From an uncultured Candidatus Entotheonella sp. (lineage in GTDB: Bacteria > Tectomicrobia > Entotheonellia > Entotheonellales > Entotheonellaceae): DNA of 64,000 nucleotides. Position numbers and translations under genes: made by a program. This document shows positions 1 to 64,000 of the stretch, piece by piece. Position 1 is the stretch's first letter, and each line of letters starts with the position of its first letter. A model generated the notes under the pieces. It made no database searches, was not told where the DNA came from, and saw nothing but the letters and a program-made list of their open reading frames with translations. The DNA is taken from NCBI GenBank assembly GCA_951828535.1, contig OX639990.1, forward strand, positions 669,300 to 733,299. The letters are read 5' to 3'.

Positions 1-459
1 GGCGGTGGTGCGGACGTAGCCCACCGCAACCGGACCGCCTTCCGGCAGCGGCATCTCGACGCACCTTTTCACATGGCGTCCATAAAGCCGTGATTGGTCA
101 ATGGTTTGCGGGGCGCCGACTTCTTGCAATTCCGGCGGACGATCAGCGGTGAGAATTAGCAGCGGCACGTGGGCGTAGAACGCCTCCGCAACCGCCGGCG
201 CAAAGTTGAGCGTGGCAGTGCCCGACGTGCCCAGTACTGCCACGGGTTGCCGAGAAGCCTTCGCCTGGCCCAGAGCAAAATATGCCGCCGCACGCTCGTC
301 GAGATGCATCCAGACTTTGATGGCGGGATGATGGTGCAGCAGGACCGCCAGTGGGGTGGAGCGGGAGCCGGGGCAGATACAGGCGTGTTGCAGACCGCAG
401 CGGGCCAATTCATCGACAAAGGCATCAACAAATGTGCGCAGGACACTGGCCTGGGTCAT
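1..459 (-). CDS. menD: MenD, N-terminal part (cut by window edge)
   Basis: This is the first 153 residues of 2-succinyl-5-enolpyruvyl-6-hydroxy-3-cyclohexene-1-carboxylate synthase, the ThDP enzyme that joins isochorismate and 2-oxoglutarate in menaquinone synthesis. Visible family motifs are CPGSRSTPL near residue 29, DERAAAYFALG near 54, GTSGTATLNF near 78 and LTADRPPEL near 101. The ATG overlaps the menF stop as ATGA, so the two genes are translationally coupled. The C-terminal ThDP-binding domain lies beyond the left edge. Confidence 0.95.
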   Translation of the reverse strand, partial: MTQASVLRTFVDAFVDELARCGLQHACICPGSRSTPLAVLLHHHPAIKVWMHLDERAAAYFALGQAKASRQPVAVLGTSGTATLNFAPAVAEAFYAHVPLLILTADRPPELQEVGAPQTIDQSRLYGRHVKRCVEMPLPEGGPVAVGYVRTTA

Positions 460-1883
460 GATGCCGTCTCGCTGAGCGCGGCCAGCATGGGGCGCAGTTT
501 CAGACAGGATTCCTCGTATTCGCTGCGGGGATCCGAACCCTTCACAATACCGCAGCCGGCGTACAGCCAAGCCTCGCTGCCGCGGACCAAAGCCGACCGG
601 ATGCCAACCACGAACTCGCCGCCGTGCGCGTCGATCCAGCCGATCGGCCCTGCATACCAGCCCCGGCTCAAGCGCTCCTGCTCCCGGATCAGGTCGAGCG
701 CCTCAGGGCGGGGCACACCGCCAACGCCAGGCGTGGGATGCAGTTGCGCCACCATATCCAGAATACTGAAACCAGCGGGTAGGGTACCTTGCAACGGCGT
801 GTGCAGGTGCTGAACCTCGGATAGTCGGAGTAGCCGAGGCGCATCGGGAACTTGCAGGGACAGGCAGTTGGACGACAGGGCCTCGCGAAGTGTGCGCACG
901 ACCAAGCCATGTTCGCGGCGATCCTTGTCACTATGAAGCAAGGCTTCCCCAAGTCGGCGGTCCGCGTGCTCGGTGTCACCCCGCGCCGTGGAGCCCGCCA
1001 GGCAATCCACCTGCACGGTCCGGCCTTGCAGGCGGACCAGGCGTTCCGGGGTTGCGCCTATCATGCAGCCGGAACCGGTGTCCAGGGCAAAGAGGGTGCA
1101 ATGCCTATCCGCCGCTGCCAATCGTCGCAACGCTATGTCTACGTCAAAATCGGCTTGCGCCCGAAGGTGCAACTCCCGCGCCAGCACGACTTTCTGTACG
1201 GCGCCCCGCTGAATAGCCTGCACGATGTCTTGCACCTGCTGCTCCCAGGCGCCGAACGGGTCATTCATCGGCACCCACATCGCGGGCTGCCGATCGGCGA
1301 CAGGATCGGCATGGACCGGCATCAATGCCGCCAACTCGCATACGATATCGTCCGTCACAGCATCGGAATCGCAGCCCGCCGAAACCTGCAGATTGATCGT
1401 ACACCAGGCGGCATGTTCAGCAGACATGAAAAAGAACCGCGGGACGATCAGAAGGGCGTCCGGGTACGCTTCCCAGACGGGGTTGGCTGGCGTCGAGGGA
1501 TCGAACGCGAAACCGCCGAGGGCCACGGGGGCCGACAACGGATAGGATGGACAGGTATCGATCTGTGCTTCCGAAACCAGTCGGCGGTAAGCCGCCCTTA
1601 CTTGCGTGAATCGACCCTCGCCGGACCCCATGAGCGAAACGGCAAACCCAACCCCCGCCATGGCCATACCCTCACCGGGTTGGTGCCAAAGGAGGCGTGG
1701 CGGTTGCGCCTGACGAAAAATGGATAGCGGCATAACCGGGGGGCATTCGAAGGTCATACTGACCAGAAGCGAACACCGGTGGCGGGTGGCTTCGATACGG
1801 CCCGCTTCCACAAGAGCGTGAAGTCGAGGCGCCAGCGCATCGGCTTCGAACCGGTTCGGGACAAACGTGTTGGATGGTTTCAT
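456..1883 (-). CDS. menF: Isochorismate synthase MenF
   Basis: The 475-aa protein converts chorismate to isochorismate, the first step toward menaquinone. The C-terminal half carries the chorismate-binding fold: GATPERLVRL, CLAGSTARG and the terminal RGWYAGPIGW...VVGIRSAL block with the usual catalytic Glu/Lys surroundings. The N-terminal 200 residues are the variable domain of the MenF/DhbC/EntC group. Pairing with menD directly downstream supports menaquinone rather than siderophore synthesis. Menaquinone would suit anaerobic or microaerobic respiration, consistent with nirK at 37 kb. No RBS stands out at the start. Confidence 0.93.
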   Translation of the reverse strand: MKPSNTFVPNRFEADALAPRLHALVEAGRIEATRHRCSLLVSMTFECPPVMPLSIFRQAQPPRLLWHQPGEGMAMAGVGFAVSLMGSGEGRFTQVRAAYRRLVSEAQIDTCPSYPLSAPVALGGFAFDPSTPANPVWEAYPDALLIVPRFFFMSAEHAAWCTINLQVSAGCDSDAVTDDIVCELAALMPVHADPVADRQPAMWVPMNDPFGAWEQQVQDIVQAIQRGAVQKVVLARELHLRAQADFDVDIALRRLAAADRHCTLFALDTGSGCMIGATPERLVRLQGRTVQVDCLAGSTARGDTEHADRRLGEALLHSDKDRREHGLVVRTLREALSSNCLSLQVPDAPRLLRLSEVQHLHTPLQGTLPAGFSILDMVAQLHPTPGVGGVPRPEALDLIREQERLSRGWYAGPIGWIDAHGGEFVVGIRSALVRGSEAWLYAGCGIVKGSDPRSEYEESCLKLRPMLAALSETAS

Positions 1884-2051
1884 CGCGGTAAATGGGTAAG
1901 AATTTGCGGGCTGGCAATAGCAAGTGTGCAGAGGAAAAACGCCGGGGAATATCGGATTGGCTTGCGATTCATTGACGTGCTGAAGGAAGTCAAACCGAAA
2001 ACAGGCCCCGGCAGCGGGAGCCGCCTAGGGCCTGCAAAAACGGTGGGACGG

Positions 2052-2288
2052 TTAGTTGCTGGAATTCTCGTCGTCCGTTTTCTCGTCGTCGGTACCCTCG
2101 ACGGGGGACGTGTCTTGCGTCATTTCCGCCTGAGCCACGATTACCTGGGCGTTTTGCTGCGTGTTGGTGGGGTCAGCATTGGCTTGCGTCATGGTGATCT
2201 TCGGCCCGCCACACATGCCGGCAAACGCAACACTCGTAAAGGCCACCAACAGGCCCAACGCCAAAATGAGAGTCAGTACCTTCTTCAC
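2052..2288 (-). CDS. Small secreted acidic protein
   Basis: A 78-aa protein of unknown function. I chose the GTG at 2288 because AAGGAG lies six bases upstream and the N-terminus then becomes MKKVLTLILALGLL, a clean signal peptide ending in VAFA before Gly-Met-Cys-Gly. The mature part is about 55 residues, rich in Asn, Gln, Thr and Asp, with a strongly acidic tail (EGTDDEKTDDENSSN). It has a single Cys just after the cleavage site, but the preceding residues are not a good lipobox. It stands alone between menF and a divergent transporter gene. I recognise no family. Confidence 0.6.
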   Translation of the reverse strand: MKKVLTLILALGLLVAFTSVAFAGMCGGPKITMTQANADPTNTQQNAQVIVAQAEMTQDTSPVEGTDDEKTDDENSSN

Positions 2289-2538
2289 TGTTGTCTCCTT
2301 CTCGCAATTGCGAAATGTGAACATATCTCGTTAACGAGTGACTTGCGGGCGGTAACGTAGCCAAATTTTCTGGCCGTGTCAAGCGCCTCTTATTTGGCTG
2401 TTCGGTTCAAGCCAGCCGCAGCGGCATATGATGCTACAATAACCACCCTCAAACCGCGGCGGGGACAGGCGGCCGGTTGGCGAATGCCGCGGCGCGGCGG
2501 GCGAAAGCGTAAACGGAGTCTTTCCATGGAGGTGGTGC

Positions 2539-3888
2539 ATGCAGTCCAAACCGCTACATACGGTCCGATCCGATGACAAGTCCCTCAAAAGGCGGGCGTT
2601 TCTGGGTGTCTCGGCGACAACCACAGCCGGCCTCGCCGGCATGCTGCTGGCCAGGACGGCCCCCTTGATGGCGCAGGAGCGGGAACTCAAATTGCTGACC
2701 TGGTCCCACTTCGTGCCGGCTTCGGACGCGGAATTGAAGCGGCAGCTCGAAGAGTTCGGCGCCATGTCCGGTGTCAAAGTACGCATGGATCGCGTGGCCC
2801 ACCTGCAGTTGCCGGCCATCATGGCGAGCGAGGTGCAGGGACAGAAGGGACACGACATCACGATTGCCGCCGACGCCAACCCGCATCTGTACTCCAAGCA
2901 CCTGATCAATCTCGACGACCTGCACGACAAGATCGGCCGCCGCGCCGGCGGCTATAGCAACACCATCGTGGGCAAGGGCCGTGACGGCCATTACCGCGCC
3001 CTGCCGTGGTATTTCATCACCGGTCCGCTGGCCTTGCGCACCGACCTGATCGCCGAGATCGGCGAGAACCTGCCGGACACCTGGGAGGACGTGTACCGCA
3101 TTGGCAAGAAGCTGAAGGCCAAGGGCCATCCGGTCGGTTTTCCGCTATCCCACGGCGCCGACGCTAACGGCTCGATGCGCGCCATCATCTGGTGCTGGGG
3201 CGGCAAGCTGGTCGAGGACGACAGCAAGACGGTGGCCTTCAACTCCAGGGAGACCGTCGAGGCGCTCAAGTTCATCAAGGCGCTCTACCAGGATTGCATG
3301 TCAGAAGAGGTGCTGGCCTGGGACGACCGCAATAACAACGTGTGTCTGAATTCCGGCCGGTGCAGTATGATCCTCAACCCGATCAGCGCCTACAACTCGG
3401 CACGGCAGGATAACGCTCTGATTCCGGGTACCGAGCGCCCCATCCACACGGTCATCAACCACATCATGCCGCCAAGGGGACCGGCAGGACGGCACGGACC
3501 GGCGGGGCACATCGGCATCGGCATCTGGAAGTGGTCGAAGGTGCAGGAACTCGCCAAGGAATTTTTCGAATGGCACTTTCAGGAGGAACAACAGGAGAAA
3601 TTCCTGACCGCCAGCCACGGCTACAACCAGCCGTTCCTGAAGGCATTCTCGATGCATCCCATTTATGCCTCCAATCCCAAGTTTTACTTCGCGCCGTACA
3701 TGTCGAGCTATGTTCATGCCATAGGCTGGCCCGGCGTGCCGACCGCAGCGGCGCAGGCGGTGGCGGATCAGTTCATCATCCCCGACGCCGCGGCAGCGCA
3801 CGCAACGGGCCGTATGACGGCGGAGCAGGCAGCGAAAAAGGCAGAGATGCAGATCAAGAGAATCTACCGCCGGCACGCTCGGAGATAG
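2539..3888 (+). CDS. ABC transporter solute-binding protein, family 1 (Tat-exported)
   Basis: A 449-aa extracellular solute-binding protein of the sugar/polyamine type. The N-terminus has a twin-arginine signal (KRRAFLG at residues 17-23, hydrophobic stretch to about 45, then AQ). The mature start ELKLLTWSHFVP and the sequence order are typical of family 1 binding proteins. A strong GGAGG lies just ahead of the ATG. No permease or ATPase gene is adjacent, so it is an orphan or works with subunits encoded elsewhere. The substrate cannot be told from sequence. Export by Tat implies folding or cofactor loading before transport. Confidence 0.88.
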   Translation: MQSKPLHTVRSDDKSLKRRAFLGVSATTTAGLAGMLLARTAPLMAQERELKLLTWSHFVPASDAELKRQLEEFGAMSGVKVRMDRVAHLQLPAIMASEVQGQKGHDITIAADANPHLYSKHLINLDDLHDKIGRRAGGYSNTIVGKGRDGHYRALPWYFITGPLALRTDLIAEIGENLPDTWEDVYRIGKKLKAKGHPVGFPLSHGADANGSMRAIIWCWGGKLVEDDSKTVAFNSRETVEALKFIKALYQDCMSEEVLAWDDRNNNVCLNSGRCSMILNPISAYNSARQDNALIPGTERPIHTVINHIMPPRGPAGRHGPAGHIGIGIWKWSKVQELAKEFFEWHFQEEQQEKFLTASHGYNQPFLKAFSMHPIYASNPKFYFAPYMSSYVHAIGWPGVPTAAAQAVADQFIIPDAAAAHATGRMTAEQAAKKAEMQIKRIYRRHARR

Positions 3889-3926
3889 CACGGAGACCGT
3901 TTAGCACGGCAAATTCGGCCGCCGAG

Positions 3927-4349
3927 CTACTCTGCCGACTGCTCTTGCTGCCCCTGCACGTTGGCGAGCAAGGCGTCGATGCGACGCTGCAATTCGCGGC
4001 TGGTTTCGACCAGGGTGCGCAGGGTGGCGTTTCGCTCCTCCTGCACGCCGATTTGTTGGAACAGCATGTCGTGCATCTGCGTGCCAAGCGCCGAGACGCT
4101 CTTGACACGGGATTCGAGAGAGATGAGACCGTCCTCAAGCCGTTTCAAGGAGCCTCGGTTCGTCTGAATTTCGGGTTTGACGCCGGTGACTTCTTCCGAC
4201 AGCGCTTTGAAATGCGCGTTGAACTCAGCCCGCAACTCGGCAATCTTGCCGTTGAACCCGGCGTTGAGGTAAAGGGCAGCACCGACAACGACGATACAAA
4301 CGATGACGAAGCCGATGCCGCGGCTCCGGGATGGCCTGGCGTCCTGCAT
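3927..4349 (-). CDS. Membrane-anchored coiled-coil protein
   Basis: A 140-aa protein of unknown function. The start at 4349 follows AGGAG by eight bases; upstream in-frame ATGs lack a site. Residues about 12-29 form one transmembrane helix with an Arg-rich cytoplasmic side (RPSRSRG), and residues 35-130 are heptad-rich helix with many Glu, Lys, Leu and Val, ending in a Gln-rich tail. This is the layout of small signal-anchored periplasmic coiled-coil proteins. It lies tail to tail with the solute-binding protein gene, 38 bases apart, and head to head with the methyltransferase gene. Confidence 0.6.
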   Translation of the reverse strand: MQDARPSRSRGIGFVIVCIVVVGAALYLNAGFNGKIAELRAEFNAHFKALSEEVTGVKPEIQTNRGSLKRLEDGLISLESRVKSVSALGTQMHDMLFQQIGVQEERNATLRTLVETSRELQRRIDALLANVQGQQEQSAE

Positions 4350-4464
4350 GAGATGCGCTCCTGTTTTCATGCTGGGATGATGAGTTCCGAGAACCAAAAT
4401 GTGGGGCGCAACTATCACAGTCCCGTCACATCGTGTCAAGGCGCGGGACGAGAAGGGAGGGCGC

Positions 4465-5283
4465 ATGGCGGGCAGGCCGCACCAAGGTGAGGTGGCCGGG
4501 ACGCACTGGGACCCGAATCAATACCTGAAATTTGCCGACCACCGCCTGCGCCCGGCGCTGGAATTGCTGGGCCGGGTGCCCCTCGCCGCGCCGCGCGTGA
4601 TCTATGACCTGGGCTGCGGTTCCGGGCATGTCACCCGCTTGATGTCCCAACAGTGGCCCTCCGCCACCGTGTATGGCGTCGACCAATCCCCGGAAATGCT
4701 GGCCCAAGCTGCCGCCGAACCGTCGTCGGTGCACTGGCTCGAGGCCGATATCCGCAACTGGGTGCCGCACGAGCCCCCCGACCTGATTTACACCAACGCC
4801 ACCCTGCAATGGCTTGATGGCCACCGAGACTTGTTCCCGCGTCTGATGGGCTACGTCAACCCTGGCGGCTGCCTGGCCGTGCAGATGCCGCTAAGCTGGG
4901 ACATGCCGTCGCACCGCTTGATGCGGCACACCCTCGAGCACGGCGGACCCAACGGCACACCTGTCGGCGACACAACCGTGCTTGCCGCGGTGCGGCGCAA
5001 ATGGGTCGAGGACGCCGAGCTTTACTACGACCTTCTGCACCCACTTGGGCAGCGGCTGGACATTTGGGAAACGGAGTATCTTCAGGTTTTGACGGGCGAG
5101 GACCCAGTGTTGGAGTGGGTCAAAGGCACCGGCTTGCGTCCAATTCTGAACGGCCTGCGAGAGGCCGACCGGCGGGTATTTCTCGGCGCCTACCAACAGG
5201 CGCTGCGCGACGCGTATCCGCAGAGGCCGGGGGGGCAGACCCTGTACCCCTTTCGGCGTCTGTTCATCGTCGCGCAGGCGTGA
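4465..5283 (+). CDS. tam: Trans-aconitate 2-methyltransferase-like SAM methyltransferase
   Basis: The 272-aa protein is a class I SAM methyltransferase closest to Tam, which methylates trans-aconitate to relieve aconitase inhibition. It has the Tam-type N-terminus WDPNQYLKFADHRLRPA, SAM motif I DLGCGSGHVTRL, VDQSPEML as the acidic loop, and NATLQWLDGH as motif IV with the Tam-specific NAxLQW. Length is near the E. coli enzyme (252 aa). The ATG at 4465 follows GGGAGG at a slightly short spacing; an in-frame ATG at 4399 is possible. Assignment is by motif only, so another small acid could be the substrate. Confidence 0.82.
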   Translation: MAGRPHQGEVAGTHWDPNQYLKFADHRLRPALELLGRVPLAAPRVIYDLGCGSGHVTRLMSQQWPSATVYGVDQSPEMLAQAAAEPSSVHWLEADIRNWVPHEPPDLIYTNATLQWLDGHRDLFPRLMGYVNPGGCLAVQMPLSWDMPSHRLMRHTLEHGGPNGTPVGDTTVLAAVRRKWVEDAELYYDLLHPLGQRLDIWETEYLQVLTGEDPVLEWVKGTGLRPILNGLREADRRVFLGAYQQALRDAYPQRPGGQTLYPFRRLFIVAQA

Positions 5284-5291
5284 GGCGGGGC

Positions 5292-5717
5292 TTAGTTGCG
5301 AAGCAGGCCGTAGACCCGCTGCGGGCGCACCAGCACACCCACGGCTCCCTGGTCTACCATGGCGCGGTCGTAACCTTCCCAGTCCGGATGTTCGTGGTCG
5401 CCGCAGGCGCGAAACATGTCGCGAAACAAAACCCGCATTTTCTCGGACTCGGTGTTGGCGTAATCAAACAGTTCCACCTCACCTTCCACGGTCACCCAAC
5501 TGCGCCAGTCCTTGCATACCGCGAGCACGGTACAGCGCGGATCGCGGCGCAGGTTGCGCACCTTGGCGGATTTTCCATACACTGCCACGAACACCGCCCT
5601 GTCCTGATACGCCCCGCAATAAACAATGCTGTTCTGAGCGGCGCCGTTGCGTTGGTGGGTGGTCACGATGCCCCAGTGATGACGTTCGAGAAACGGGCGG
5701 GCCTGTGCAAAATCCAT
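5292..5717 (-). CDS. Pyridoxamine 5'-phosphate oxidase-like flavin/F420 split-barrel protein
   Basis: A 141-aa single-domain split beta-barrel protein of the PNPOx-like superfamily. The pattern ARPFLERHHWGIVTTHQRNG followed by AVYGKSAKVRNLRRDPRC and VTVEGEVELFD is that of PPOX-class oxidoreductases that bind FMN, F420 or haem degradation products. An LLM-type enzyme at 34.8 kb would be consistent with F420 use, but that is inference. The start at 5717 is set by AAGGAG seven bases upstream. It sits 32 bases downstream of the CoA-transferase family gene on the same strand, a likely two-gene operon. Confidence 0.8.
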   Translation of the reverse strand: MDFAQARPFLERHHWGIVTTHQRNGAAQNSIVYCGAYQDRAVFVAVYGKSAKVRNLRRDPRCTVLAVCKDWRSWVTVEGEVELFDYANTESEKMRVLFRDMFRACGDHEHPDWEGYDRAMVDQGAVGVLVRPQRVYGLLRN

Positions 5718-5749
5718 TCTGAGTCTCCTTTTGTATGCTGCGGTGTTGC

Positions 5750-6892
5750 CTACGCGACAGCTCCAGCGGCGCGCAGTTGGACAATTTCTTCCTGAGAAAA
5801 GCCCCAATCCCGGAAACCTTCCTCGGTGTGTTGACCCGGAGCTGCAGGTGAGCTTTGGATGCGCGCCGGGGTGCGGCTAAAGCGCGGTGCCGGCGCCGGC
5901 TGCGTGACGCCATCCACCTCCACGAACGTCTGACGAACGACGTTGTGGGGATGCCGAGGCGCCTCGTCGAGGTCGAGGACCGGCGCAAAGCAGACGTCCG
6001 TACCTTCCAGGATGTCGCACCACTGCTGGCGGCTCTTGGTGCGGAAGAGTTTCGACAGGCGCTCCTTGAGTTCGGGCCACCGATGGCGCTCCATCTGGGG
6101 CGGCAGGTCCTCGTCGGACAAGCCGAGGCGGTCCAGCAGATCGGCGTAGAACTTGGCCTCGATAGCGGCGATGGAAATGTATTTGCCATCGGCGGTTTCG
6201 TAGGCATCATAGAAATGGGCGCCGCCGTCCAGCAGGTTCTCGCCCCGACGGTTGTCCATCCGCCCGGCGGCATACATGCCATAGGTGGAAGCCATCAGCG
6301 ACGCGGCGCCGTCCACCATGGCGGCGTCCACCACCTGCCCCTTGCCCGAACTACGGGTTTCCAGAAGCGCCGCGACGATGCCCAATGCCAAGTACAGCGC
6401 CCCACCGCCGAAATCGCCAACCAGATTGAGAGGCGGCGTCGGTGGCTGTCCCGGTCTGCCAATGGCGTGAGCGGCGCCGGTCAGGCTGATGTAGTTGATA
6501 TCGTGCCCCGCTGCCTGCGCCAACGGGCCTTCCTGTCCCCATCCGGTCACACGGCCAAAAACGAGCCGCGGGTTGCGGGCCAGGCATGTCTCGGGGCCAA
6601 GCCCCAGCCGCTCCATGACACCGGGCCGAAAGCCTTCGATCAGCGCATCCGCCTGATCCAGCAGACGCCGCACGGCATCCAGTCCCTGGGCATTCTTCAG
6701 ATCCACCGCAAGCGAGCGGCGGCTGCGCTCCATCACCGCATGGCGCGGCGACACCGGAATACCCAGGTTGGACGGCTGCAGGCGGTCGATGCGAAGAATC
6801 TCCGCCCCCATATCGGCAAGCAGCATCGCGCACATGGGCGCCGGTCCGATGCCACCGAATTCAATGATTTTCACGCCGTTAAGCGGACCCAT
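5750..6892 (-). CDS. Alpha-methylacyl-CoA racemase-like CaiB/BaiF family protein
   Basis: A 380-aa member of the family III CoA-transferase fold. Specific features point to the racemase branch: [11 protein letters not shown] around residues 127-137 and [12 protein letters not shown] around 156-167 place a His (130) and Asp (160) at the same 30-residue spacing as the catalytic pair of alpha-methylacyl-CoA racemase. Such enzymes invert the 2-methyl centre of branched acyl-CoAs so they can enter beta-oxidation. The ATG at 6892 follows AAAGGAG. The N-terminal [19 protein letters not shown] is the usual family start. Substrate is not determined. Confidence 0.88.
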
Positions 6893-7053
6893 TGGCTCTC
6901 CTTTACCGCGAACACCCATTTTGATCATCATACGCGGCGGTGTCGTTGCGGACAAGACCCAGGCGGACGCGTTTGACAAACCCAAAGGGTGAAAATACAG
7001 TTGCCTGGGCTGCCTCCCGATAAGCATATCAGAGGGGTTTTCGCATGCCTATG

Positions 7054-8535
7054 GAGCCTCTTGCAGAATTACGAAACGACTGGATTTATTGCAGATTGGA
7101 GTAGGATGACTTTGGCTGGGACAGGCCGACCCTCCTGAGTATCATGGTGTCCTCCACAGACCTCATGACGAGGAGAGCGGCCATGCCCCTGCGCGAGACT
7201 CTATCGAACTATTGGTATGCCTTTCAACAAGAACTGTTCCCCAGACTCGAAATGGAGTTTGGCCCCCTGAGCGGGCGCTATGGACTCTTTGTTGCGGTCC
7301 TCGAGTTCGTGCGCCTCGAAATCCTTTTGCCGTCCATGTCCAGCTTGCCAGGCCGGCCACCGCAGGATCGCGCCGCACTGGCGCGCGCCTTCATTGCCAA
7401 GGCGGTCTTCGACATCCCGACGACGCGGGCCCTCATCGAACGTCTGCGGGTTGACCAGACACTTCAGCGCCTGTGCGGCTTCAGCAGCGCCTGCCGACTT
7501 CCGAGCGAGGCCACGTTCTCACGCGGCTTTGCCGAATTCGCCGACAGCGCCCTGGTTAGCCGTCTGCACGAGGCGCTGGTTACGCGGACGATGAAGGGCC
7601 ACTTGGTCGGGCATATCTCGCGCGATGCCACGGCAATCGCGGGCCGTGAAAAGCCGCTGCCGAAGGTGCCTGGCGCACGCCGAACGAAGCGCCAGCGAGG
7701 GCGCCCGCGAAAGGGTGAACAACGGCCCAAGGAACCCACCCGCCTGCAACGTCAGTTAGCCATGACGCTGCCGCAAATGTTGGACGAGTTGCCAAAGCCG
7801 TGCGACGTCGGAGTGCGGACAAACGCCAAGGGCGCGTTTGAAAAGTGGGTCGGCTACAAGCTGCACGTCGACGCCGCCGATGGCGGCGTGCCGGTGAGTT
7901 GTATTTTGACCTCGGCGTCGCTGCATGACTCACAAGCAGCCATCCCATTGGCACGTCTGACGGCTGGGCGGGTTAACAACCTCTACGACCTGATGGACGC
8001 AGCTTACGACGCTGAGGAGATACGGGCCTACAGTCGAAACCTCGGCCACGTGCCGATCATCGACTTCAACCCCCGGGGATCGGGCGGGCGAGGCGAAGCG
8101 ATCAAGCGCGAAGCAACGGCACGCCGCGCTCTTGGCTATGTTTTTCCGGAACAGCGGCGCTACCACGAACGCACGACCGTCGAGCGGGTGTATGCGCGGC
8201 TCAAGGAGGAGTTCGGCGGTCGTCATGTTCGGGTACGGGGGCACGCGAAGGTGCTATGCCACCTCATGTTGGGCATCCTTGCGCTGGCGGTCAGCCAGCT
8301 GATGCACCTGCTGCCACCGCTCTGATGGAGCTTGTTCGCCCGACATCACTGCAACACCGCCCTCATGGAGGGCCGGGGACAACCTTGCCCACAGGTCGTA
8401 GAACCTGCTCCAACTGGACACCGAGGTAACTCTTGCAGCACGTTCCTTAAGCCTTCATGCCTATTGCGGCTCAAGGCGACGCTTCGTGCTTCCGTAGCCG
8501 AGCCTGCAGTTGCTCATGAATTTTGCAAGAGGCTC
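7054..8535 (+). mobile_element. Complete insertion sequence (IS1182-like, 1482 bp)
   Basis: Inverted ends GAGCCTCTTGCAGAATT (7054-7070) and its near-perfect complement (8519-8535, one mismatch) enclose one transposase gene. Each end is directly followed by TATG (7050-7053 and 8536-8539), which looks like a 4-bp target duplication. The element therefore appears intact and was acquired by transposition. The family is judged from the transposase only. Confidence 0.82.
7183..8325 (+). CDS. IS transposase (DDE, DUF772-type N-terminus)
   Basis: A 380-aa transposase filling the IS. The N-terminal part (GRPPQDRAALARAFIAKAV..PTTRALIERLRVD..LRRLCG-like) is the DUF772 domain of IS1182/IS5-group enzymes. 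Catalytic acidic residues are suggested by HISRDATAIAG, YDLMDAAYDAEEI and the C-terminal ERTTVERVYARLKEEFGGR. The ATG at 7183 is preceded by AGGAG at seven bases; ATGs at 7144 and 7165 are in frame but lack a site. The gene is open from end to end, so the element may be active. Confidence 0.85.
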   Translation: MPLRETLSNYWYAFQQELFPRLEMEFGPLSGRYGLFVAVLEFVRLEILLPSMSSLPGRPPQDRAALARAFIAKAVFDIPTTRALIERLRVDQTLQRLCGFSSACRLPSEATFSRGFAEFADSALVSRLHEALVTRTMKGHLVGHISRDATAIAGREKPLPKVPGARRTKRQRGRPRKGEQRPKEPTRLQRQLAMTLPQMLDELPKPCDVGVRTNAKGAFEKWVGYKLHVDAADGGVPVSCILTSASLHDSQAAIPLARLTAGRVNNLYDLMDAAYDAEEIRAYSRNLGHVPIIDFNPRGSGGRGEAIKREATARRALGYVFPEQRRYHERTTVERVYARLKEEFGGRHVRVRGHAKVLCHLMLGILALAVSQLMHLLPPL

Positions 8536-8611
8536 TATGTAGAATATTCGCAGCAATTTAAGGCGTCGGACAAAGAAGAGCATCCCAGCGGCCCTGCGCC
8601 TGCGTTGGCGT

Positions 8612-8710
8612 AACGCCCAATCCCCCTTGTCAGGGGGGCCTTGCAGGTGTTGTCCTTGAGCCCTTGCGGCTTTCACAAATTCCCCCCTGATAAGGGGGGC
8701 AAGGGGCGTT
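8612..8710. repeat. MITE-like palindromic intergenic element (about 99 bp)
   Basis: The left part (8612-8640) reads AACGCCC then CCCCCTTGTCAGGGGGG. The right part (8678-8710) is its inverted copy, ending GGGCGTT. Each arm is itself a near-palindrome, so the whole can fold as two hairpins or one long cruciform. There is no coding potential of its own. It lies between the IS and the exporter genes. Nothing else recognisable is seen between 8540 and 8978. Confidence 0.65.
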
Positions 8711-8978
8711 CGATCCCCGACAACAAACCTCTGGCCGAAAAGGCACGTCAGAACCGCAAAAACCCAGCCCCCGCAGAACCCATGTGCCGGATCGAGGTCC
8801 TGCAAAACAAACGCCGCGGTCGCGAACGATCTCAACGGGGCGCATCACAACATGGCGCGTAGATAGGCCAGACATACGAGCGCAAACCGCTCTAAGACAA
8901 CTCTTCCCTGAATACGACTGAGACCATCCATTGACACACATTCCTGTTGGATTCGCGTCCGCACCGGAGCCGCAAGCG

Positions 8979-9884
8979 ATGATCCGGGGGCGCGATATTG
9001 TGAAGCATTTTGGCCCTACGACGGCCGTGGACGGCGTGACGTTCGACGTCATGAAAGGCGAGACCTACGGCCTGCTGGGGCCAAACGGCGCTGGCAAGAC
9101 CACCCTGATGCGCCTGCTGAGCGCCTTGTCGCCGCTGACCGCTGGCGAGCTTGTGGTGGCGGGGCTCAACGTCACCCGCCAGGGCCGCGCGGTGCGCGAG
9201 CGGCTCGGCGTGGTGACGCAACAGGACGGCCTCGACACCGATCTGACGGTACGGCAGAACCTGGAAATCTACGGTTACTTCTCGGGCCTGTCACGCCGCG
9301 AGTCCAGTCAGCGGGCCGTCGAGGTGCTGGCGTTCTTCGGCTTGAGCGACCGGGCCAACGACGATATCGACCACTTGTCCGGCGGCATGAAGCGTCGCCT
9401 GGCGATCGCCCGCGCTTTCTTGATGGCACCCGACGTCATCATCCTTGACGAGCCAACCACCGGATTGGACCCGCAGGGCCGCAACCTTGTCTGGGAGAAG
9501 CTGGCCGCCCTGAAGGCATCGGGTGTCACGATTCTGATGTCGACGCACTACATGGAGGAAGCAGCGGCCTTGTGCGACCGCATCGCCATCATGCACCTAG
9601 GCCGTATTCTGGACGAGGGCACACCGGAGGAATTGATCGAGCGGCATGCCAGCACCGAGGTGGCGCAACTGCGCATGGTGACGGAGGCGCGAGCCGAGGT
9701 CCGGGCCGCGCTGGCGGCGGCTGGATACGCTTGGCGCGAGGCGGGCGCCACGATCCACGTGCCGAGCCGCAACGGCCAGCGGCCGCAACTACCGCCGATG
9801 GATGGCGTACGCGTCACCTACCGCCCCGGCAACCTGGAGGATGTGTTTCTGGCGGTGGCGGGCAGGGGGCTCGGAGAAGAATGA
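8979..9884 (+). CDS. ABC-2 exporter ATP-binding protein (NodI/DrrA type)
   Basis: A 301-aa ATPase with Walker A GPNGAGKTT, Q-loop TQQDGLD, signature LSGGMKRRL, Walker B VIILDEPTTGLD and H-loop STHYMEE. The GPNGAGKTTLMRLL..LVVAGLNV spacing and about 60-residue C-terminal extension are those of drug, lipid or polysaccharide exporters. I prefer the ATG at 8979 (GGAG nine bases upstream); an in-frame TTG at 8931 would add 16 residues. It overlaps the permease start by ATGA. The substrate is unknown. The pair lies between two mobile elements, so horizontal gain is possible. Confidence 0.87.
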   Translation: MIRGRDIVKHFGPTTAVDGVTFDVMKGETYGLLGPNGAGKTTLMRLLSALSPLTAGELVVAGLNVTRQGRAVRERLGVVTQQDGLDTDLTVRQNLEIYGYFSGLSRRESSQRAVEVLAFFGLSDRANDDIDHLSGGMKRRLAIARAFLMAPDVIILDEPTTGLDPQGRNLVWEKLAALKASGVTILMSTHYMEEAAALCDRIAIMHLGRILDEGTPEELIERHASTEVAQLRMVTEARAEVRAALAAAGYAWREAGATIHVPSRNGQRPQLPPMDGVRVTYRPGNLEDVFLAVAGRGLGEE

Positions 9885-10672
9885 CGACGCAGGACACAAT
9901 AATCGTTGCCGGTGTTCGGTGGCGCAGCGTGCAAGCGTTGTGGCTGCGGCATGCTGTGGCGCTCAGGCGTATCTGGAAGGTCGCCACAACCTGGTACCTG
10001 ATCGAACCGGCAATCGGGCTGGCGGCGGTGGGATTTGGAATCGGTCGTCTCGTAGAGGAAGTCGAGGGCGGCATGCGGTATGCCGTTTTCGTAACCCCCG
10101 GCATCATCATAGCCTCGGCCATGATCCACGCCATTTTCGAGTGCTCCTGGGGGGTCTTTTACCGCATCACCGGCGGGTTTTACGAGACCGTGCTAACCGC
10201 GCCCGTCACCGTCACCGAGTTGGCCCTGGGCGACGTGGCATGGGCGACGACCCGCGCGGTACTGACGACGGTCTCGGTGGGTGCGGTGGCCGTGGTCTTC
10301 GGTTGGATCACGTCGCCATGGGCTGTCGGCATGCTGCTGGCGGCCATACTGGTTGGCATGGAGATCGGCGCTATCGGATTGATCTTCGCGGCGTTGTCAT
10401 CGAACACGCACACCCTCTCGCTGGTATTCACGGTGGTGGCAACGCCACTCTATTTTTTCAGCGGCTCATTTTTCCCGATCGCCGTGCTGCCCGATATTCT
10501 GGAGCCCCTGGCGTGGGTGCTGCCGTTGACGCCGGGCGTACACATCGCGCAGGGGTTCGCAAGAGGCCAACTGGCGCTGACGCACCTGTGGTCGGCGCTA
10601 TACATGATGGGCCTCACCGCCGTCATTCTGCCGATTGCGATTCGCCTACTGAAACGGCGTCTGGTGACGTGA
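9881..10672 (+). CDS. ABC-2 type exporter permease (NodJ-like)
   Basis: A 263-aa membrane protein with about six transmembrane segments of the ABC-2 family: YLIEPAIGLAAVGFGIG as the first helix, the FVTPGIIIASAMIHAIFE segment and the family-typical TPLYFFSGSFFPIAVLPDIL loop. The start ATG at 9881 shares bases with the stop of the ATPase gene and follows GGAGAA, so the two subunits are made together. It is the partner of the ATPase just upstream and resembles the second exporter at 38.5-40.2 kb in architecture. Confidence 0.88.
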   Translation: MTTQDTIIVAGVRWRSVQALWLRHAVALRRIWKVATTWYLIEPAIGLAAVGFGIGRLVEEVEGGMRYAVFVTPGIIIASAMIHAIFECSWGVFYRITGGFYETVLTAPVTVTELALGDVAWATTRAVLTTVSVGAVAVVFGWITSPWAVGMLLAAILVGMEIGAIGLIFAALSSNTHTLSLVFTVVATPLYFFSGSFFPIAVLPDILEPLAWVLPLTPGVHIAQGFARGQLALTHLWSALYMMGLTAVILPIAIRLLKRRLVT

Positions 10673-10892
10673 ACCGTTTGGTCTGACCCATCTGGCCCGG
10701 TAACAAACTGGCTGTCAATATAGTGCCAGATTGAACCTCGTTTCATTTAGCGACCCTTAAGCAAGACACCTCCGAACACCTCCAAATACCCCCCAAACAG
10801 ACCGTTTTCTGTTTCGCCTGGCCGTCTCAACAATTAGAATACCAACAACTCGTTAGCCCTGGACGCTGATGAATCACGGAGGAGGGACTTGC

Positions 10893-11490
10893 ATGGGAAG
10901 ACTGATCGGCTACGCCCGGGTGAGCACCAGCGACCAGGACTTGCAGCTGCAACTGGACGCTCTGAACGGGGCGGGGCGCGTCGATATTTTCAGGGACAAG
11001 GCCTCAGGAGCTCGTGCAAGCCGACCAGGCCTGGACAAGTGCATTGAAGCCCTCAAACCGGGGGACACGCTGGTGGTGTGGCCGGCTGGATCGCCTAGGG
11101 CGTTCGATGCCGCACCTGGTGAGCCTGGTGGAGGAGTTGCTGGGCAAGGACATCGGCTTCCGGTCGCTTCAGGATGGTACCATCGATACCACCACGGCCT
11201 CGGGCGAACTGATGTTCAATATCTTCTCAAGCTTGGCGCAGTTCGAGCGGCGACTTATCCAGGAGCGCACCCACGCCGGCTTGGCCGCTGCCCGGGCAAG
11301 GGGCCGTCTCGGCGGCCGCAAGCCGATCAGGGCCGACGACCCGCGAGTGGTGACTGCCAAGCGCCTGCACAAGGACCGCAGCCTGAGCATTGATCGGATC
11401 TGCAAGACGTTGGGGATTTCCAGGCCAACGTTCTACCGCTACTTGGCGCTGCCTGACGTCGCCGAAAGGAGCCCTGCACAAACATCCTAG
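10893..11490 (+). pseudogene. Tn3-type serine resolvase/invertase, frameshifted
   Basis: The frame starting at 10893 (AGGAGGG upstream) gives [17 protein letters not shown] with the catalytic Ser of the Tn3 resolvase family. It runs to VVW near 11083. The protein then continues one frame away as [39 protein letters not shown] and a C-terminal Hin-type helix-turn-helix (ICKTLGISRPTFYRYL). One extra C in TGGCCGG at about 11083-11087 explains the break. An intact enzyme would be about 198 aa. It is either a recent pseudogene or a sequencing error. No res sites were recognised in 10673-10892. Confidence 0.85.
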
Positions 11491-11660
11491 CGCAACTTTT
11501 CGTTCCAATGATTGTCACGGCCCGAGCTGTCTTGGTTCCCAAACAGTTGACGGACCTTGACCACCAAACTTGGCAAGAGACCGCGCGCCACATAATAAAA
11601 TAACAGCCCATACCCAAACGCCACGTTGGCAAAATTCGGATCACGATGCAGACATGCCGG
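11487..11660 (-). pseudogene. Possible C-terminal gene remnant
   Basis: On the minus strand an open stretch of about 57 codons ends at a TAG at 11489-11487. Its translation (for example RDPNFANVAFGYGLLFYYVA, then LPSLVVKVRQLFGN) looks like the C-terminus of a real protein but has no start and no recognised family. It overlaps the end of the resolvase. The remaining bases to 11828 include a run of ten G's at 11776-11786 and show no clear gene. Confidence 0.25.
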
Positions 11661-11828
11661 CCAACATCAGCCTGAAGAACGGCGTCGCGTTCAAGTCGGC
11701 CGAGCTGGATGCCATGGGGGCTGATCACTGCCTGGTATCAATACCTTAGCACCGGATGCCCTTAACAGGATGTTGAGGGGGGGGGGTGTATTGAGCAGGT
11801 GTGCAAAGAGCACAAGACGGGAGCGGTA

Positions 11829-12138
11829 ATGATCATTAGGCCAAGATTCACCGACTATCATGGGATTCACATACCCCAGAGTGAACTGGATTTCGCGATC
11901 CCATTTCTCAATGAAGACATCCCACTCTACGTTGACCCGTTTCTGATTTGGAAGTCGCCCTCACTTCAAGATAAGAGTCTTCACGGCGCTCTTGTGTCTG
12001 CATTCAATAACCTTGGGTATCTTGTAAAAAAGGGAAAGCGGGCTCAGGCAATCGAGCAACTCGTTGTCGCGTCTGAATGCGACGAGGTTGGCTTGGGCAA
12101 CTCCGCAAATCGTTCAGGTAAACGCATCGGTCTTAAAC
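11829..12138 (+). pseudogene. Hypothetical protein, N-terminal fragment cut by IS
   Basis: The frame begins MIIRPRFTDYHGIHIPQSEL with GGAG five bases before the ATG. It gives about 103 clean residues and then runs into the left end of the IS3-type element at 12139, stopping eight bases later. The matching C-terminal piece is at 13406-13577. Base composition is lower in GC than the neighbours, suggesting transfer. The function is unknown. Confidence 0.6.
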
Positions 12139-12201
12139 TGACCTAGCCCCTTGAATCCGGGCCACGGGGATGTAGAGTCCATTGTAGGGAGGATGGGCTC
12201 T

Positions 12202-12465
12202 ATGAAGCGCAGATTAACGGACCAGCAGATCATCGGTATGATCCGGGAGCAGGAGGCGGGGCTGAAGACTTCCGAGGTCTGCCGCAAATACGGCATCAGC
12301 GACGCCACCTTCTACAAGTACAAGGCCAAGTACGGGGGCATGAGCGTCTCCGATGCGAGGAGGCTGCGCGCCCTGGAGGCGGAAAACGCCAGGCTCAAGC
12401 GCCTTCTGGCCGATGCCATGCTCGACAATGCCGCTCTGAGGGATCTCACGACAAAAAACTTCTGA
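12202..12465 (+). CDS. IS3-family transposase OrfA
   Basis: An 87-aa helix-turn-helix protein: [20 protein letters not shown], then [21 protein letters not shown], and a leucine zipper ([20 protein letters not shown]). This is the standard OrfA of the IS407 group. Near its end is the slippery heptamer AAAAAAC (12453-12459) in the right phase (A AAA AAC) for -1 frameshifting into OrfB. A fused OrfAB transposase would result. Confidence 0.88.
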
Positions 12466-12497
12466 CGCCCGACGCCAAGCGGGTAGCCGTTCGGCAG

Positions 12498-13376
12498 GTG
12501 ATGATGGTACACGGCTTGAGCGAGCGGCGGGCGTGTCAACTGGTTGGGCTGGATCGCTCCACGTTCCAGTATTACAAGAAGACGGGTACGGACGCAGTCC
12601 TGAGGGAGCGGCTCAAGGCGATGGCCGGCGAACGCCGCCGCTTCGGCTACCGGCGCCTGGGCATCCTGTTACAACGCGAGGGCTTCGTGGTTAATCACAA
12701 GAAGCTCTTTCGCCTTTACCGTGAAGAGGATCTGGCGGTGCGGCGCCGGCGGGGCCGCAAGCGGGCTTTGGGGACGCGCAGGCCCACAATCGTGCCGAGT
12801 CGCCCCAATGAACGCTGGAGCCTGGATTTCGTCTCTGACAGCCTTGCCGAAGGGCGAAAGTTCCGAGCCTTGTGCATCGTCGATGACTTCTCGCGCGAAG
12901 CGCTGGCCATCGTGGCGGACTTCTCGCTATCAGGCGTTCGAGTGGTACGAGAGTTGGACCGACTTGTCTCGGTGCGTGGCAGGCCTGTCCTGATTGTCTC
13001 GGACAACGGTACCGAGTTGACCAGTCACGCTGTTCTCAAGTGGTCGAGGGACACCCGGATCGACTGGCATTACATTGCGCCCGGCAAGCCGACGCAGAAT
13101 GCTTTTGTGGAGAGCTTCAACGGCCGGTTTCGGGACGAATGCCTGAACGAGCATCTGTTCAGCACGTTGTCTGAGGCGCGCCATCTGATTGAAGACTGGA
13201 GGCGGGACTACAACACTCTTCGGCCGCACAGCTCGTTAGGCGGCCTGTCGCCAAGCATCTACGCCGACCTCAGGCGCGTGCCTCGACCTGCCTTGGCTGA
13301 ACTGTATCAGGGCACTGGCGAGAAGGCTCGGATCGCAATGTCGAAAGAAGCAGCAACCATGAACAGACTCTACTGA
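12498..13376 (+). CDS. IS3-family transposase OrfB (DDE integrase core)
   Basis: The rve-type catalytic domain. The DDE triad is visible as [19 protein letters not shown] and [29 protein letters not shown] is the conserved tail. The frame is -1 relative to OrfA and continues upstream as [15 protein letters not shown], so the functional product is probably the frameshifted OrfAB fusion. A GTG at 12498 is only a nominal start. The frame is complete, so the element may still move. Confidence 0.88.
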
Positions 13377-13405
13377 CCGGTGGCGGGAATCAGGGGGCAG
13401 GGTCA

Positions 13406-13577
13406 GGCAAATATTTGGACTTACTTGATGATGATGATCTGCCACAAAACAGCGACGCTATTCTTGTGATGGTTCAGTACGAAAGAGCGCTCAAGGCATT
13501 CGAAAAGCGGTACTCGGAATCTCCTGGCTTCGGTATGGATCCTATTTGGCACACCGAAGAAAGACTCAAGGAGTGAG
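13406..13577 (+). pseudogene. Hypothetical protein, C-terminal fragment beyond the IS
   Basis: Immediately after the IS an open frame gives KYLDLLDDDDLPQNSDAI and ends HTEERLKE at a TGA (13575-13577), with no start codon of its own. Its strand and style fit the gene broken at 12138. Because no target duplication is present and the two pieces do not overlap, an internal part of the gene may be missing. Confidence 0.45.
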
Positions 13578-14100
13578 ATGAAGTGTATGACGCCCGACCA
13601 CGCTAGTGTTGACCTGCGTGGCAGAATCCATCGACAGGCCGTGGTACTGACGGATAGCCGTACGGATGGATCACCTTTGGCACCGCCACCTCGTGGTTCT
13701 GCGATAGGTGTTGAAGTTGTGCGCCTGGACTGGGGTAAGCATCACGAAGCGCTTCTCAGTAGACCGCTTGGTCTTTGGCATGCCTCTCTCCTGCACGGAG
13801 TGTCAACGAGATGGGAGACACCTTTGATAATGCCCACGGCAACGGGGGGACAATGGCACCCATCATGCCCGCGTCGATCAGACACGTTGCCCGTTCTGCT
13901 TGACGTTTCGCTAGCCGGCACCTGACAAGTCACAGGGACCACTGCCTCCACGTCCGTCAAATATACCGGCTTGAAATTTCTCTGAAAGGACTTGCCACTA
14001 ACTTCCGATAAGCGGCATTCTGTCAACTTTGGGAACCGCTCCGGTGACCCCTGTGCCGAAATTGGCATTCTGTGACGGCTATGTTGTTGCTGGGCCTACC
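13578..14100. other. Intergenic/degenerate stretch without a supported gene
   Basis: Short frames exist on both strands but none has a recognisable product. On the minus strand ATG at 13780 with GGAGAGGC upstream gives a 36-codon frame (MPKTKRSTEKRFVMLTPVQ...) that may be the start of a decayed gene. The stretch separates the mobile region from the alcohol dehydrogenase. Confidence 0.4.
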
Positions 14101-15204
14101 TCACCCGTCCATCGTGATAATGGCACGTCCGACAATGTCCCCGCGGTTGAGGGTGGCGTAGGCTTCGTCCACCTGGTCGAGGGTATAGTGGCGCGTGATG
14201 GGCTGCGAGACGCTCAACTGGCCGCGCGCCGCCATGGTAATAACCTCCGGCAGATCGGTGCGCACGCGGCTGCCGTACGAACCCAGCACCTGGATGCCGC
14301 GCCGTACCAGCCGGGTGATCTCGATAGCCGCCGTGGTGGTGCCGGGCGCGACGCCGATAATCACCGTGCGCCCGCCGTCGCGAGTCATCATGAAGGCATT
14401 TTGCACGGTTTCGGGGCGTCCGAGAACCTCGATGGCGATATCGACCCCCTGGCCGTCGGTAAGGGCTGCCACGCCGGCAACCGCATCCTCTTCCGCAGCG
14501 TTCACCGTGTGCGTGGCGCCGAGGCCGCGCGCTGCTTCCAGCTTGTCGTCCCGGATGTCCACGGCGATGATCTGTCCGGCGCCGAAAGCGCGGGCGATCT
14601 GGATGACGTTGGAACCCACGCCGCCGGCACCCACCACGGCCACGGTGTCGCGCGGTTGCACTTGCGCCTGGTTCTTGACGGCGCCGTAGGCCGTCATCAT
14701 GGCGCAGCCGATGATGCAGGCGTCGGACAATGCTACGCCGGCGGGCGCTGCAAACACACCGGTAGCGGGCACCACGGCGTATTCCGCCAGGCCGCCCATG
14801 CTGTACATCGCCAGCTTGGAGCCGTCGGGCCGCTGCAGGCGGCTCTCGCCGTCGTAGAGGACGCCCTGCAAGCGATTCATGGCGAAGAAGGTGGAGCACA
14901 GTTCGTCGCGGCCGCGCGCGCAGTAGTCGCAGAAGCCGCACGGCATGATGAAGCCGCACACCACGGGATCGCCCGGGCGCACGGTCGAGACGTCGGCGGC
15001 TACTTCTTCGACGATGCCGGATACCTCATGGCCCAGCACGCACGGCATGGGGAAATTGACCTCGCCCTTGACGACGTGCAGGTCCGTATGACAGACACCA
15101 CAGGCCGCGACGCGCACCAGCACCTCGCCGGCCTTGGGCTGCGGGCGGGGAATGTCTTCGATTTGCAGGCGCCCGCCCACTTCCGAAAGGACGGTAGCTT
15201 TCAT
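14101..15204 (-). CDS. Zinc-dependent medium-chain alcohol dehydrogenase
   Basis: A 367-aa MDR-family NAD(P)-dependent dehydrogenase. The catalytic zinc site is GVCHTDLH (Cys) with GHEVSG (His-Glu); the structural zinc site is CGFCDYCARGRDELC with four Cys. The Rossmann motif is VVGAGGVGSN, followed by DIRDDKLEAA, whose Asp suggests NAD rather than NADP. Length is normal. It starts 47 bases from the end of the amidase gene on the same strand. The real substrate is open: primary alcohols, or aldehydes and acyl-CoA ring intermediates as in related 6-hydroxycyclohexene-type enzymes. Confidence 0.9.
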   Translation of the reverse strand: MKATVLSEVGGRLQIEDIPRPQPKAGEVLVRVAACGVCHTDLHVVKGEVNFPMPCVLGHEVSGIVEEVAADVSTVRPGDPVVCGFIMPCGFCDYCARGRDELCSTFFAMNRLQGVLYDGESRLQRPDGSKLAMYSMGGLAEYAVVPATGVFAAPAGVALSDACIIGCAMMTAYGAVKNQAQVQPRDTVAVVGAGGVGSNVIQIARAFGAGQIIAVDIRDDKLEAARGLGATHTVNAAEEDAVAGVAALTDGQGVDIAIEVLGRPETVQNAFMMTRDGGRTVIIGVAPGTTTAAIEITRLVRRGIQVLGSYGSRVRTDLPEVITMAARGQLSVSQPITRHYTLDQVDEAYATLNRGDIVGRAIITMDG

Positions 15205-15250
15205 ATTTTAGTATTCCCTTTCTGACTGTCGATGATGCTCTGTCCGTCAA

Positions 15251-16684
15251 TTACCGCTCGGCCCACTGCAAGTCAGGAGTCCGCTGGTGCCAGTCGGTAG
15301 CCTGCTCGAATGCTTGGCCGACGCGCAGCACCATGGCCTCATCGCGCGGCTTGCCGTGGATCATGAGGCCGATAGGCAGCCCTTCGCTGGTGAAGCCGCA
15401 GGGCACAGTGAGGGCACAGAGACCGAGCACGTTGGCCACGCGGGTGTTGCGCGAGTAGCGCAGGTTGAATGGCGTGTAGGCGTCCAGCGAGGCATCCACC
15501 TCGCCCAGCGGCGCGGTGGGGATCATCGTGGTTGGAGCGAGAAATACGTCAATGTCCTGCAGGGCGCGGGCGATGTTGGCCTGCAGGGTGGTGCAGGCGT
15601 GCAGGGCGCGCAGGTAATCAGCGGCAGAGAAGTCTTTGGCCGGCAGAATGCGGTAGGCGACGACCGGATCGTATTCCTCGAAGCGCTCGCCCATGCGCTG
15701 CAAGTGGGCGAAGTAGGCCTCGGTGGCACTGATGATGCCGCTCTGATTGGCTTCTTGGGCGGCATCGGCTTCGGGTAACGGTCGGCTATCCACGTGTGCG
15801 CCCTGATGGGCAAACACCTCGCCGCAAGCACGCACGGCGCTGGTGATTTCGGGGTCGGTGTCGTCCCAGAAGGCGTTCTCGGCAAAGGCGACGCGCAGGC
15901 CACGCACCCCGTCGTGAAGGCCGGACAGGACGTTCTGGGGCGGGGCGCCGCGGGTGGTGGAATCGCAGGGGTCCGGACCACGCATGGCCTGATAGAGAAA
16001 CGCGGCGTCTTCTACCGAGCGCACCAGCGGGCCAACAGAATCCAGCGTCCAGCTCAAGGGAAACACGCCGTGGCGGCTAACCTGGCCAACGGTTGTCTTG
16101 AGGCCAACGGTACCGCACAGGGCCGCCGGAATGCGCACGGAGCCGCCGGTGTCGGTGCCCAAGGCAGCGGGCACGAGACCCGCCCCCACGGCAACCCCTG
16201 AGCCGCTACTGGAGCCGCCGGGGACGTGGTGGGTCGCGTGCCAGGGGTTGTGCGGCGTGCCGTGATCGCGGTTGACACCGGGCGCGCCGAGCGCGAACTG
16301 CACCGTATGGGTTTTGCCCAGCAGCACCATGCCGGCCTGGTTGAGACGGCGCACCACGGTGGCGTCGGTGTCGGCGATGGCGTTTTCCAGCAAGGGCGAT
16401 CCGGCGGTAGTAGGCAGGCCCTGCACGTCGATGATGTCCTTGGCGGCGTACGGAATCCCATGCAGCGATCCGGTGTCCCGCCCGGCCCGCAGCGCCAGCT
16501 CGGCGGCCTGGGCGCCTGCGACAGCACGTTCGCGCGATACCAACCGGAAAGCCTGCAGGCGGTCATCGAGCGCCTCGATGCGGTCGAGAAGATGTTCCAT
16601 CAACTCGACGGGCGACAACTGGCCGCTGTGAATTTGTTCCGATAACTGACGGATTGTCTGCCAATGCAAGGGTGCTGCTGCCAT
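15251..16684 (-). CDS. Amidase signature family enzyme
   Basis: A 477-aa amidase. The Ser-cisSer-Lys triad is visible as Lys in YAAKDIID, the Gly/Ser-rich GGSSSGSGVAVGAG, and the nucleophile in GTDTGGSVRIPAA. It resembles the A subunit of the amidotransferase, but no gatB/gatC genes adjoin, so a stand-alone amide hydrolase is more likely. The ATG at 16684 follows GGAAAGG; an ATG 15 bases upstream is less well placed. It lies upstream of the alcohol dehydrogenase gene and is probably co-transcribed. Confidence 0.88.
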   Translation of the reverse strand: MAAAPLHWQTIRQLSEQIHSGQLSPVELMEHLLDRIEALDDRLQAFRLVSRERAVAGAQAAELALRAGRDTGSLHGIPYAAKDIIDVQGLPTTAGSPLLENAIADTDATVVRRLNQAGMVLLGKTHTVQFALGAPGVNRDHGTPHNPWHATHHVPGGSSSGSGVAVGAGLVPAALGTDTGGSVRIPAALCGTVGLKTTVGQVSRHGVFPLSWTLDSVGPLVRSVEDAAFLYQAMRGPDPCDSTTRGAPPQNVLSGLHDGVRGLRVAFAENAFWDDTDPEITSAVRACGEVFAHQGAHVDSRPLPEADAAQEANQSGIISATEAYFAHLQRMGERFEEYDPVVAYRILPAKDFSAADYLRALHACTTLQANIARALQDIDVFLAPTTMIPTAPLGEVDASLDAYTPFNLRYSRNTRVANVLGLCALTVPCGFTSEGLPIGLMIHGKPRDEAMVLRVGQAFEQATDWHQRTPDLQWAER

Positions 16685-16834
16685 ATGGGACCTTTCCATT
16701 GGGTTGTTCGGGGGCCGGGGAGATTTGGGTGCGGGGATCAGGTCGGCGTATTCTATGGAAGCGGACGGGGAGGGTCAAGGCAGTGTATGTTACGGTGGAG
16801 TCCGGCAGCCTTGAATTGTTACGGCAAGAGTTAG

Positions 16835-16877
16835 AGGCGATTTCAGCTATCCGCCAATCTGTGTTCTGAAATCGCCT
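16835..16877. promoter_or_regulatory. Perfect 12-bp inverted repeat before the ZnuA-like operon
   Basis: AGGCGATTTCAG (16835-16846) and CTGAAATCGCCT (16866-16877) are exact complements separated by 19 bases, and the second arm ends 26 bases before the ATG of the binding-protein gene. It could act as an operator or as a leader hairpin. It does not look like a terminator, because no T-run follows. It does not match a Zur box that I know. Confidence 0.5.
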
Positions 16878-16903
16878 AACAACGAAGCCAATGGGGGTTC
16901 AGG

Positions 16904-17800
16904 ATGTCTCTGAAGCGTTCAGGGATGCTCGCATGGCTGGGGATCGGCCTCATCTTGATGGCGTGGACGGAAAGCCAGGCGCAGCCGGCGGTGTACGTCG
17001 TGAACTATCCGCTGCATTATTTTGCCGAGCGCATCGGTGCCGAACAGGTGCACGTTGTGTTCCCGGCTCCGGCTGGCGAGGACCCGGCCTTCTGGAAACC
17101 GCATGTGGAAACGATTGCCGCCTTTCAGGCGGCGGATTTGATCCTCATCAACGGCGCCGGCTACGCCAAGTGGCTGAAAACCGCCTCGCTGCCGAAGTCG
17201 AAAATGATCGATACGTCCAGGCGTTTCAAGGCAGACTACATTGAGATTCAAGACGCAGGTACACACAGCCACGGTCCGACCGGGGAGCACTCGCACGCCG
17301 GCACGGCGTTTACCACCTGGCTCGACTTCCGCCAAGCCGCACAACAGGCCGAGGCGGTCACGGAGGGGTTGAGCCGCTTGCTCCCGGAGCATAAGGACAC
17401 GTTCGAGCAGCGATACGCCGAGCTCGAACAGGACCTGCTGGCTCTGGATGAGCGCCTCGAAGCGATTGTGGCCCGGCAGCGCGCCCGGCCTTTGCTGGCC
17501 TCCCACCCGATATATCAATACCTGGCCAAGCGCTACGGCTTGAATCTTCAAAGTGTCTTGTGGGAGCCCGAGGTAATGCCGAACGACGAGCAGTGGGATG
17601 GCTTGCAATCCATTCTGGAAACGCATGCGGCTGCCTGGATGTTGTGGGAGGGTAGTCCCTTGCCGGCCTCTGCGGCCAAACTCCAAGCTCTCGGAGCCGG
17701 GAGTCTGGTCTTCGATCCCTGTGGAAATACCCCTGAGCAAGGCGATTTCCTGAGCGTCATGCAGCAGAACGTGGCGCGTCTCCAGCAAGCGTTCCAATAG
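16904..17800 (+). CDS. Metal-binding ZnuA-like periplasmic protein
   Basis: A 298-aa cluster-9 (ZnuA/TroA) binding protein. Signal peptide to about residue 26 (ESQAQ). The fold is recognised by VVNYPLHYFAERIG, KPHVETIAAFQAADLILING, a His-rich loop at about 120-134 (HSHGPTGEHSHAG), LLASHPIYQYLAKRYGL and WEGSPL. The first His of the usual HxxEP motif is shifted to KPHVET, so metal preference is unclear. It heads a five-gene operon that lacks a ZnuB-type permease and instead ends in a LolD/FtsX-type pair, which is unusual for this family. Confidence 0.85.
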   Translation: MSLKRSGMLAWLGIGLILMAWTESQAQPAVYVVNYPLHYFAERIGAEQVHVVFPAPAGEDPAFWKPHVETIAAFQAADLILINGAGYAKWLKTASLPKSKMIDTSRRFKADYIEIQDAGTHSHGPTGEHSHAGTAFTTWLDFRQAAQQAEAVTEGLSRLLPEHKDTFEQRYAELEQDLLALDERLEAIVARQRARPLLASHPIYQYLAKRYGLNLQSVLWEPEVMPNDEQWDGLQSILETHAAAWMLWEGSPLPASAAKLQALGAGSLVFDPCGNTPEQGDFLSVMQQNVARLQQAFQ

Positions 17801-17931
17801 CGTAGGCGGCGGTTCGCCGCCCGGTCTCTCATTGACGAGGGGCGGTTGCCACGAGTAACTTAACGCTGCGAACTTGGCTACCGCATGCTCAGGTGTTGAA
17901 TGGGGGCTCGATTCAGGGAGGACGAAAACAG

Positions 17932-18765
17932 GTGTTAAACAGGAAGTCAGTGATACCGTACCTTGTACTGTCCCTGGTGCTGCTATTGTCCTCCGCGCGG
18001 CTTGCGGCGGCGCACGATTACTGGATCGAAGCCTCGAGCTTCTGGCTGCAGCCAGGGGACAGGGTGCTGTTCTACCTTCGGGTCGGCGAGTATTTGTCCG
18101 GCCAGCCAGCGGCATTTTCCCTCGGACGGGTCATCCGCTTTCATATTGATAACGCTACCCGCCGCTTCGAGGTGCTGCCGTTGCAGCGTGATCCGGCAGG
18201 CATGGCGCGGTTGCAGGAGAGCGGCTTGCAAGTGGTGAGCTTTGAAAACACGCCCACTTATCTGGAGCTCCCGGCCGAGCGGTTCAATAGCTATCTGCAG
18301 GCCGAGGGCCTTGAGGGGATATTGGAAGCGCGCCGGCAAGCCGGCGCCAGTGATCAGCCCAGCAAGGAGGCCTTCTCGCGCTGCGCCAAGTCTCTCTTAT
18401 GGGTCGGCGGCGATCCTCCAGCCGAGGGCGACGCTGCCCTCCACAACAAGCCGACCGGCCTGACTCTGGAACTCATGCCCGAAACGAATCCGTATCGCAT
18501 GACAGCCCCGGCGCCGCTGACGGTGCAACTGCTGCATGAGGGCCAGCCGGTGAGCGGCGCGTTGGTGATGGCGCTGAATAAAAGTGCGCCGAACGAGGTG
18601 CAGCGCGCCCAAAGCGGCGCGGACGGACGCGCCGAGTTCAACTTGCGCCGCAGCGGCCTGTGGCTGGTGAAGGCGGTGCACATGATTCCCGCGGCGGTGG
18701 CTGATCCGGAGGATTGGCGCAGCTATTGGGCGTCTCTGACCTTTGAACTGCCGGCAGGGCCGTGA
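17932..18765 (+). CDS. DUF4198-type secreted protein
   Basis: A 277-aa periplasmic protein with a clear signal peptide ending SARLAAA before HDYWIEASSFWLQPGD. That N-terminal HDYW...P motif and the carboxypeptidase-like beta domain near the C-terminus are typical of DUF4198, a family repeatedly found beside metal (nickel, zinc, cobalt) uptake genes. The mature N-terminal His is a candidate metal ligand. I chose GTG at 17932, behind GGGAGG; an in-frame ATG at 17893 would place 13 extra residues before the signal. Position 2 in the operon supports a role in metal handling. Confidence 0.75.
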   Translation: MLNRKSVIPYLVLSLVLLLSSARLAAAHDYWIEASSFWLQPGDRVLFYLRVGEYLSGQPAAFSLGRVIRFHIDNATRRFEVLPLQRDPAGMARLQESGLQVVSFENTPTYLELPAERFNSYLQAEGLEGILEARRQAGASDQPSKEAFSRCAKSLLWVGGDPPAEGDAALHNKPTGLTLELMPETNPYRMTAPAPLTVQLLHEGQPVSGALVMALNKSAPNEVQRAQSGADGRAEFNLRRSGLWLVKAVHMIPAAVADPEDWRSYWASLTFELPAGP

Positions 18766-18829
18766 GCGAGACTCAGCCGGGGCAAGTTGACCGTTTCTGT
18801 GGACCCCCCAAGCCATTAGGACTTCAATT

Positions 18830-20572
18830 GTGATCATCAGGTCATGGCCAGCAACCTGGTTGTTGTGCTTGATTCTGACGCTGCCGCCGCTGGCACGGAC
18901 CGCGCAGGCCCACCTGACGAAATACACCGGCGCCGAGCACAGTTCCACGGTCGCCGAGATATGGATTGACAAGAAGCGCGTCACGGTGCGGCTGGAGATC
19001 GGCGACCTGGATCAAGAGGCGTTTGCCGATCTGTTCAAAGACGGTGCCTCCGGACAAGACCAGGTGTATCGGGAACTATTGCTGATCGGCGATGACGGCA
19101 CGCCGCTGGCGGGGGAGGTGCAAGTCATCGAACGGCGGCCACGCACGGACCGCTCCACGGCGTCGCAATCGACAGCGGTTCAGACACCAGGCCGTGCTGA
19201 AGTGACCTACGTCGAAGTTGTCTATGACCTGGGGAAGCATCCTGCGAAACTGACGCTGGCGCCGCCGACAGGCATGGGAAGTGATGAGGCGGCCGCCGAA
19301 ATCGGCTTGATCGTGTATCACGAAGCCATTCCGGTCATTGATTTTCAATACTTGGCCCGTCCGGAAACCCTGCGACTGGACTGGGACGACCCTTGGTACT
19401 CGGCTTTTGAAAACGTCGATTTGAAACGGCATCACAGCGCGCCGCTCATGACGTTTCTCTACGTCGAGCCCTACGAAGTGCGGTTTGAAATGCTCATCCG
19501 GCTGAAAGCGTTGGCGTCGTGGATGTCATTGGACGTGCCGATTGAGAAACCGATCGAGGCAGACCAGCAGGGGCGGCTACGCGAGCAGATCGGTCGGTTC
19601 CTATTGCAGCAAAGCCAAGTGAAGATTGATGGTGCCAAGTCCCGCCCGCTGCTCGATCGCGTCGAGTTTGTCAGGGTGACCCCGCGGGGCATTCAGTCCC
19701 TGGACGCGGCTGAGCGGCTGACGTTTCACACCGCATTGGTGGGTGTCATTCTTGCCTACGTCACCCCCGGACCGCCGCAAGAGGTGACGGTGGACTGGAC
19801 GCATTTCGACGACCAGATCACCTCGATCCCGTCCACAGTCATCGATCCCGTCAGTCAATTGCCCTACGACGTGACACCGGCGCAACCCACGTTGCGTTGG
19901 ACCAATATGCTGGAGGCATACAACTACCAAGTTGCCACCATTGACGCGATTGCCGCCCAGGCCGCCAACCAGCTCGAAATACCTCTGGCGAGTGTCCTGC
20001 TTTGCCTCGCGGCGGCGTTAATCGCCGGATTCGGCGGTTATCTGGCACTCAACGGTGTGTATCGGATCATCGCGGTTGGCTTGATTTTCGTCGTGGCCGT
20101 AGGGGTAGGGCCATTTGGACGGATGATGGTTCGCAACCCATTTGCAGCGCCTTACCAACTGCCCGAGGTCGAGTCGCTGTTGATTCTCCAAGGGCTCTTG
20201 CAAAACACCTATCGCGCCTTTGATTTTCGTGCCGAAAATGATGTCTATGACAAACTGGCAGTCAGCGCCGCGGGCGATTTGATCACGGACATCTATCTGC
20301 AGAGCCGCAAGCGCCTGGTGATGGAAGAGCAGGGCGGGGCACGGGCCAAGGTGCAGGACGTGCAACTGCTGGATGCCGTTCAGGCCGGACCGCCGGGCAA
20401 ACGCCAGCGCTTTACATTCCAATGCGCTTGGCGCATCACGGGCACGGTTAACCACTGGGGGCATACCCATCAGCGCCGTAATCAGTACGACGCCATGATC
20501 ACCATTCAGCCCATCGAGCAAACCTGGAAAATCGTCGCCCTGGACATCATCGAAGAACGGCGCCTGCCATGA
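18830..20572 (+). CDS. Large exported membrane protein of unknown function
   Basis: A 580-aa protein with a signal peptide (to about residue 27, AQAHLTKY), about 350 residues of beta-rich periplasmic sequence, two transmembrane helices near residues 385-405 and 410-430, and a C-terminal domain of about 140 residues. That last domain (YDKLAVSAAGDLITDIYLQ through WKIVALDI) resembles the NTF2-like/IMS domain used for protein contacts. As in its neighbour, a His follows the signal cleavage site. The GTG at 18830 is the first plausible start. It overlaps the ATPase gene by ATGA, so it is tightly tied to the ABC pair. I do not recognise the family. Confidence 0.7.
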   Translation: MIIRSWPATWLLCLILTLPPLARTAQAHLTKYTGAEHSSTVAEIWIDKKRVTVRLEIGDLDQEAFADLFKDGASGQDQVYRELLLIGDDGTPLAGEVQVIERRPRTDRSTASQSTAVQTPGRAEVTYVEVVYDLGKHPAKLTLAPPTGMGSDEAAAEIGLIVYHEAIPVIDFQYLARPETLRLDWDDPWYSAFENVDLKRHHSAPLMTFLYVEPYEVRFEMLIRLKALASWMSLDVPIEKPIEADQQGRLREQIGRFLLQQSQVKIDGAKSRPLLDRVEFVRVTPRGIQSLDAAERLTFHTALVGVILAYVTPGPPQEVTVDWTHFDDQITSIPSTVIDPVSQLPYDVTPAQPTLRWTNMLEAYNYQVATIDAIAAQAANQLEIPLASVLLCLAAALIAGFGGYLALNGVYRIIAVGLIFVVAVGVGPFGRMMVRNPFAAPYQLPEVESLLILQGLLQNTYRAFDFRAENDVYDKLAVSAAGDLITDIYLQSRKRLVMEEQGGARAKVQDVQLLDAVQAGPPGKRQRFTFQCAWRITGTVNHWGHTHQRRNQYDAMITIQPIEQTWKIVALDIIEERRLP

Positions 20573-21258
20573 CCGACGCGCAGCCTCCCTTCATTGCCAT
20601 TGAACAGTTGACCTTTCAGTACCCCGAGGGGGACTTTTATCTCCACATTCCCGAGCTCGGTATCGACGCCGGGACGAAAGCGGCCGTCATTGGAGCCAGC
20701 GGGTCGGGCAAGACGACCCTCATCAATTTGCTGGCCGGTATCGTGCCGGCCGTCAGCGGCCAGATCAGGGTGCATGGCGCGCCACTGGACCAGCTCGGCG
20801 ACGCCGAGCGGCGCCGGTTCCGCATCGCCAACATCGGCTTTGTGTTCCAGGACTTTGCGCTGCTGGACTACCTGACGATTCTCGACAACATCCTGCATCC
20901 CTACCGCATCAACCGCGCCCTGAACCTGACCCCGCAGGTGCGCGAGCATGCCGTCCACTTGGCGGACATCATGGGCATCGCGGACAAGCTCAAGCGCCAC
21001 GTCCATCACCTGTCCCAGGGAGAGAAGCAGCGCGCCGCCATCTGCCGGGCGCTGGTGACGCGCCCGCCTCTGCTCCTCGCCGATGAGCCCACCGGCAATC
21101 TGGACCCGGCCAACAAGTCGCACATTCTGCAGCACCTCTTTCAGTACGTTGACGAGGCCGGGGCGACGCTCGTGGCTGTCACCCACGACCACGGCCTACT
21201 CAGTGGCTTCGATCGGATTGTCGACTTTCAAGCCTTTGATTGCCCGCAGCGAGCGTAA
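20569..21258 (+). CDS. LolD/MacB-type ABC ATPase
   Basis: A 229-aa ATPase with Walker A GASGSGKTT, Q-loop FVFQDFALLDYLT, signature LSQGEKQRAA, Walker B LLLADEPTGNLD and switch His in VAVTHDHGLL. The FALLDYLT and DEPTGNLD forms mark the LolD/MacB/FtsE group, which powers mechanotransmission on the periplasmic side rather than classical import. It overlaps the upstream gene by four bases, and the permease gene starts three bases after its stop. Confidence 0.9.
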   Translation: MTDAQPPFIAIEQLTFQYPEGDFYLHIPELGIDAGTKAAVIGASGSGKTTLINLLAGIVPAVSGQIRVHGAPLDQLGDAERRRFRIANIGFVFQDFALLDYLTILDNILHPYRINRALNLTPQVREHAVHLADIMGIADKLKRHVHHLSQGEKQRAAICRALVTRPPLLLADEPTGNLDPANKSHILQHLFQYVDEAGATLVAVTHDHGLLSGFDRIVDFQAFDCPQRA

Positions 21259-21260
21259 TC

Positions 21261-22436
21261 ATGCACAGTCTGTACGTAGCGTGGCAGTACCTGCGGTTTC
21301 ACAAAGTCAAAGCCGCCGTGCTCATCGCTGCGCTCACCCTGATCACCTTTCTGCCACTCGCCGTACACATTCTCGTGCGTGCCAGCGAGGTGCAAATGCT
21401 CGACCGCTCCCAGGCCACGCCGCTGATCCTGGGGCAAAAGGGCAGCGCCCTGGACCTGGTGATGAATACGCTGTATTTCGCCTCAAAGCCGCCTGAGACC
21501 ATCACCATGGGCGAAGCTGACCGCATTGACGAGACTGGTTTTGCTTTCGCCATTCCCATTTACAACCGGTACACGGCCCGAGGTTTTCCGATTGTCGGCA
21601 CCACGTTGGACTACATGAGCTTCCGACGGCTTCAGGTCGCCTCTGGGCGCATGCTGGCCGTTCTGGGCGAGTGCGTCTTGGGCGCGGCGGTGGCGGACCA
21701 GCTCGGCCTTGGCCAAGGCGACGCACTCATTTCCACGCCGGAGAACCCGTTTGATCTGGCCGGCGTGTATCCACTCAAAATGCAGGTAGTGGGGGTACTC
21801 AAGGCCCGTCATACGCCGGATGACCGGGCGATATTTGTCGATGTCAGAACCGCCTGGGTCATCGAAGGACTCGGGCACGGGCATGAGGACGTGGCGACGA
21901 CCCGCGATCCCCAAGTGGTGCTGAGAGAGGAAGACGGCAAGCTCGTCGCCACCGCCAAAATCGTGCAGTACACCGAAATCACGCAGGAGAATATGAATTC
22001 GTTTCACTTTCACGGCGACACGGGCCAGTTCCCACTCACCTCGGTCATTGCGGTACCGCACGACGACAAATCCGCCACCCTGCTCAGGGGCCGCTATCTT
22101 CCCGAGACCAGTGCCTTCCAGTTGATCCAGCCCCTTGGCGTGGTGCAGGCGCTGCTGCAGAACATCTTCAAGATTCAGCGGGTGCTCAATATCATTTTCG
22201 CCGTGGTCAGCGTTGCCATGCTCCTGACGATCATCCTGATCATCGCGCTCTCCCTGCGCTTGCGTCAGTCCGAAATCGAGACCATGTACAAACTCGGCTG
22301 CAGCCGCCTCAAAATGGCCGAGCTGGTGGCAGCGGAACTCGGTGTGATTGTGATGGTAAGTCTGGTGTTAACGTCCGGATTGACGGCTCTGGCGCTGCAT
22401 TGGCAGACTGCGCTGATGCAGCAATTTCTGTCGTAA
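21261..22436 (+). CDS. FtsX/MacB-like ABC permease
   Basis: A 391-aa permease of the type VII ABC group: one N-terminal helix (HKVKAAVLIAALTLITFLPLAVHIL), about 240 residues of periplasmic domain, and three C-terminal helices beginning QRVLNIIFAVVSVAMLLTIILII and ending near QTALMQQFLS. The FtsX signature LSLRLRQSEIETMYKLGCSR is present. With the LolD-type ATPase it forms a complete pair, but there is no LolE-like second copy. It ends the operon that begins with the ZnuA-like protein. Confidence 0.88.
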   Translation: MHSLYVAWQYLRFHKVKAAVLIAALTLITFLPLAVHILVRASEVQMLDRSQATPLILGQKGSALDLVMNTLYFASKPPETITMGEADRIDETGFAFAIPIYNRYTARGFPIVGTTLDYMSFRRLQVASGRMLAVLGECVLGAAVADQLGLGQGDALISTPENPFDLAGVYPLKMQVVGVLKARHTPDDRAIFVDVRTAWVIEGLGHGHEDVATTRDPQVVLREEDGKLVATAKIVQYTEITQENMNSFHFHGDTGQFPLTSVIAVPHDDKSATLLRGRYLPETSAFQLIQPLGVVQALLQNIFKIQRVLNIIFAVVSVAMLLTIILIIALSLRLRQSEIETMYKLGCSRLKMAELVAAELGVIVMVSLVLTSGLTALALHWQTALMQQFLS

Positions 22437-22439
22437 TCT

Positions 22440-23025
22440 CACCCATTCAAGTCGAACAGATCATCCCCAACGGCCCGCGCCTGTGGCGGCTTGCGGCGGT
22501 CGTCCGGGACTATCGGCAGGTCGTCGGCCTGGATGCAAGCCCCCTCAACAACGACCTTGAGCAGGCGTTCGACGCGTGCGCGTCCTGAAGTGTGGTCGCC
22601 TGGCTGCCGTCGGTGTAGAGAATGTTCGGGATGGCCGAGAAGCGCTTGAACGGGTCGCGGTTATGGCCCTTGAACCGACTGGCGGTGGCACCAACGCCGG
22701 GGGCCTTGAGTTCGAGGTTACCAGCCAGCAATTTCTTGAGATGAACGGCGTAATCCGGGCGCCCGAGGCGGTCGGGCGGGGATGTCTCGCCCGTGCAAAC
22801 GACGTTTCAGCCTAATGTCTGGACGGCAGCGGCCATGAAGGTCTCGAACGGGGCGCGTAGCGGGTCTTTCGGTGAGCCCGTGGTCAACTGCGCCATTTTG
22901 GCCGTCACCGTGCTGGCGAACGTTTGCGGGGCTCTGTGAAGTGGGTGCTCCGGTCGGGTCTGTGGGATGTTAGCGCTCTGATCTTTCTTGCTGTGGATCG
23001 AAGGAACGGAGGAAGCATCGGCCAA
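22440..23025 (-). pseudogene. N-6 DNA methylase (Eco57I-like), decayed N-terminal remnant
   Basis: Read on the minus strand from 23025, the translation PQTFASTVTAKMAQLTTGSPKD..LRAPFETFMAAAVQTLG meets a TGA where Trp is expected. It then continues in the same frame as NVVCTGET, RPDYAVHLKKLLAGNLELKA, SRFKGHNRDPFKRFSAIPNI and LYTDG. This is the familiar N-terminal region of large restriction-modification methylases. After LYTDG a frameshift follows, with GRARVERLLKVVVEGACIQ in another frame. The catalytic NPPY region is absent. It is a dead fragment of a restriction-modification gene. Confidence 0.75.
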
Positions 23026-23417
23026 GCCTACGTTTATAAACTCAGGATTCGTGTATCAAAATTACACACGAATGCACACTTCTTTGCCTACAACCCCGAC
23101 CGGGAGGCTGTGGGGCTGAAACATACGGGGAAAAGCGGCGCATGAACGATCGGCCAGGTCAATGGAAATGCACTGGGTGCTTGCCACCCATGCCCGGCGT
23201 TATGCTTATGCTTGGTTCCCGGCCGCTCCGTGGTTCCGGAGATGACGACGCTGGAACCTCGCGGTGGATTGTGGATCACGGTGCACGAGCACGGGTGAGT
23301 TGGTAACAGCGGTCCGATTCTCTTGGCGAAATTGGGCTATGGTGTTCCAATAACGCCATTGCCCCATTGCAAGAACAGTTAGGGGACGACGGACTACTCG
23401 AACAAGGAGGTCGCGAC
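23026..23417. other. Intergenic stretch with a small inverted repeat
   Basis: TTCGTGT (23048-23054) and ACACGAA (23066-23072) form a 7-bp inverted repeat in an AT-richer stretch upstream of the dead methylase. It may be its old promoter or operator. No gene is supported between 23073 and 23417. Confidence 0.35.
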
Positions 23418-24118
23418 ATGAAGCTGCTGATCTGTCCTGGTTGCGGACAGCACTTGTTCGACGAAGAACCCGACAGATGCCCTTTGTGCGGGACACCCAG
23501 CAACAGATTCATGACGGCAGAGGAAACTGAACAGCGGTATCGCGTGGCGACGTCGAGGGTGACGGCCCAAGTGCAGCGACTGATCGTCGAGCCGAAACTT
23601 GGGATCGCTTGTTACAGAGTTGAATCCGGCCAGGACAGCGTGTGGATCGACTGCCCAGCCGTCTTCGACCGAGACATCGAAAGGGTTGACGCCATCCTGT
23701 TCACGCACAGAGACTTTATGGGTGCGTGCAATCGCTACCGAGAGGTATGGGGGACGGAAGTCTATCTGAATGACCTCGACACCGGGCACCGATTCGCCCG
23801 GGGGCATTTTGTAGACCACAAGGTTCGCGGAGATTTCAAGCGGGGGCGCTTGAGGGTTATCACCTCGGTGGGCATTCGGATGGTTTCACGATATACATCC
23901 ACAACGACGTGCTGTTCGTGTGCGACTACGTGCTGGTGGAAGGCGCGGGCATGAAGCTGACACCCTTTGGGCACAAAAAAGCAATCCGACAGGGGGCGCA
24001 TCGGATTCTGGAGTTGACTGCGGGCCGCAATCTGGAAACAGTCTGCGGATACAACTTCGTGACGGAATTCCTGCCTTGGCGCGATGCTTTGTCGCGTCTC
24101 CTCAAGGCTGATGCCTGA
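23418..24118 (+). pseudogene. Zinc-ribbon plus metallo-beta-lactamase-fold protein, frameshifted
   Basis: From ATG 23418 (AAGGAGG seven bases upstream) the protein begins MKLLICPGCGQHLFDEEPDRCPLCG, a four-Cys zinc ribbon or rubredoxin-like knuckle. It continues as a beta-lactamase-fold hydrolase (VEPKLGIACYRVESGQDSVW, VDAILFTHRDFMGA). Near 23845 in CGGGGGCGC the frame shifts; the continuation is GLEGYHLGGHSDGFTIYIHN then LFVCDYVLVEGAG, ending at 24118. Joined, it would be about 233 aa. The HxHxDH metal motif is degenerate (THRDFMGA). A run of G's at the break allows for a sequencing error. Confidence 0.72.
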
Positions 24119-24193
24119 TTGCGTTGCGATTTGCGATTCCAGAGGGCGTCACCGCAGCGGCTCGAGATTATCGGTCAATTCATCCCAACGTTC

Positions 24194-24211
24194 GTTTTGT
24201 CCTGACAAAAC
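24194..24211. promoter_or_regulatory. Palindromic operator candidate GTTTTGTC-CT-GACAAAAC
   Basis: An exact 8-bp inverted repeat with a 2-bp centre lies 218 bases before the first gene of the corrinoid methyltransferase operon. The TTGTCnnGACAA core resembles operators of FadR-subfamily GntR regulators. No regulator gene is adjacent, so the link is inference. I see no cobalamin riboswitch core in 24119-24428. Confidence 0.4.
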
Positions 24212-24428
24212 ATGTCCTCCACTGACCCCGAGGATGCCCGGATTCGTACGAACTTTCTGGAAGCCGAAAGCCGTGTCTGTTTATGTGTTGTCGGCATTGA
24301 AGGGCTGACGGTTTGCCAACAGCATCCGTTCAGTCGCCAGCCCTCGGCGCATCGCGGGGGGCTTTGCAGGGTGCCGGTTATCATGTATTCTAGGCACCGC
24401 CTGAACGACAGAGAAGCATGGGGGACCC

Positions 24429-24767
24429 GTGGCAACCGTGCGTGTGATGTATTGGAAAGAAGTCCCAGTGCAGGTCCAGGCCGAAGACGACGACGGGCAG
24501 GTTTCCAAACCGCTGCACGAGCGCTTTCAGCAGGGCGTCGATGCCATTTCAATGTTCGACGGCAGCAGCGGCAGCGACGACTACCTGATGGCTTGGGAGT
24601 GGGGCCGTGACGTAGAAGTTGCAGGCACCGCGGAAGAGGCCGCCACAGGGGTAGCGGAGCGCTATAACAAAGGCTTCCCACAGGATTTTGCGGCCCGCAT
24701 ACGCAACCTGTACCTATCAGGCCAGCGCGACCCGCGTCCGGGCGCGGCCGACCACTGGATTGAATAG
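24429..24767 (+). CDS. PF13769-type 'virulence factor' small protein
   Basis: A 112-aa soluble protein starting VMYWKEVPVQVQAEDDDGQ, with LHERFQQGVDAISM and SDDYLMAWEW, the pattern of the small family labelled Virulence_fact. That name is historical. In many alpha-proteobacteria the gene sits with corrinoid and methyl-folate genes, as here. The start is GTG at 24429. It is the first gene of the methyl-transfer operon, 21 bases before the homocysteine methyltransferase. Its biochemical role is unknown. Confidence 0.75.
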   Translation: MATVRVMYWKEVPVQVQAEDDDGQVSKPLHERFQQGVDAISMFDGSSGSDDYLMAWEWGRDVEVAGTAEEAATGVAERYNKGFPQDFAARIRNLYLSGQRDPRPGAADHWIE

Positions 24768-24788
24768 AAGCTTGTGGAGAGATTGGAT

Positions 24789-25697
24789 ATGTCCGAAGCC
24801 GGCATCCCATCGCTGACCATTCCCGAACGCCTGGCGCAGGGTGGCTGCCTCATCTCGGACGGCGCCACCGGGACCTACCTGCAGCAACACGGGCTGGAAC
24901 CGGGCGGTTGCCCGGAAGAGTTCAACGCCACACACCCGGATGTCGTCAAGGGCATGGCGAAAGCCTACTTCGACGCCGGTTCCGACATGGTGCTGACGAA
25001 CTCCTTTGGCGGCAGCAAGTTCATGCAGAAGAAATACGGTTTCGGCGACCGCGTCCGCGAGTTCGACCGCTTGGCGGCAGAACATGCCCGCAGCCAAACG
25101 CCGGCGGGATGCTACGTGATCGGTTCCGTGGGGCCGACTGGCGAGTTCCTGGAGCCGCTGGGCGAGGTCAGCGAGGCAGAAATGTACGACGCCTTCGTCG
25201 AGCAGATCACCGCCTTGGAAGAGGGTGGGGCCGATGGCGTCGTCATTGAGACCATGACGGCCGTGGAGGAATCTGCCCTGGCCATCAAGGCCGCGCGCGA
25301 GCACACCAACCTCACGGTTATCGCCACCATGACGTTCGACAAAGGGCCGCGCGGCTTTTTCACCATGATGGGCGTAACGCCGGAGCGGGGGGTCAAGGAA
25401 CTGGAAGGCGCCGGCGCTGACATCGTCGGGGCCAATTGCGGCAACGGCATCGACGTGATGGTCGAGTTGGCGCGTGAGTTGCGGGCTGCCACCGACGGCT
25501 ATCTGCTCATCCATTCCAACGCCGGCATCCCGGCGATCAAGGGCGGCCAGATCGTTTATCCCGAAACCCCTGAATATATGGCCGAACGTTTTGAAACGCT
25601 GGTGCGTGACGTGGGCGTCAACATCGTGGGCGGCTGCTGCGGCACGGCTCCCGATCATATCCGCACGCTCGTTGAGACTCTCAGAAGGAAGACATGA
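24789..25697 (+). CDS. Homocysteine S-methyltransferase family protein (BHMT-like)
   Basis: A 302-aa TIM-barrel methyltransferase that would pass a methyl group to homocysteine to form methionine. Zinc ligands are visible: Cys217 in GANCGNG and Cys283/Cys284 in GGCCGT. The N-terminal SDGATGTYLQ and TNSFGGSKF blocks are also family-typical. Length matches BHMT or the Hcy domain of MetH without cobalamin domains. Its ATG (24789) follows GGAG at nine bases. In this operon the methyl donor may be the corrinoid protein at 27.6 kb rather than betaine, which is inference. Confidence 0.88.
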   Translation: MSEAGIPSLTIPERLAQGGCLISDGATGTYLQQHGLEPGGCPEEFNATHPDVVKGMAKAYFDAGSDMVLTNSFGGSKFMQKKYGFGDRVREFDRLAAEHARSQTPAGCYVIGSVGPTGEFLEPLGEVSEAEMYDAFVEQITALEEGGADGVVIETMTAVEESALAIKAAREHTNLTVIATMTFDKGPRGFFTMMGVTPERGVKELEGAGADIVGANCGNGIDVMVELARELRAATDGYLLIHSNAGIPAIKGGQIVYPETPEYMAERFETLVRDVGVNIVGGCCGTAPDHIRTLVETLRRKT

Positions 25698-26374
25698 TGG
25701 CTGAAGCTAAGGCTGCGTCGAAACCCCGCGTTGCCGACGTTCTTGAACAATACGGCAAATGCCTGGAACTCGTCCCGATGGACCCGAATTTCGGCGATAT
25801 CAGCGTCGGGTTGTACGTCAAGGATGGCGTCTTCACCATCTGGACCTTTAGCAGCAAGCCCGGCGTGGAGGCGCGCATCGAGAAAATCCGCGATCAGTTC
25901 GTCGTCCTCGGCGGCATGAAGTCAGTTGAGGACACCTACAATCAGGCCATACCGTCGTGCGGCCAACTGCACATCAGGCCGGTCAAGTTCCTGCTCAACC
26001 AGGCGGTCGGCAAGGCGCCGGATTTCGCGCCGCCGCAGGGCGAGATGTCGATCAAGGATTCGAAATCACCGCTGCTGCTCAAGGTTGTCGGTGAGGAGCA
26101 GGACGACAAGTGGCTGTATCGGGTTTCCGGTGAGGGCGAGGCGCCGAACCCGATGGTGCGGCTGCGCATGGTGGTCGCCGGTTTCATGCGCTACGGCGAG
26201 ATGAACAAGGTCAGCGACACGCAGGTCATGTTCCCCTGCGGCGTACGCCACGACGAGTTGGTCCGGTTGCTGTTGCCGTATTCCCGTAACATCTCCAGCG
26301 TTGAGGGCATGATGGCCGCCGAGGCCCTGCGCGGCCAGATGACCACCGGAACCCTTGGCTTTTCCGTCACATAG
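25694..26374 (+). CDS. Conserved-looking protein of unknown function in the corrinoid operon
   Basis: A 226-aa soluble protein without signal peptide or membrane helices. Its ATG overlaps the stop of the homocysteine methyltransferase gene, so the two are coupled. Noticeable segments are MDPNFGDISVGLYVKDGVFT, an aromatic/charged middle (DDKWLYRVSGEGEAPNPMVR) and VMFPCGVRHDELVRLLLPYS with one Cys, plus one Cys in IPSCGQLH. I do not recognise the family. Context suggests a subunit or substrate-specific component of the methyl-transfer system. Confidence 0.7.
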   Translation: MMAEAKAASKPRVADVLEQYGKCLELVPMDPNFGDISVGLYVKDGVFTIWTFSSKPGVEARIEKIRDQFVVLGGMKSVEDTYNQAIPSCGQLHIRPVKFLLNQAVGKAPDFAPPQGEMSIKDSKSPLLLKVVGEEQDDKWLYRVSGEGEAPNPMVRLRMVVAGFMRYGEMNKVSDTQVMFPCGVRHDELVRLLLPYSRNISSVEGMMAAEALRGQMTTGTLGFSVT

Positions 26375-26419
26375 TCATTTTTTCGTACTCGATTCCCCTG
26401 GCCCAAAGGAGGCACGGAC

Positions 26420-27457
26420 ATGCCATTCCAAGAGACCATGACGCCCCGTGAGCGGGTGATGAATGCCCTTAGCGGTAAACCCGTTGACCGCACGCCGGTT
26501 TCCAATCCTACCAACGTGGCGACGGTGGAGTTGATGGACATGATGGACGCGCCGTTTCCCGAAGCGTGCCGCGACCCGGAACTGGCGGCTCGCCTGGCGG
26601 CCACCGGTTACACGGAGCTGGGCTTCGACTCCATCATGCCGTATTTCACCATCATCCAGGAGTCGTCGGCCCTTGGTTGCGAGATGCAGTGGGAGGAGAA
26701 GGACAACTGGCCCACCGTGCGCATGAGCAACCCCGTCTGGAAGGGGCTGGACGATATTCGCGTGCCCACCGGATTTCTGAACCACCGTGACAACGTCGCC
26801 ATCACGGGATCGCTTCGCATGCTCAAGCAGGAATTCGGCGACGAGGTGGCCATCATCGGCAAGACCATGGGGCCGTGGACGCTGGCCTACCACGTGTTTG
26901 GAGTCGAGCATTTTTTGCTGATGACCGTTGACGACCCGGACGCGACCATGCTCTGCCTGCACAAGTTGAAAGAAATATCGGTGCTTTTCGGCGAGGCGCA
27001 AATCGAGGCCGGCGCCGATGCGCTGACCTTCCCGGATCACGCCACCGGCGACTTGGTCAGCGGTGAGTATTACGAACGCTTCCTGCTGGAGCTTCACCAG
27101 GAAATGGTCGAGCGCCTGAAAGTACCGCTGATCCTTCACATTTGCGGCAACACGCTGGATCGCATGGACTATATTGCCCGCACCGGCATGGCGGCCTTCC
27201 ACTTCGATTCCAAAAACGACCCGCAGCAGGCGATGGACATCGTCGATGGCCGCATCGCCCTGGTGGGCAACATCAACAACCCCGAAACGCTTTACGCCCG
27301 CGGACCCGAGGAGGTGCGCCAGGAGGTCTATCGCTGCCTGGACGCCGGGGTAAACCTGATTGCCCCCGAGTGCGCCATCCCCCTGGCCACGAAGCTGGAA
27401 AACCTGCTGGAAATTCCGAAGGCCGTGCGGGATTGGACGCATGAGCACGCTGCCTGA
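26420..27457 (+). CDS. MtaA/CmuA-like methylcobamide methyltransferase (UroD fold)
   Basis: A 345-aa protein of the uroporphyrinogen decarboxylase fold, MtaA/CmuA branch. It starts MTPRERVMNALSGKPVDRTP and has the zinc motif His240-x-Cys242 (LHICGN) with Cys318 (PECAIPL), which marks the methyltransferases and not the decarboxylase. Known relatives move methyl groups between a corrinoid protein and coenzyme M or folate. Since bacteria usually lack coenzyme M, another thiol or folate is the likely acceptor here (inference). AAAGGAGG sits ahead of the ATG. The corrinoid gene follows 95 bases later. Confidence 0.87.
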   Translation: MPFQETMTPRERVMNALSGKPVDRTPVSNPTNVATVELMDMMDAPFPEACRDPELAARLAATGYTELGFDSIMPYFTIIQESSALGCEMQWEEKDNWPTVRMSNPVWKGLDDIRVPTGFLNHRDNVAITGSLRMLKQEFGDEVAIIGKTMGPWTLAYHVFGVEHFLLMTVDDPDATMLCLHKLKEISVLFGEAQIEAGADALTFPDHATGDLVSGEYYERFLLELHQEMVERLKVPLILHICGNTLDRMDYIARTGMAAFHFDSKNDPQQAMDIVDGRIALVGNINNPETLYARGPEEVRQEVYRCLDAGVNLIAPECAIPLATKLENLLEIPKAVRDWTHEHAA

Positions 27458-27552
27458 GGACGCCGGGTAGAACGCCAACGGTCCCCCTGATACAATCGCC
27501 GCGTCGGTTCCTATACACCCCAAGGTGGGATTTGCGCCAAGGAGCATGAGGC

Positions 27553-28302
27553 ATGCAGATACATAACCAAGGCTTGGAGAAGGAATTCGCCCACGTCACC
27601 AAGCCGGCAGAGATCAATCACATCCAGAGCCTGTTCGAGAAATCGGCCCCCATCATGCATGACATCGCCTACAACCTGATCACCGGAAAGCACAACGAGG
27701 TAAACCGGCTGACCAAGCAGGCGCTGGACGATGGGTTCCAAGCCAACACCATCCTGGACGATGGCCTCATTGCCGGGATGGCCATCGTGGGCATCAAATT
27801 CCGCGACAACATCATCTTTGTACCCGAAGTGCTGGTGGCGGCGCGCGCCATGAAGGCCGGCATGACCCATCTCGAGCCAATCCTGTCGGCGTCGGGCATC
27901 GAGCCGATGGGCACGATCATCATGGGCACGGTGAAGGGTGACCTGCACGACATCGGCAAGAATCTCTGCATCATGATGCTGCGCGGCGCCGGATTCGTGG
28001 TTCACGACCTGGGGGTGGACACCAAGGCCGATGAGTTCATGGACGCCGTCATGGAGCACGGCGCCGAAATCCTCGGCATGTCGGCACTGCTGACCACCAC
28101 CATGCCGAATATGGGCAAGACGATCGAGGCTTTCGAGGAAGCAGGGCTCCGCGACGCAGTCAAGATCATGCTGGGCGGCGCGCCGCTGACCCAGGAATTC
28201 GCCGACGACATGGGGGCCGACGCCTACGGCGGCAACGCCATTGCGTGCGTCGATCTCGCCAAGGGATTCATCGCCGAGAGGGCCATGCCGGAAGCTTCCT
28301 AG
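27553..28302 (+). CDS. Corrinoid (B12-binding) protein, MtaC/MtbC type
   Basis: A 249-aa methyl-carrier protein. Residues about 20-105 form the helical B12-binding cap; residues 118-245 form the Rossmann cobalamin domain with the base-off signature D130-x-H132-x-x-G135 (GDLHDIGKN), SALLTTT and GGAPLT. It carries the methyl group between a substrate-specific methyltransferase and the MtaA-like or homocysteine enzymes. AAGGAG lies eight bases ahead of the ATG. The His is present, so it should bind B12 base-off/His-on. Confidence 0.92.
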   Translation: MQIHNQGLEKEFAHVTKPAEINHIQSLFEKSAPIMHDIAYNLITGKHNEVNRLTKQALDDGFQANTILDDGLIAGMAIVGIKFRDNIIFVPEVLVAARAMKAGMTHLEPILSASGIEPMGTIIMGTVKGDLHDIGKNLCIMMLRGAGFVVHDLGVDTKADEFMDAVMEHGAEILGMSALLTTTMPNMGKTIEAFEEAGLRDAVKIMLGGAPLTQEFADDMGADAYGGNAIACVDLAKGFIAERAMPEAS

Positions 28303-28324
28303 GCAACCCCGGTCGGAGAACGCC

Positions 28325-28567
28325 ATGACACAACGGATAGACAAAGCGCAATACCGCGCGAGCTTGGCCCGCCTAGAAGGGATATTCCGGGACATGTCGA
28401 ACACTGCCAGCGAAGTGTCGACCTGGCGCTGCCCATACAAAAACGCTGAGGACCGCTGCACCGCCGGCTTCGGCTGCCGCAACCAGGACCGCGGCGTCGC
28501 AGAAGGCGAACTGTTCATCTGCCTGAGCGATGACAAACTCGACTACCGGAGTGCCTGGGAAACGTAG
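28325..28567 (+). CDS. Small cysteine-motif protein of the corrinoid operon
   Basis: An 80-aa protein with GGAG upstream of ATG 28325 and only 22 bases after the corrinoid gene. It has four Cys in RCPYKNAEDRCTAGFGCRNQ plus FICLSDD, spaced C-x8-C-x4-C-x(about 17)-C, a possible metal or Fe-S site. No signal peptide. I do not know its function. Its place between the corrinoid protein and its reactivator suggests a role in corrinoid reduction or assembly. Confidence 0.7.
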   Translation: MTQRIDKAQYRASLARLEGIFRDMSNTASEVSTWRCPYKNAEDRCTAGFGCRNQDRGVAEGELFICLSDDKLDYRSAWET

Positions 28568-28759
28568 GCAAAGTCTGAATCACCCCATACCATGAAAATG
28601 TCCTGCCCCACTACCCCCAAACCGCCATCCCGGCGCCAGCCGGATTGCAGTAATGCCGCTCAAGGCTGGGTGCCGGCGCCTGTCCCCGACTTGGTCCGGG
28701 AGCAAGCCTGGCTTGGCGTGCAGGCGGACTTAACAGACCTTCCATAGGAAGACGCCTGC

Positions 28760-30382
28760 ATGGCACCCATGTACCACGACTCCCACCGGCTCGACGCCGT
28801 TGCCGGCGAATCCGTTTTCGACTACGCCGACACCTTGAAAGTCCGCGTGCCCACCTCGTGCGGCAGAACCGGTCAGTGCCACGAGTGCATTGTGGAAATC
28901 AAACGTGGCATGCCAGCGCTTACCCCCCCGACGCAAGCGGAAAGCTTCCTGCGCCAGCCTTACCGCCTTGCCTGCCAAGCCTCGATCGCCGAGCCCGGTG
29001 CCGATATCGAATTTGCCGTGTTGCGGCGCCAACCGAAGATTCTGACGCACGGCATCCGCCGCCTGGTGCCGTTGGCGCCATTGTCCATACGCAGGGACGA
29101 CGGCGTGTATTTCGGTGACGAGCGCCTCGACGACTACCGGGGTCAGATTTGCGGGTTAGCGGTGGATCTCGGCACCACGACGGTCGCGCTGAATCTGGTC
29201 GACCTGGAAAGAGGCGACATCCTGTACACAGGCTCGTTCGAAAACCCGCAACGCTTTGGCGGCAGCGACATCATGCACCGCATATCCTATGACGGCGGGC
29301 CGTTCCGGGGTGAGCTGCAACAGGCCATTTTGTCCGGCATCAACTTTGAGATAAAGGATATGTGCCGGCGCCTCAAGGTGCGAGCGCGACGAATATACGA
29401 GATGGTCATCGTCGGCAATGCCACCATGCGCGACCTGTGCTTCGGATTCGACGTCCAGCCGATCGGCGAGAAACCCTACAAGTCCGTCACCGAACTGGAG
29501 ATGCTGGCGGGTCAGCGGGCGACCACCGCGCTGAACGTCAAAGCCAAGGATCTGGGGCTACGAATTTTTCCACGCGCCAACGTTTATGGCGGACCTCTCA
29601 TCAGCTCGCACGTCGGCGCCGACGTAGCGGCCGATCTGCTCGCCGTGGGTCTGGACCAGGAAGATGACGTTGTTCTGCTGGTGGACGTCGGGACCAATAC
29701 GGAAGTCGTTGTCGGTAACCGTCACCGTATGATCGCGGCGTCGTGCCCGGCGGGTCCGGCCTTCGAGGGCGGGGAGGTAACGTACGGCATGCCCGGTTAC
29801 GACGGCGCCGTGGAGTCGGTGGCCATTGGCGCCGACGGCGTCACCTGCAAGACGATCGGGGGCGCGCCGGCGCAGGGCATTTGCGGCTCCGGCCTCGTCG
29901 ACCTGCTGGCGGAACTGCGGCGCTGCGGCAAGATGAACGAACTCGGCGCCTATGAGAATGGCGACGACGCCTTCGTCTTCGCGCCGGAGAGCGGCATGTC
30001 GCTGTCGCGCGCCGATATCAGCGCTCTGGCACAGGCCAAGTCAGCCAATTTTTCGGGCCAGTACATCGCGCTGCGACGCTACGGAGTGCCGCTGGGCGAC
30101 ATCCGAAAGCTGTATCTGGCCGGTGGATTCGCCAACTACGTCAACGTCGAGAATGCCATCGACATTGGCTTCATCGCCAACATGCCCACCGAACGCATCG
30201 CCAAAGTCGGCAACGCCTCCCTGGAAGGCGCGACCCTTATGCTGATCAACAGCGACCTGCGGCAACGCATGCAAGCCCTGGCACCCCGCATTGAGCATAT
30301 CGAGTTGGAGACCACCCCGGATTTCTTCGACATCTTCGTCGAGGGCTGTATGTTCAATCCCATGCAACGGGAATTCAGTTAA
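28760..30382 (+). CDS. Reductive activator of corrinoid proteins (RACE, ASKHA/DUF4445)
   Basis: A 540-aa iron-sulfur ATPase that reduces inactive Co(II) corrinoid to Co(I). Residues 1-80 hold a plant-type [2Fe-2S] ferredoxin with Cys34, Cys40, Cys43 and Cys72. After a linker, the ASKHA ATPase domain begins GLAVDLGTTTVALNLVDL, with VDVGTNTEVVVGN and the DUF4445 Gly-rich LYLAGGFANYVNV. This is the standard partner of corrinoid methyltransferases and confirms the role of the operon. It is somewhat shorter than many relatives. The 192 bases before it hold imperfect palindromes but no gene. Confidence 0.92.
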   Translation: MAPMYHDSHRLDAVAGESVFDYADTLKVRVPTSCGRTGQCHECIVEIKRGMPALTPPTQAESFLRQPYRLACQASIAEPGADIEFAVLRRQPKILTHGIRRLVPLAPLSIRRDDGVYFGDERLDDYRGQICGLAVDLGTTTVALNLVDLERGDILYTGSFENPQRFGGSDIMHRISYDGGPFRGELQQAILSGINFEIKDMCRRLKVRARRIYEMVIVGNATMRDLCFGFDVQPIGEKPYKSVTELEMLAGQRATTALNVKAKDLGLRIFPRANVYGGPLISSHVGADVAADLLAVGLDQEDDVVLLVDVGTNTEVVVGNRHRMIAASCPAGPAFEGGEVTYGMPGYDGAVESVAIGADGVTCKTIGGAPAQGICGSGLVDLLAELRRCGKMNELGAYENGDDAFVFAPESGMSLSRADISALAQAKSANFSGQYIALRRYGVPLGDIRKLYLAGGFANYVNVENAIDIGFIANMPTERIAKVGNASLEGATLMLINSDLRQRMQALAPRIEHIELETTPDFFDIFVEGCMFNPMQREFS

Positions 30383-30436
30383 GCGCGGCCTCCAAGGACA
30401 ACCTGCAAGGAGGCGATAGTCCTGCAAGGAGAATCC

Positions 30437-31441
30437 ATGGCTTACAAAGTGCTGGTGACGGATTATGTGTGGCCGTCTGTGGAGCCCGAGAAGGCGGTGT
30501 TGGCGCAGATCGGCGCAGAGCTTGTGGTCGCGCCGGACGGCAGCGAGACCACCCTGTCCGACTTGGCGAGGGATGTCGACGGCATTCTGACGTGCTTTGC
30601 GCAGGTCACCGATACCGTTCTGCGAGCGGCGCAGAAATGTGTCGTGGTGGGGCGCTACGGCGTTGGGGTGGACAACATCGCCGTAGACACGGCAACGGAA
30701 CTCGGCATGGCGGTCACCTACGTGCCGGATTACTGCGTCGAGGAGGTCTCCGACCACGTCATGGGGTTGTTGATGACCTGGAACCGGCGCATTGCGTATT
30801 TCGACCGGCTGGTCAAGAACTCCGGCTGGGGCAGTCTATCCCTGACTATGCCCATCATGAGGCTGCGCGGCAAGAAGCTGGGCATCGTCGGTTTTGGCCG
30901 AATCGGGCAAGCGGTGTGCCGCAAGGCGTTGGCCTTTGGCTTTGAGGTCCTGGCCTGCGACCCGTTCGTGTCCGTCGAAACAGCGACGAAGCTCGGCGGC
31001 AAAATGGTAGACATGCCAACGCTGTTGAAGGAATGCGACTTCGTGACCCTGCACTCGCCGCTGATCCCCGAGACGAGAAACATGATCGGCGATGCGGAAC
31101 TCGCCGTCATGAAGCCGACGGCGTTCCTGATCAACTGCGCGCGCGGCCCGCTGATCGACGAGAACGCCCTGTACGACGCCCTGACAAACAACCGCATCGG
31201 AGGGGTCGGACTTGACGTGCTGGTCGATGCGCACCCGGCACCGGACCACCCGTTGCTGCGGCTTGAGAATGCCATCATTACGCCGCACGTGGCGTTTTTC
31301 TCGGAAGAAGCGGTGCTGGAACTGGAGGAACGCGCGGCAGGGGAAGTGACCGCGGTCTTGCAAGGCAGGATGCCCGAGAATCTGGTGAACAAGGACGTGC
31401 TAGCCCACCCCAATCCAAGGCACCAACTGCCTAGAGGCTAA
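30437..31441 (+). CDS. 2-Hydroxyacid dehydrogenase (CtBP/PGDH-like) with altered catalytic Glu
   Basis: A 334-aa NAD-dependent D-2-hydroxyacid dehydrogenase. The Rossmann motif is GIVGFGRIGQAV (149-160), the substrate Arg is Arg236 in NCARGPL and the catalytic His is His284 in ITPHVAF. The segment that normally reads DVxxxEP here reads DVLVDAHP, so the usual catalytic Glu is not at its place. AAGGAG precedes the ATG by four bases. It follows the RACE gene by 54 bases, possibly in the same transcript, and ends inside a terminator hairpin. The substrate is unknown. Confidence 0.87.
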   Translation: MAYKVLVTDYVWPSVEPEKAVLAQIGAELVVAPDGSETTLSDLARDVDGILTCFAQVTDTVLRAAQKCVVVGRYGVGVDNIAVDTATELGMAVTYVPDYCVEEVSDHVMGLLMTWNRRIAYFDRLVKNSGWGSLSLTMPIMRLRGKKLGIVGFGRIGQAVCRKALAFGFEVLACDPFVSVETATKLGGKMVDMPTLLKECDFVTLHSPLIPETRNMIGDAELAVMKPTAFLINCARGPLIDENALYDALTNNRIGGVGLDVLVDAHPAPDHPLLRLENAIITPHVAFFSEEAVLELEERAAGEVTAVLQGRMPENLVNKDVLAHPNPRHQLPRG

Positions 31442-31457
31442 CCCCTGGGCAGTTGGT
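31422..31457. terminator. Rho-independent terminator, probably bidirectional
   Basis: ACCAACTGCC (31422-31431) pairs exactly with GGCAGTTGGT (31448-31457), followed by TTTCTT. It overlaps the last codons of the hydroxyacid dehydrogenase gene and separates it from the convergent amidohydrolase gene. Confidence 0.8.
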
Positions 31458-31492
31458 TTTCTTGATGCGGACGCTCAGAACCGGCAGCGTCC

Positions 31493-32641
31493 TTAGGCAA
31501 GATCGTACAACTTGACCACGTTTTCGCAGGTGATTTTGCGCTGCACGCTGGCCGACACGTCGCTGAGGTTGACCTCAAGGTGATGCCGTGAATCAGGCCA
31601 GATGCAATCCGGATGCGGGTAGTCCGCGCCCCAGATGATGTTGTCCTCACCCACCAGCGGGATGATCGTCGAGATGAACTCGTCCTGCTGATACGTGGTG
31701 AAGCCATTGCGCCGGAAGTAATCGCTCGGCTTCATCGAGAAGCCCAGCTCGCGGGCGCGGTCTTCATACTCGGTATCCAGGCGATCCAAGACGTACGGTA
31801 TCCAGGTGACGCCGGACTCGCCGAGGATGAACTTGAGGTTGGGGTACTTCTCGCAGGCCCCGGAAATAATCAGAGACACGAGGACTTCCATACCGTCCAA
31901 CTGGAACAGCGCCGAGCGCAGCAGGCGCCATTCGACCGCGTATTCCTCCTCCATGGCCGGGGTGTCCGGCGCCCGCAGACCCTTGAAGCCAGTAGAGTGG
32001 AAGGAGATGGGGAAGTTGCACTCAGCAGCGGCTTCCCATACGTGGTACCAATCGTGATGCCACAGGGGCACGCTCATCCGCTTGACGGGCAAGTCGCCGC
32101 CCTTAAGGCCCATCTTGGCACAACGGCGGATTTCTGCCGCGCCTTCCTGAGGATCGTTGTTCGGAATAACGGCCAGTGGGAAGACGCGATTCGGGTCGGA
32201 GCGTTTGGCGAAATCGGCTACCCAGTCGTTGTACCGCCGGTATGCCCAGGCGCGGCGGTCACCGTCGGGAATGAGATCATTGACTAAAAGGCAACCGTAC
32301 ACGATTTCGGCATCAACGCCGTCACGGTCGAGGTCTTCGATTCTCAGTTCAGGGGTGGTCGGGCGCGGGCTGGCGTTCGAGTCGTGCCCCCACTCGAAAC
32401 CGAGGTCCTTCATGGTGTCGATGCGGGCAAACATGCCCTTCTGGTATTTAAAAAAACCGGGTCCGACACCGTTCCACATGCCCTTATCCTGGCCTTCCAC
32501 AAACCAGTGGAGGCCGTCATCCAGTTCCTCCACCCGCGGAACGAGCAGTCTCCACTTGGCCGGCGCATCGGCCGACCACAAATCGCGTGGACAGTATGTC
32601 AAGTCAATATGGTTGTCGCCGGAAATGAGGTTGTACTGCAA
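31493..32641 (-). CDS. Amidohydrolase 2 (ACMSD-like) family protein
   Basis: A 382-aa metal-dependent hydrolase or decarboxylase of PF04909. It has the N-terminal metal motif SGDNHIDL, a mid-domain FPISFHSTGF His, LKFILGESGVTWIP and the C-terminal Asp in WGADYPHPD. The start is a TTG at 32641, chosen because AAGGAGG lies six bases upstream; longer frames add a non-homologous leader. Relatives decarboxylate aromatic or 2-keto acids. Position opposite the corrinoid operon suggests catabolism of a small methylated compound, but this is inference. Confidence 0.85.
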   Translation of the reverse strand: MQYNLISGDNHIDLTYCPRDLWSADAPAKWRLLVPRVEELDDGLHWFVEGQDKGMWNGVGPGFFKYQKGMFARIDTMKDLGFEWGHDSNASPRPTTPELRIEDLDRDGVDAEIVYGCLLVNDLIPDGDRRAWAYRRYNDWVADFAKRSDPNRVFPLAVIPNNDPQEGAAEIRRCAKMGLKGGDLPVKRMSVPLWHHDWYHVWEAAAECNFPISFHSTGFKGLRAPDTPAMEEEYAVEWRLLRSALFQLDGMEVLVSLIISGACEKYPNLKFILGESGVTWIPYVLDRLDTEYEDRARELGFSMKPSDYFRRNGFTTYQQDEFISTIIPLVGEDNIIWGADYPHPDCIWPDSRHHLEVNLSDVSASVQRKITCENVVKLYDLA

Positions 32642-32894
32642 AACGCTCCTCCTTACGCCTGAGATGTTAATCCGCCCGGTCAGGTTATCGAGACCAGTTC
32701 TGAATCGCGCCGCCATGCCCTCGGGAATCGGCTTGAGGTGAAGCAATTCTACACGCATTGCAATCCACAGGTCTAGCAAGGCAGCAGGCCGATATGTATA
32801 TTTGGGCGGCGTGGCAGCCGGGTTTAACCGTTCTAGCGCCCGTTAGCAAGTCCTTCACCAACCTTAAACAGCCAACTGATAGTGAGCATAAGAC

Positions 32895-33533
32895 ATGCGT
32901 TTGATCCTGATCGGTCCGCCAGGAGCGGGCAAGGGAACCCAGGCCGAATACCTGGTGGAGCGATTTCAGATTCCGCACATTTCGAGCGGCGACATGCTGC
33001 GCGCCGCGGCGGCCGCCGGCACGGCGCTGGGTAAGCAGGCGGACGGCTTCATGAAGGCCGGCCAGCTGGTGCCCGACGAATTGGTCATTGCGATGATCGT
33101 TGAGCGCACGGCGCAGCCGGATTGTGCGAAGGGTTTCATACTGGACGGCTTTCCACGCACCCGGCAACAGGCCGAGGCGCTGGCCGTCGATTTGCAAAAG
33201 GCCGATGTGACCCTTGACGCCGTGGTGCTGATCGAGGTGCCGGACGGCCGCATTCTGGAGCGCGTCACCGGCCGGCGCATGGACCCTGAGACTGGCGACA
33301 TCTACCACGTCCAGTTCAGGCCGCCACCAGCCGACATTGCCGATCGCATCGTTCAGCGCAAGGACGACACCGAGGCAGCCTGCGTACCCCGCCTGGAAAA
33401 GTACCACGCCGAAACGGCACCCATCATTCCGTTCTACGGCGAGCAGGGATTGCTCAAACGCATCGACGGCGATACCACGCCGGAGATCGTAACGGTCCGC
33501 ATCGCCGCAACGCTGGATGGTTCAGCTACGTAA
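32895..33533 (+). CDS. adk: Adenylate kinase
   Basis: A 212-aa nucleoside monophosphate kinase making 2 ADP from ATP and AMP. P-loop GPPGAGKGT (7-15), AMP-site ISSGDMLR, DGFPRT and the LID segment GRRMDPETGDIYHVQFRPPP are all present. The LID lacks the four zinc Cys seen in some bacteria. QRKDDTEAACVPRLEKYH is the usual Arg region, slightly divergent. It stands alone between two minus-strand genes. The odd RKDDTEA stretch suggests it could be a second, accessory copy, which I cannot test here. Confidence 0.93.
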   Translation: MRLILIGPPGAGKGTQAEYLVERFQIPHISSGDMLRAAAAAGTALGKQADGFMKAGQLVPDELVIAMIVERTAQPDCAKGFILDGFPRTRQQAEALAVDLQKADVTLDAVVLIEVPDGRILERVTGRRMDPETGDIYHVQFRPPPADIADRIVQRKDDTEAACVPRLEKYHAETAPIIPFYGEQGLLKRIDGDTTPEIVTVRIAATLDGSAT

Positions 33534-33544
33534 AACTTTTTCGC

Positions 33545-34546
33545 CTATTTCAGCACCTGGGGATTGACCGGAGAGAGAGGACGGCGACCCTGCAGCACCG
33601 ACGCGATCTCCCGGCCGGCACGGCGACGCGCCTCGGGCATCATGCGCGAGGAGGCGGAAGCCACATGCGCCGACAGGATGACGTTGGCCATTTTGAGCAG
33701 CGGATTATTGGTATCGACAGGCTCTTGTTCGAACACGTCAAGCCCGGCCCCGGCGATCCATCCTTCCTGAAGCGCCTTGATCAGTGCTTTTTCATCCACC
33801 GTCGGACCCCGGCCGGTGTTGATGAAAATCGCCGTCGGCTTCATGGCGCGGAAATGCGGCTCCGTGAACATGGCCTGGGTGCCGGGGGACAACGGCACGT
33901 GCATAGAAACAAAGTCGGAGGCCTGCAACAACTCTTGCAGGCTGCCCGTGACGCCAACCTCGTATTGCTGCATAACGTGCTCGTGGATGAAAGGGTCGAA
34001 GGCGATAACCTGCAGGCCGAAAGCCTTGGCGCGCTTGGTGATCAGCCTCGGAATGTTGCCGAAGGAGACGAAGCCCAGGGTCTGCCCCTGCAGGCGGGCG
34101 TGCTTGGAAAGTTCCTGGCGTCCCTCGCCCCAACGGCCTTCACGGACGATACGGTCCTGCGTGATGAGGCGCCGCCAACAACCAAGCAGCAGGGTCATGG
34201 CATGGTCGGCGACTTCTTCGATGAACACGTCCGGCACGTTGGTGACGACAATGCCCGCCCGCGTGGCGGCGGGAACGTCCACGTAGTCGAAGCCGACGCC
34301 TGAACCCGCGATGACCTTACATTTCTGCAGCGCCGCCAGGATTTTCGGCGTCAGGCGCACGCCGCGACCAATGATGGCGTCCGCGTCCTTGGCCTGCGCG
34401 AGGAACGCGTCCTCGTCCGAGGCATCCAGAACGACGATCTCTGCGCCGATGGATTCAAGGGCCTCGCGCTCCATCTCATAATTCGCCCCGCCAAGATCCG
34501 CCAAGAACCCCGACATCTTCCCGGTAATGACTTTGAACGTTGCCAC
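33545..34546 (-). CDS. 2-Hydroxyacid dehydrogenase, CtBP-like, with altered NAD motif
   Basis: A 333-aa D-2-hydroxyacid dehydrogenase family protein. Catalytic residues are kept: Arg in INTGRGPTVDE, Glu in LDVFEQEP and His in LSAHVASAS. The dinucleotide motif is unusual: GFVSFGNIPRLIT has Ser and Pro where the first and third Gly of GxGxxG normally stand. The start is GTG at 34546 with GGAG six bases upstream. It is only about a third identical by eye to the protein at 30.4 kb. The substrate is unknown. Confidence 0.85.
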   Translation of the reverse strand: MATFKVITGKMSGFLADLGGANYEMEREALESIGAEIVVLDASDEDAFLAQAKDADAIIGRGVRLTPKILAALQKCKVIAGSGVGFDYVDVPAATRAGIVVTNVPDVFIEEVADHAMTLLLGCWRRLITQDRIVREGRWGEGRQELSKHARLQGQTLGFVSFGNIPRLITKRAKAFGLQVIAFDPFIHEHVMQQYEVGVTGSLQELLQASDFVSMHVPLSPGTQAMFTEPHFRAMKPTAIFINTGRGPTVDEKALIKALQEGWIAGAGLDVFEQEPVDTNNPLLKMANVILSAHVASASSRMMPEARRRAGREIASVLQGRRPLSPVNPQVLK

Positions 34547-34775
34547 CCATATCTCCCCGATTCAGGAATCTTTGCCTTGTTGTGAAATACCTACAACCGA
34601 CCCCGTTGGCCGTGCGACATGGCGGCCAACGGGCGTTCAGAATAGGAAGTACACGGGTATTTTGCAAACGAACCGGAGCCCGAAAGACCGCATGCTATAC
34701 TGCCCCGCCTCATGCACCGCAGCCTAATTAAAGGCTAAACACCTCCCCACAAGGCCTATGCAAAAGGAGCAGCAA

Positions 34776-35708
34776 ATGAGCATCAAGCTGGGCGTGCACG
34801 CAGGACCGCAGGACTTGCCCATGGACGACCTGAAGCGACTGTGGAAACAGGCCGACGAAGCCGGATTTCATTGGATTTCCGTGTGGGATCACTTCTATGC
34901 CAACCCGCTTGAGCGTCGGGAAAACACGTGCTTCGAGGCCGTCGCCGCCATGGCAACGTTGGCGGCTGTGACGTCCCGGGCGCGGGTCGGTTGCCTGGTG
35001 TTCTGCACGTTGTTTCGCAATCCGGGCCTGTTGGCGAAGGCAGCCATTACGGTCGATCACATCAGCGGTGGGCGCTGCGAGCTGGGCTTGGGCGGGGGTT
35101 GGTTCGAGGAAGAATTTCGCGAGTTCGGCTACGGCTTTCCGCCGCTCAAGGAACGGCTGGACCAGATGGAAGAAGCGGTCCAGATTATCAAGTCGTTGTT
35201 CGAAGAGCCGGTGACCAATTTCACGGGCAAATACTATAACGTGCAGGGCGCTGTCTGTGGCCCCAAACCCGTTAACGACAGGTTGCCCATCTGGATCGGT
35301 GGCCGCGGGCCCAAACGCACGCCGCGCATGGCCGCACAATATGCCGACGGGTTCAACCTGCCTTACGTGTCGCCGGCAGAATTCCGGGAACGGATGGAAC
35401 AGTTGGAACTGGCCTGCGACAGGCTGGGCCGGGACCCTGCCGGCATTGCACGCAGCGTCAATCTGCATTTCCTCATGGCCGCGGATGAGGCGGGGGCCAA
35501 GAGGGCCAGGGAAAGGCTGGAAAAGATAACCCCTGACCGCCGCCAGGGCGCGCTTACCGGTACGGCGCAGGAAGTAATTGACCGCATAGGAGAATATATG
35601 GAGGCGGGCGCTGAGGGATTGAACATCGCCTTCCGTGCGCCCATCGATTGGGAGGCGTTTGAGGCTTACATCGAGAATGTCTTACCGGTCTTTCATCGCC
35701 CTGCGTAA
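34776..35708 (+). CDS. LLM-class flavin/F420-dependent oxidoreductase
   Basis: A 310-aa luciferase-like TIM-barrel oxidoreductase. Typical features are SVWDHFYANP, AAMATLAAVTSRARVGCLV, the RCELGLGGGWFEEEFREFG block, FTGKYYNVQGAVCGPKPV and IWIGGRGPKRTPRMAA. This order matches F420-dependent members of the mycobacterial type, but an FMN enzyme is also possible. AAGGAG lies six bases ahead of ATG 34776. No partner gene adjoins on the same strand. Confidence 0.88.
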   Translation: MSIKLGVHAGPQDLPMDDLKRLWKQADEAGFHWISVWDHFYANPLERRENTCFEAVAAMATLAAVTSRARVGCLVFCTLFRNPGLLAKAAITVDHISGGRCELGLGGGWFEEEFREFGYGFPPLKERLDQMEEAVQIIKSLFEEPVTNFTGKYYNVQGAVCGPKPVNDRLPIWIGGRGPKRTPRMAAQYADGFNLPYVSPAEFRERMEQLELACDRLGRDPAGIARSVNLHFLMAADEAGAKRARERLEKITPDRRQGALTGTAQEVIDRIGEYMEAGAEGLNIAFRAPIDWEAFEAYIENVLPVFHRPA

Positions 35709-35781
35709 ATCCAACCGCCGGGGCTGGCGCGAGCCGTTCCTGCCAACCCCGGACGGGAAAAGATGGCGTCATCCAGGGCCG

Positions 35782-36357
35782 CTACAGGCCCCTGAGCACC
35801 GCCAGAAGTTCATCGTTGGGAACGAGTTCCAGAGGCGGCGTGATCTTGTTGTAGCGCACCACGCCTTCCTTGTCGATGATCATGAAAGCCCGCTGATTAC
35901 GCCGGTAAATGACCGGCCCGAAGCCCTCTTGTTCAAGAAGGGCAGGGTCATCGAAAAGGGTGCCATAGGCCTTCGACATGCCGCGAAACATGTCGCTCAA
36001 CAGGGGATAGGTGAGACCGAGTTTTTCGGCCCATGCTTTGTTGGCATCGTTGAAATCGACGCTGATACCCAGTACCTGGGCATTGGCGGCCTCGAACTTG
36101 GGCAAGTCAAGTTGGAAGGCCAGCGCTTCCTGCGTTCAAACGCCGGTGAAGGCGCCCACGTAAAAGAATATGACCACGTGCTTCTTGCCGATAAAGTCGG
36201 ATAGCTTCACCTCATCGGCGGTAGTCGCGGCCAGGGCGAAGTCGGGCGCCTTGTCCCCGACCTGGAGGGCCGAGGCAGAACTAAGAGCGCCGCAGACCAG
36301 CACTGTGGCAAACAGCAGGGCAGCTATGAACCGCCCGTGCCGTTGAATTACCTGCAT
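35782..36357 (-). CDS. Selenocysteine-containing peroxiredoxin (periplasmic)
   Basis: A 191-aa AhpC/TSA-family peroxidase read through an in-frame TGA at 36138-36136 (codon 74). Signal peptide to about residue 30 (SASA), then [12 protein letters not shown]. The active-site segment reads [18 protein letters not shown], where relatives have FxPxxFTxxC-T, so the TGA replaces the peroxidatic Cys exactly. Downstream sequence ([39 protein letters not shown]) is normal peroxiredoxin to the end, with no resolving Cys in the mature protein. AAGGAG precedes the ATG. The gene follows a UxxC thioredoxin-like gene by 21 bases, a plausible reductant. Read without readthrough it would be two useless halves. 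Confidence 0.85.
36088..36121 (-). promoter_or_regulatory. Candidate bacterial SECIS of the peroxiredoxin
   Basis: Fourteen bases after the TGA, the message can fold GGCCT/AGGCC (outer) and AACTTG/CAAGTT (inner, perfect 6 bp) with a 7-base loop ACUUGCC. The position suits a bacterial SECIS. The loop lacks the G in its first two positions that the simple consensus prefers. Confidence 0.5.
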
Positions 36358-36378
36358 AAAAAGTCTCCTTGTGTAACG

Positions 36379-36948
36379 TTAGCTGCGCGGCTGGGCCGCC
36401 AGATCGGCAAGGTACTGCCGGAATGAGCCGCTGTCGAGGTCGAAAGGTCCGGAGGCACCGGCAACGACCGTGCCCTCACGGCTGATCACGAGCGTATACG
36501 GAACGCTCCGAGCGCCAAGCGCACGGGCTACCGTCATCTTCTGATCGACCAGCGTGGGGAAGGTGTAAGCATGCCTGGCAAGGAAAGACTGCACTGTCGG
36601 CACACCGCCACCGTCAAGGGAGATCGCGACTACGGCAACATCTTCATTCGGGAAGGCTTCGTGTACCCTCTGCACGGAGGGCATCTCGCTGCGGCAGATC
36701 CCTCACCAGGTGGCCCAGAACCGTGCGACCACCACCTTTCCTTGCAAATCGGCGGCACGAACGACGTTGCCATCGGGACCGGGAAGCTCGAAAGCGGGGA
36801 GGGTTACAGTTTCACCCGGAGCCTGCATGCCCTGGGGAAGGGCCGGCCCGTCTGCCGCGTCCGCGTGCATGGGATGCAGCGCCAAAAGGGTTACCGCGAG
36901 CAGGCCGAGCCAAATCCAGGCACGCCCTGCTCGTTTAAGTCCGGACAT
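36379..36948 (-). CDS. Selenocysteine-containing TlpA/ResA-like thioredoxin
   Basis: A 189-aa periplasmic thioredoxin-fold protein read through an in-frame TGA at 36705-36703 (codon 82). AAAGGAGG precedes ATG 36948. An uncleaved or cleaved N-terminal segment (WIWLGLLAVTLLALHPMHADA) exports it. The active site reads VVARFWATW-U-GIC-RSEMPS: the first Cys of the TlpA WCxxC motif is replaced by Sec82 and Cys85 is kept. The cis-Pro (RSVPYT) and the VVAISLDGGG and GTVVAGASGPFD strands complete the fold. It could reduce the neighbouring Sec peroxiredoxin or serve metal-site maturation, for example of the upstream NirK (inference). Confidence 0.87.
36664..36683 (-). promoter_or_regulatory. Candidate bacterial SECIS of the thioredoxin-like gene
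   Basis: Nineteen bases after the TGA, UGCCCUC pairs with GAGGGUA (7 bp, one G-U) around a 6-base loop CGUGCA that has G at position 2. Distance, stem length and loop size all fit a bacterial SECIS. Confidence 0.65.
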
Positions 36949-37076
36949 TGTTCTACCTCCTTTGCGGACATTCGGTGTTGCGATCATGAAGCGCTTCGGC
37001 TTCCAAGCCCAGTGGGGGCTTGCAAACGACACCATTGTAACAGAGTGTCAGCCCTACGGCTTCCCCAAAAGGCGGC

Positions 37077-38213
37077 TTACTCGATTGGATGCGGCGCCGC
37101 CACTTGCTCCATCAGGTCATTGTTCCATTGGCCATCCACCGAAATATGGCCCACCGCGCCAAGCAGAACGGCTTCGATCAGGTTGTGATTGACGTAGGCA
37201 TAAATGCCAGGTTGACGGAAGGTGTACAGCGCGGCAGCGGCCTCGCCGCCAAACACGGGCCAGGTCTCCCGATTCGTGTCCGGCGCGTCACTGAATGAGC
37301 CGCCATGCCATACCAGATCACCGTGCCCGCCGATAATGTGAACCCGCGAATCACGATTGGCCTGAGAATGGATAAACAGCACGCTCTCACCTACGGACGC
37401 CTTCATGGCATGGTCGCCGGTGAGCCCGCCGACTCTGCCGTTGAAGGTGATGTGGGTGGGAACAAGCGTCTTCATGGCCTCCAGAGAATCGTTCAAGGCC
37501 GCAGTCGGGTTGCCATAGCGCTTAAAGTTGCCCTCCCCGTCCTTCGGAATGTAGAAATCCTGCTCACCGATATAATAAGCGCCGTCATAACGCACTGGCT
37601 CACCTTCGGCGTCTGTCAGACCGTCCCGCGGCAATACCAAGACAGCCCCGTTCATCCCCGCCACAACGTGATAGGGAATCATCGCGCCACCGGGCGCGCA
37701 GTGGTAAATGAACGTCCCGGTCTTGGTCGCTTTCCAGCGCAATTTGACCTGTTGTCCAGGTCCGACAAGCGTGAGCGCCCCACCCCCCATCGCGCCGGTC
37801 GAGGCGTGGAAATCGATGTTATGGGGCATCGTGTTGGATTTGGGGTTACGGAGCGTCAATTCGACGTAATCGCCCTCGTGGACGACGATGATCGGCCCCG
37901 GATTCGTGCCATTGAAGGTCATGGCCTGGACAAAAACCCCTGGCGCAATTTCCATCTCTTTTTCGACGACATCCAGCGTAACCTCGACAATTTTCGCTCC
38001 CCCCTTGGCAACCTGGTCGTGCTGCGGTAGAAACGGCGGGGCAACGAGTTCCTGCACGACCCGTGGGAGGCCTTCGATCTCTGCCTCTTGACCGACCTCA
38101 AATCCGGGTAAACCGCCCTCTGCAAACGTTGAGGCGGAAACGCCCAACAGGATGGTGACTGCAGCGGCGATTAAGATGCTTGTGGCATGACGCCTCGACG
38201 AATGTTGCTGCAT
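37077..38213 (-). CDS. nirK: Copper nitrite reductase NirK
   Basis: A 378-aa periplasmic two-cupredoxin enzyme reducing nitrite to NO. Type 1 copper ligands His131, Cys172, His182 and Met187 and type 2 ligands His136, His171 and His343 are all visible in [27 protein letters not shown] and VNHNLIEA. Catalytic Asp134 and His292 (VHIIGGH) are also in place with normal spacing. The signal peptide ends near [13 protein letters not shown] precedes the ATG. No FNR/NNR box was found in the 271 bases upstream, which hold no gene. The two selenoprotein genes follow on the same strand. Confidence 0.95.
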
Positions 38214-38484
38214 GTGAGTCTCCCTGTAGAGATATGGGCACCGTATAGACGTATGGAAAAGCCGTCATGACTCAGGCAGATGGGTTGGGATGGTCTCCTG
38301 GCCGTGTTCCGATAGTGAACAATCCCAAAGCCCCGGCATCGCTCTTTCCAGGTACGTTCCTGAAATATCCGGGCAGAACGTCCCCCGGCTGGGGACGAAC
38401 GACGCCAAGGCGACAGCGTACCACGCTGCCACAGTTTGGCACAACAACGCAACGAGGTTCGGGAGCCGCGAAGTCTGAGCGGAA

Positions 38485-39279
38485 TCAACCGCGCAGAAAG
38501 TCCAGTACGCCAGCAGCGGATTCGTGGGAAAAACGCAGACAGGCAACAGAGATGGCAACAACAGCGAAGCCCAGCAGCACGGTGATGTCCACTGCCGCCG
38601 CAAAGTCGGGGCCGAGGGGTGGGGCTAGTCCGCCGACGAGGGCGTGCTTGAGCAGATCGACCCCGTAGGTGAACGGATTGACGACGGCGACAATTTTCAG
38701 GACATCCGGCAACTGCTGCACCGGGTAAAGGGCGCCGCTCAGGAAAAACACGGGAAAGATGACGAAGTTCATGATGACCGCGAAGTTGTCCAGGGTGGAA
38801 CTCCACACCGCGATCAGCATGCCCATGCTGGCGCAGGCCAGGGCCGTGGCAAACAGGCCGAGCACCAGCAGCGGCAGCGACACGCCGCCCCCGATGTATC
38901 CCATCAGGGCCAGCAGAACGGCGAAGGCGCCGGCCTGTACAACGGCTACGACCATGCCGCTGATCGTCTTGGCGATGACCACCCAGTAGTGGGGCAGGGG
39001 GGAAATGATCAGCAGGCGCATGATGCCGAATTCTTTGTCGTATACCACGGACAGCGAAACCAGCATCGCCGCAAACAGCATCACCATGCCGAGCAGCCCA
39101 GGCGACAGGAAGCGCTGATAGCCGCCGGACGCCTCGTCGCCCAACAGGGTGCCGAACCCCGCGCCGATGACCAGCAGCCAGATGAGCGGCCGTACCAGGG
39201 CGCTCACCAGACGGCCGCGCTGGCGTACCATGCGCATGATTTCGCGTTCGATCAAAGCCCACACCGGTCGCCACATCAT
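38485..39279 (-). CDS. ABC-2 permease of the PQQ-alcohol dehydrogenase system (PedC-like)
   Basis: A 264-aa membrane protein with six predicted helices. RPLIWLLVIGAGFGTLL, SPGLLGMVMLFAAML, the cytoplasmic KEFGIMRLLIISPLPHYWVV and FPVFFLSGALYPVQQLPD are the ABC-2 hallmarks. Its start overlaps the ATPase stop by ATGA. ABC pairs of this type accompany PQQ-dependent alcohol dehydrogenases in many bacteria, and here it ends the pqq operon. What it moves is unknown; PQQ export has been suggested for such pairs, without proof that I know. Confidence 0.85.
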   Translation of the reverse strand: MMWRPVWALIEREIMRMVRQRGRLVSALVRPLIWLLVIGAGFGTLLGDEASGGYQRFLSPGLLGMVMLFAAMLVSLSVVYDKEFGIMRLLIISPLPHYWVVIAKTISGMVVAVVQAGAFAVLLALMGYIGGGVSLPLLVLGLFATALACASMGMLIAVWSSTLDNFAVIMNFVIFPVFFLSGALYPVQQLPDVLKIVAVVNPFTYGVDLLKHALVGGLAPPLGPDFAAAVDITVLLGFAVVAISVACLRFSHESAAGVLDFLRG

Positions 39280-40235
39280 ATGTCCAGTCCCACGCTCAGG
39301 GCCGGATCGTTTACCCAGAGGAACACGTCGTTGAGGTTGGGCCGCCGCCAGCGCACGGCCTGCACGCCGTCGTTCAGTTCCGCCTGCAGTTCAACAAACG
39401 AGACCTGTTCGTCAAGGACGCGAAAACTCGCGGTCCCGCCTTCCCTGAGACAGGGACCGAGCCGTGGTGACAGCACCGCAGCGACCGTATCAAGGTCGGT
39501 ACCGTCAATTTCCAATACGTAATGACCGAATTGACGGACCAGGGTTGCGGGCGGGCCGGCGCCGATGATCCTGCCCGAGGCCAGGAAGGCGACCTGGTCA
39601 CAGGTTTCGGCCTCTTCGAGGTAGTGGGTGGTGAGAAAAACGGTCATGACTTCCTCGCGCCGCAACTGTTCGATAAAGCGCCAGATACCGCGCCGGCTGG
39701 GAACGTCCAGCCCCAGGGTGGGTTCATCGAGAAACAGAACACGGGGCCGGTGCAACACGCCGCGGGCAATATCGAGCGCCCGCCGCATGCCACCGGAGAG
39801 CGTCGCAACCTTCATGTGGCGCCGTTCGCTCAGATTGAACAACTCCAGCAGTTCGTCACTGCGCTGGCGGATGGTAGCACGAGGCAGATTGCGCAACATG
39901 CCGGCAAACCGCAGGTTTTCGTCAACCGTCAGCGTGCGGTCCAGCGCCGACTCCTGGAAAACCAGGCCGACCTCCCGGCGCACTGCGACACTCTCCCTGA
40001 GGATGTCGTGCCCGGCCACGCTCGCCTGGCCTGCCGTGGGGCGCGCCAGAGTGGTTAACATGTGGATGGTAGAGGTTTTGCCAGAGCCGTTGGGGCCGAG
40101 GAGGCCGAAGAACTGGCCGGCCGGAATGACGAGCTGCAACCGATCGACGGCCTGCAGCTCACCGTATGCTTTGCTCAGACCGGTCGCCTGGATGGCGAGG
40201 GGGGTGTCTGACTGCGGCAAGACGTCGACCTGCAT
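39276..40235 (-). CDS. ABC ATPase of the PQQ-alcohol dehydrogenase system
   Basis: A 319-aa ATPase with Walker A GPNGSGKTS, Q-loop VFQESALDRTLT, signature LSGGMRRAL, Walker B VLFLDEPTLGLD and switch His in TTHYLEEAE. Starting at ATG 40235, it lies 31 bases after pqqE, so it belongs to the pqq transcript. The QESALD and LGLDVPSRRG forms are those of ATPases linked to quinoprotein systems. The last 80 residues form the usual accessory domain. Confidence 0.87.
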   Translation of the reverse strand: MQVDVLPQSDTPLAIQATGLSKAYGELQAVDRLQLVIPAGQFFGLLGPNGSGKTSTIHMLTTLARPTAGQASVAGHDILRESVAVRREVGLVFQESALDRTLTVDENLRFAGMLRNLPRATIRQRSDELLELFNLSERRHMKVATLSGGMRRALDIARGVLHRPRVLFLDEPTLGLDVPSRRGIWRFIEQLRREEVMTVFLTTHYLEEAETCDQVAFLASGRIIGAGPPATLVRQFGHYVLEIDGTDLDTVAAVLSPRLGPCLREGGTASFRVLDEQVSFVELQAELNDGVQAVRWRRPNLNDVFLWVNDPALSVGLDI

Positions 40236-40266
40236 GTGAGTTAGATCCCGTCGTAAGATCTGGCGG

Positions 40267-41409
40267 TCACCGCACGCCAGCTTCGACAAACTGCCGCGAA
40301 TTCTTGTTGCTGCGGAACATGGGGAGCTGATCGGCAGCCGGGACGACCTGGTCCTCGTCGATGGCCTTGAGCACGATGTCGTGTTGCGGCGACAGGCTGC
40401 ATACCGGGTCTGCATTAGCCGCGTCGCCCGTCAGCATGTAGGCCTGGCAGCGGCAGCCGCCAAAATCCTTGGCGCGCTCCGGGCAGGTGCGGCAGGGCTC
40501 CTTCATCCAGTCCTCGCCCCGAAAGGCATTGAAGGCTGGGGATTCGTGCCAGATCCAATGCAGGCTCGCGTCACGGATATTGGGGAAATTCAGACCCGGC
40601 AGTTGATGGGCCGCGTGGCAGGGCAGGGCACTGCCATCCGGCGCCACATTCAAGAACACGGAGCCCCAGCCGGCCATGCATGGTTTGGGACGATCCTCGA
40701 AGTAATCGGGCACCACATAGTAGACCTTCATGCGCCCCTTGAAGCGTTCCTGGTAGTCGTGGGCGATGGCTTCGGCGCGCTCCACCTGCTCGCGGGTCGG
40801 CAATAGTTGAGAACGGTTGACCTTCGCCCAACCGTAATACTGGGTGTTGGCCAACTCGATGTAATCGGCTTCCAACTCCTCGGCCATCTGCAGGATTTGC
40901 TCGGTCTGATCGATGTTCTGCCGATGCAACACAACGTTCATCACCATCGGGTAATCGTAATGTTTGATCAGCCGCGCCATGGCCAGCTTGCGCTCAAAGG
41001 TCTTGGCGCCCCCGATGTAGTCGTTGACTTCCGGTGTATTGGCCTGGAAGCTCAGCTGGATATGGTCGAGCCCGGCTTTCTTCAGAGCCGCGATGCGCGG
41101 CTCGTCCATGCCGATACCGGAGGTGATCAGATTGGAATAATAGCCAAGCCGGCGGGCTTCGCGAGCCAACTCGACGAGGTCCTTGCGAACCAGGGGCTCG
41201 CCACCCGAGAAGCCGAGTTGCGTAGCGCCCATGGCGCGGCCTTCCTGAAGCACCCGCATCCATTCCTCGGTGGTCAGCTCATTCTGATACTTGGCGTAGT
41301 CTATGGGGTTGGAGCAATAAAGGCATTGCAGCGGACAGCGGTAGGTCAACTCCGCCAACAGCCACAGGGGGTTACCCTGCCCGTTCGATGCAGATCCAGC
41401 CGTTTGCAT
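40267..41409 (-). CDS. pqqE: PQQ biosynthesis radical SAM enzyme PqqE
   Basis: A 380-aa radical SAM/SPASM protein that cross-links Glu and Tyr in PqqA, the first step of PQQ synthesis. The SAM cluster motif is [16 protein letters not shown] Cys are seen in [34 protein letters not shown] and [18 protein letters not shown] is also typical. Its ATG lies inside the end of pqqD (38-base overlap), implying coupled translation and matching the PqqD-PqqE complex. Confidence 0.96.
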
Positions 41410-41665
41410 AAGCGTCCTCCAGAAACTCGCGCACGTCCGCGGCGATGTCGTCCTGCGGAAATGCCTGTTGCAGTTCCTCGACCACTTGAGTGACGGATTT
41501 GGCCTCCCGGCAGCGGGTCAGGATTTCTGCGGCCGGTCCGTTGAGGGTCACCATGCCCTCGGGATACAACAACACGTGGGCCTGCTGCGCCTCTTCCCAC
41601 TGCATGCGAAAGTGGCGCGTGATACTGATAATGTCATCCGCCTTCAGGGCCTCCGGTTCTGCCAT
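41372..41665 (-). CDS. pqqD: PqqA-chaperone PqqD
   Basis: A 97-aa peptide-binding protein that presents PqqA to PqqE. The [20 protein letters not shown] segment and the acidic helix ending [17 protein letters not shown] are diagnostic of PqqD. Size is normal. It is encoded between pqqC and pqqE and overlaps pqqE. Confidence 0.94.
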
Positions 41666-41692
41666 CTTGGCCTCCTTCGCCGCATCCGTTCC

Positions 41693-42439
41693 TCAACGCT
41701 CAATCAGCGCGTATTTCTTGTGCGGCGGCAGGGTTTCTTGGGAAATATAGGCCATGTACATGGCGTCCAACATCGTCCACAACACGTCGAGCTTGAACTC
41801 CAAAATGTCCAGGGCGCGCTCCTGTTGCGCGCGGGTCTTGAAATAGTCCAGCGTGACCTGGAGTCCATGCTGCACGTCCCGGCGCGCCTCGGTCAGGCGC
41901 ATGCGGAAATAGTCCAGACCCTCCGGGCCAATCCACGGGTAATGCTTGGGAAACGACTCGATACGCGAAGCGTGCGCGTCCGGGGCGAAAAGCTCCGTTA
42001 GAGACGAGCACACCGCCTCCTGCCAAGGGCGCGAACGGGCAAAATTGCGATAGGCGTCAACCGCGAAGCGCACACCTGGCAGGACGTGCTCCTCACTAAG
42101 AACTTCCTCACGCGTCAAGCCACAGGCAACCCCCAGCCGCAACCACGCTTCGATGCCTCCTGCGTCGCCGTCGGTGCCGTCCTGATCGAGCATGCGCAGA
42201 ATCCACTCGCGCCGCACCTCCCGGTCGGGGCAGTTGGCCATGACCGCGGCGTCTTTCAACGGGATATTCTTTTGATAATAAAACCGGTTGGCCACCCAGC
42301 CCTGCATCTGCGAACGAGTCAGCTTGCCCTCGGTCATCATGACCTGGAAGGGATGGTAGACATGGTACGAGGTTCCCTTCTCTTTCAGCTTCTCGTGAAA
42401 TTCCTCACGACTCCAGGGGGCCAATTCGGAAGCAGGCAT
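41693..42439 (-). CDS. pqqC: PQQ synthase PqqC
   Basis: A 248-aa cofactorless oxidase that performs the last eight-electron oxidation to PQQ. Family blocks: [68 protein letters not shown] and [14 protein letters not shown]. The ATG at 42439 follows AAGGAG by seven bases; the longer open frame lacks a site. Length matches characterised PqqC (about 250 aa). Confidence 0.96.
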
Positions 42440-42467
42440 ACCGCAACTCCTTCGTTTCGTGGCACGT

Positions 42468-43382
42468 TTACAGGGTAATGTCCATCCCATCGCGGGCAAC
42501 TTCAACGCCCGCCTTGTCGACAATGGCGCGCTCCGGGGACTCCTCGTCGAGTATCGGATTCGAATTGTTGATGTGAATCAGAATTTTGCGCGGGCGCTGC
42601 AACGAAGCGAGGACACTCAACATGCCGTCGTCGCCCGATTGCGGCAGGTGACCCATGTCACTGGCCAGTTTTTTGCCCAAGCCGGCAACCACCATTTCGT
42701 CGTCGCGCCAGAAGGTTCCGTCCACCATCAGGCAATCCGCTTCCTCCATGTAGGGAAGGATATGTGTCTCGATCTTGCCCAAGCCCGGCGCGTAGTAGAG
42801 CATTTTGCCGCTGCGCAGGTCTTCCACACGCACGCTGATGTTGTCGCCAATATGCGGGTCGTGGCGATGCGGAGAATAGGGCGGCGCTTTGCTGCTCAGG
42901 GGCACTGCGGTAAAACGTAGGTCCTCGACGCCATCGATCGTGAAGTGAACGCCGGCTTCCAACGGCACCGAGTGCCAGTTGACGCCGCAGTAATGGCCCA
43001 ACACGTTGAAAAGTGGGTGTCCGGTGGTGAGGTCCTGGTGCACCATGTCCGTGCAGTAGATGTCGAGCGGCTGACCTTCGCGCAACACCAGCAGCCCGGT
43101 CGTATGGTCGATCTGGCTGTCGATGAGCACGATACCGACGATGCCCGTGTCGCGCAGGGCCCGGGCTGGCTGCATGGCCGGGAAAGCCTCCAACTGGGTG
43201 CGGATGTCGGGAGAGGCGTTGAAGAGCACCCAACTGACGCCGTCGCTGCTGACGGCGATGGAGGACTGTGTACGGGCCGTGGCTTTGATATTCCCCTGGC
43301 GCAACCGGCTGCAATTCGAGCAGTTGCAATTCCACTGCGGGAATCCGCCGCCAGCGGCCGATCCAAGGACGTGTATCCGCAT
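42468..43382 (-). CDS. pqqB: PQQ biosynthesis protein PqqB
   Basis: A 304-aa metallo-beta-lactamase-fold protein that hydroxylates the PqqA-derived Tyr. The start [24 protein letters not shown] is diagnostic, with [29 protein letters not shown] and LLIH-type HINNSNPIL following. GGAGGA stands just before tandem ATGs; the second (43382) has better spacing. No pqqA was found upstream: the 139 bases to the next gene code only a nine-residue frame without the Glu-x3-Tyr pair. Confidence 0.95.
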
Positions 43383-43521
43383 CATTCCTCCGTAAATCAA
43401 TCGTAATGTGTATGGGCGCATGCCATTGCGGGAGCTGGGTGCCGGGCCGCGCAAATACTAACGGCGGCTCAAAATCGTGTCAACAGGCCGCCGAAACAGC
43501 TTATTGTAGGGAAGAAGCCAT

Positions 43522-44040
43522 TCAATCGCCTTCATGCATACGGCGCCACAGAATCGCCGCCAGACGAGGCACGACGTCCCGCATGTTGCCTCTGAATTGC
43601 AGGGTCTCGGCATGCAGGATCGTAGCGGTCGGGACATCGACAAGCTGCGCGGAAACGAACCAGATGAGGGTACTGACCTTGGTGACCCGTCCCCAAATGA
43701 CGCGCTGCACTTCCAAGGCACGGCCCATGCGCAACGCACAGTCAACGTCGATGCAGGGCGAATCGCTTACCGCCCCACGGTCACCAGTGAGGGCGTAGTG
43801 CTCACTCTCAGAAGCCAGACGGCGCAGGTTCTGGCTGGCCAATTGGGCGGGCAGGCGGTCGTAGGCGGCATCGTCAGGGTTGGCGATGTCGAGATTGAGC
43901 GAGAATTCCAGCACCGCAAGCATCACCGGCGCCTCAGGACGGTCTGCCCAGGTCCATGGGGCTGCACAGACTTGAACGAGGAACCACGCGGCTATCAGAA
44001 GTGGCTTGAAGGCGGAACACATGAATCCATCATTGCTCAT
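43522..44040 (-). CDS. DUF2380/DUF3280-type secreted protein
   Basis: A 172-aa exported protein (signal ending APWTWADRP). The segments VMLAVLEFSLN, CIDVDCALRMGRALEVQRVI and VDVPTATILHAETLQFRGN fit the DUF2380-like lipoprotein group that accompanies quinoprotein dehydrogenases. It overlaps the end of the cytochrome gene by 11 bases; an ATG at 44022 is the alternative start. Its role is unknown. Confidence 0.72.
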   Translation of the reverse strand: MSNDGFMCSAFKPLLIAAWFLVQVCAAPWTWADRPEAPVMLAVLEFSLNLDIANPDDAAYDRLPAQLASQNLRRLASESEHYALTGDRGAVSDSPCIDVDCALRMGRALEVQRVIWGRVTKVSTLIWFVSAQLVDVPTATILHAETLQFRGNMRDVVPRLAAILWRRMHEGD

Positions 44041-44455
44041 CGGGTCTACCGGGTTTCAGCCGTCCGGTACTGCGTTCCAGTACGTATTGGTAGATATCTT
44101 CCATCTGCGATGCGTCGAGCAGCACGTTCCACGCCTGCATGGCTTTCTCGGGTCTGCCCTCGCGGATGACCTTGATGAATTCGTCATGGGGCAGAACCTT
44201 GATGGATTCCCGCAGGTTGGGTCCGATCTGACTTCCAACGGCGTCGATGCCGTGACAGCGGAAACAGTAGACGTGGAACCAACGCCAGCCATTCATCACG
44301 ACGTCCGACACCTGCGGGGCGTCCTGAGCTTTGCTTTCCGGTATACCCTGCAATGCGCCGGACAATATGAGCAGCACCGTAAACAACATGATGGGAAAGG
44401 GGAGACGGCGGCCTGTGACAAGGTCCCGCCTAAAAGTCGTGAATCGTTGCAGCAT
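44030..44455 (-). CDS. xoxG: Cytochrome c of the XoxF system (XoxG-like)
   Basis: A 141-aa periplasmic monohaem cytochrome c. Signal or anchor at residues 20-44; haem site Cys64-x-x-Cys67-His68 (CFRCH); likely axial Met in EKAMQAW. It follows xoxJ by 38 bases, giving the order xoxF-xoxJ-xoxG. It should take electrons from PQQH2 in XoxF. The symbol rests on position and class rather than close sequence identity. Confidence 0.83.
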   Translation of the reverse strand: MLQRFTTFRRDLVTGRRLPFPIMLFTVLLILSGALQGIPESKAQDAPQVSDVVMNGWRWFHVYCFRCHGIDAVGSQIGPNLRESIKVLPHDEFIKVIREGRPEKAMQAWNVLLDASQMEDIYQYVLERSTGRLKPGRPDEQ

Positions 44456-44493
44456 GTCTACTCCCTGTCTTTAATTTCATGAGGTGCTACCCG

Positions 44494-45309
44494 TCATCGG
44501 CCAAGCACTTGGTCATCCAACGGCACGCCGTAATGTTGCAGAATATGCCTGATCTCCACGCTCTTGGCTTTGAGCACGGTTTCCAGGACGGCGTGAAGCT
44601 GCTCGTCGGTCTTTCTGACGCCCATCGACATGGCGAACACCTGGGGCTCGCTTTTGCCACTCCCTTGCAATCGCGGGACTTCAATGGGCACCAGCTTCAG
44701 CGTCTCGGACTGCTGCCCGACAAAGTACCCCGCTGCCGGCCCCCATACGATGGCCACGTCAATGCGCGCGGCGGCGACCCCTTCGATAATTTTGCCCGGG
44801 TAGTTCGTCCGGCCGTCGTAGAACGTGCTGTAACCGATGACGTTCTCAACAATGCCGCGGCGGCCGAGTACAAAGTCAATCGGAGAGTTTCGGTAAACGC
44901 CAATACGAAGCTGCTTCAGGAGGGAGTCATCGAGGGAAACGATCTGCCGGCCGTCCTGGCGCCGGGATACAATGACGTAAGGCGACGAATAATAAGCACG
45001 CGTTGTGAGCAACAGCGGGTGGCCAGTCGAGATGCCGATAACAACGTCGCAACGCCTGGCGTTCAGTGTGCCACGCAGGAAGCCGCGCCGTTGCGGCCAC
45101 CAGGTGTAACTCAGCGGAATGCCCAGCTCCTGCGCCACCAAAGCAGCGATTCGGTTTTCGTAGCCTTCCTCTTGCCGATTCGAAAACGGCAGGTTATCCG
45201 GGTCCGCGCAGACGCGCAGAGCCTCTAGCTCCGCGCTCTGTGTGGCGGGGACGGCCACTCCGGTTACCATCACGAGCACTACCAGCCACAGAAGCTTTCG
45301 CCGACGCAT
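44494..45309 (-). CDS. xoxJ: Quinoprotein dehydrogenase-associated binding protein XoxJ
   Basis: A 271-aa periplasmic binding-protein-fold partner of XoxF, thought to help activate the dehydrogenase. The signal peptide ends ATQSAELEAL, then LRVCADPDNLPFSN, TWWPQRRGFLRGTLNARRCD and YYSSPYVIVSR, all standard in the MoxJ/XoxJ group (TIGR03871-like). It lies 105 bases after xoxF and 38 before xoxG. A second XoxJ-like domain occurs in the fusion at 50.5 kb. Confidence 0.9.
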   Translation of the reverse strand: MRRRKLLWLVVLVMVTGVAVPATQSAELEALRVCADPDNLPFSNRQEEGYENRIAALVAQELGIPLSYTWWPQRRGFLRGTLNARRCDVVIGISTGHPLLLTTRAYYSSPYVIVSRRQDGRQIVSLDDSLLKQLRIGVYRNSPIDFVLGRRGIVENVIGYSTFYDGRTNYPGKIIEGVAAARIDVAIVWGPAAGYFVGQQSETLKLVPIEVPRLQGSGKSEPQVFAMSMGVRKTDEQLHAVLETVLKAKSVEIRHILQHYGVPLDDQVLGR

Positions 45310-45414
45310 GAAGACTCCTGCCCGTGCTATCCGCCAAGGTCTTTGGCCGCCCGGCGGCAGAGGTCTGCCATCACGACATCCCCCTGCCGCCGTCGGACGG
45401 CGGCTTACAGCCGA

Positions 45415-47193
45415 TTAAAGTCCGAAGACGTACAACATGGCTCCCTTGGTGCTGTGCATGCCCGCATCGCCAAAGGCGCCGAGCGCGCCCAGTCCGGCGG
45501 TGGGATCCTCGGGGCCGATGTCCAGAGCCACGGCGACGCCAGCCCAGCCGCCAACACCTGAAATGACGGCCACGTACTGCTTGCCGTCGGGCGCCAGATA
45601 GGTCATCGGATTGGCGATAATGCCGGAGCCCGTCTTGAACCGCCACAACAGCCTGCCGGTCTTGGCGTGCACCGCCTTCAGCCAACCTTCCATGGTGCCG
45701 TAGAAGACAACGTCACCGGCCGTCACCAGGGCGCCGCCGTAGGCAGCCAGGTTTTCCTTGATGCCCCACTTCTTCTCGCCGGTGGTTGCATCCCAGGCGA
45801 TGAACTCGCCGCGGTTGCCGCCCGGTCCGGGAAACATGCGCACGATCGCGCCGACGTACCACTGCCCGGCCTGGTACTTCACCGGCACGCCCTCGTAATC
45901 CATGCAGATGTTGTTGGTGGGAACATAGAACAGGCCGGTCTTCGGCGAGAAGGCCGCGGGTTGCTGGTCCTTGGCGCCGATGGCCGCCGGGCAAATGTCC
46001 TTGCTGTTGCGGCCCGCCTGGGTGCCCTTTTCCGCTACCCGAATGGGCAGTCCGGTTTCCAGGTCAACGCCGGTCGCCCAGTTGACGGCACCGAACTTCT
46101 CGGCTACGAGCACTTCACCCGTAGCTCGGTCAATCGTGTACCCGAAGCCGTTGCGATCAAAGTGCACCAGCGCCTTGCGCGTCTCCCCGTTCATGGGCAG
46201 GTCGGCCAGGATGTTCTCGTTGACGCCGTCGTAATCCCACTCGTCGTGCGGCGTCATCTGGTAGGCCCAACGCGCCATGCCGGTGTCCGGATTACGCGCG
46301 AAGATGCTCATCGACCATTTGTTGTCGCCGGGGCGCTGGGTGGGATTCCACGCCCCCGGGTTGCCGGTGCTGTAATACATCAGGTTGAGCTCGGGATCGT
46401 AGGTGTACCAGCCCCAGGTGGTACCGCCACCGCGCGTCCACTCATCACCCTTCCAGGTGTTGACGCCGAGGTCGGCACCCTGATGACTGGCGTAGGGAGA
46501 GCTGAAATCGTCACCGATCAACACGTCCGTATCCGGCCCGGCGCTGTAGGCGCGCCAGACCTGCTCACCGGTGTTGATGTTGTTTGCGGTTACAAAGCCG
46601 CGCACGCCGAACTCACCGCCGCTGATACCGGTGATGACCTTATCCTTGATAACCAACGGCGCAGCGGTAATGGTCATACCCTGAGCCGGGTCGCCCTGCG
46701 TGACCTTCCAGATTTCCCGGCCGGTGGCGGCGTCCAAGGCAACGACGTTGGTGTCCAATTGCGCCAGGAATATCTTCCCCTCGGCATAGGCCAAGCCGCG
46801 GTACACCGTATCGCAGCACGCCACCGCGGGCACGCTGGGATTCTGATTGGGCTTATAGGCCCATTTGATGGGAGCGCCGTCCCGGGTCAAGTCCAGCGCG
46901 TAGACGTTGTTGGGAAACCCGGTGTGCACGTACATCGTGGTGCCGACCACCAACGGGGCGCCTTCCTGCCCACGCAGCACGCCAAGCGAAAACGTCCACG
47001 AGGCTTTCAGGTTCTTGACGTTACGACTGGTGATCTGATTCAGCGTGCTGTAGCGGTTAGCGGAATAGTTCTTGCCGGGCAACGTCCACTGCCCGGCGTC
47101 ATCTTGCAGAGCCAGAAGTTCGTCGTTTGCCTGCGCCCCAAAGGGCACAACCAACATCAATGCAACAGCGATCCATAGCGAGCGCCTGATCAT
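45415..47193 (-). CDS. xoxF: Lanthanide-type methanol dehydrogenase XoxF
   Basis: A 592-aa PQQ-dependent periplasmic alcohol dehydrogenase, eight-bladed propeller. Metal ligands Glu194, Asn278, catalytic Asp320 and the extra Asp322 (EWDYDGVNE) are present. Spacing is identical to methanol dehydrogenases, and Asp at +2 is the mark of lanthanide-dependent enzymes where MxaF has Ala. The vicinal disulfide is Cys126-Cys127 (VACCDTVYRG). The signal peptide ends GAQAND. It leads the long quinoprotein operon. Methanol is the likely substrate; other primary alcohols are possible. Confidence 0.95.
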   Translation of the reverse strand: MIRRSLWIAVALMLVVPFGAQANDELLALQDDAGQWTLPGKNYSANRYSTLNQITSRNVKNLKASWTFSLGVLRGQEGAPLVVGTTMYVHTGFPNNVYALDLTRDGAPIKWAYKPNQNPSVPAVACCDTVYRGLAYAEGKIFLAQLDTNVVALDAATGREIWKVTQGDPAQGMTITAAPLVIKDKVITGISGGEFGVRGFVTANNINTGEQVWRAYSAGPDTDVLIGDDFSSPYASHQGADLGVNTWKGDEWTRGGGTTWGWYTYDPELNLMYYSTGNPGAWNPTQRPGDNKWSMSIFARNPDTGMARWAYQMTPHDEWDYDGVNENILADLPMNGETRKALVHFDRNGFGYTIDRATGEVLVAEKFGAVNWATGVDLETGLPIRVAEKGTQAGRNSKDICPAAIGAKDQQPAAFSPKTGLFYVPTNNICMDYEGVPVKYQAGQWYVGAIVRMFPGPGGNRGEFIAWDATTGEKKWGIKENLAAYGGALVTAGDVVFYGTMEGWLKAVHAKTGRLLWRFKTGSGIIANPMTYLAPDGKQYVAVISGVGGWAGVAVALDIGPEDPTAGLGALGAFGDAGMHSTKGAMLYVFGL

Positions 47194-47352
47194 GGAACCC
47201 CTCCTTTATCAGTTGCCATTGGATTGTCAAAAGCTGTCGTACCAAGGCTTGCGTTGGTAACACCCTTTGGATTGGCGAGTCAAGAAAAATACGGCGCCGG
47301 CTTCGATGGCGGGAAAAACGTGCCGGCACGTGCAGGGGGCGGGGGAAGCCGG

Positions 47353-47724
47353 TTACGGCTTCGGCTTGACAATGATGGTGCCAATCATCGGCGGATGCAG
47401 GCCGCATACGTAAGGCAGCTCGCCCGGCGTGTCGAATCGAATCAGCGAACTGCTTCTCGGCATCAGCGTGCCAGTGTTGAACGTCCGCGTTCTGGCAACG
47501 GCGCTGTGCTCGATCTCGTGAATGTTGACGAAGCGAATGCAGTCGCCCGCCTCCAGGACTAATTCCTTCGGCGTGAATATGTGCGTCACGATAACCTCGT
47601 GTATCTTGCCGCACTCCTGCGCCTCAACCGTTGGTGACAAACTGAAAAGGCAGAAGCCCATCAACAGCAACAACACGAAATACCCTGCGTTCTGGCAACT
47701 GATGGTTGCACCCAAACATGTCAT
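47353..47724 (-). CDS. Small cupredoxin-like copper protein
   Basis: A 123-aa exported protein with signal segment YFVLLLLMGFCLFSL and cleavage near TVEAQE. The fold is plastocyanin-like. The type 1 copper ligands can be placed as His in IEHSAVA and Cys-x2-His-x2-Met-like in YVCGLHPPMIG. AAGGAG precedes the ATG. It lies 160 bases upstream of xoxF on the same strand and may shuttle electrons from the dehydrogenase or its cytochrome. Confidence 0.8.
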   Translation of the reverse strand: MTCLGATISCQNAGYFVLLLLMGFCLFSLSPTVEAQECGKIHEVIVTHIFTPKELVLEAGDCIRFVNIHEIEHSAVARTRTFNTGTLMPRSSSLIRFDTPGELPYVCGLHPPMIGTIIVKPKP

Positions 47725-47754
47725 GAACGGTGACTCCTTCGCATGCGGGTGGCC

Positions 47755-48042
47755 CTAGTGATCGTGATCCCAGGGATCGTGCTTCACTTGCGGCGGCAAC
47801 CAGACCGTTTCATAGTTGCGCTGCAATTCCTTCTCGCGCGCCATTTCCTCGGTGTGGCTCATCTTGGCGTACTTCGCCTCGGTTGGGCTGGAGTAGTTGC
47901 GCGTGTTCAGATTTGCCGCCGACATGACGCGCCGCACGGAGCCGGAACACCTCTGACACGTCTGCAAGGGCTCATCGTTTATACCCTGCAACACTTGGTA
48001 GATGACCAGACACGGGCTGCACTCGTATTCGTAGACGGGCAT
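47755..48042 (-). CDS. FmdB-family zinc-ribbon protein
   Basis: A 95-aa protein starting MPVYEYECSPCL with a second pair CQRCSGSVRR: the C-x2-C...C-x2-C zinc ribbon of the FmdB/FdhB-like small regulatory proteins. Its C-terminus is charged and His/Asp-rich (KHDPWDHDH), a possible metal-binding tail. ATG 48042 follows AGGAG by seven bases. It is the first gene before the cupredoxin and xoxF, so regulation of, or metal delivery to, this set is possible. Confidence 0.82.
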   Translation of the reverse strand: MPVYEYECSPCLVIYQVLQGINDEPLQTCQRCSGSVRRVMSAANLNTRNYSSPTEAKYAKMSHTEEMAREKELQRNYETVWLPPQVKHDPWDHDH

Positions 48043-48114
48043 ATCTAGGCTCCTGCCGAAAGGCCAAAGCAAAGGCCAGGGATGCGTGACCCAACATCCC
48101 TGGCCCGGTTTGTC

Positions 48115-49437
48115 CTACGCGGCTACGATCCTGGACGGTTCGGCCGGAGGCGTGTTAGAGGCAGTCTCGAGCCCCCACAGGCGGGCGGCGTTGGTACCCA
48201 ACACCTTGGCCTTGAGCTCGTCCGTCAACTGCGGGTAACCGTACCCCTCAATCAACTCATCGGGGATGCGGAAGCGCCGGAAAGCCTCGATCTGCCACTG
48301 CGGGTTACCCCACAGCACGGAGTCGGTGCCCCACAGCACGGCATCAGAACCGAGGTCACGCAGCAGGGTTCCGAGCACGTGAGCGCAGTCCAGCGGGCGG
48401 CTGGTGACAGTCGCGGCGAACGTCGATCCCAGCTCGCAGAACAGATTGTTGCGCTGCGGCTTGAAAGACTTCAGCGCGGCCAACTCGCTGTGATAGGGCC
48501 ATGCGGAGTGGAACGCGATCCAGTTCATGTCCGTGAAATCATCGGCAACGGCATCGAAGTCCTCGGCGTGGGCGTAGCGCGCCATGAACTGCCCGAAGGG
48601 GATACCCTTGTGGCAGCCGACGTTCTTGATCCCGAGTTCACGGCACTTTTCCCAGATCGGATAGGCCAGCTTCACATCGTCGAACCACCAGCCACGTTGC
48701 GGGGTGGAATCAAACGTGTAGAGCTTGAGGCCGGAAATCTGGTAGTCCTCGACGAACATCTGCAGCCGGTCGAGGGTGTATTCCAGTCCCTGGTTGGGCG
48801 TCAGACCGCCGCCCATCATGATGGTGCGGTTGGGCCAGCGGTTGCGAACCTCTACCTGTTCCTCGATGGGGATCATATCCTGGCCGCCGTAGTCCTCGCG
48901 GAAGCCGAACGGGTTGAAGATGCCCACCGTGGTGTCGCTCTCGTCGAGGATGAGCTTGCCGTAATTCTCCACGGTCATGTCCTGGATGCCCTTCTCCAGG
49001 CCCATGGCCTTGCCCAGCCCGTCCAGGAGATCGACGAACCACATGCCCTTTTCGGAGGTGTTCACGCCGGCCACAAAGCCGTCCCGGCGCCAGCAGATAT
49101 GCGTGTGCTGGTCGACGACGTAATTGAGGTGGGATTTCAGGAGGGCATTCTTCTCGTGCGCCGCTGCCTGTTCCATGGCTTCGGCCTCGGAAACGTCAAA
49201 GAAGCGCATGCCGGTGGCCTGGTTCACCGCCAGCATCGCCCCCGTAAAGCCGCAGACCGTCTTCATGAAGCTGCGGCGCGGCATGTTGACCCGCTCCGCG
49301 AAGCTATCAAGCCGATCCCGAACACGAGCGCCGAGATGCCCGCTGGAAAAGTAATTTGCCCCCTGTTCGTAATGATTCGTGGGCTGATTGGACGTCACAC
49401 CCATGCCTTTGAAGTGCTCGAATATATTGAACTCCAT
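48115..49437 (-). CDS. Tat-exported amidohydrolase-family protein
   Basis: A 440-aa amidohydrolase 2 member. Metal ligands are suggested by DQHTHICW near residue 110, His in NVGCHKGIPF and IAFHSAWPYHS, and Asp in VLWGTDSVLWG. Residues 53-75 (PRRSFMKTVCGFTGAMLAV) look like a Tat signal, though preceded by an unusually long N-terminal stretch of about 50 residues. The ATG at 49437 follows AAGGAGG by ten bases. It lies upstream of the FmdB gene. The substrate is unknown; the periplasmic address is unusual for this family. Confidence 0.78.
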   Translation of the reverse strand: MEFNIFEHFKGMGVTSNQPTNHYEQGANYFSSGHLGARVRDRLDSFAERVNMPRRSFMKTVCGFTGAMLAVNQATGMRFFDVSEAEAMEQAAAHEKNALLKSHLNYVVDQHTHICWRRDGFVAGVNTSEKGMWFVDLLDGLGKAMGLEKGIQDMTVENYGKLILDESDTTVGIFNPFGFREDYGGQDMIPIEEQVEVRNRWPNRTIMMGGGLTPNQGLEYTLDRLQMFVEDYQISGLKLYTFDSTPQRGWWFDDVKLAYPIWEKCRELGIKNVGCHKGIPFGQFMARYAHAEDFDAVADDFTDMNWIAFHSAWPYHSELAALKSFKPQRNNLFCELGSTFAATVTSRPLDCAHVLGTLLRDLGSDAVLWGTDSVLWGNPQWQIEAFRRFRIPDELIEGYGYPQLTDELKAKVLGTNAARLWGLETASNTPPAEPSRIVAA

Positions 49438-49748
49438 AACCTGCCATCCTCCTTGCCGTGTCATAGATCGTGAGACGCAAAACGTATGACATCGCCTCAG
49501 GAACAACAGTAGCCATCGCGCTTCGAGCGCCTTGGCGGGGCGTAGCATAGGGAGAGTTTTAGGTAGTGTCAAATGCAATATGGTGTCGCTGACATGCACC
49601 CCCATGTGCCTTCCTGTACAGTGACTCTGGGTCTTGACAGTCATTGCTCGTTTGTTGTAGGCATGAGGCTTCGGGCTGCCTTTGATGGCGCCAAAGGGCC
49701 CTGTTCGAAGGTATAAATCCAAATCTACACAGCTTCGAGGAGTGACGC
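49438..49748. other. Divergent intergenic region (311 bp)
   Basis: It separates the minus-strand amidohydrolase/xox operon from the plus-strand Rieske/cytochrome operon and must hold both promoters. A GC-rich dyad lies around 49680-49702 (GATGGCGCCAAAGGGCC). No clear -35/-10 pair or gene is supported. Confidence 0.4.
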
Positions 49749-50351
49749 GTGGGCGAAATACGCCGAACCGGCTTATGGGTAAAACAATTGTTTGGACGTC
49801 GGACGCTGCTGAAAATGCTGATGGGTGCAGGGTTTGCTATGAGCGGCTGGAGGCTGGCCGCGGCGCGCAGCAAGGAGCCCCGCAAAATGCGCCCGCAGGA
49901 GAACGACCAGTTTGTCTTCATGCAAGGCGATAGCAAGGGCGAAATCATAGCGCCGGAGGACATCCCGCTGGGCGGGCCGCAGGTGCTGGCCTACGCAATT
50001 GAGCCGATCAGCAAGGTGGTGCGGGACGGCTCGCGCCTCAATAAGGTTATGCTGGTGCGGTTCAAGCCGGACGAAATCGCCGAGTCCACCCGGCCCCATT
50101 CGGCAGACGGTATCGTTGCGTATTCGGCGGTGTGCACGCATGCCGGTTGTCCGGTGGCCTTGTGGATGGAAAAGACGCGAACCGTCAAGTGCCCCTGCCA
50201 CTACTCGGAATACGACCCGTCGAACCTGGCCAAGGTGGTCGGCGGTCCGACGCCCAAGCGCCTTCCCATCCTGCCGCTCAAGACGGTTGACGGCGCTTTG
50301 ATGGTGGCCGGGAAGTTCATTGGCAGAGTTGGCTTCAAGCGCACCATCTGA
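49749..50351 (+). CDS. Rieske [2Fe-2S] protein
   Basis: A 200-aa exported electron-transfer protein. A Tat-like signal is near residues 16-35 (GRRTLLKMLMGAGFAM). Cluster ligands are Cys129 and His131 (box CTHAGC) and Cys150 and His151 (box CPCHYSEY), with Cys134/Cys148 able to form the stabilising disulfide, as in bc1-type Rieske proteins. The start is GTG at 49749, with AGGAG six bases upstream. No cytochrome b or c1 gene adjoins; it precedes the cytochrome-XoxJ fusion, so it probably serves the alcohol-oxidation electron chain. Confidence 0.9.
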   Translation: MGEIRRTGLWVKQLFGRRTLLKMLMGAGFAMSGWRLAAARSKEPRKMRPQENDQFVFMQGDSKGEIIAPEDIPLGGPQVLAYAIEPISKVVRDGSRLNKVMLVRFKPDEIAESTRPHSADGIVAYSAVCTHAGCPVALWMEKTRTVKCPCHYSEYDPSNLAKVVGGPTPKRLPILPLKTVDGALMVAGKFIGRVGFKRTI

Positions 50352-50488
50352 GGCGCCGCGTCTGCTCTTGACACCCCTGGCCGACTCCTGTAAAAGGCGC
50401 TGGCTCGCAGGGTGACTCTGGCAGAGCAAATATGTCGCAGTCGAGAACGTCGAAGACCACATCAATGACACAGGGGGGGAGTCTGGAT

Positions 50489-51649
50489 ATGAGGCAGAGG
50501 GTTTCTGGAAAGAGATGGCCGGAGCATCTGGCATCCATGATCATGCGTTGGGGTCTCACCGCGGGGAGCCTGGGCGCTCTGCTTTGCGCGGGGATGCTTG
50601 GGCTATTCCTGTCCTCCCCCGTGGCCGTTCAGGCACAGGATTTCACCAACCCCTTGCATGGCAACCTGGACGCGATCGAAAAAGGTTATAAGCTGTTCCA
50701 CCGTTATTGCTCGATTTGTCATGGCACCCGCGGAAAGGGCGGCAAGGGGCCCAACCTGCAGGATGAAGTCTGGACTTGGGGCGGCGCCGACACCGACGTT
50801 TTTGCCACCATTGTCGCCGGACGGCCGGGCACGCTCATGGGGGCTTTTGGCGCCCGTGTCCAACCCATGGACATCTGGTCCATCATTGCCTACCTGCGCA
50901 GCGAATATAAGGGCGCTCTCTACGAAGCCAGAGAGAAGGGGGTCCTCACGGTTTGTGCCATGCCGAATCAGTTGCCCGCCTCCGACAAGAGTTCGCTAGG
51001 CGGCTTTGACATCGCGCTGGCTGAGGAAATAGCGAGTCGCATGGGGTTGAAGACCCAGTATTTCTGGGCCAAGTCGCGGCGTGGCGGCGTGTTGGGCGCC
51101 CTGAGCCTGTCGCTGGTCCAGAAGCGCTGCGATATGTTCATGGGCGTGCCGGTTCAACAAGAGGCCATCGACCGTGTTATCCTGACGGAGCCCTATTTCG
51201 GTACCGGCTATACCTTGGTGCGTGGCGAGCAGGCATCCGAGGTGCAGGACGTGATGGAGCTGGCCGACAGGACGACGGCTGTGACGCTAAAGTCACAGGC
51301 GGAAAAAGTGCTTCTCCAATCAGGTTACGACTGCAGACCGTTTGCATCCAGCCACGACGCCCTGCAGGCCGTGCAGAAGGGCGATATGGACGTGGCGCTG
51401 GTGCCCACAGTGGAAATAGATTGGTGGCTCAAGAATCGTCCCGATAGTACCGTCAAGCCGGTGGATGGGTACGTGTCTGACCCGAACCTGCTCTGGAACG
51501 TCGCTATTGCGGTGCGCAAGAATGATTATGACTTGCGCGAAACCCTGAATGGCGTTCTCAGCGAAATGGCGGCAGAGCAGCAGATTCCCAAACTGATGTC
51601 CCAGTACGGCGTTTCGTACACGCCGCCCTGGAGCGAGGATAGATCCTAA
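50489..51649 (+). CDS. Cytochrome c - XoxJ-like binding domain fusion
   Basis: A 386-aa two-domain protein. After a signal anchor (to about residue 50, VQAQ), residues 55-142 are a monohaem cytochrome c (CSICH at 74-78, axial Met probably in TLMGAFG), and residues 150-380 are a MoxJ/XoxJ-type binding domain (GVLTVCAMPNQLPAS, SLVQKRCDMFMGVPV, LTEPYFGTGYTLV). In other systems xoxG and xoxJ are separate genes, as in the set at 44-45 kb. ATG 50489 follows GGGGGAG. It lies in an operon with the Rieske and TPR genes. Confidence 0.9.
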   Translation: MRQRVSGKRWPEHLASMIMRWGLTAGSLGALLCAGMLGLFLSSPVAVQAQDFTNPLHGNLDAIEKGYKLFHRYCSICHGTRGKGGKGPNLQDEVWTWGGADTDVFATIVAGRPGTLMGAFGARVQPMDIWSIIAYLRSEYKGALYEAREKGVLTVCAMPNQLPASDKSSLGGFDIALAEEIASRMGLKTQYFWAKSRRGGVLGALSLSLVQKRCDMFMGVPVQQEAIDRVILTEPYFGTGYTLVRGEQASEVQDVMELADRTTAVTLKSQAEKVLLQSGYDCRPFASSHDALQAVQKGDMDVALVPTVEIDWWLKNRPDSTVKPVDGYVSDPNLLWNVAIAVRKNDYDLRETLNGVLSEMAAEQQIPKLMSQYGVSYTPPWSEDRS

Positions 51650-51677
51650 CGGAGTTTGGAAAAGAGGAGGCAAATCC

Positions 51678-52136
51678 ATGCGGCAGATATGGCTTGCGCT
51701 GATGTGTGGTTTTCTGCTCGTGGTCCCGGGATTGACCCATGCCAATGAGGGCATGACCGAGGGCAGCGCGCTGGCGCCCCAGGCTCAGCCGACGGACTAC
51801 GAAACGGGTTACGACCTCCTTAAGGCTGGCAAATTTCGCCAGGCCGTCGAGGCTTTCGAGAAGATGATTGCCGCGGACCCGACCCATGCTATGGCCTATA
51901 CGAACATGGCCTACTCGTTCCGCCGCATGGGCCAGTTCGAACGCGCCATCGAGCTGTACCGGAAGGCCCTCGACCTGCAGCCGGACTTGGCAGAGGCGCA
52001 CGAGTACATGGGCGAAGCCCTGCTGACGGTTGGCAAGGTGTCGGAGGCCAGGTCGCATCTGGTGATCCTGGAGGAACTTGACGCCACCTTGGCCGAGGAG
52101 CTGCGGGCCAAGATCGCCCGTCACGACAGCTCCTGA
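51678..52136 (+). CDS. Exported TPR-repeat protein
   Basis: A 152-aa periplasmic protein with signal peptide to about residue 22 (GLTHANEG) and two to three tetratricopeptide repeats (YETGYDLLKAGKFRQAVEAF, AMAYTNMAYSFRRMGQFERA, AEAHEYMGEALLTVGKVSEA). Such small TPR proteins often occur in PQQ-alcohol dehydrogenase loci. It starts 28 bases after the fusion gene, with GAGGAGG upstream, and ends before a strong terminator. Confidence 0.88.
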   Translation: MRQIWLALMCGFLLVVPGLTHANEGMTEGSALAPQAQPTDYETGYDLLKAGKFRQAVEAFEKMIAADPTHAMAYTNMAYSFRRMGQFERAIELYRKALDLQPDLAEAHEYMGEALLTVGKVSEARSHLVILEELDATLAEELRAKIARHDSS

Positions 52137-52156
52137 TCGGCGGGCCATCAACGCAG

Positions 52157-52197
52157 AAGCGGGGCAGCAGAGGAGGGATGACTCTGCTGCCCCGCTT
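52157..52197. terminator. Strong bidirectional rho-independent terminator
   Basis: AAGCGGGGCAGCAGAG (52157-52172) pairs perfectly with CTCTGCTGCCCCGCTT (52182-52197) over 16 bp with a 9-base loop, followed by TTGTTTG. It separates the plus-strand TPR gene from the convergent beta-propeller gene. Confidence 0.88.
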
Positions 52198-52222
52198 TTG
52201 TTTGGGCCAAGGAACCCTTCAA

Positions 52223-53188
52223 TCAATCATCAATGACCACACCCCAGGGCGCCGTACCTACCTGAATGGTGGCAACGACGGTAAGGCTGGCAGTATCCAC
52301 GACTGACACCGTGTCATCGACACCATTGCAGGTGTAAAGGCGGGAGCCGTCCCGCGACAGTGCGATGCCCCAGACCCGCTTGCCAACCTTGACGGTGCCC
52401 AGCAGCTCAAGCGTATCGGCGTTCAACGCCGCAATCGTGTTGCCACTGCCAGTGGAGACGTACAGGGTTTTCTGATCCGGGCTGACAACGACGCCCTTGG
52501 GCTTGGCCTTGGGAACCTCCAGCCGCACCTGCAGCACCACGGCATTGGTCGCCACGTCGATCTTGCTCACCTGGCCGCTGATCTCGCTGGTCACATAGGC
52601 CAATTTGCCATCTGTCGTAAACGTCACCTCTCGCGGGCGAGCACCCACTAGCACGTTGGCCACTACCTCGTGCTCCGGCACGGCAATGACGTGCACCATG
52701 AAGGTGCTCTCGCTGGTCACCATGACCCGTGAGCCGTCCGGCGACACACCCACGCCTTCAGGCTCGATGCCGACCGGAATTTCGGCCAGGATTTCTCCCG
52801 AGGCCGGGTTGAGAACCGTGGCGAGGTTAGCGTCTTCGTTGGACAGGTAGATGTTGCCGTTCGGGTGCACCGCGAATGCCTCGGGGTCGGAACCCGCGGA
52901 TACCTTCTTGACGACCTCAAGGGTCCTCGCATCAATGACGCCGATGGCGTTTTCCTCGCCCAGCGCCACATAGACGTGCGCCCGGTCGGGAGAGAAGCCA
53001 ATGCCGCGCGGGCGGTCGCCGACGTCGACGGTAGCTTCCACCTCGTTGGTGCGGCTGTCAATGACCGATATGGAGTCGCTGCGCTCGTTGGTGACGAAAA
53101 CGCGGTGGGTCGGCTCAGCGACAACGGTCCCGACGGCCAAGGTAAGAAGCACGAGCATTGCAAAAGCTATCGGTCGCATAAACGTCAT
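52223..53188 (-). CDS. YVTN beta-propeller protein of the PQQ-catabolism system
   Basis: A 321-aa periplasmic seven-bladed propeller. The signal ends VVAEPTH. Repeats such as VFVTNERSDSISVIDSRTNEV and VYVALGEENAIGVIDARTLEV recur about every 42 residues. It fits the PQQ-dependent catabolism-associated propeller family (TIGR03866-like), usually encoded with the ABC genes seen here at 38-40 and 53-54 kb. The molecular role is unknown. Confidence 0.85.
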   Translation of the reverse strand: MTFMRPIAFAMLVLLTLAVGTVVAEPTHRVFVTNERSDSISVIDSRTNEVEATVDVGDRPRGIGFSPDRAHVYVALGEENAIGVIDARTLEVVKKVSAGSDPEAFAVHPNGNIYLSNEDANLATVLNPASGEILAEIPVGIEPEGVGVSPDGSRVMVTSESTFMVHVIAVPEHEVVANVLVGARPREVTFTTDGKLAYVTSEISGQVSKIDVATNAVVLQVRLEVPKAKPKGVVVSPDQKTLYVSTGSGNTIAALNADTLELLGTVKVGKRVWGIALSRDGSRLYTCNGVDDTVSVVDTASLTVVATIQVGTAPWGVVIDD

Positions 53189-53264
53189 GTCCTTCCTAGG
53201 AAATAGTGATTAGCGGATCGTAGCCAGTAAAACCGTGGTCCTCATTCCTCGCCCCCAAATCGTC

Positions 53265-53362
53265 ATTCCGGGCCTGACCCGGAATCCAGTTACCGTGCAT
53301 CAGGTACGGTGCCAGGCTCTTGGCCACCGGAGAGCCTCTGGACTCCCGGCTTTCGCCGGAGT
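53265..53362. repeat. Intergenic palindromic repeats
   Basis: ATTCCGGG-CCTGA-CCCGGAAT (53265-53285) is a perfect 8-bp hairpin, and ACTCCCGGC-TTTC-GCCGGAGT (53342-53362) is a second one with a one-base bulge. The form, TCATTCCGG...CCGGAATCCAG, is that of dispersed extragenic palindromes. A related TCATTCCGG...CCGGAATGA pair lies at 58408-58469. Confidence 0.6.
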
Positions 53363-53428
53363 GCCGGGCCTATTTTCACGACCCTTATGCGGCCTGCAAG
53401 GCCCCGGTGATTACCACGAAATGGGCAT

Positions 53429-54241
53429 TCACCGTTGGCACGAAGGGACGCCGAGGCTATCGAGATCTGTCGTGTCGGCCACGCCCCGCACGGGTGCCTC
53501 CCCAGTCAGCTTTCCAGCCTCGTCGACAATGAGCATCCGCTGACGCAATTGCCCGGTGTCGCGGAAGGTATGAGGGACGCCCTTTTGCCCGTCGAAGGCA
53601 ATCTCAGTCTTCATGAAGGCAAGCAGGGCAGAGGGTTCATTGGACTGCGTCCGTATGACCGCCTCGGCAACCATGCGCACCGCAGCCCAACCGGCCCAGG
53701 CATCGTCATCCATGGCGACGCCCTGGACTCTCAGGAAACGCTTGTTCAAATCGCGGGCCGCGTACTTGACGAATTTGGGGTGCCAAGCACGAGCCTCGAC
53801 GGTGGCGTCGGGATTCTTGTGCAGCCACTGTGCCACCGCATCTGCTTTCATGGCACTGCTGGGCGGGACATGCAGCAGATTCTTCGTGCAGACCCGGCGC
53901 AGGGCGTCGTCGTCGGCCGTGACGTTGAACACAACGACGCCATTCATCGCCTCACTCAGGTCTTGCAGCACTGCCGCCTCGCCCGCTGCGACGACCGCAG
54001 CCGCTGCCGGCCTCGACTGCGACAACGCCTCGGGCGTCATCCTTTCCACGGTATAGGTTTGGTCGAGAAAACGCCCCTGGATGTTGGCCTCATGCTGGCC
54101 CTGTGATACGCCGAGCCACGCCGACTCGTCGGTGCTGCCCACATAGATGAGCCGGACCTCGAGCGCGGCAACCGTGGCGGCGCAGAACAGCAGCACAATG
54201 GCGGCTCCCAGCGGCGCGAGACTCCGTGCAGTGATACGCAT
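53429..54241 (-). CDS. ABC binding protein of the PQQ-alcohol dehydrogenase system
   Basis: A 270-aa exported protein (signal to about residue 26, TVAALEVRL). VRLIYVGSTDESAWLGVSQG, NLLHVPPSSAMKADAVAQWL and the YAARDLNKRF and DDDAWAGWAAVRMVAEAV segments fit the branched-chain amino-acid-like binding protein linked to PQQ alcohol dehydrogenases (TIGR03863-like). It is shorter than full periplasmic binding proteins. The partner ABC pair is probably the one at 38.5-40.2 kb, encoded at a distance. Confidence 0.82.
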   Translation of the reverse strand: MRITARSLAPLGAAIVLLFCAATVAALEVRLIYVGSTDESAWLGVSQGQHEANIQGRFLDQTYTVERMTPEALSQSRPAAAAVVAAGEAAVLQDLSEAMNGVVVFNVTADDDALRRVCTKNLLHVPPSSAMKADAVAQWLHKNPDATVEARAWHPKFVKYAARDLNKRFLRVQGVAMDDDAWAGWAAVRMVAEAVIRTQSNEPSALLAFMKTEIAFDGQKGVPHTFRDTGQLRQRMLIVDEAGKLTGEAPVRGVADTTDLDSLGVPSCQR

Positions 54242-54324
54242 GTCTACGCTTCCTATATTGGTTGAAATAAAGGTGGGCCCGCTTACCGGCGGGAACTCTC
54301 GTCGATCAGCGGGCCAAGCCTACC

Positions 54325-55287
54325 CTAATTCAGGACCTCGTTCAACGTCGTCAGAATGTAATCGAAGAGGGTGAAATAATTGTCCGCTTCGGGCACACCG
54401 CCGACGTGCGCGGGTAGCTTCAGCACGGTGACGGGCTCGCCAATCCGATCCAGCACCTGACGGGCCACCGCACGCGGCGTGCGCGGATGATAGACCGGCG
54501 CGTGGATGATCAGACGAACGTCCAGCCGCACCATCGCGTTCACCAGATTACGGATCTCCAGCGGCGACGGCGCAATACCAGGCTTGGGTTCCACGTAACC
54601 TACGATGTCCAGGCCAAAACGCTTCAGTAGGTAGGACCACGTGCGATGATACGCTGCCAGTTTCTTGCCCTGTAGAGGCGCGGCCATTTCCTGCCAGCGC
54701 ACCATGGCCTCGTCGATGCGGCGCTTGAAATCCTCGGCGTTGGCCGTGAAGAAATCCGCCTCCTCCGGTGAGATGGCAATCAGGGCCCGCAGGATGCTGT
54801 CCGCCACGACCTTGGCATTGAGCGGGTCCAGCAGGTAGTGCGGATTACCCTGCAGGTGAATCTCGCCCCGAGAGCGGTCCACCGGTCCGGTCGGCACTTC
54901 CAGCACCTGGATGCCCTGCGAAGCGTCAACGTGTCCCGGCGCGCCGGGATAGATGAGCGGGTTGCGCGCGTCGATCACCAGGGAATCCGCCCAAACGTCG
55001 GCGAACAACCCGATGCGAACATAGCCATCGGCCCGCGACGCCTGGATGATCCAGGATGGGAACACCTCCTCGATGTAGAGCTCGGGCTCCTGGTATCCCG
55101 GCAGCGGCGAGTAGACCTGTACCCGGTCTTTGCCGATCTCTTTGGCAATGGCCGTAAAATCGGTCGAACTGCCGACCAGAAACGCCGAATGCCCATGCTC
55201 AGCGGCCCAACCGCCGGGCGCCAACACGAGTGCCAAGGCCAGAACACCTAGCAAAGCCGAACGCATAGTTGCAGAAAACGTAGTCAC
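54325..55287 (-). CDS. Metal ABC importer binding protein (ZnuA-like)
   Basis: A 320-aa cluster-9 metal-binding protein. Signal to about residue 29 (GGWAAEHGH). Metal-site His candidates: GNPHYLLDPLNA (the usual HxWLDP position), AAYHRTWSYLLKRFGL and IIHAPVYHPRTPRAV. The long His/Asp-rich loop of many ZnuA proteins is missing. The GTG start follows AGGAGG. It lies 12 bases after the permease-barrel fusion gene and completes an ABC importer with it and the ATPase. Zinc, manganese or another metal is possible. Confidence 0.86.
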   Translation of the reverse strand: MTTFSATMRSALLGVLALALVLAPGGWAAEHGHSAFLVGSSTDFTAIAKEIGKDRVQVYSPLPGYQEPELYIEEVFPSWIIQASRADGYVRIGLFADVWADSLVIDARNPLIYPGAPGHVDASQGIQVLEVPTGPVDRSRGEIHLQGNPHYLLDPLNAKVVADSILRALIAISPEEADFFTANAEDFKRRIDEAMVRWQEMAAPLQGKKLAAYHRTWSYLLKRFGLDIVGYVEPKPGIAPSPLEIRNLVNAMVRLDVRLIIHAPVYHPRTPRAVARQVLDRIGEPVTVLKLPAHVGGVPEADNYFTLFDYILTTLNEVLN

Positions 55288-55299
55288 TGGTGCTTCCTC

Positions 55300-57531
55300 C
55301 TAGAAAACGTCCGGACGCTCGTAGCCGATGATGAACAACGCCTGGAGAAGGAACTCCTGGGAATTCTCGGCGTAGCTGCGATGGGTGTGTTTGTATTGCG
55401 CCCGCAAGGTCAGAAAGGGGCTCGGATTAAAGGTGAGGATGGGTGAGAACGCCCACTCGGAACGATCTTCCAGTTCGTCGATTCCAAGGGTTTCGCCCTC
55501 CTCGACGCCAAGGTTGGCGCACAGCGAGTTGTAGAACCCGGGGCAATTGACCACGTCGAAGCGGGCACCAATGGCAAAATTGGCGTTGACTGCATACTGC
55601 GTCAGGGCGTAAGCGCCAAACTGGTTCAGGGTGCCGTCGTGGCGCTCGACGCTGGAATAGAACAGTTCGGCCAAGAAGCCGAAACTGTGCTCCAGGCTGT
55701 ACAACGGCGGCCGCCAATCGAACTCGAAGTGGAGGTTCATAAGCGTCGAGTCGAATTCTCCAACCAGACATCCGACGCAGCCCTCTTCATCATCGTCACC
55801 ATTGTCGTCGTCGTCGTCATCCTGGGCGACTACAGACATGCGCCCAAGGCCGTTACCGTTACCGTCGGCATCCCCATTGCCGTTACCATTGTCGTCAAAA
55901 TAACTGTCCAGCCGTTTACCCTTGGCATAGCTGAGTCCGAGTTCCAACCCTGCCCGCGGCGCCACCTCATAAAACAACTCGAACCGGGTGAACCAGACCG
56001 GCTCGGTGAGCTGCCCGCCGTGAAAGGCCGTCCCGTTTTCCCCGCTGTAAAGGCCAAACCACAGAACGTGCGTCATGCGTTCGGAAAACGGGCTGGCGAA
56101 CTGGTAGTTCAAGTTGACGCCGGGCTCCTTCCAGCCCTCCCCTTCGTCCCCGTAGAGTTGCGTGATGATGTTTGGCGGATCAATCTGGGGAAATTCGTCC
56201 GGGTCGTCGTCATTATATTCGCCGAAGCTGGTGCGCATCAGACCCAGCTTACCGCGCAGGCTGAACGGCAGTCTCGCAAACGTCAGGTGGGCCTCTTCGA
56301 ATTCCACCTCGCCCGGCGGTCCTTCCAATTCTTCCTCTCCATCCTCAAACTCTATTTCCGCCAAATGTTGGGCGCTGATGACCGCTTCCAAAACAGCGAA
56401 AGGGTCCACGGAGGCTCGGAAGCCCAATTCGACTTCACGGAGATTGAATCGGTTGTTGGAAAAACCTTCCTGCTCGGCTCGGCGGGCCAGACCGCCCGCG
56501 AGATAACTGCCTTGGAAGTTGCCCTCCACGCGCATTTCCGGGTTGAGCAGCAGGGCGCCCGGCAGCCGCAATTGCTGGCTGGCCAGGCTTTGGCGCAGGT
56601 CATCAATTTCCTGCTGCAATTCTTGCAGGCGTCTCTCGACGTCCGTGTCCTGGGCGGCAACGGAACCCGGCATCGCCAGGCTGAATGCTAACATCAGCAC
56701 CGCTGCCCCCGCCGCCAGACGTCCGGCGCTGCGATACAGGCCGCGCACCGTCAAAACGGCGAGCAGCATAACCACGCACGTGCCGGCCACCGCGGTGCCG
56801 GTGGGCAGGTCGATCCGTACGGCGAGATACAGGCCGAGCGGAACCGCGATAACACCGAAACCAATAGCCAGGGTAAACAAAGCCATCATCCTGTGCGCCA
56901 CAAGGCGCGCCGTCATGGCTGGTACTAGCAATAGTGCAAACACCAGTAACACCCCCATAGAATGAATGGAAAACGCGATCGCCAGACCGATGGTGAGGTA
57001 CAGCAGAAGGTCCCACCCGCGTACGTTGATTCCCTGAGCCTGGGCGGTTTCCGGGTCAAAAGATACGAACAGGAACTCCTTGTAGAAAACCACGTGTACG
57101 ATGGCCAGAACCGCCAGAAGCACGGCGAGCGCCACCATCTCCCCGGTGTGAACGGAGAGGATATTGCCGAACAGCACTTTCAGATTCCGCGCCTCGCCCA
57201 CGGGATTCTTGGCCACGCAAATGATGCCGAGGGCCGCCGCCATCACGTAGCTGGCGCCGATGACGCCCTCTTGCGGAACCCGCTGGCCGACACGGGTCAT
57301 TGCAAAACAGGCCACACCCGACAGGGTCGTCACCAGGGCCATAATCATGGGGTGCACGTCGATGAGCAAAGCCACCGCCACACCCAGTGAAGCAAGCTGG
57401 GCCAGCGTAATGCCGACGAACACGATGCGCTTGAGCAGGACGTACACCCCCACCAGGGCACACATGGCCGCCGACAACGTTCCGGCGATGAGCGCCGACT
57501 GGAAGAATGGGTAGGAAAGCATTTCCCACAT
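55300..57531 (-). CDS. ABC-3 metal permease fused to an outer-membrane beta-barrel protein
   Basis: One open frame of 743 residues. Residues 1-265 are a ZnuB/ABC-3 permease (about eight helices; FVGITLAQLASLGVA, FLFVSFDPETAQAQG and ALLLVPAMTARLV are typical). Residues 266-294 form a second, internal signal peptide (RSAGRLAAGAAVLMLAFSLA, ending SVAA). Residues 295-322 are a coiled coil (RRLQELQQEIDDLRQSL), and 330-743 resemble a porin-like barrel ending in aromatic ERPDVF. Loop 546-584 is rich in Asp, Asn and Gly with poly-Asp and CVGC. Inner- and outer-membrane parts in one chain imply cleavage at the internal signal, or internal initiation. Confidence 0.85.
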   Translation of the reverse strand: MWEMLSYPFFQSALIAGTLSAAMCALVGVYVLLKRIVFVGITLAQLASLGVAVALLIDVHPMIMALVTTLSGVACFAMTRVGQRVPQEGVIGASYVMAAALGIICVAKNPVGEARNLKVLFGNILSVHTGEMVALAVLLAVLAIVHVVFYKEFLFVSFDPETAQAQGINVRGWDLLLYLTIGLAIAFSIHSMGVLLVFALLLVPAMTARLVAHRMMALFTLAIGFGVIAVPLGLYLAVRIDLPTGTAVAGTCVVMLLAVLTVRGLYRSAGRLAAGAAVLMLAFSLAMPGSVAAQDTDVERRLQELQQEIDDLRQSLASQQLRLPGALLLNPEMRVEGNFQGSYLAGGLARRAEQEGFSNNRFNLREVELGFRASVDPFAVLEAVISAQHLAEIEFEDGEEELEGPPGEVEFEEAHLTFARLPFSLRGKLGLMRTSFGEYNDDDPDEFPQIDPPNIITQLYGDEGEGWKEPGVNLNYQFASPFSERMTHVLWFGLYSGENGTAFHGGQLTEPVWFTRFELFYEVAPRAGLELGLSYAKGKRLDSYFDDNGNGNGDADGNGNGLGRMSVVAQDDDDDDNGDDDEEGCVGCLVGEFDSTLMNLHFEFDWRPPLYSLEHSFGFLAELFYSSVERHDGTLNQFGAYALTQYAVNANFAIGARFDVVNCPGFYNSLCANLGVEEGETLGIDELEDRSEWAFSPILTFNPSPFLTLRAQYKHTHRSYAENSQEFLLQALFIIGYERPDVF

Positions 57532-57551
57532 CGCGTTAACTCCCCGCAGTC

Positions 57552-58292
57552 TCAGACGATGAACCGCCGGCCCTCGACTTCGTGCACCTGCAACTCGACG
57601 CCGTATACGTCACTGAGTTGCCGGGCCTCCAAAAATTCCGCTGGCGAGCCGCTAATGACCTGCCCACCCGCAACAATGGCAACTGTGGAACCGTAGCGCC
57701 CGATCAGGTTTAAGTCGTGTGTGGCCAGCATAACCGTCAGCCTTCGGGCCTCGTGCTGCTCGCTAATCACAGACATGAGCCGTTTCTCAGCGGCCAGGTC
57801 CATGGCGCTGGTGGGTTCGTCAAGCACCAGGACGTGCGGCTCGGTGGCCAAAGCACGGGCCAGAAGAACTCGCTGTTTCTGACCGCCTGACAAATCCTGA
57901 AAGGACGCGTCAGCGAGATGCTCAAGCTGCACGTGCCCAAGACACGCCAGTGCCGCACGCCGGTCCGCCAGCGTCGGACGCCGGCCCGGCCCGAGCAGCC
58001 GGTAACGCCCCATGAGCACAACGTCGAGCACCGACAACGGGAAAAACGGATCAACCGCCTTTTCCTGCGGCACGTAGCCGAATACCACGTCGGCAGCGCC
58101 GTCGGGGGGATTGATCCGCCTCTCTCCGCGCTGCGGCCTGATCAGGCCCAACAAGCCGCGCAGCAAGGTAGTCTTGCCCGCGCCGTTGGGTCCGACAAGG
58201 CCGACGAAATCTCCCGTCGCAAGGGAGAATTGCACCCCTTGCAGGACACTTGTGCGGCCGTACCCGAAGTTCGCATCCCGTATGTCAATCAA
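57552..58292 (-). CDS. Metal ABC importer ATPase (ZnuC-like)
   Basis: A 246-aa ATPase: Walker A GPNGAGKTT, Q-loop YVPQEKAVDPFFPLSV, signature LSGGQKQRVLL, Walker B LVLDEPTSAMD and switch His in LATHDLNLI. The PQEKAVDPFFPLSVLDVV stretch is typical of manganese/zinc importers. A TTG at 58292 fits AGGAG seven bases upstream; GTG at 58307 is the alternative start. It precedes the permease fusion by 20 bases and leads the three-gene importer operon. Confidence 0.88.
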   Translation of the reverse strand: MIDIRDANFGYGRTSVLQGVQFSLATGDFVGLVGPNGAGKTTLLRGLLGLIRPQRGERRINPPDGAADVVFGYVPQEKAVDPFFPLSVLDVVLMGRYRLLGPGRRPTLADRRAALACLGHVQLEHLADASFQDLSGGQKQRVLLARALATEPHVLVLDEPTSAMDLAAEKRLMSVISEQHEARRLTVMLATHDLNLIGRYGSTVAIVAGGQVISGSPAEFLEARQLSDVYGVELQVHEVEGRRFIV

Positions 58293-58664
58293 ACGTTCGC
58301 TCCTCACTGGCCAACGTGCTCCAATTTCTAGGGAAGGTCAGAATAAATCGGCTCAAGGCCGCAACCTCTAAACCTCTAACGGTAGCGTCTCGAACCGCCA
58401 ATTCCCATCATTCCGGTGGAAGCCAGAGTCCATTAGCTTCCCGACCGCGCAGGGTTTGCGCCGGAATGAACATTTGGGGTTGTCAGTACACAGCCCGCGT
58501 CTGAGCGATTTCCTCAGACCTTCCCGAAGCGCGCAGCTATGAGGTAGAGCGGCTTCCTGCATCACCATATACCCATGTCCATGATGAATCGGCAACGGCG
58601 AAAGAGGGCTCAAATCCCCATTGAAGCCGTATGGCCAAGACGTTGTGGCCAGGTGGCTACAATC
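58293..58664. other. Intergenic stretch with an extragenic palindrome
   Basis: TCATTCCGG (58408-58416) and CCGGAATGA (58461-58469) form a 9-bp inverted repeat. No gene or clear promoter is supported in the 370 bases between the importer operon and the two-component system. Confidence 0.45.
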
Positions 58665-59330
58665 TCACGGATCAATGAGCCCGAGGCGGATAGCTTCCAC
58701 AACCGCGCGGGTGCGGTCTGAAACCTGAAGGGTGGTAAAAATATGCTGGAGGTACTTCTTCACAGTGCCTAAGCTGCAGCGCAACTGCAAGCTGATTTCC
58801 TTATTGCTGAGGCCGTCGGCCAGTAACAGAAGCAGTTCGCGTTCGACCGGGCTAAGCGACGCAGGGCCACATGGTGCCGGCGTGTGAGCGGCGTTGAACG
58901 GCACCCGTTGGGATTTGCTCAACAACACAGGGGTGGGCGCCGCCGATGGGTTGAGCACGGTACGAATCGCCGTGAGGAGATCGTGGCGATTCGCCTCTTT
59001 GAGCACATATCCGGCAGCACCGGCTGCAATGGCGCGGGAAATGTATTCGGGGTTGTCGTGCATGGTCACCATGATCACGCTGGTGTCGGGCGACACCACC
59101 TTAATCTGATTCAGGACTGCCAGGCCATTCCCATCGGGCATGCGGATGTCGAGCAGCATGACCTCCGGCTGCAGCGCCTGCGCTTGCGCCACCGCCTCCG
59201 CGCCGGTACCGGCCTCGCCGATAACATCCATGTCCGCAGCCGTCAAAAGGACGCTCCGCAGACCTTCCCGCACCACCGGGTGATCGTCGGCTATCACGAC
59301 CTGAATGCGGCGCTGATCTGCTTGGCTCAT
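58665..59330 (-). CDS. NarL/LuxR-type response regulator
   Basis: A 221-aa regulator. Receiver domain: acidic pair in VVIADDHPVVREGL, phospho-acceptor Asp61 in LLDIRMPDG, then VTMHDNPEY and YVLKEAN. C-terminal LuxR helix-turn-helix: LSPVERELLLLLADGLSNKE then LQLRCSLGTVKKYLQHIFTTL. ATG 59330 overlaps the kinase stop by ATGA. NarL-type regulators control PQQ-alcohol dehydrogenases in pseudomonads, so the flanking importer or the dehydrogenase at 61 kb are candidate targets (inference). Confidence 0.92.
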   Translation of the reverse strand: MSQADQRRIQVVIADDHPVVREGLRSVLLTAADMDVIGEAGTGAEAVAQAQALQPEVMLLDIRMPDGNGLAVLNQIKVVSPDTSVIMVTMHDNPEYISRAIAAGAAGYVLKEANRHDLLTAIRTVLNPSAAPTPVLLSKSQRVPFNAAHTPAPCGPASLSPVERELLLLLADGLSNKEISLQLRCSLGTVKKYLQHIFTTLQVSDRTRAVVEAIRLGLIDP

Positions 59331-60574
59331 ACGGCTTCTCCATGCTGCAGAGGAATCCGCAGCCGCACGGTCGTGCCGCGGCCCGGCCGACTTTCGATGC
59401 TGCACACGCCACCCAACAGCCGAGCCCGCTCCCGCATGCCCATGAGACCAATGCCTTGAGAATCGGACTGGATATGGGCGTACTCAAACCCTTTCCCCCA
59501 ATCTTGGACGTAGACAACCAGCAGGTCGTCCTTTTCGCCTTCGGTATGCAGGCTGAGACGCACCATGGCCGTCTGCGCGTGTTTCCAGGCATTCGTCAGC
59601 GCCTCTTGCAGAATGCGGAAGAGGGCGGTTTCCTCATCCCGGGAGAGATTCAGGGCGGCGACCTCGGCGTGATAGTCGATTTCCCAGCCAGCGTCTTTGC
59701 CCAATTCGTTGAGATACTGCTGCACGGCAGGGATCAGGCCCAGGGTTTCGAGGTTAACCGGGCGTAGCTGGGTCATAAGCCGCCGGGTCTCGACAATCGC
59801 TTGACGGAGCTTGGCGCGGCCACGACTCAATTGGTCCTCAGCCGGAGAGGCGTCATCGCGCCAGAGGTAGTCGAACGCTTCCAGATGATGTTGCGCGCCC
59901 ACCATCAACTGCGCGATGCCGTCGTGGATGTCGAAAGCGATCTTGCGGCGTTCCTGCTCCTGGCTGCGCCGCTCCGTGATGTCCGACACCGTCACCATCA
60001 GCGCCGCGGCGCCGTCCCACGTGATACGCAGCGGCAGGCTTTCGAGCCACAACGTGGTACCGTCCCGGTGCATGCCGTGCCATTCGTAGCGCCGCGGCTC
60101 GGCATGACCCGACAATGCTGCGGCGCTGTAAGCTGTCAGGCGTGCCTCCTCATGGGGCGCGTAGAGCTGTTCTACTTCCTCGTCGATTAGCGCTTCGGGA
60201 CATTCATAACCAAACAGCCGGCCCAAAGCCCGATTCGCGAATCGTATAACGCCTTCCTGAGCGATATAGATACCCTGCGCCGAAGCTTCCACCAAGGTGC
60301 GGTAACGGGCCTCGCTGTCTGTCAACTCCTTCTCGACCTGCCGGCGCTCGACGACCTCCCGGAGCAATTCGCGGCAGCGTCGATAGGCAAACCAAGCGCA
60401 GGACAGCGCCACGAAAAAGAGGAAGAAGGGGGTCTCATCAAGCTCCCAGGATTCCAGAGGGCGGGTGTATTGAACAAGCCTCTCATGCAGGTCAAAGGTG
60501 ACGGTGAGGAACGAGGCGAGCAGAACCGCAATGATCATCCAGGTGACGTCGTAGATAATTCTTGCTCTTCTCAC
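59327..60574 (-). CDS. PAS sensor histidine kinase (HisKA_3)
   Basis: A 415-aa kinase. Two transmembrane helices (about 10-27 and 47-64) bracket a short periplasmic loop; a PAS domain spans about 85-200; the HisKA_3 phospho-His is His217 in KIAFDIHDGIAQLM; the ATPase domain has FRILQEALTNAWKHA (N-box) and GIGLMGMRERARLLGG. The GTG start follows GAGGGG. It is the partner of the regulator downstream. The small periplasmic part suggests sensing through the PAS domain or the membrane. Confidence 0.92.
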   Translation of the reverse strand: MRRARIIYDVTWMIIAVLLASFLTVTFDLHERLVQYTRPLESWELDETPFFLFFVALSCAWFAYRRCRELLREVVERRQVEKELTDSEARYRTLVEASAQGIYIAQEGVIRFANRALGRLFGYECPEALIDEEVEQLYAPHEEARLTAYSAAALSGHAEPRRYEWHGMHRDGTTLWLESLPLRITWDGAAALMVTVSDITERRSQEQERRKIAFDIHDGIAQLMVGAQHHLEAFDYLWRDDASPAEDQLSRGRAKLRQAIVETRRLMTQLRPVNLETLGLIPAVQQYLNELGKDAGWEIDYHAEVAALNLSRDEETALFRILQEALTNAWKHAQTAMVRLSLHTEGEKDDLLVVYVQDWGKGFEYAHIQSDSQGIGLMGMRERARLLGGVCSIESRPGRGTTVRLRIPLQHGEAV

Positions 60575-61036
60575 GATCCCCTCAGAGACTATCAGGGTTG
60601 AACGATCATTCCGCAGGCCGGCCGCACGTGACTTGGCCGGTCCTTGTGGATCAGCAGATCCAACAACGGATGCGTGCAGGCTGAACGATCCGCGTCCGGG
60701 TAACTGGGCATCATAGCCTAATCGCCTTCAGGTATACGAATCCCAGTTTTCCTCTGATGGTCCATTTGCCTGCATCCCACCTCTGTGGCTTGGCCAATTA
60801 AGGCGGAGACCGACGATACAGGAGCGCAGATCGGGCTGGCAAAGCGGAATCGGGCTTGACACGGTTGGCTGGGACGATTATAAACTTTCGACCTATCCAA
60901 TATACAAAGCATGAACCGCAGTCTGCTCATACTGGGGTCGGGTTTGGCTATTGGATTCGAATATCGTTGAGACGCCTCCCTTGCACGGGAGGAAATTCAG
61001 CGACCAATGGAGTTGTATTTGCACTAAGGAGGGATT
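60575..61036. other. Divergent regulatory region and leader of the second PQQ dehydrogenase
   Basis: The 462 bases hold the promoter at 60856-60884 and a leader of about 145 bases with hairpin CCTCCC-TTGCAC-GGGAGG (60975-60992). A 19-codon frame at 60911 (MNRSLLILGSGLAIGFEYR) has no good RBS and is probably not translated. Confidence 0.5.
60856..60884 (+). promoter_or_regulatory. Near-consensus sigma70 promoter
   Basis: TTGACA (60856-60861), a 17-base spacer and TATAAA (60879-60884) point at the second PQQ dehydrogenase gene, with an expected start near 60891. A match this close suggests high basal expression, or expression held down by a regulator. Confidence 0.75.
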
Positions 61037-62833
61037 ATGTGCAAGGGAATGACAAGATTTGGTAAGACCCTGGCGTTCCTGGCGATTGCCAGCCTGTTTG
61101 TGGCTCCGGCTGCGATGGCGATGAGCCACGGCAGCTCGAGCGCCGACAGCATCCGGAACTGCCCGGCTGAGAACTGGTGCGCGTACCACCGCACCACCGA
61201 TAAAGCTTGGCGTCACAGCCCGCTGGATCAGATCAACAAGGACAACGTGTCCCAGCTTCTCCCGGCGTGGATCTTCCTGCCTGGCGGCGGCGGCACCGGC
61301 AGCGGTAACGCCGGTTTGCACAGCACGCCGATAGCCATTGGTGGCAATGTTTACCTGCCCGCCAACCCGTCCACGATTTGGAAGATCAACGGCGCGACAG
61401 GTGAGCGCATCTGGGCCTTCGTGCCGGAAATGGACGAGGCCGTTGTGGCGCGCTCCGTCTTCGCCCACTCCCGCGGCACCTCCATTGGCGACGGGCGCCT
61501 CTATATGGGCCTGGCCGATGGCCGCGTGGTGGCGATTGACGAAAACACCGCCGAGATCATCTGGGATCGCAAGCTGGTCAATTCCCAGAAGGACACCGCT
61601 GGCTTCAGCGGCGCCGCCACTTTCGTCAATTCCGACCTGCTCGTCATTGGTCAGAACGGCGGCGAGTATCCGATTGAAGGCCGTATCTTCGGTCTCAATC
61701 CCAATACGGGCGACTTGAAGTGGACCTTTTACACCACCGGCCGCGGCGACCCTGCAGCCCTCGCAACCTGGGGCGGTGACTCGTGGAAATACGGCGGCGG
61801 CGGCTCCTGGCAGCCCGGCACCGTTGATTACGCCAACAACCAGATCCTGATCGGTACGAGCAATCCGGATCCTGACTACGACTATTGCGGCGACACGTGC
61901 CGTGACCCGAACACCAACGGCTGGCGCCCTGGCGACAACCTTTACACCTCCTCGACGGTCGCCCTGGACCTGGATTCCGGCAAACTGAACTGGTACTTCC
62001 AGGAAGCCCCGAGCGATCCCTACGACTACGACGCCTCTCCTGGCGAGTACGTCCTGTTCGAAGACAACGGCCAGACCCTGGTTCTGCACCCTGGCAAGAA
62101 CGGTTTCAACCACGTGCACGAGCCGAAGAGCGGCAAGCCCGTGAACATTTACCCGGCCCAGAAGTCGCAGAACTGGACGAGCGGTTTCAATCTTGAAACG
62201 GGCGAGTTCGAGAACATGCTGTGGCCCAAGGCTGGCGAGCGCACGCTGGTTTGCCCGGCTATCGACGGCGGCCATAGCTGGAATGCCGGTACTTACGATC
62301 CGCAGAGGGGTCTGCACTATCGTGTGGTCAACGAATGGTGCATGTGGCTGACGGTTGCCCCCGAGGGCGGCGGCACCACCATCTCCTTCGGTACCGAGAC
62401 GCGCGTGACCGAGCCGTTCGCGCAGGTGTTCATGGCTGCCGAATGGGTGGGCACGCATCCGCCGGGCGAGCAGGCGCACGGACGCATCACCGCTCGTAAC
62501 CCGGTGACCGCCGAGCTTACGTGGGACAAGCGTTATGACATCATCCCGCACTCGGCGCTGATGTCCACCGCCAGCGGCCTGATTTTCAACGGCACCATGG
62601 ACGGTTGGGCGGAAGCCCTGGATGCCGATAGCGGCGACACCCTGTGGCGTTTCAACAACGGTACCGGCCACAACGGCGGTATCATTTCCTACGACGCCGG
62701 CGGCAAGCAGTACGTATCGATGGTAGTCGGTCATGGCACCTACGTTGCTGGCGCAGTGCTGGCCCTGTTCGGGGATGCAGACCTGATCAACTATCAGTCG
62801 ACCGCAGCGCTCGTCACGTTCGCGCTCCCGTAA
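61037..62833 (+). CDS. Divergent lanthanide-type PQQ-dependent alcohol dehydrogenase
   Basis: A 598-aa periplasmic quinoprotein. Signal peptide to about residue 28 (AMAMS). The metal/PQQ site can be placed at Glu210 (NGGEYPIEG), Asn276 (IGTSNPDP), catalytic Asp330 and Asp332 in DPYDYDASP; the D-x-D pair again marks a lanthanide-type enzyme. It lacks the vicinal Cys pair of methanol dehydrogenases but has Cys284/Cys288 (YCGDTCRD) and several other Cys. Glu-Asn and Asn-Asp spacings differ from XoxF, so it is a separate subfamily. AAGGAGG precedes the ATG. The substrate is unknown. Confidence 0.88.
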   Translation: MCKGMTRFGKTLAFLAIASLFVAPAAMAMSHGSSSADSIRNCPAENWCAYHRTTDKAWRHSPLDQINKDNVSQLLPAWIFLPGGGGTGSGNAGLHSTPIAIGGNVYLPANPSTIWKINGATGERIWAFVPEMDEAVVARSVFAHSRGTSIGDGRLYMGLADGRVVAIDENTAEIIWDRKLVNSQKDTAGFSGAATFVNSDLLVIGQNGGEYPIEGRIFGLNPNTGDLKWTFYTTGRGDPAALATWGGDSWKYGGGGSWQPGTVDYANNQILIGTSNPDPDYDYCGDTCRDPNTNGWRPGDNLYTSSTVALDLDSGKLNWYFQEAPSDPYDYDASPGEYVLFEDNGQTLVLHPGKNGFNHVHEPKSGKPVNIYPAQKSQNWTSGFNLETGEFENMLWPKAGERTLVCPAIDGGHSWNAGTYDPQRGLHYRVVNEWCMWLTVAPEGGGTTISFGTETRVTEPFAQVFMAAEWVGTHPPGEQAHGRITARNPVTAELTWDKRYDIIPHSALMSTASGLIFNGTMDGWAEALDADSGDTLWRFNNGTGHNGGIISYDAGGKQYVSMVVGHGTYVAGAVLALFGDADLINYQSTAALVTFALP

Positions 62834-62849
62834 ACACGGGCTGACGACG

Positions 62850-62890
62850 GCGGGGCTGGAAACGCAAGGCTTTCCGGTCCCGCTTTTTTT
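62850..62890 (+). terminator. Rho-independent terminator after the PQQ dehydrogenase
   Basis: GCGGGGCTGGAAA (62850-62862) pairs with TTTCCGGTCCCGC (62871-62883), with two non-Watson-Crick positions, and seven T's follow (62884-62890). It probably ends most transcripts and lets only a fraction reach the cytochrome gene. Confidence 0.8.
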
Positions 62891-62920
62891 CTGTTTGCTG
62901 TAGGGGAAGGAGAAACAGAC

Positions 62921-63379
62921 GTGATAACCAACTCGGGCATGACTCGGGTGGGGTTTCTTGCCACTGTTGTTTTGGTGCTGGGCGTGCTTATGCTTCACGG
63001 TCCCATGGACGCGCTGGCTGCCGAGGAATGCACGGACGGAACAAACACCCTGACGTTTCCTGAAAATCCGCTGCCGTCGTCGAATCCCTACTCGGGGCAG
63101 TGCGACGCGGCCCTCGAAGGGGGCAAGCTCTATTTTACCTGGTGCGTGCAGTGCCACGGGGTGAAAGCCGACGGCATCTCGCCGCGCTGGGGCGGCTATG
63201 CCAAGGACTTGCGCCGCTTCTGGGCCGGCTACAGCCAGTTCATGACCATCGTCATAGCCGGCAGACCCAAGTTGAAAATGCCGCCGTGGGCCGGCGTGCT
63301 GAATGCCAAACAGATTTCCTACATCGGCGTCTATCTGGAAACGCTCGCTCTGGACGGGGCCAACTGGAAAGACTACTAA
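62921..63379 (+). CDS. Cytochrome c paired with the second PQQ dehydrogenase
   Basis: A 152-aa exported monohaem cytochrome c. Signal peptide to about residue 33 (DALAAEECT). Haem motif CVQCH near residue 71 with the class I pattern GGKLYFTWCVQCHGVKADG; the axial Met is probably in KLKMPPWAGVL. The GTG start follows AAGGAG. It is the likely electron acceptor of the enzyme encoded just upstream and is not closely similar to XoxG at 44 kb. Confidence 0.88.
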   Translation: MITNSGMTRVGFLATVVLVLGVLMLHGPMDALAAEECTDGTNTLTFPENPLPSSNPYSGQCDAALEGGKLYFTWCVQCHGVKADGISPRWGGYAKDLRRFWAGYSQFMTIVIAGRPKLKMPPWAGVLNAKQISYIGVYLETLALDGANWKDY

Positions 63380-63403
63380 TTGCCGGAAGAAAGGGGGTGA
63401 GCC

Positions 63404-63826
63404 GTGGTGGGTCGTGTGAACATCGCAAGTCTCGCAATGCTGCTTATCGTTCTGCTAGTGGGGGGCGCTCAGGGCCACCACGACGATGACCGCCCGCACA
63501 CGCTGCTCGGCGGCTCGTGGGTTTGCGTCAGCCAAGCAGTCTACGGGCAAGCGGCGGCGGCGCAGCGCGCCGGCAAGGACGTTCAGGCGTTGCGGAAGGA
63601 ACTGCGCAACGAGAATGGCGAGGACCTTTGCATCTTTGTCGACAATGAAATACTTGAAGACATGATGGCCCCTTGGGTACGGGTGCTCGGGCAGGAGGGA
63701 GACCAAGTCCAAGTGGCCTTTACGGTAGAATTCTACCAGCGCCTCAACACCGTGCATCGCCGCTTTTCGCGTGTGCAGTTCACCGGCTGGACGGGCGCCG
63801 GTAATTTGGACATTTACATTCAGTGA
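63404..63826 (+). CDS. Secreted protein of unknown function
   Basis: A 140-aa exported protein, signal peptide ending near VGGAQGHHDDD, so the mature N-terminus begins with a His/Asp cluster that could bind metal. Two Cys (WVCVSQAV and EDLCIFVDN) may form a disulfide. The rest is mixed alpha/beta (VRVLGQEGDQVQVAFTVEFY). GTG start. It lies 25 bases after the cytochrome gene and overlaps the next gene by four bases. I recognise no family. Confidence 0.75.
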   Translation: MVGRVNIASLAMLLIVLLVGGAQGHHDDDRPHTLLGGSWVCVSQAVYGQAAAAQRAGKDVQALRKELRNENGEDLCIFVDNEILEDMMAPWVRVLGQEGDQVQVAFTVEFYQRLNTVHRRFSRVQFTGWTGAGNLDIYIQ

Positions 63827-64000
63827 CGATCCACCGAGGGCTGCCTCAATTGGCGAGAATCGGGTTCATATGCGGTGTGTGCCTCCTTGTTGGGTGGCTG
63901 TTCAATGCTGCCGCCTGGGCGGCTGACGATTCGAAGAAAGCGATCCAGGGAACAATCCGCATCCGCGCCGACCTCGTCCAGCACCTCTCGCCGAGCGATC
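63823..64000 (+). CDS. Exported protein, N-terminal part (cut by window edge)
   Basis: The frame starts GTG at 63823, overlapping the previous stop by GTGA; a TTG at 63850 is an alternative. The first residues form a signal peptide (FICGVCLLVGWLFNAAAWAA) followed by DDSKKAIQGTIRIRADLVQH, then LSPSD at the edge. The GxIxI...L...LSPxD pattern resembles the periplasmic C-terminal domain of CycH/CcmI-type cytochrome c maturation proteins, but the visible part is too short to decide. Confidence 0.6.
   Translation, partial: MTIHRGLPQLARIGFICGVCLLVGWLFNAAAWAADDSKKAIQGTIRIRADLVQHLSPSD

Follow-up and report, generated by a model that had tools for sequence, protein, structure and literature searches.

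Two adjacent genes on the reverse strand of the window (the whole stretch of 64 kb of DNA that was analysed), one coding for a TlpA/ResA-type thioredoxin (TlpA-U, 36379-36948) and the other for a peroxiredoxin predicted to be exported (Prx-U, 35782-36357), each carry an in-frame TGA. On the strength of sequence comparisons, we infer with high confidence that both TGAs are codons at which selenocysteine (Sec) is inserted. UxxC proteins of the TlpA type are already known, and the fresh element is the conserved pair of two selenoproteins, for which no published description was found. Well-supported TlpA-type and Prx-type selenoproteins are thereby placed together in a putative operon of relatives of sponge symbionts, and gene callers break both genes into fragments. 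From the partner gene, a reductant role is suggested for TlpA-U and a peroxidase role for Prx-U.

The TGA of TlpA-U alternates with Cys and is followed by translated sequence

With its TGA read as U, TlpA-U codes for 189 amino acids and contains the motif RFWATWUGICRSEMPSV. As a previous sequence-only reading of this DNA had described, the frame from 36948 to 36379 has TGA at the first Cys of WCxxC. This codon, U82 (36703-36705, reverse strand), is the sole in-frame TGA of the gene, and the only Sec or Cys residues of the protein are U82 and C85, arranged as W-U82-G-I-C85. A ribosome-binding site, AAAGGAGG, lies 5' of the ATG, and the N-terminus, which is hydrophobic and has an ADA-like cleavage site, resembles a signal peptide by inspection. 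The TlpA/ResA-like identity proposed in the same reading is borne out by Pfam matches over the cut-offs to PF00578 (AhpC-TSA, 87.1 bits) and PF08534 (Redoxin, 77.7 bits) and by the solved structures nearest in sequence, which were 3kcm (E 4.6e-25), ResA 1st9 (6e-16) and TlpA 1jfu (6e-12). TlpA-U combines the features of the TlpA/ResA-like thioredoxin family, namely the AhpC-TSA/Redoxin domain, WUxxC, the cis-Pro (P150, invariant among the homologues compared) and, as judged by eye, the signal sequence. The curated NCBIfam cut-offs were not reached for ResA (82 versus 170 bits), TlpA (73 versus 230 bits) or NF041054 (77 versus 300 bits, E 1.4e-21), and TlpA-U is therefore filed as a TlpA-type UxxC selenoprotein, with no narrower name.

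Among all aligned homologues, codon 82 was Sec in 12 distinct genes, Cys in 66 and never any other residue, which is the alternation between TGA and Cys that had been proposed as a check; 20 of the 66 Cys homologues came from an unbiased search, and the other 46, retrieved with the Cys-containing seed FWATWCGI, are not independent. C85 was Cys in every aligned homologue. In the unbiased search, which covered 60 genomes, TGA was kept at codon 82 in five Entotheonellaceae genes from four genomes: TlpA-U itself, a second copy in the same genome (C1:109277, 73% identical), and one gene each in G001 (89%), G003 (58%) and G002 (50%), the protein identity among the five being 51-90%. The gene 89-90% identical to TlpA-U sits on a chromosome of 4.29 Mb from an uncultured Candidatus Entotheonella, in the same genus as the genome of the window. 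Weaker matches carried Cys, or TGA in G035 and G036, and a DNA pattern for WATWUxxC added TGA genes in G052, G229, G089, G101 and G102; these seven further TGA-carrying TlpA-type genes come from seven genomes of families other than Entotheonellaceae. Pattern matches in G001 (C1:256758, 367745, 883139 and 3157603) and one in G032 were discarded, as they encode no TlpA. TlpA-U shows two of the marks by which bacterial selenoproteins are recognised, a TGA aligned with a conserved Cys and its occurrence in at least two different sequences.

One TGA splitting an otherwise ordinary frame would also be left by faulty sequencing, or by a nonsense mutation if the gene were decaying. We regard this explanation as negligible; it is refuted by the conservation of TGA at the identical codon in the five Entotheonellaceae genes of four genomes and in seven other genomes. 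Moreover, constraint persists 3' of the TGA, where pairwise dN/dS between the close TlpA-U genes was about 0.07-0.34, comparable with the upstream part (0.085 for the window's own TlpA-U versus that of G001), indicating that translation continues in frame beyond the TGA. Hardly more probable is the reading of UGA as some other amino acid, either by a Trp or Gly code or by programmed readthrough with a near-cognate tRNA, for which the frame being open through the TGA would speak. Termination at TGA of 13 of the 32 long ORFs of the window, and of the TlpA-U gene of G001, argues that the code is not globally changed, codon 82 alternates with Cys only, and the Sec machinery of the genome is complete.

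The genome encodes the selenocysteine machinery

The genome to which the window belongs contains selA (606 bits) and selB (363 bits), adjacent to each other at C1:3374799-3378091, selD (319 bits, C1:3250621) and a tRNA-Sec with anticodon TCA (73.9 bits, C1:193160). A lack of selB or selC, named in the sequence-only reading as grounds for abandoning Sec, is thus not the case. Besides this genome, selA was found in 9 of 10 genomes with the Sec form, in G003 as a piece at the end of a contig. It was not found in G035 (86% complete), although the TGA form is present there, and this counts against the Sec reading. The selD gene (C1:3250621-3251538, L128) was located within an open frame of 775 codons; since the selD model has less than half this length, the gene may be fused to another domain.

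A conserved hairpin follows the TGA of TlpA-U

Downstream of U82, the hairpin UGCCCUC-CGUGCA-GAGGGUA (36664-36683, reverse strand) begins 19 bases after the TGA, with a stem of 7 bp and a 6-nt loop, CGUGCA, that begins 26 nt after it. The published model of the bacterial SECIS (bSECIS) comprises a loop of 3-9 nt, a stem of 4-16 bp, a distance of 16-37 nt from the UGA, a G at loop position 1 or 2 and an MFE of -7.5 kcal/mol or lower (PMC13188914). With a loop of 6 nt, a stem of 7 bp, a G at position 2, a distance of 26 nt and -11.4 kcal/mol, TlpA-U agrees with it throughout, so that the hairpin noticed earlier is real as sequence and was rightly credited with a good bacterial SECIS geometry. 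The folding energy of the 76-nt stretch of TlpA-U was ordinary (z -0.57), and comparison of the hairpin with synonymous-codon shuffles gave a P of about 0.1. It is conservation, and not folding energy, that raises this hairpin above chance: it is contained in a 31-nt stretch (36659-36689, reverse strand) that is identical in the five TlpA-U genes, synonymous sites included, and a single codon was used at 8 of 10 invariant degenerate residues in this stretch versus 6 of 44 outside it (Fisher P 1e-4).

The covariance analysis suggested beforehand had a divided outcome, as the hairpin of TlpA-U is invariant and without covariation, while that of distant relatives shows compensatory changes. Six of the seven distant Sec-TlpA genes have a different hairpin, whose loop lies 17 nt after the TGA and starts with G[U/G]. 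Its positions were 87.8% paired, and double (compensatory) changes were observed at 4 of 7 pairs. Covariation amounted to 0.463 versus 0.183 in shuffles (0/500), a value somewhat favoured by the structure having been read from the same sequences as were scored, and it fell to 0.075-0.224 when the partner was slid by 1-3 columns. By inspection, the Entotheonella TlpA-U genes break the register of the distant hairpin by C-C mismatches, which indicates that the Entotheonella hairpin is shifted 9 nt downstream with respect to the other Sec-TlpA genes.

The neighbouring gene very probably codes for a second selenoprotein

Prx-U, absent from the sequence-only reading, was found here as the gene next to TlpA-U, starting 21 nt after it. 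The protein has 191 amino acids with the motif GAFTGVU74TQE, in which U74, an in-frame TGA (36136-36138, reverse strand) read as Sec, occupies the peroxidatic position. The TGA is kept at the same codon in G001, G002, G003 and the genome of the window, and Cys stands at this codon in other homologues, e.g. the paralogue at C1:2826183 of the same genome. A SECIS hairpin of 12 pairs with a small bulge (36088-36121, reverse strand) was tested against synonymous shuffles in the four genomes, with P values of 0.0055, 0.0055, 0/2000 and 0.0055. Every site of the hairpin that varies among the four genomes is at an unpaired position, and among third codon positions all four unpaired ones but none of the eight paired ones vary (P 0.002). 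Measured against the bSECIS model, the distance is 28 nt and the energy -13.4, and the G is in place only if the loop is taken to include the closing G-C pair. Rfam at gathering thresholds gave no match in the 64-kb window, which puts the hairpins of both TlpA-U and Prx-U outside known RNA families.

In the four Prx-U orthologues there is no Cys after residue 22, that is, outside the signal peptide, from which it follows that Prx-U has no resolving Cys. Together with TGVU74TQE in a TxxU context, this is the sequence signature of a one-Sec peroxiredoxin, and Prx-U is predicted to be an exported enzyme of this class with a peroxidase role. A scan of the 64-kb window for other TGA-split frames yielded no convincing case beyond TlpA-U and Prx-U. 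A pqqC-like frame on the reverse strand (42523-41693) ends with TGA at 41693 and stays open into a pqqD-like gene (start 41665), both names being read from the translations; this TGA resembles a normal stop separating two genes in the same frame and not a Sec codon.

Comparison with known selenoproteins

The Sargasso Sea selenoproteome, published in 2005, already included a UxxC thiol-disulfide isomerase-like selenoprotein (PMC1088965), and a UxxC TlpA-type selenoprotein appears as cd02966 in Table 1 of a 2026 review, beside UxxC Prx-like and Redoxin proteins (PMC13188914). The description of Sec in an exported TlpA-type protein as uncommon, made in the sequence-only reading, had to be corrected in view of these reports. 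TlpA-U shares with the cd02966 protein the TlpA-type thioredoxin fold, Sec in place of the first Cys of CxxC and, downstream, a bacterial SECIS, but it belongs to a named lineage, the Entotheonellaceae, and is paired with a Sec peroxiredoxin; its SECIS loop lies 26 nt from the UGA versus 17 nt in the distant relatives found here. The likeness to the Prx-like thiol:disulfide oxidoreductase (PF00578, UxxC) and the Redoxin protein (PF08534, UxxC) of the review consists in the shared UxxC motif and in both Pfam families matching over the cut-off (PMC13188914). NCBIfam NF041054 (ResA-like WAxxUGC motif-containing) is likewise ResA-like with Sec after WAxx, but its model of 354 positions describes a longer protein, with UGC instead of UGxC. 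ResA and TlpA (1st9, 1jfu) and the thioredoxin family protein 3kcm are, by sequence, of the same fold family as TlpA-U, but carry Cys and not Sec.

TxxU peroxiredoxins are experimentally known, and Prx-U has the TxxU motif of the Sec peroxiredoxin (PF00578), with sequence matches to Rv2238c (1xvw, E 1.2e-17) and 2ywn (E 5e-25). Unlike the known Sec peroxiredoxin and Rv2238c, it is predicted to be exported and its mature part is free of any Cys, and with 58 versus 270 bits it stayed below the cut-off of the NCBIfam model PrxU. The operons named in the review combine Prx with SELENOW-like or Prx-like with AhpD-like selenoproteins, and the TlpA-U/Prx-U pair is not among them (PMC13188914). Literature searches on Entotheonella selenoproteins and on ResA-like selenoproteins found nothing.

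A possible selenium relay and the role of TlpA-U

Four genomes have kept the pair, with Prx-U always directly after TlpA-U and a gap of 18-28 nt. The coupling is not obligatory, since the second TlpA-U copy of the window's genome stands without a neighbouring Prx-U. Nor was any Prx-U homologue present within about 1.5 kb of the distant Sec-TlpA genes. In the mechanism that we propose, SelB with Sec-tRNA would read the TGA of TlpA-U on the hairpin just downstream, giving an exported UxxC thiol-disulfide reductase that would form, with Prx-U, a two-selenoprotein operon. In Prx-U, Sec74 would be oxidised by peroxide to a selenenic acid, and as the protein lacks a resolving Cys, the thiol or selenol that reduces it must come from outside. 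TlpA-U is a natural candidate for this reductant because it is encoded directly upstream and is apparently addressed to the same compartment: Sec82 would attack the selenenic acid, returning it to the selenol, C85 would resolve, and the resulting selenenylsulfide could be recharged through a DsbD/CcdA-type membrane protein. One DsbD_TM protein is encoded in the genome. Export, co-transcription and the electron path of the pair are all predictions from the gene sequences, and we give about an even chance to TlpA-U being the reductant of Prx-U. Of the two functions offered for the Sec centre of TlpA-U in the sequence-only reading, very strong reductant and fast peroxidase-like centre, the partner gene points to the first. 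The two proteins are probably a small selenium-based repair pair outside the inner membrane of a relative of sponge symbionts. The fuller proposal, a dedicated exported Se-Se relay in Entotheonellaceae in which a UxxC TlpA-type protein recycles a sole-Sec peroxiredoxin encoded in the same operon and the SECIS of TlpA-U has shifted by 9 nt, is put forward tentatively, at slightly less than even chances. Why selenium is kept in exported enzymes could be tested cleanly on such a UxxC protein paired with a lone-Sec peroxiredoxin.

TlpA-U may instead be a selenoprotein for other substrates, with the co-location of Prx-U reflecting co-regulation under oxidative stress. Relatives of TlpA/ResA proteins serve cytochrome c maturation or copper-centre assembly, and a role of this kind, which we consider a real possibility though one that we would not bet on, agrees with TlpA/ResA proteins being the closest solved structures, with the second TlpA-U copy standing without Prx-U, and with the position of nirK, a copper nitrite reductase gene (37077-38213, reverse strand; TIGR02376, 473.8 bits), directly upstream of TlpA-U. 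However, in G001 no nirK stands between TlpA-U and the ABC transporter, and the gene is absent in G002 and G003, whereas Prx-U is a neighbour in all three, and Prx-U without a resolving Cys needs an outside reductant. A functional link of nirK to TlpA-U was dropped, since they are neighbours in this genome only, apart from a 36-aa tail at the second copy.

Related loci in the genome

TGA was found at the catalytic position in 5 of the 9 AhpC-TSA-family matches of the genome. Besides the two genes of the window, these have the motifs TGGU, WUPYC and WUGNC at C1:1573531, C1:636070 and C1:109424 (loci L132, L134 and L137), respectively. The genome therefore appears rich in thiol-redox selenoproteins, and a large part of its thiol-redox system would be wrongly annotated by standard procedures.

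The nirK tail mentioned above is a 36-aa piece of the C-terminus (L091:9026-9133), 67% identical, immediately 5' of the second TlpA-U copy; its presence beside a copy that lacks Prx-U suggests partial duplication of a nirK-tlpA-U segment. Two DDE_Tnp_1 transposases of 393 aa, at 7144-8325 in the window and at L091:11483-12664, are 100% identical and represent a recent mobile element. The former lies about 28 kb from TlpA-U and the latter about 1.6 kb from the second copy.
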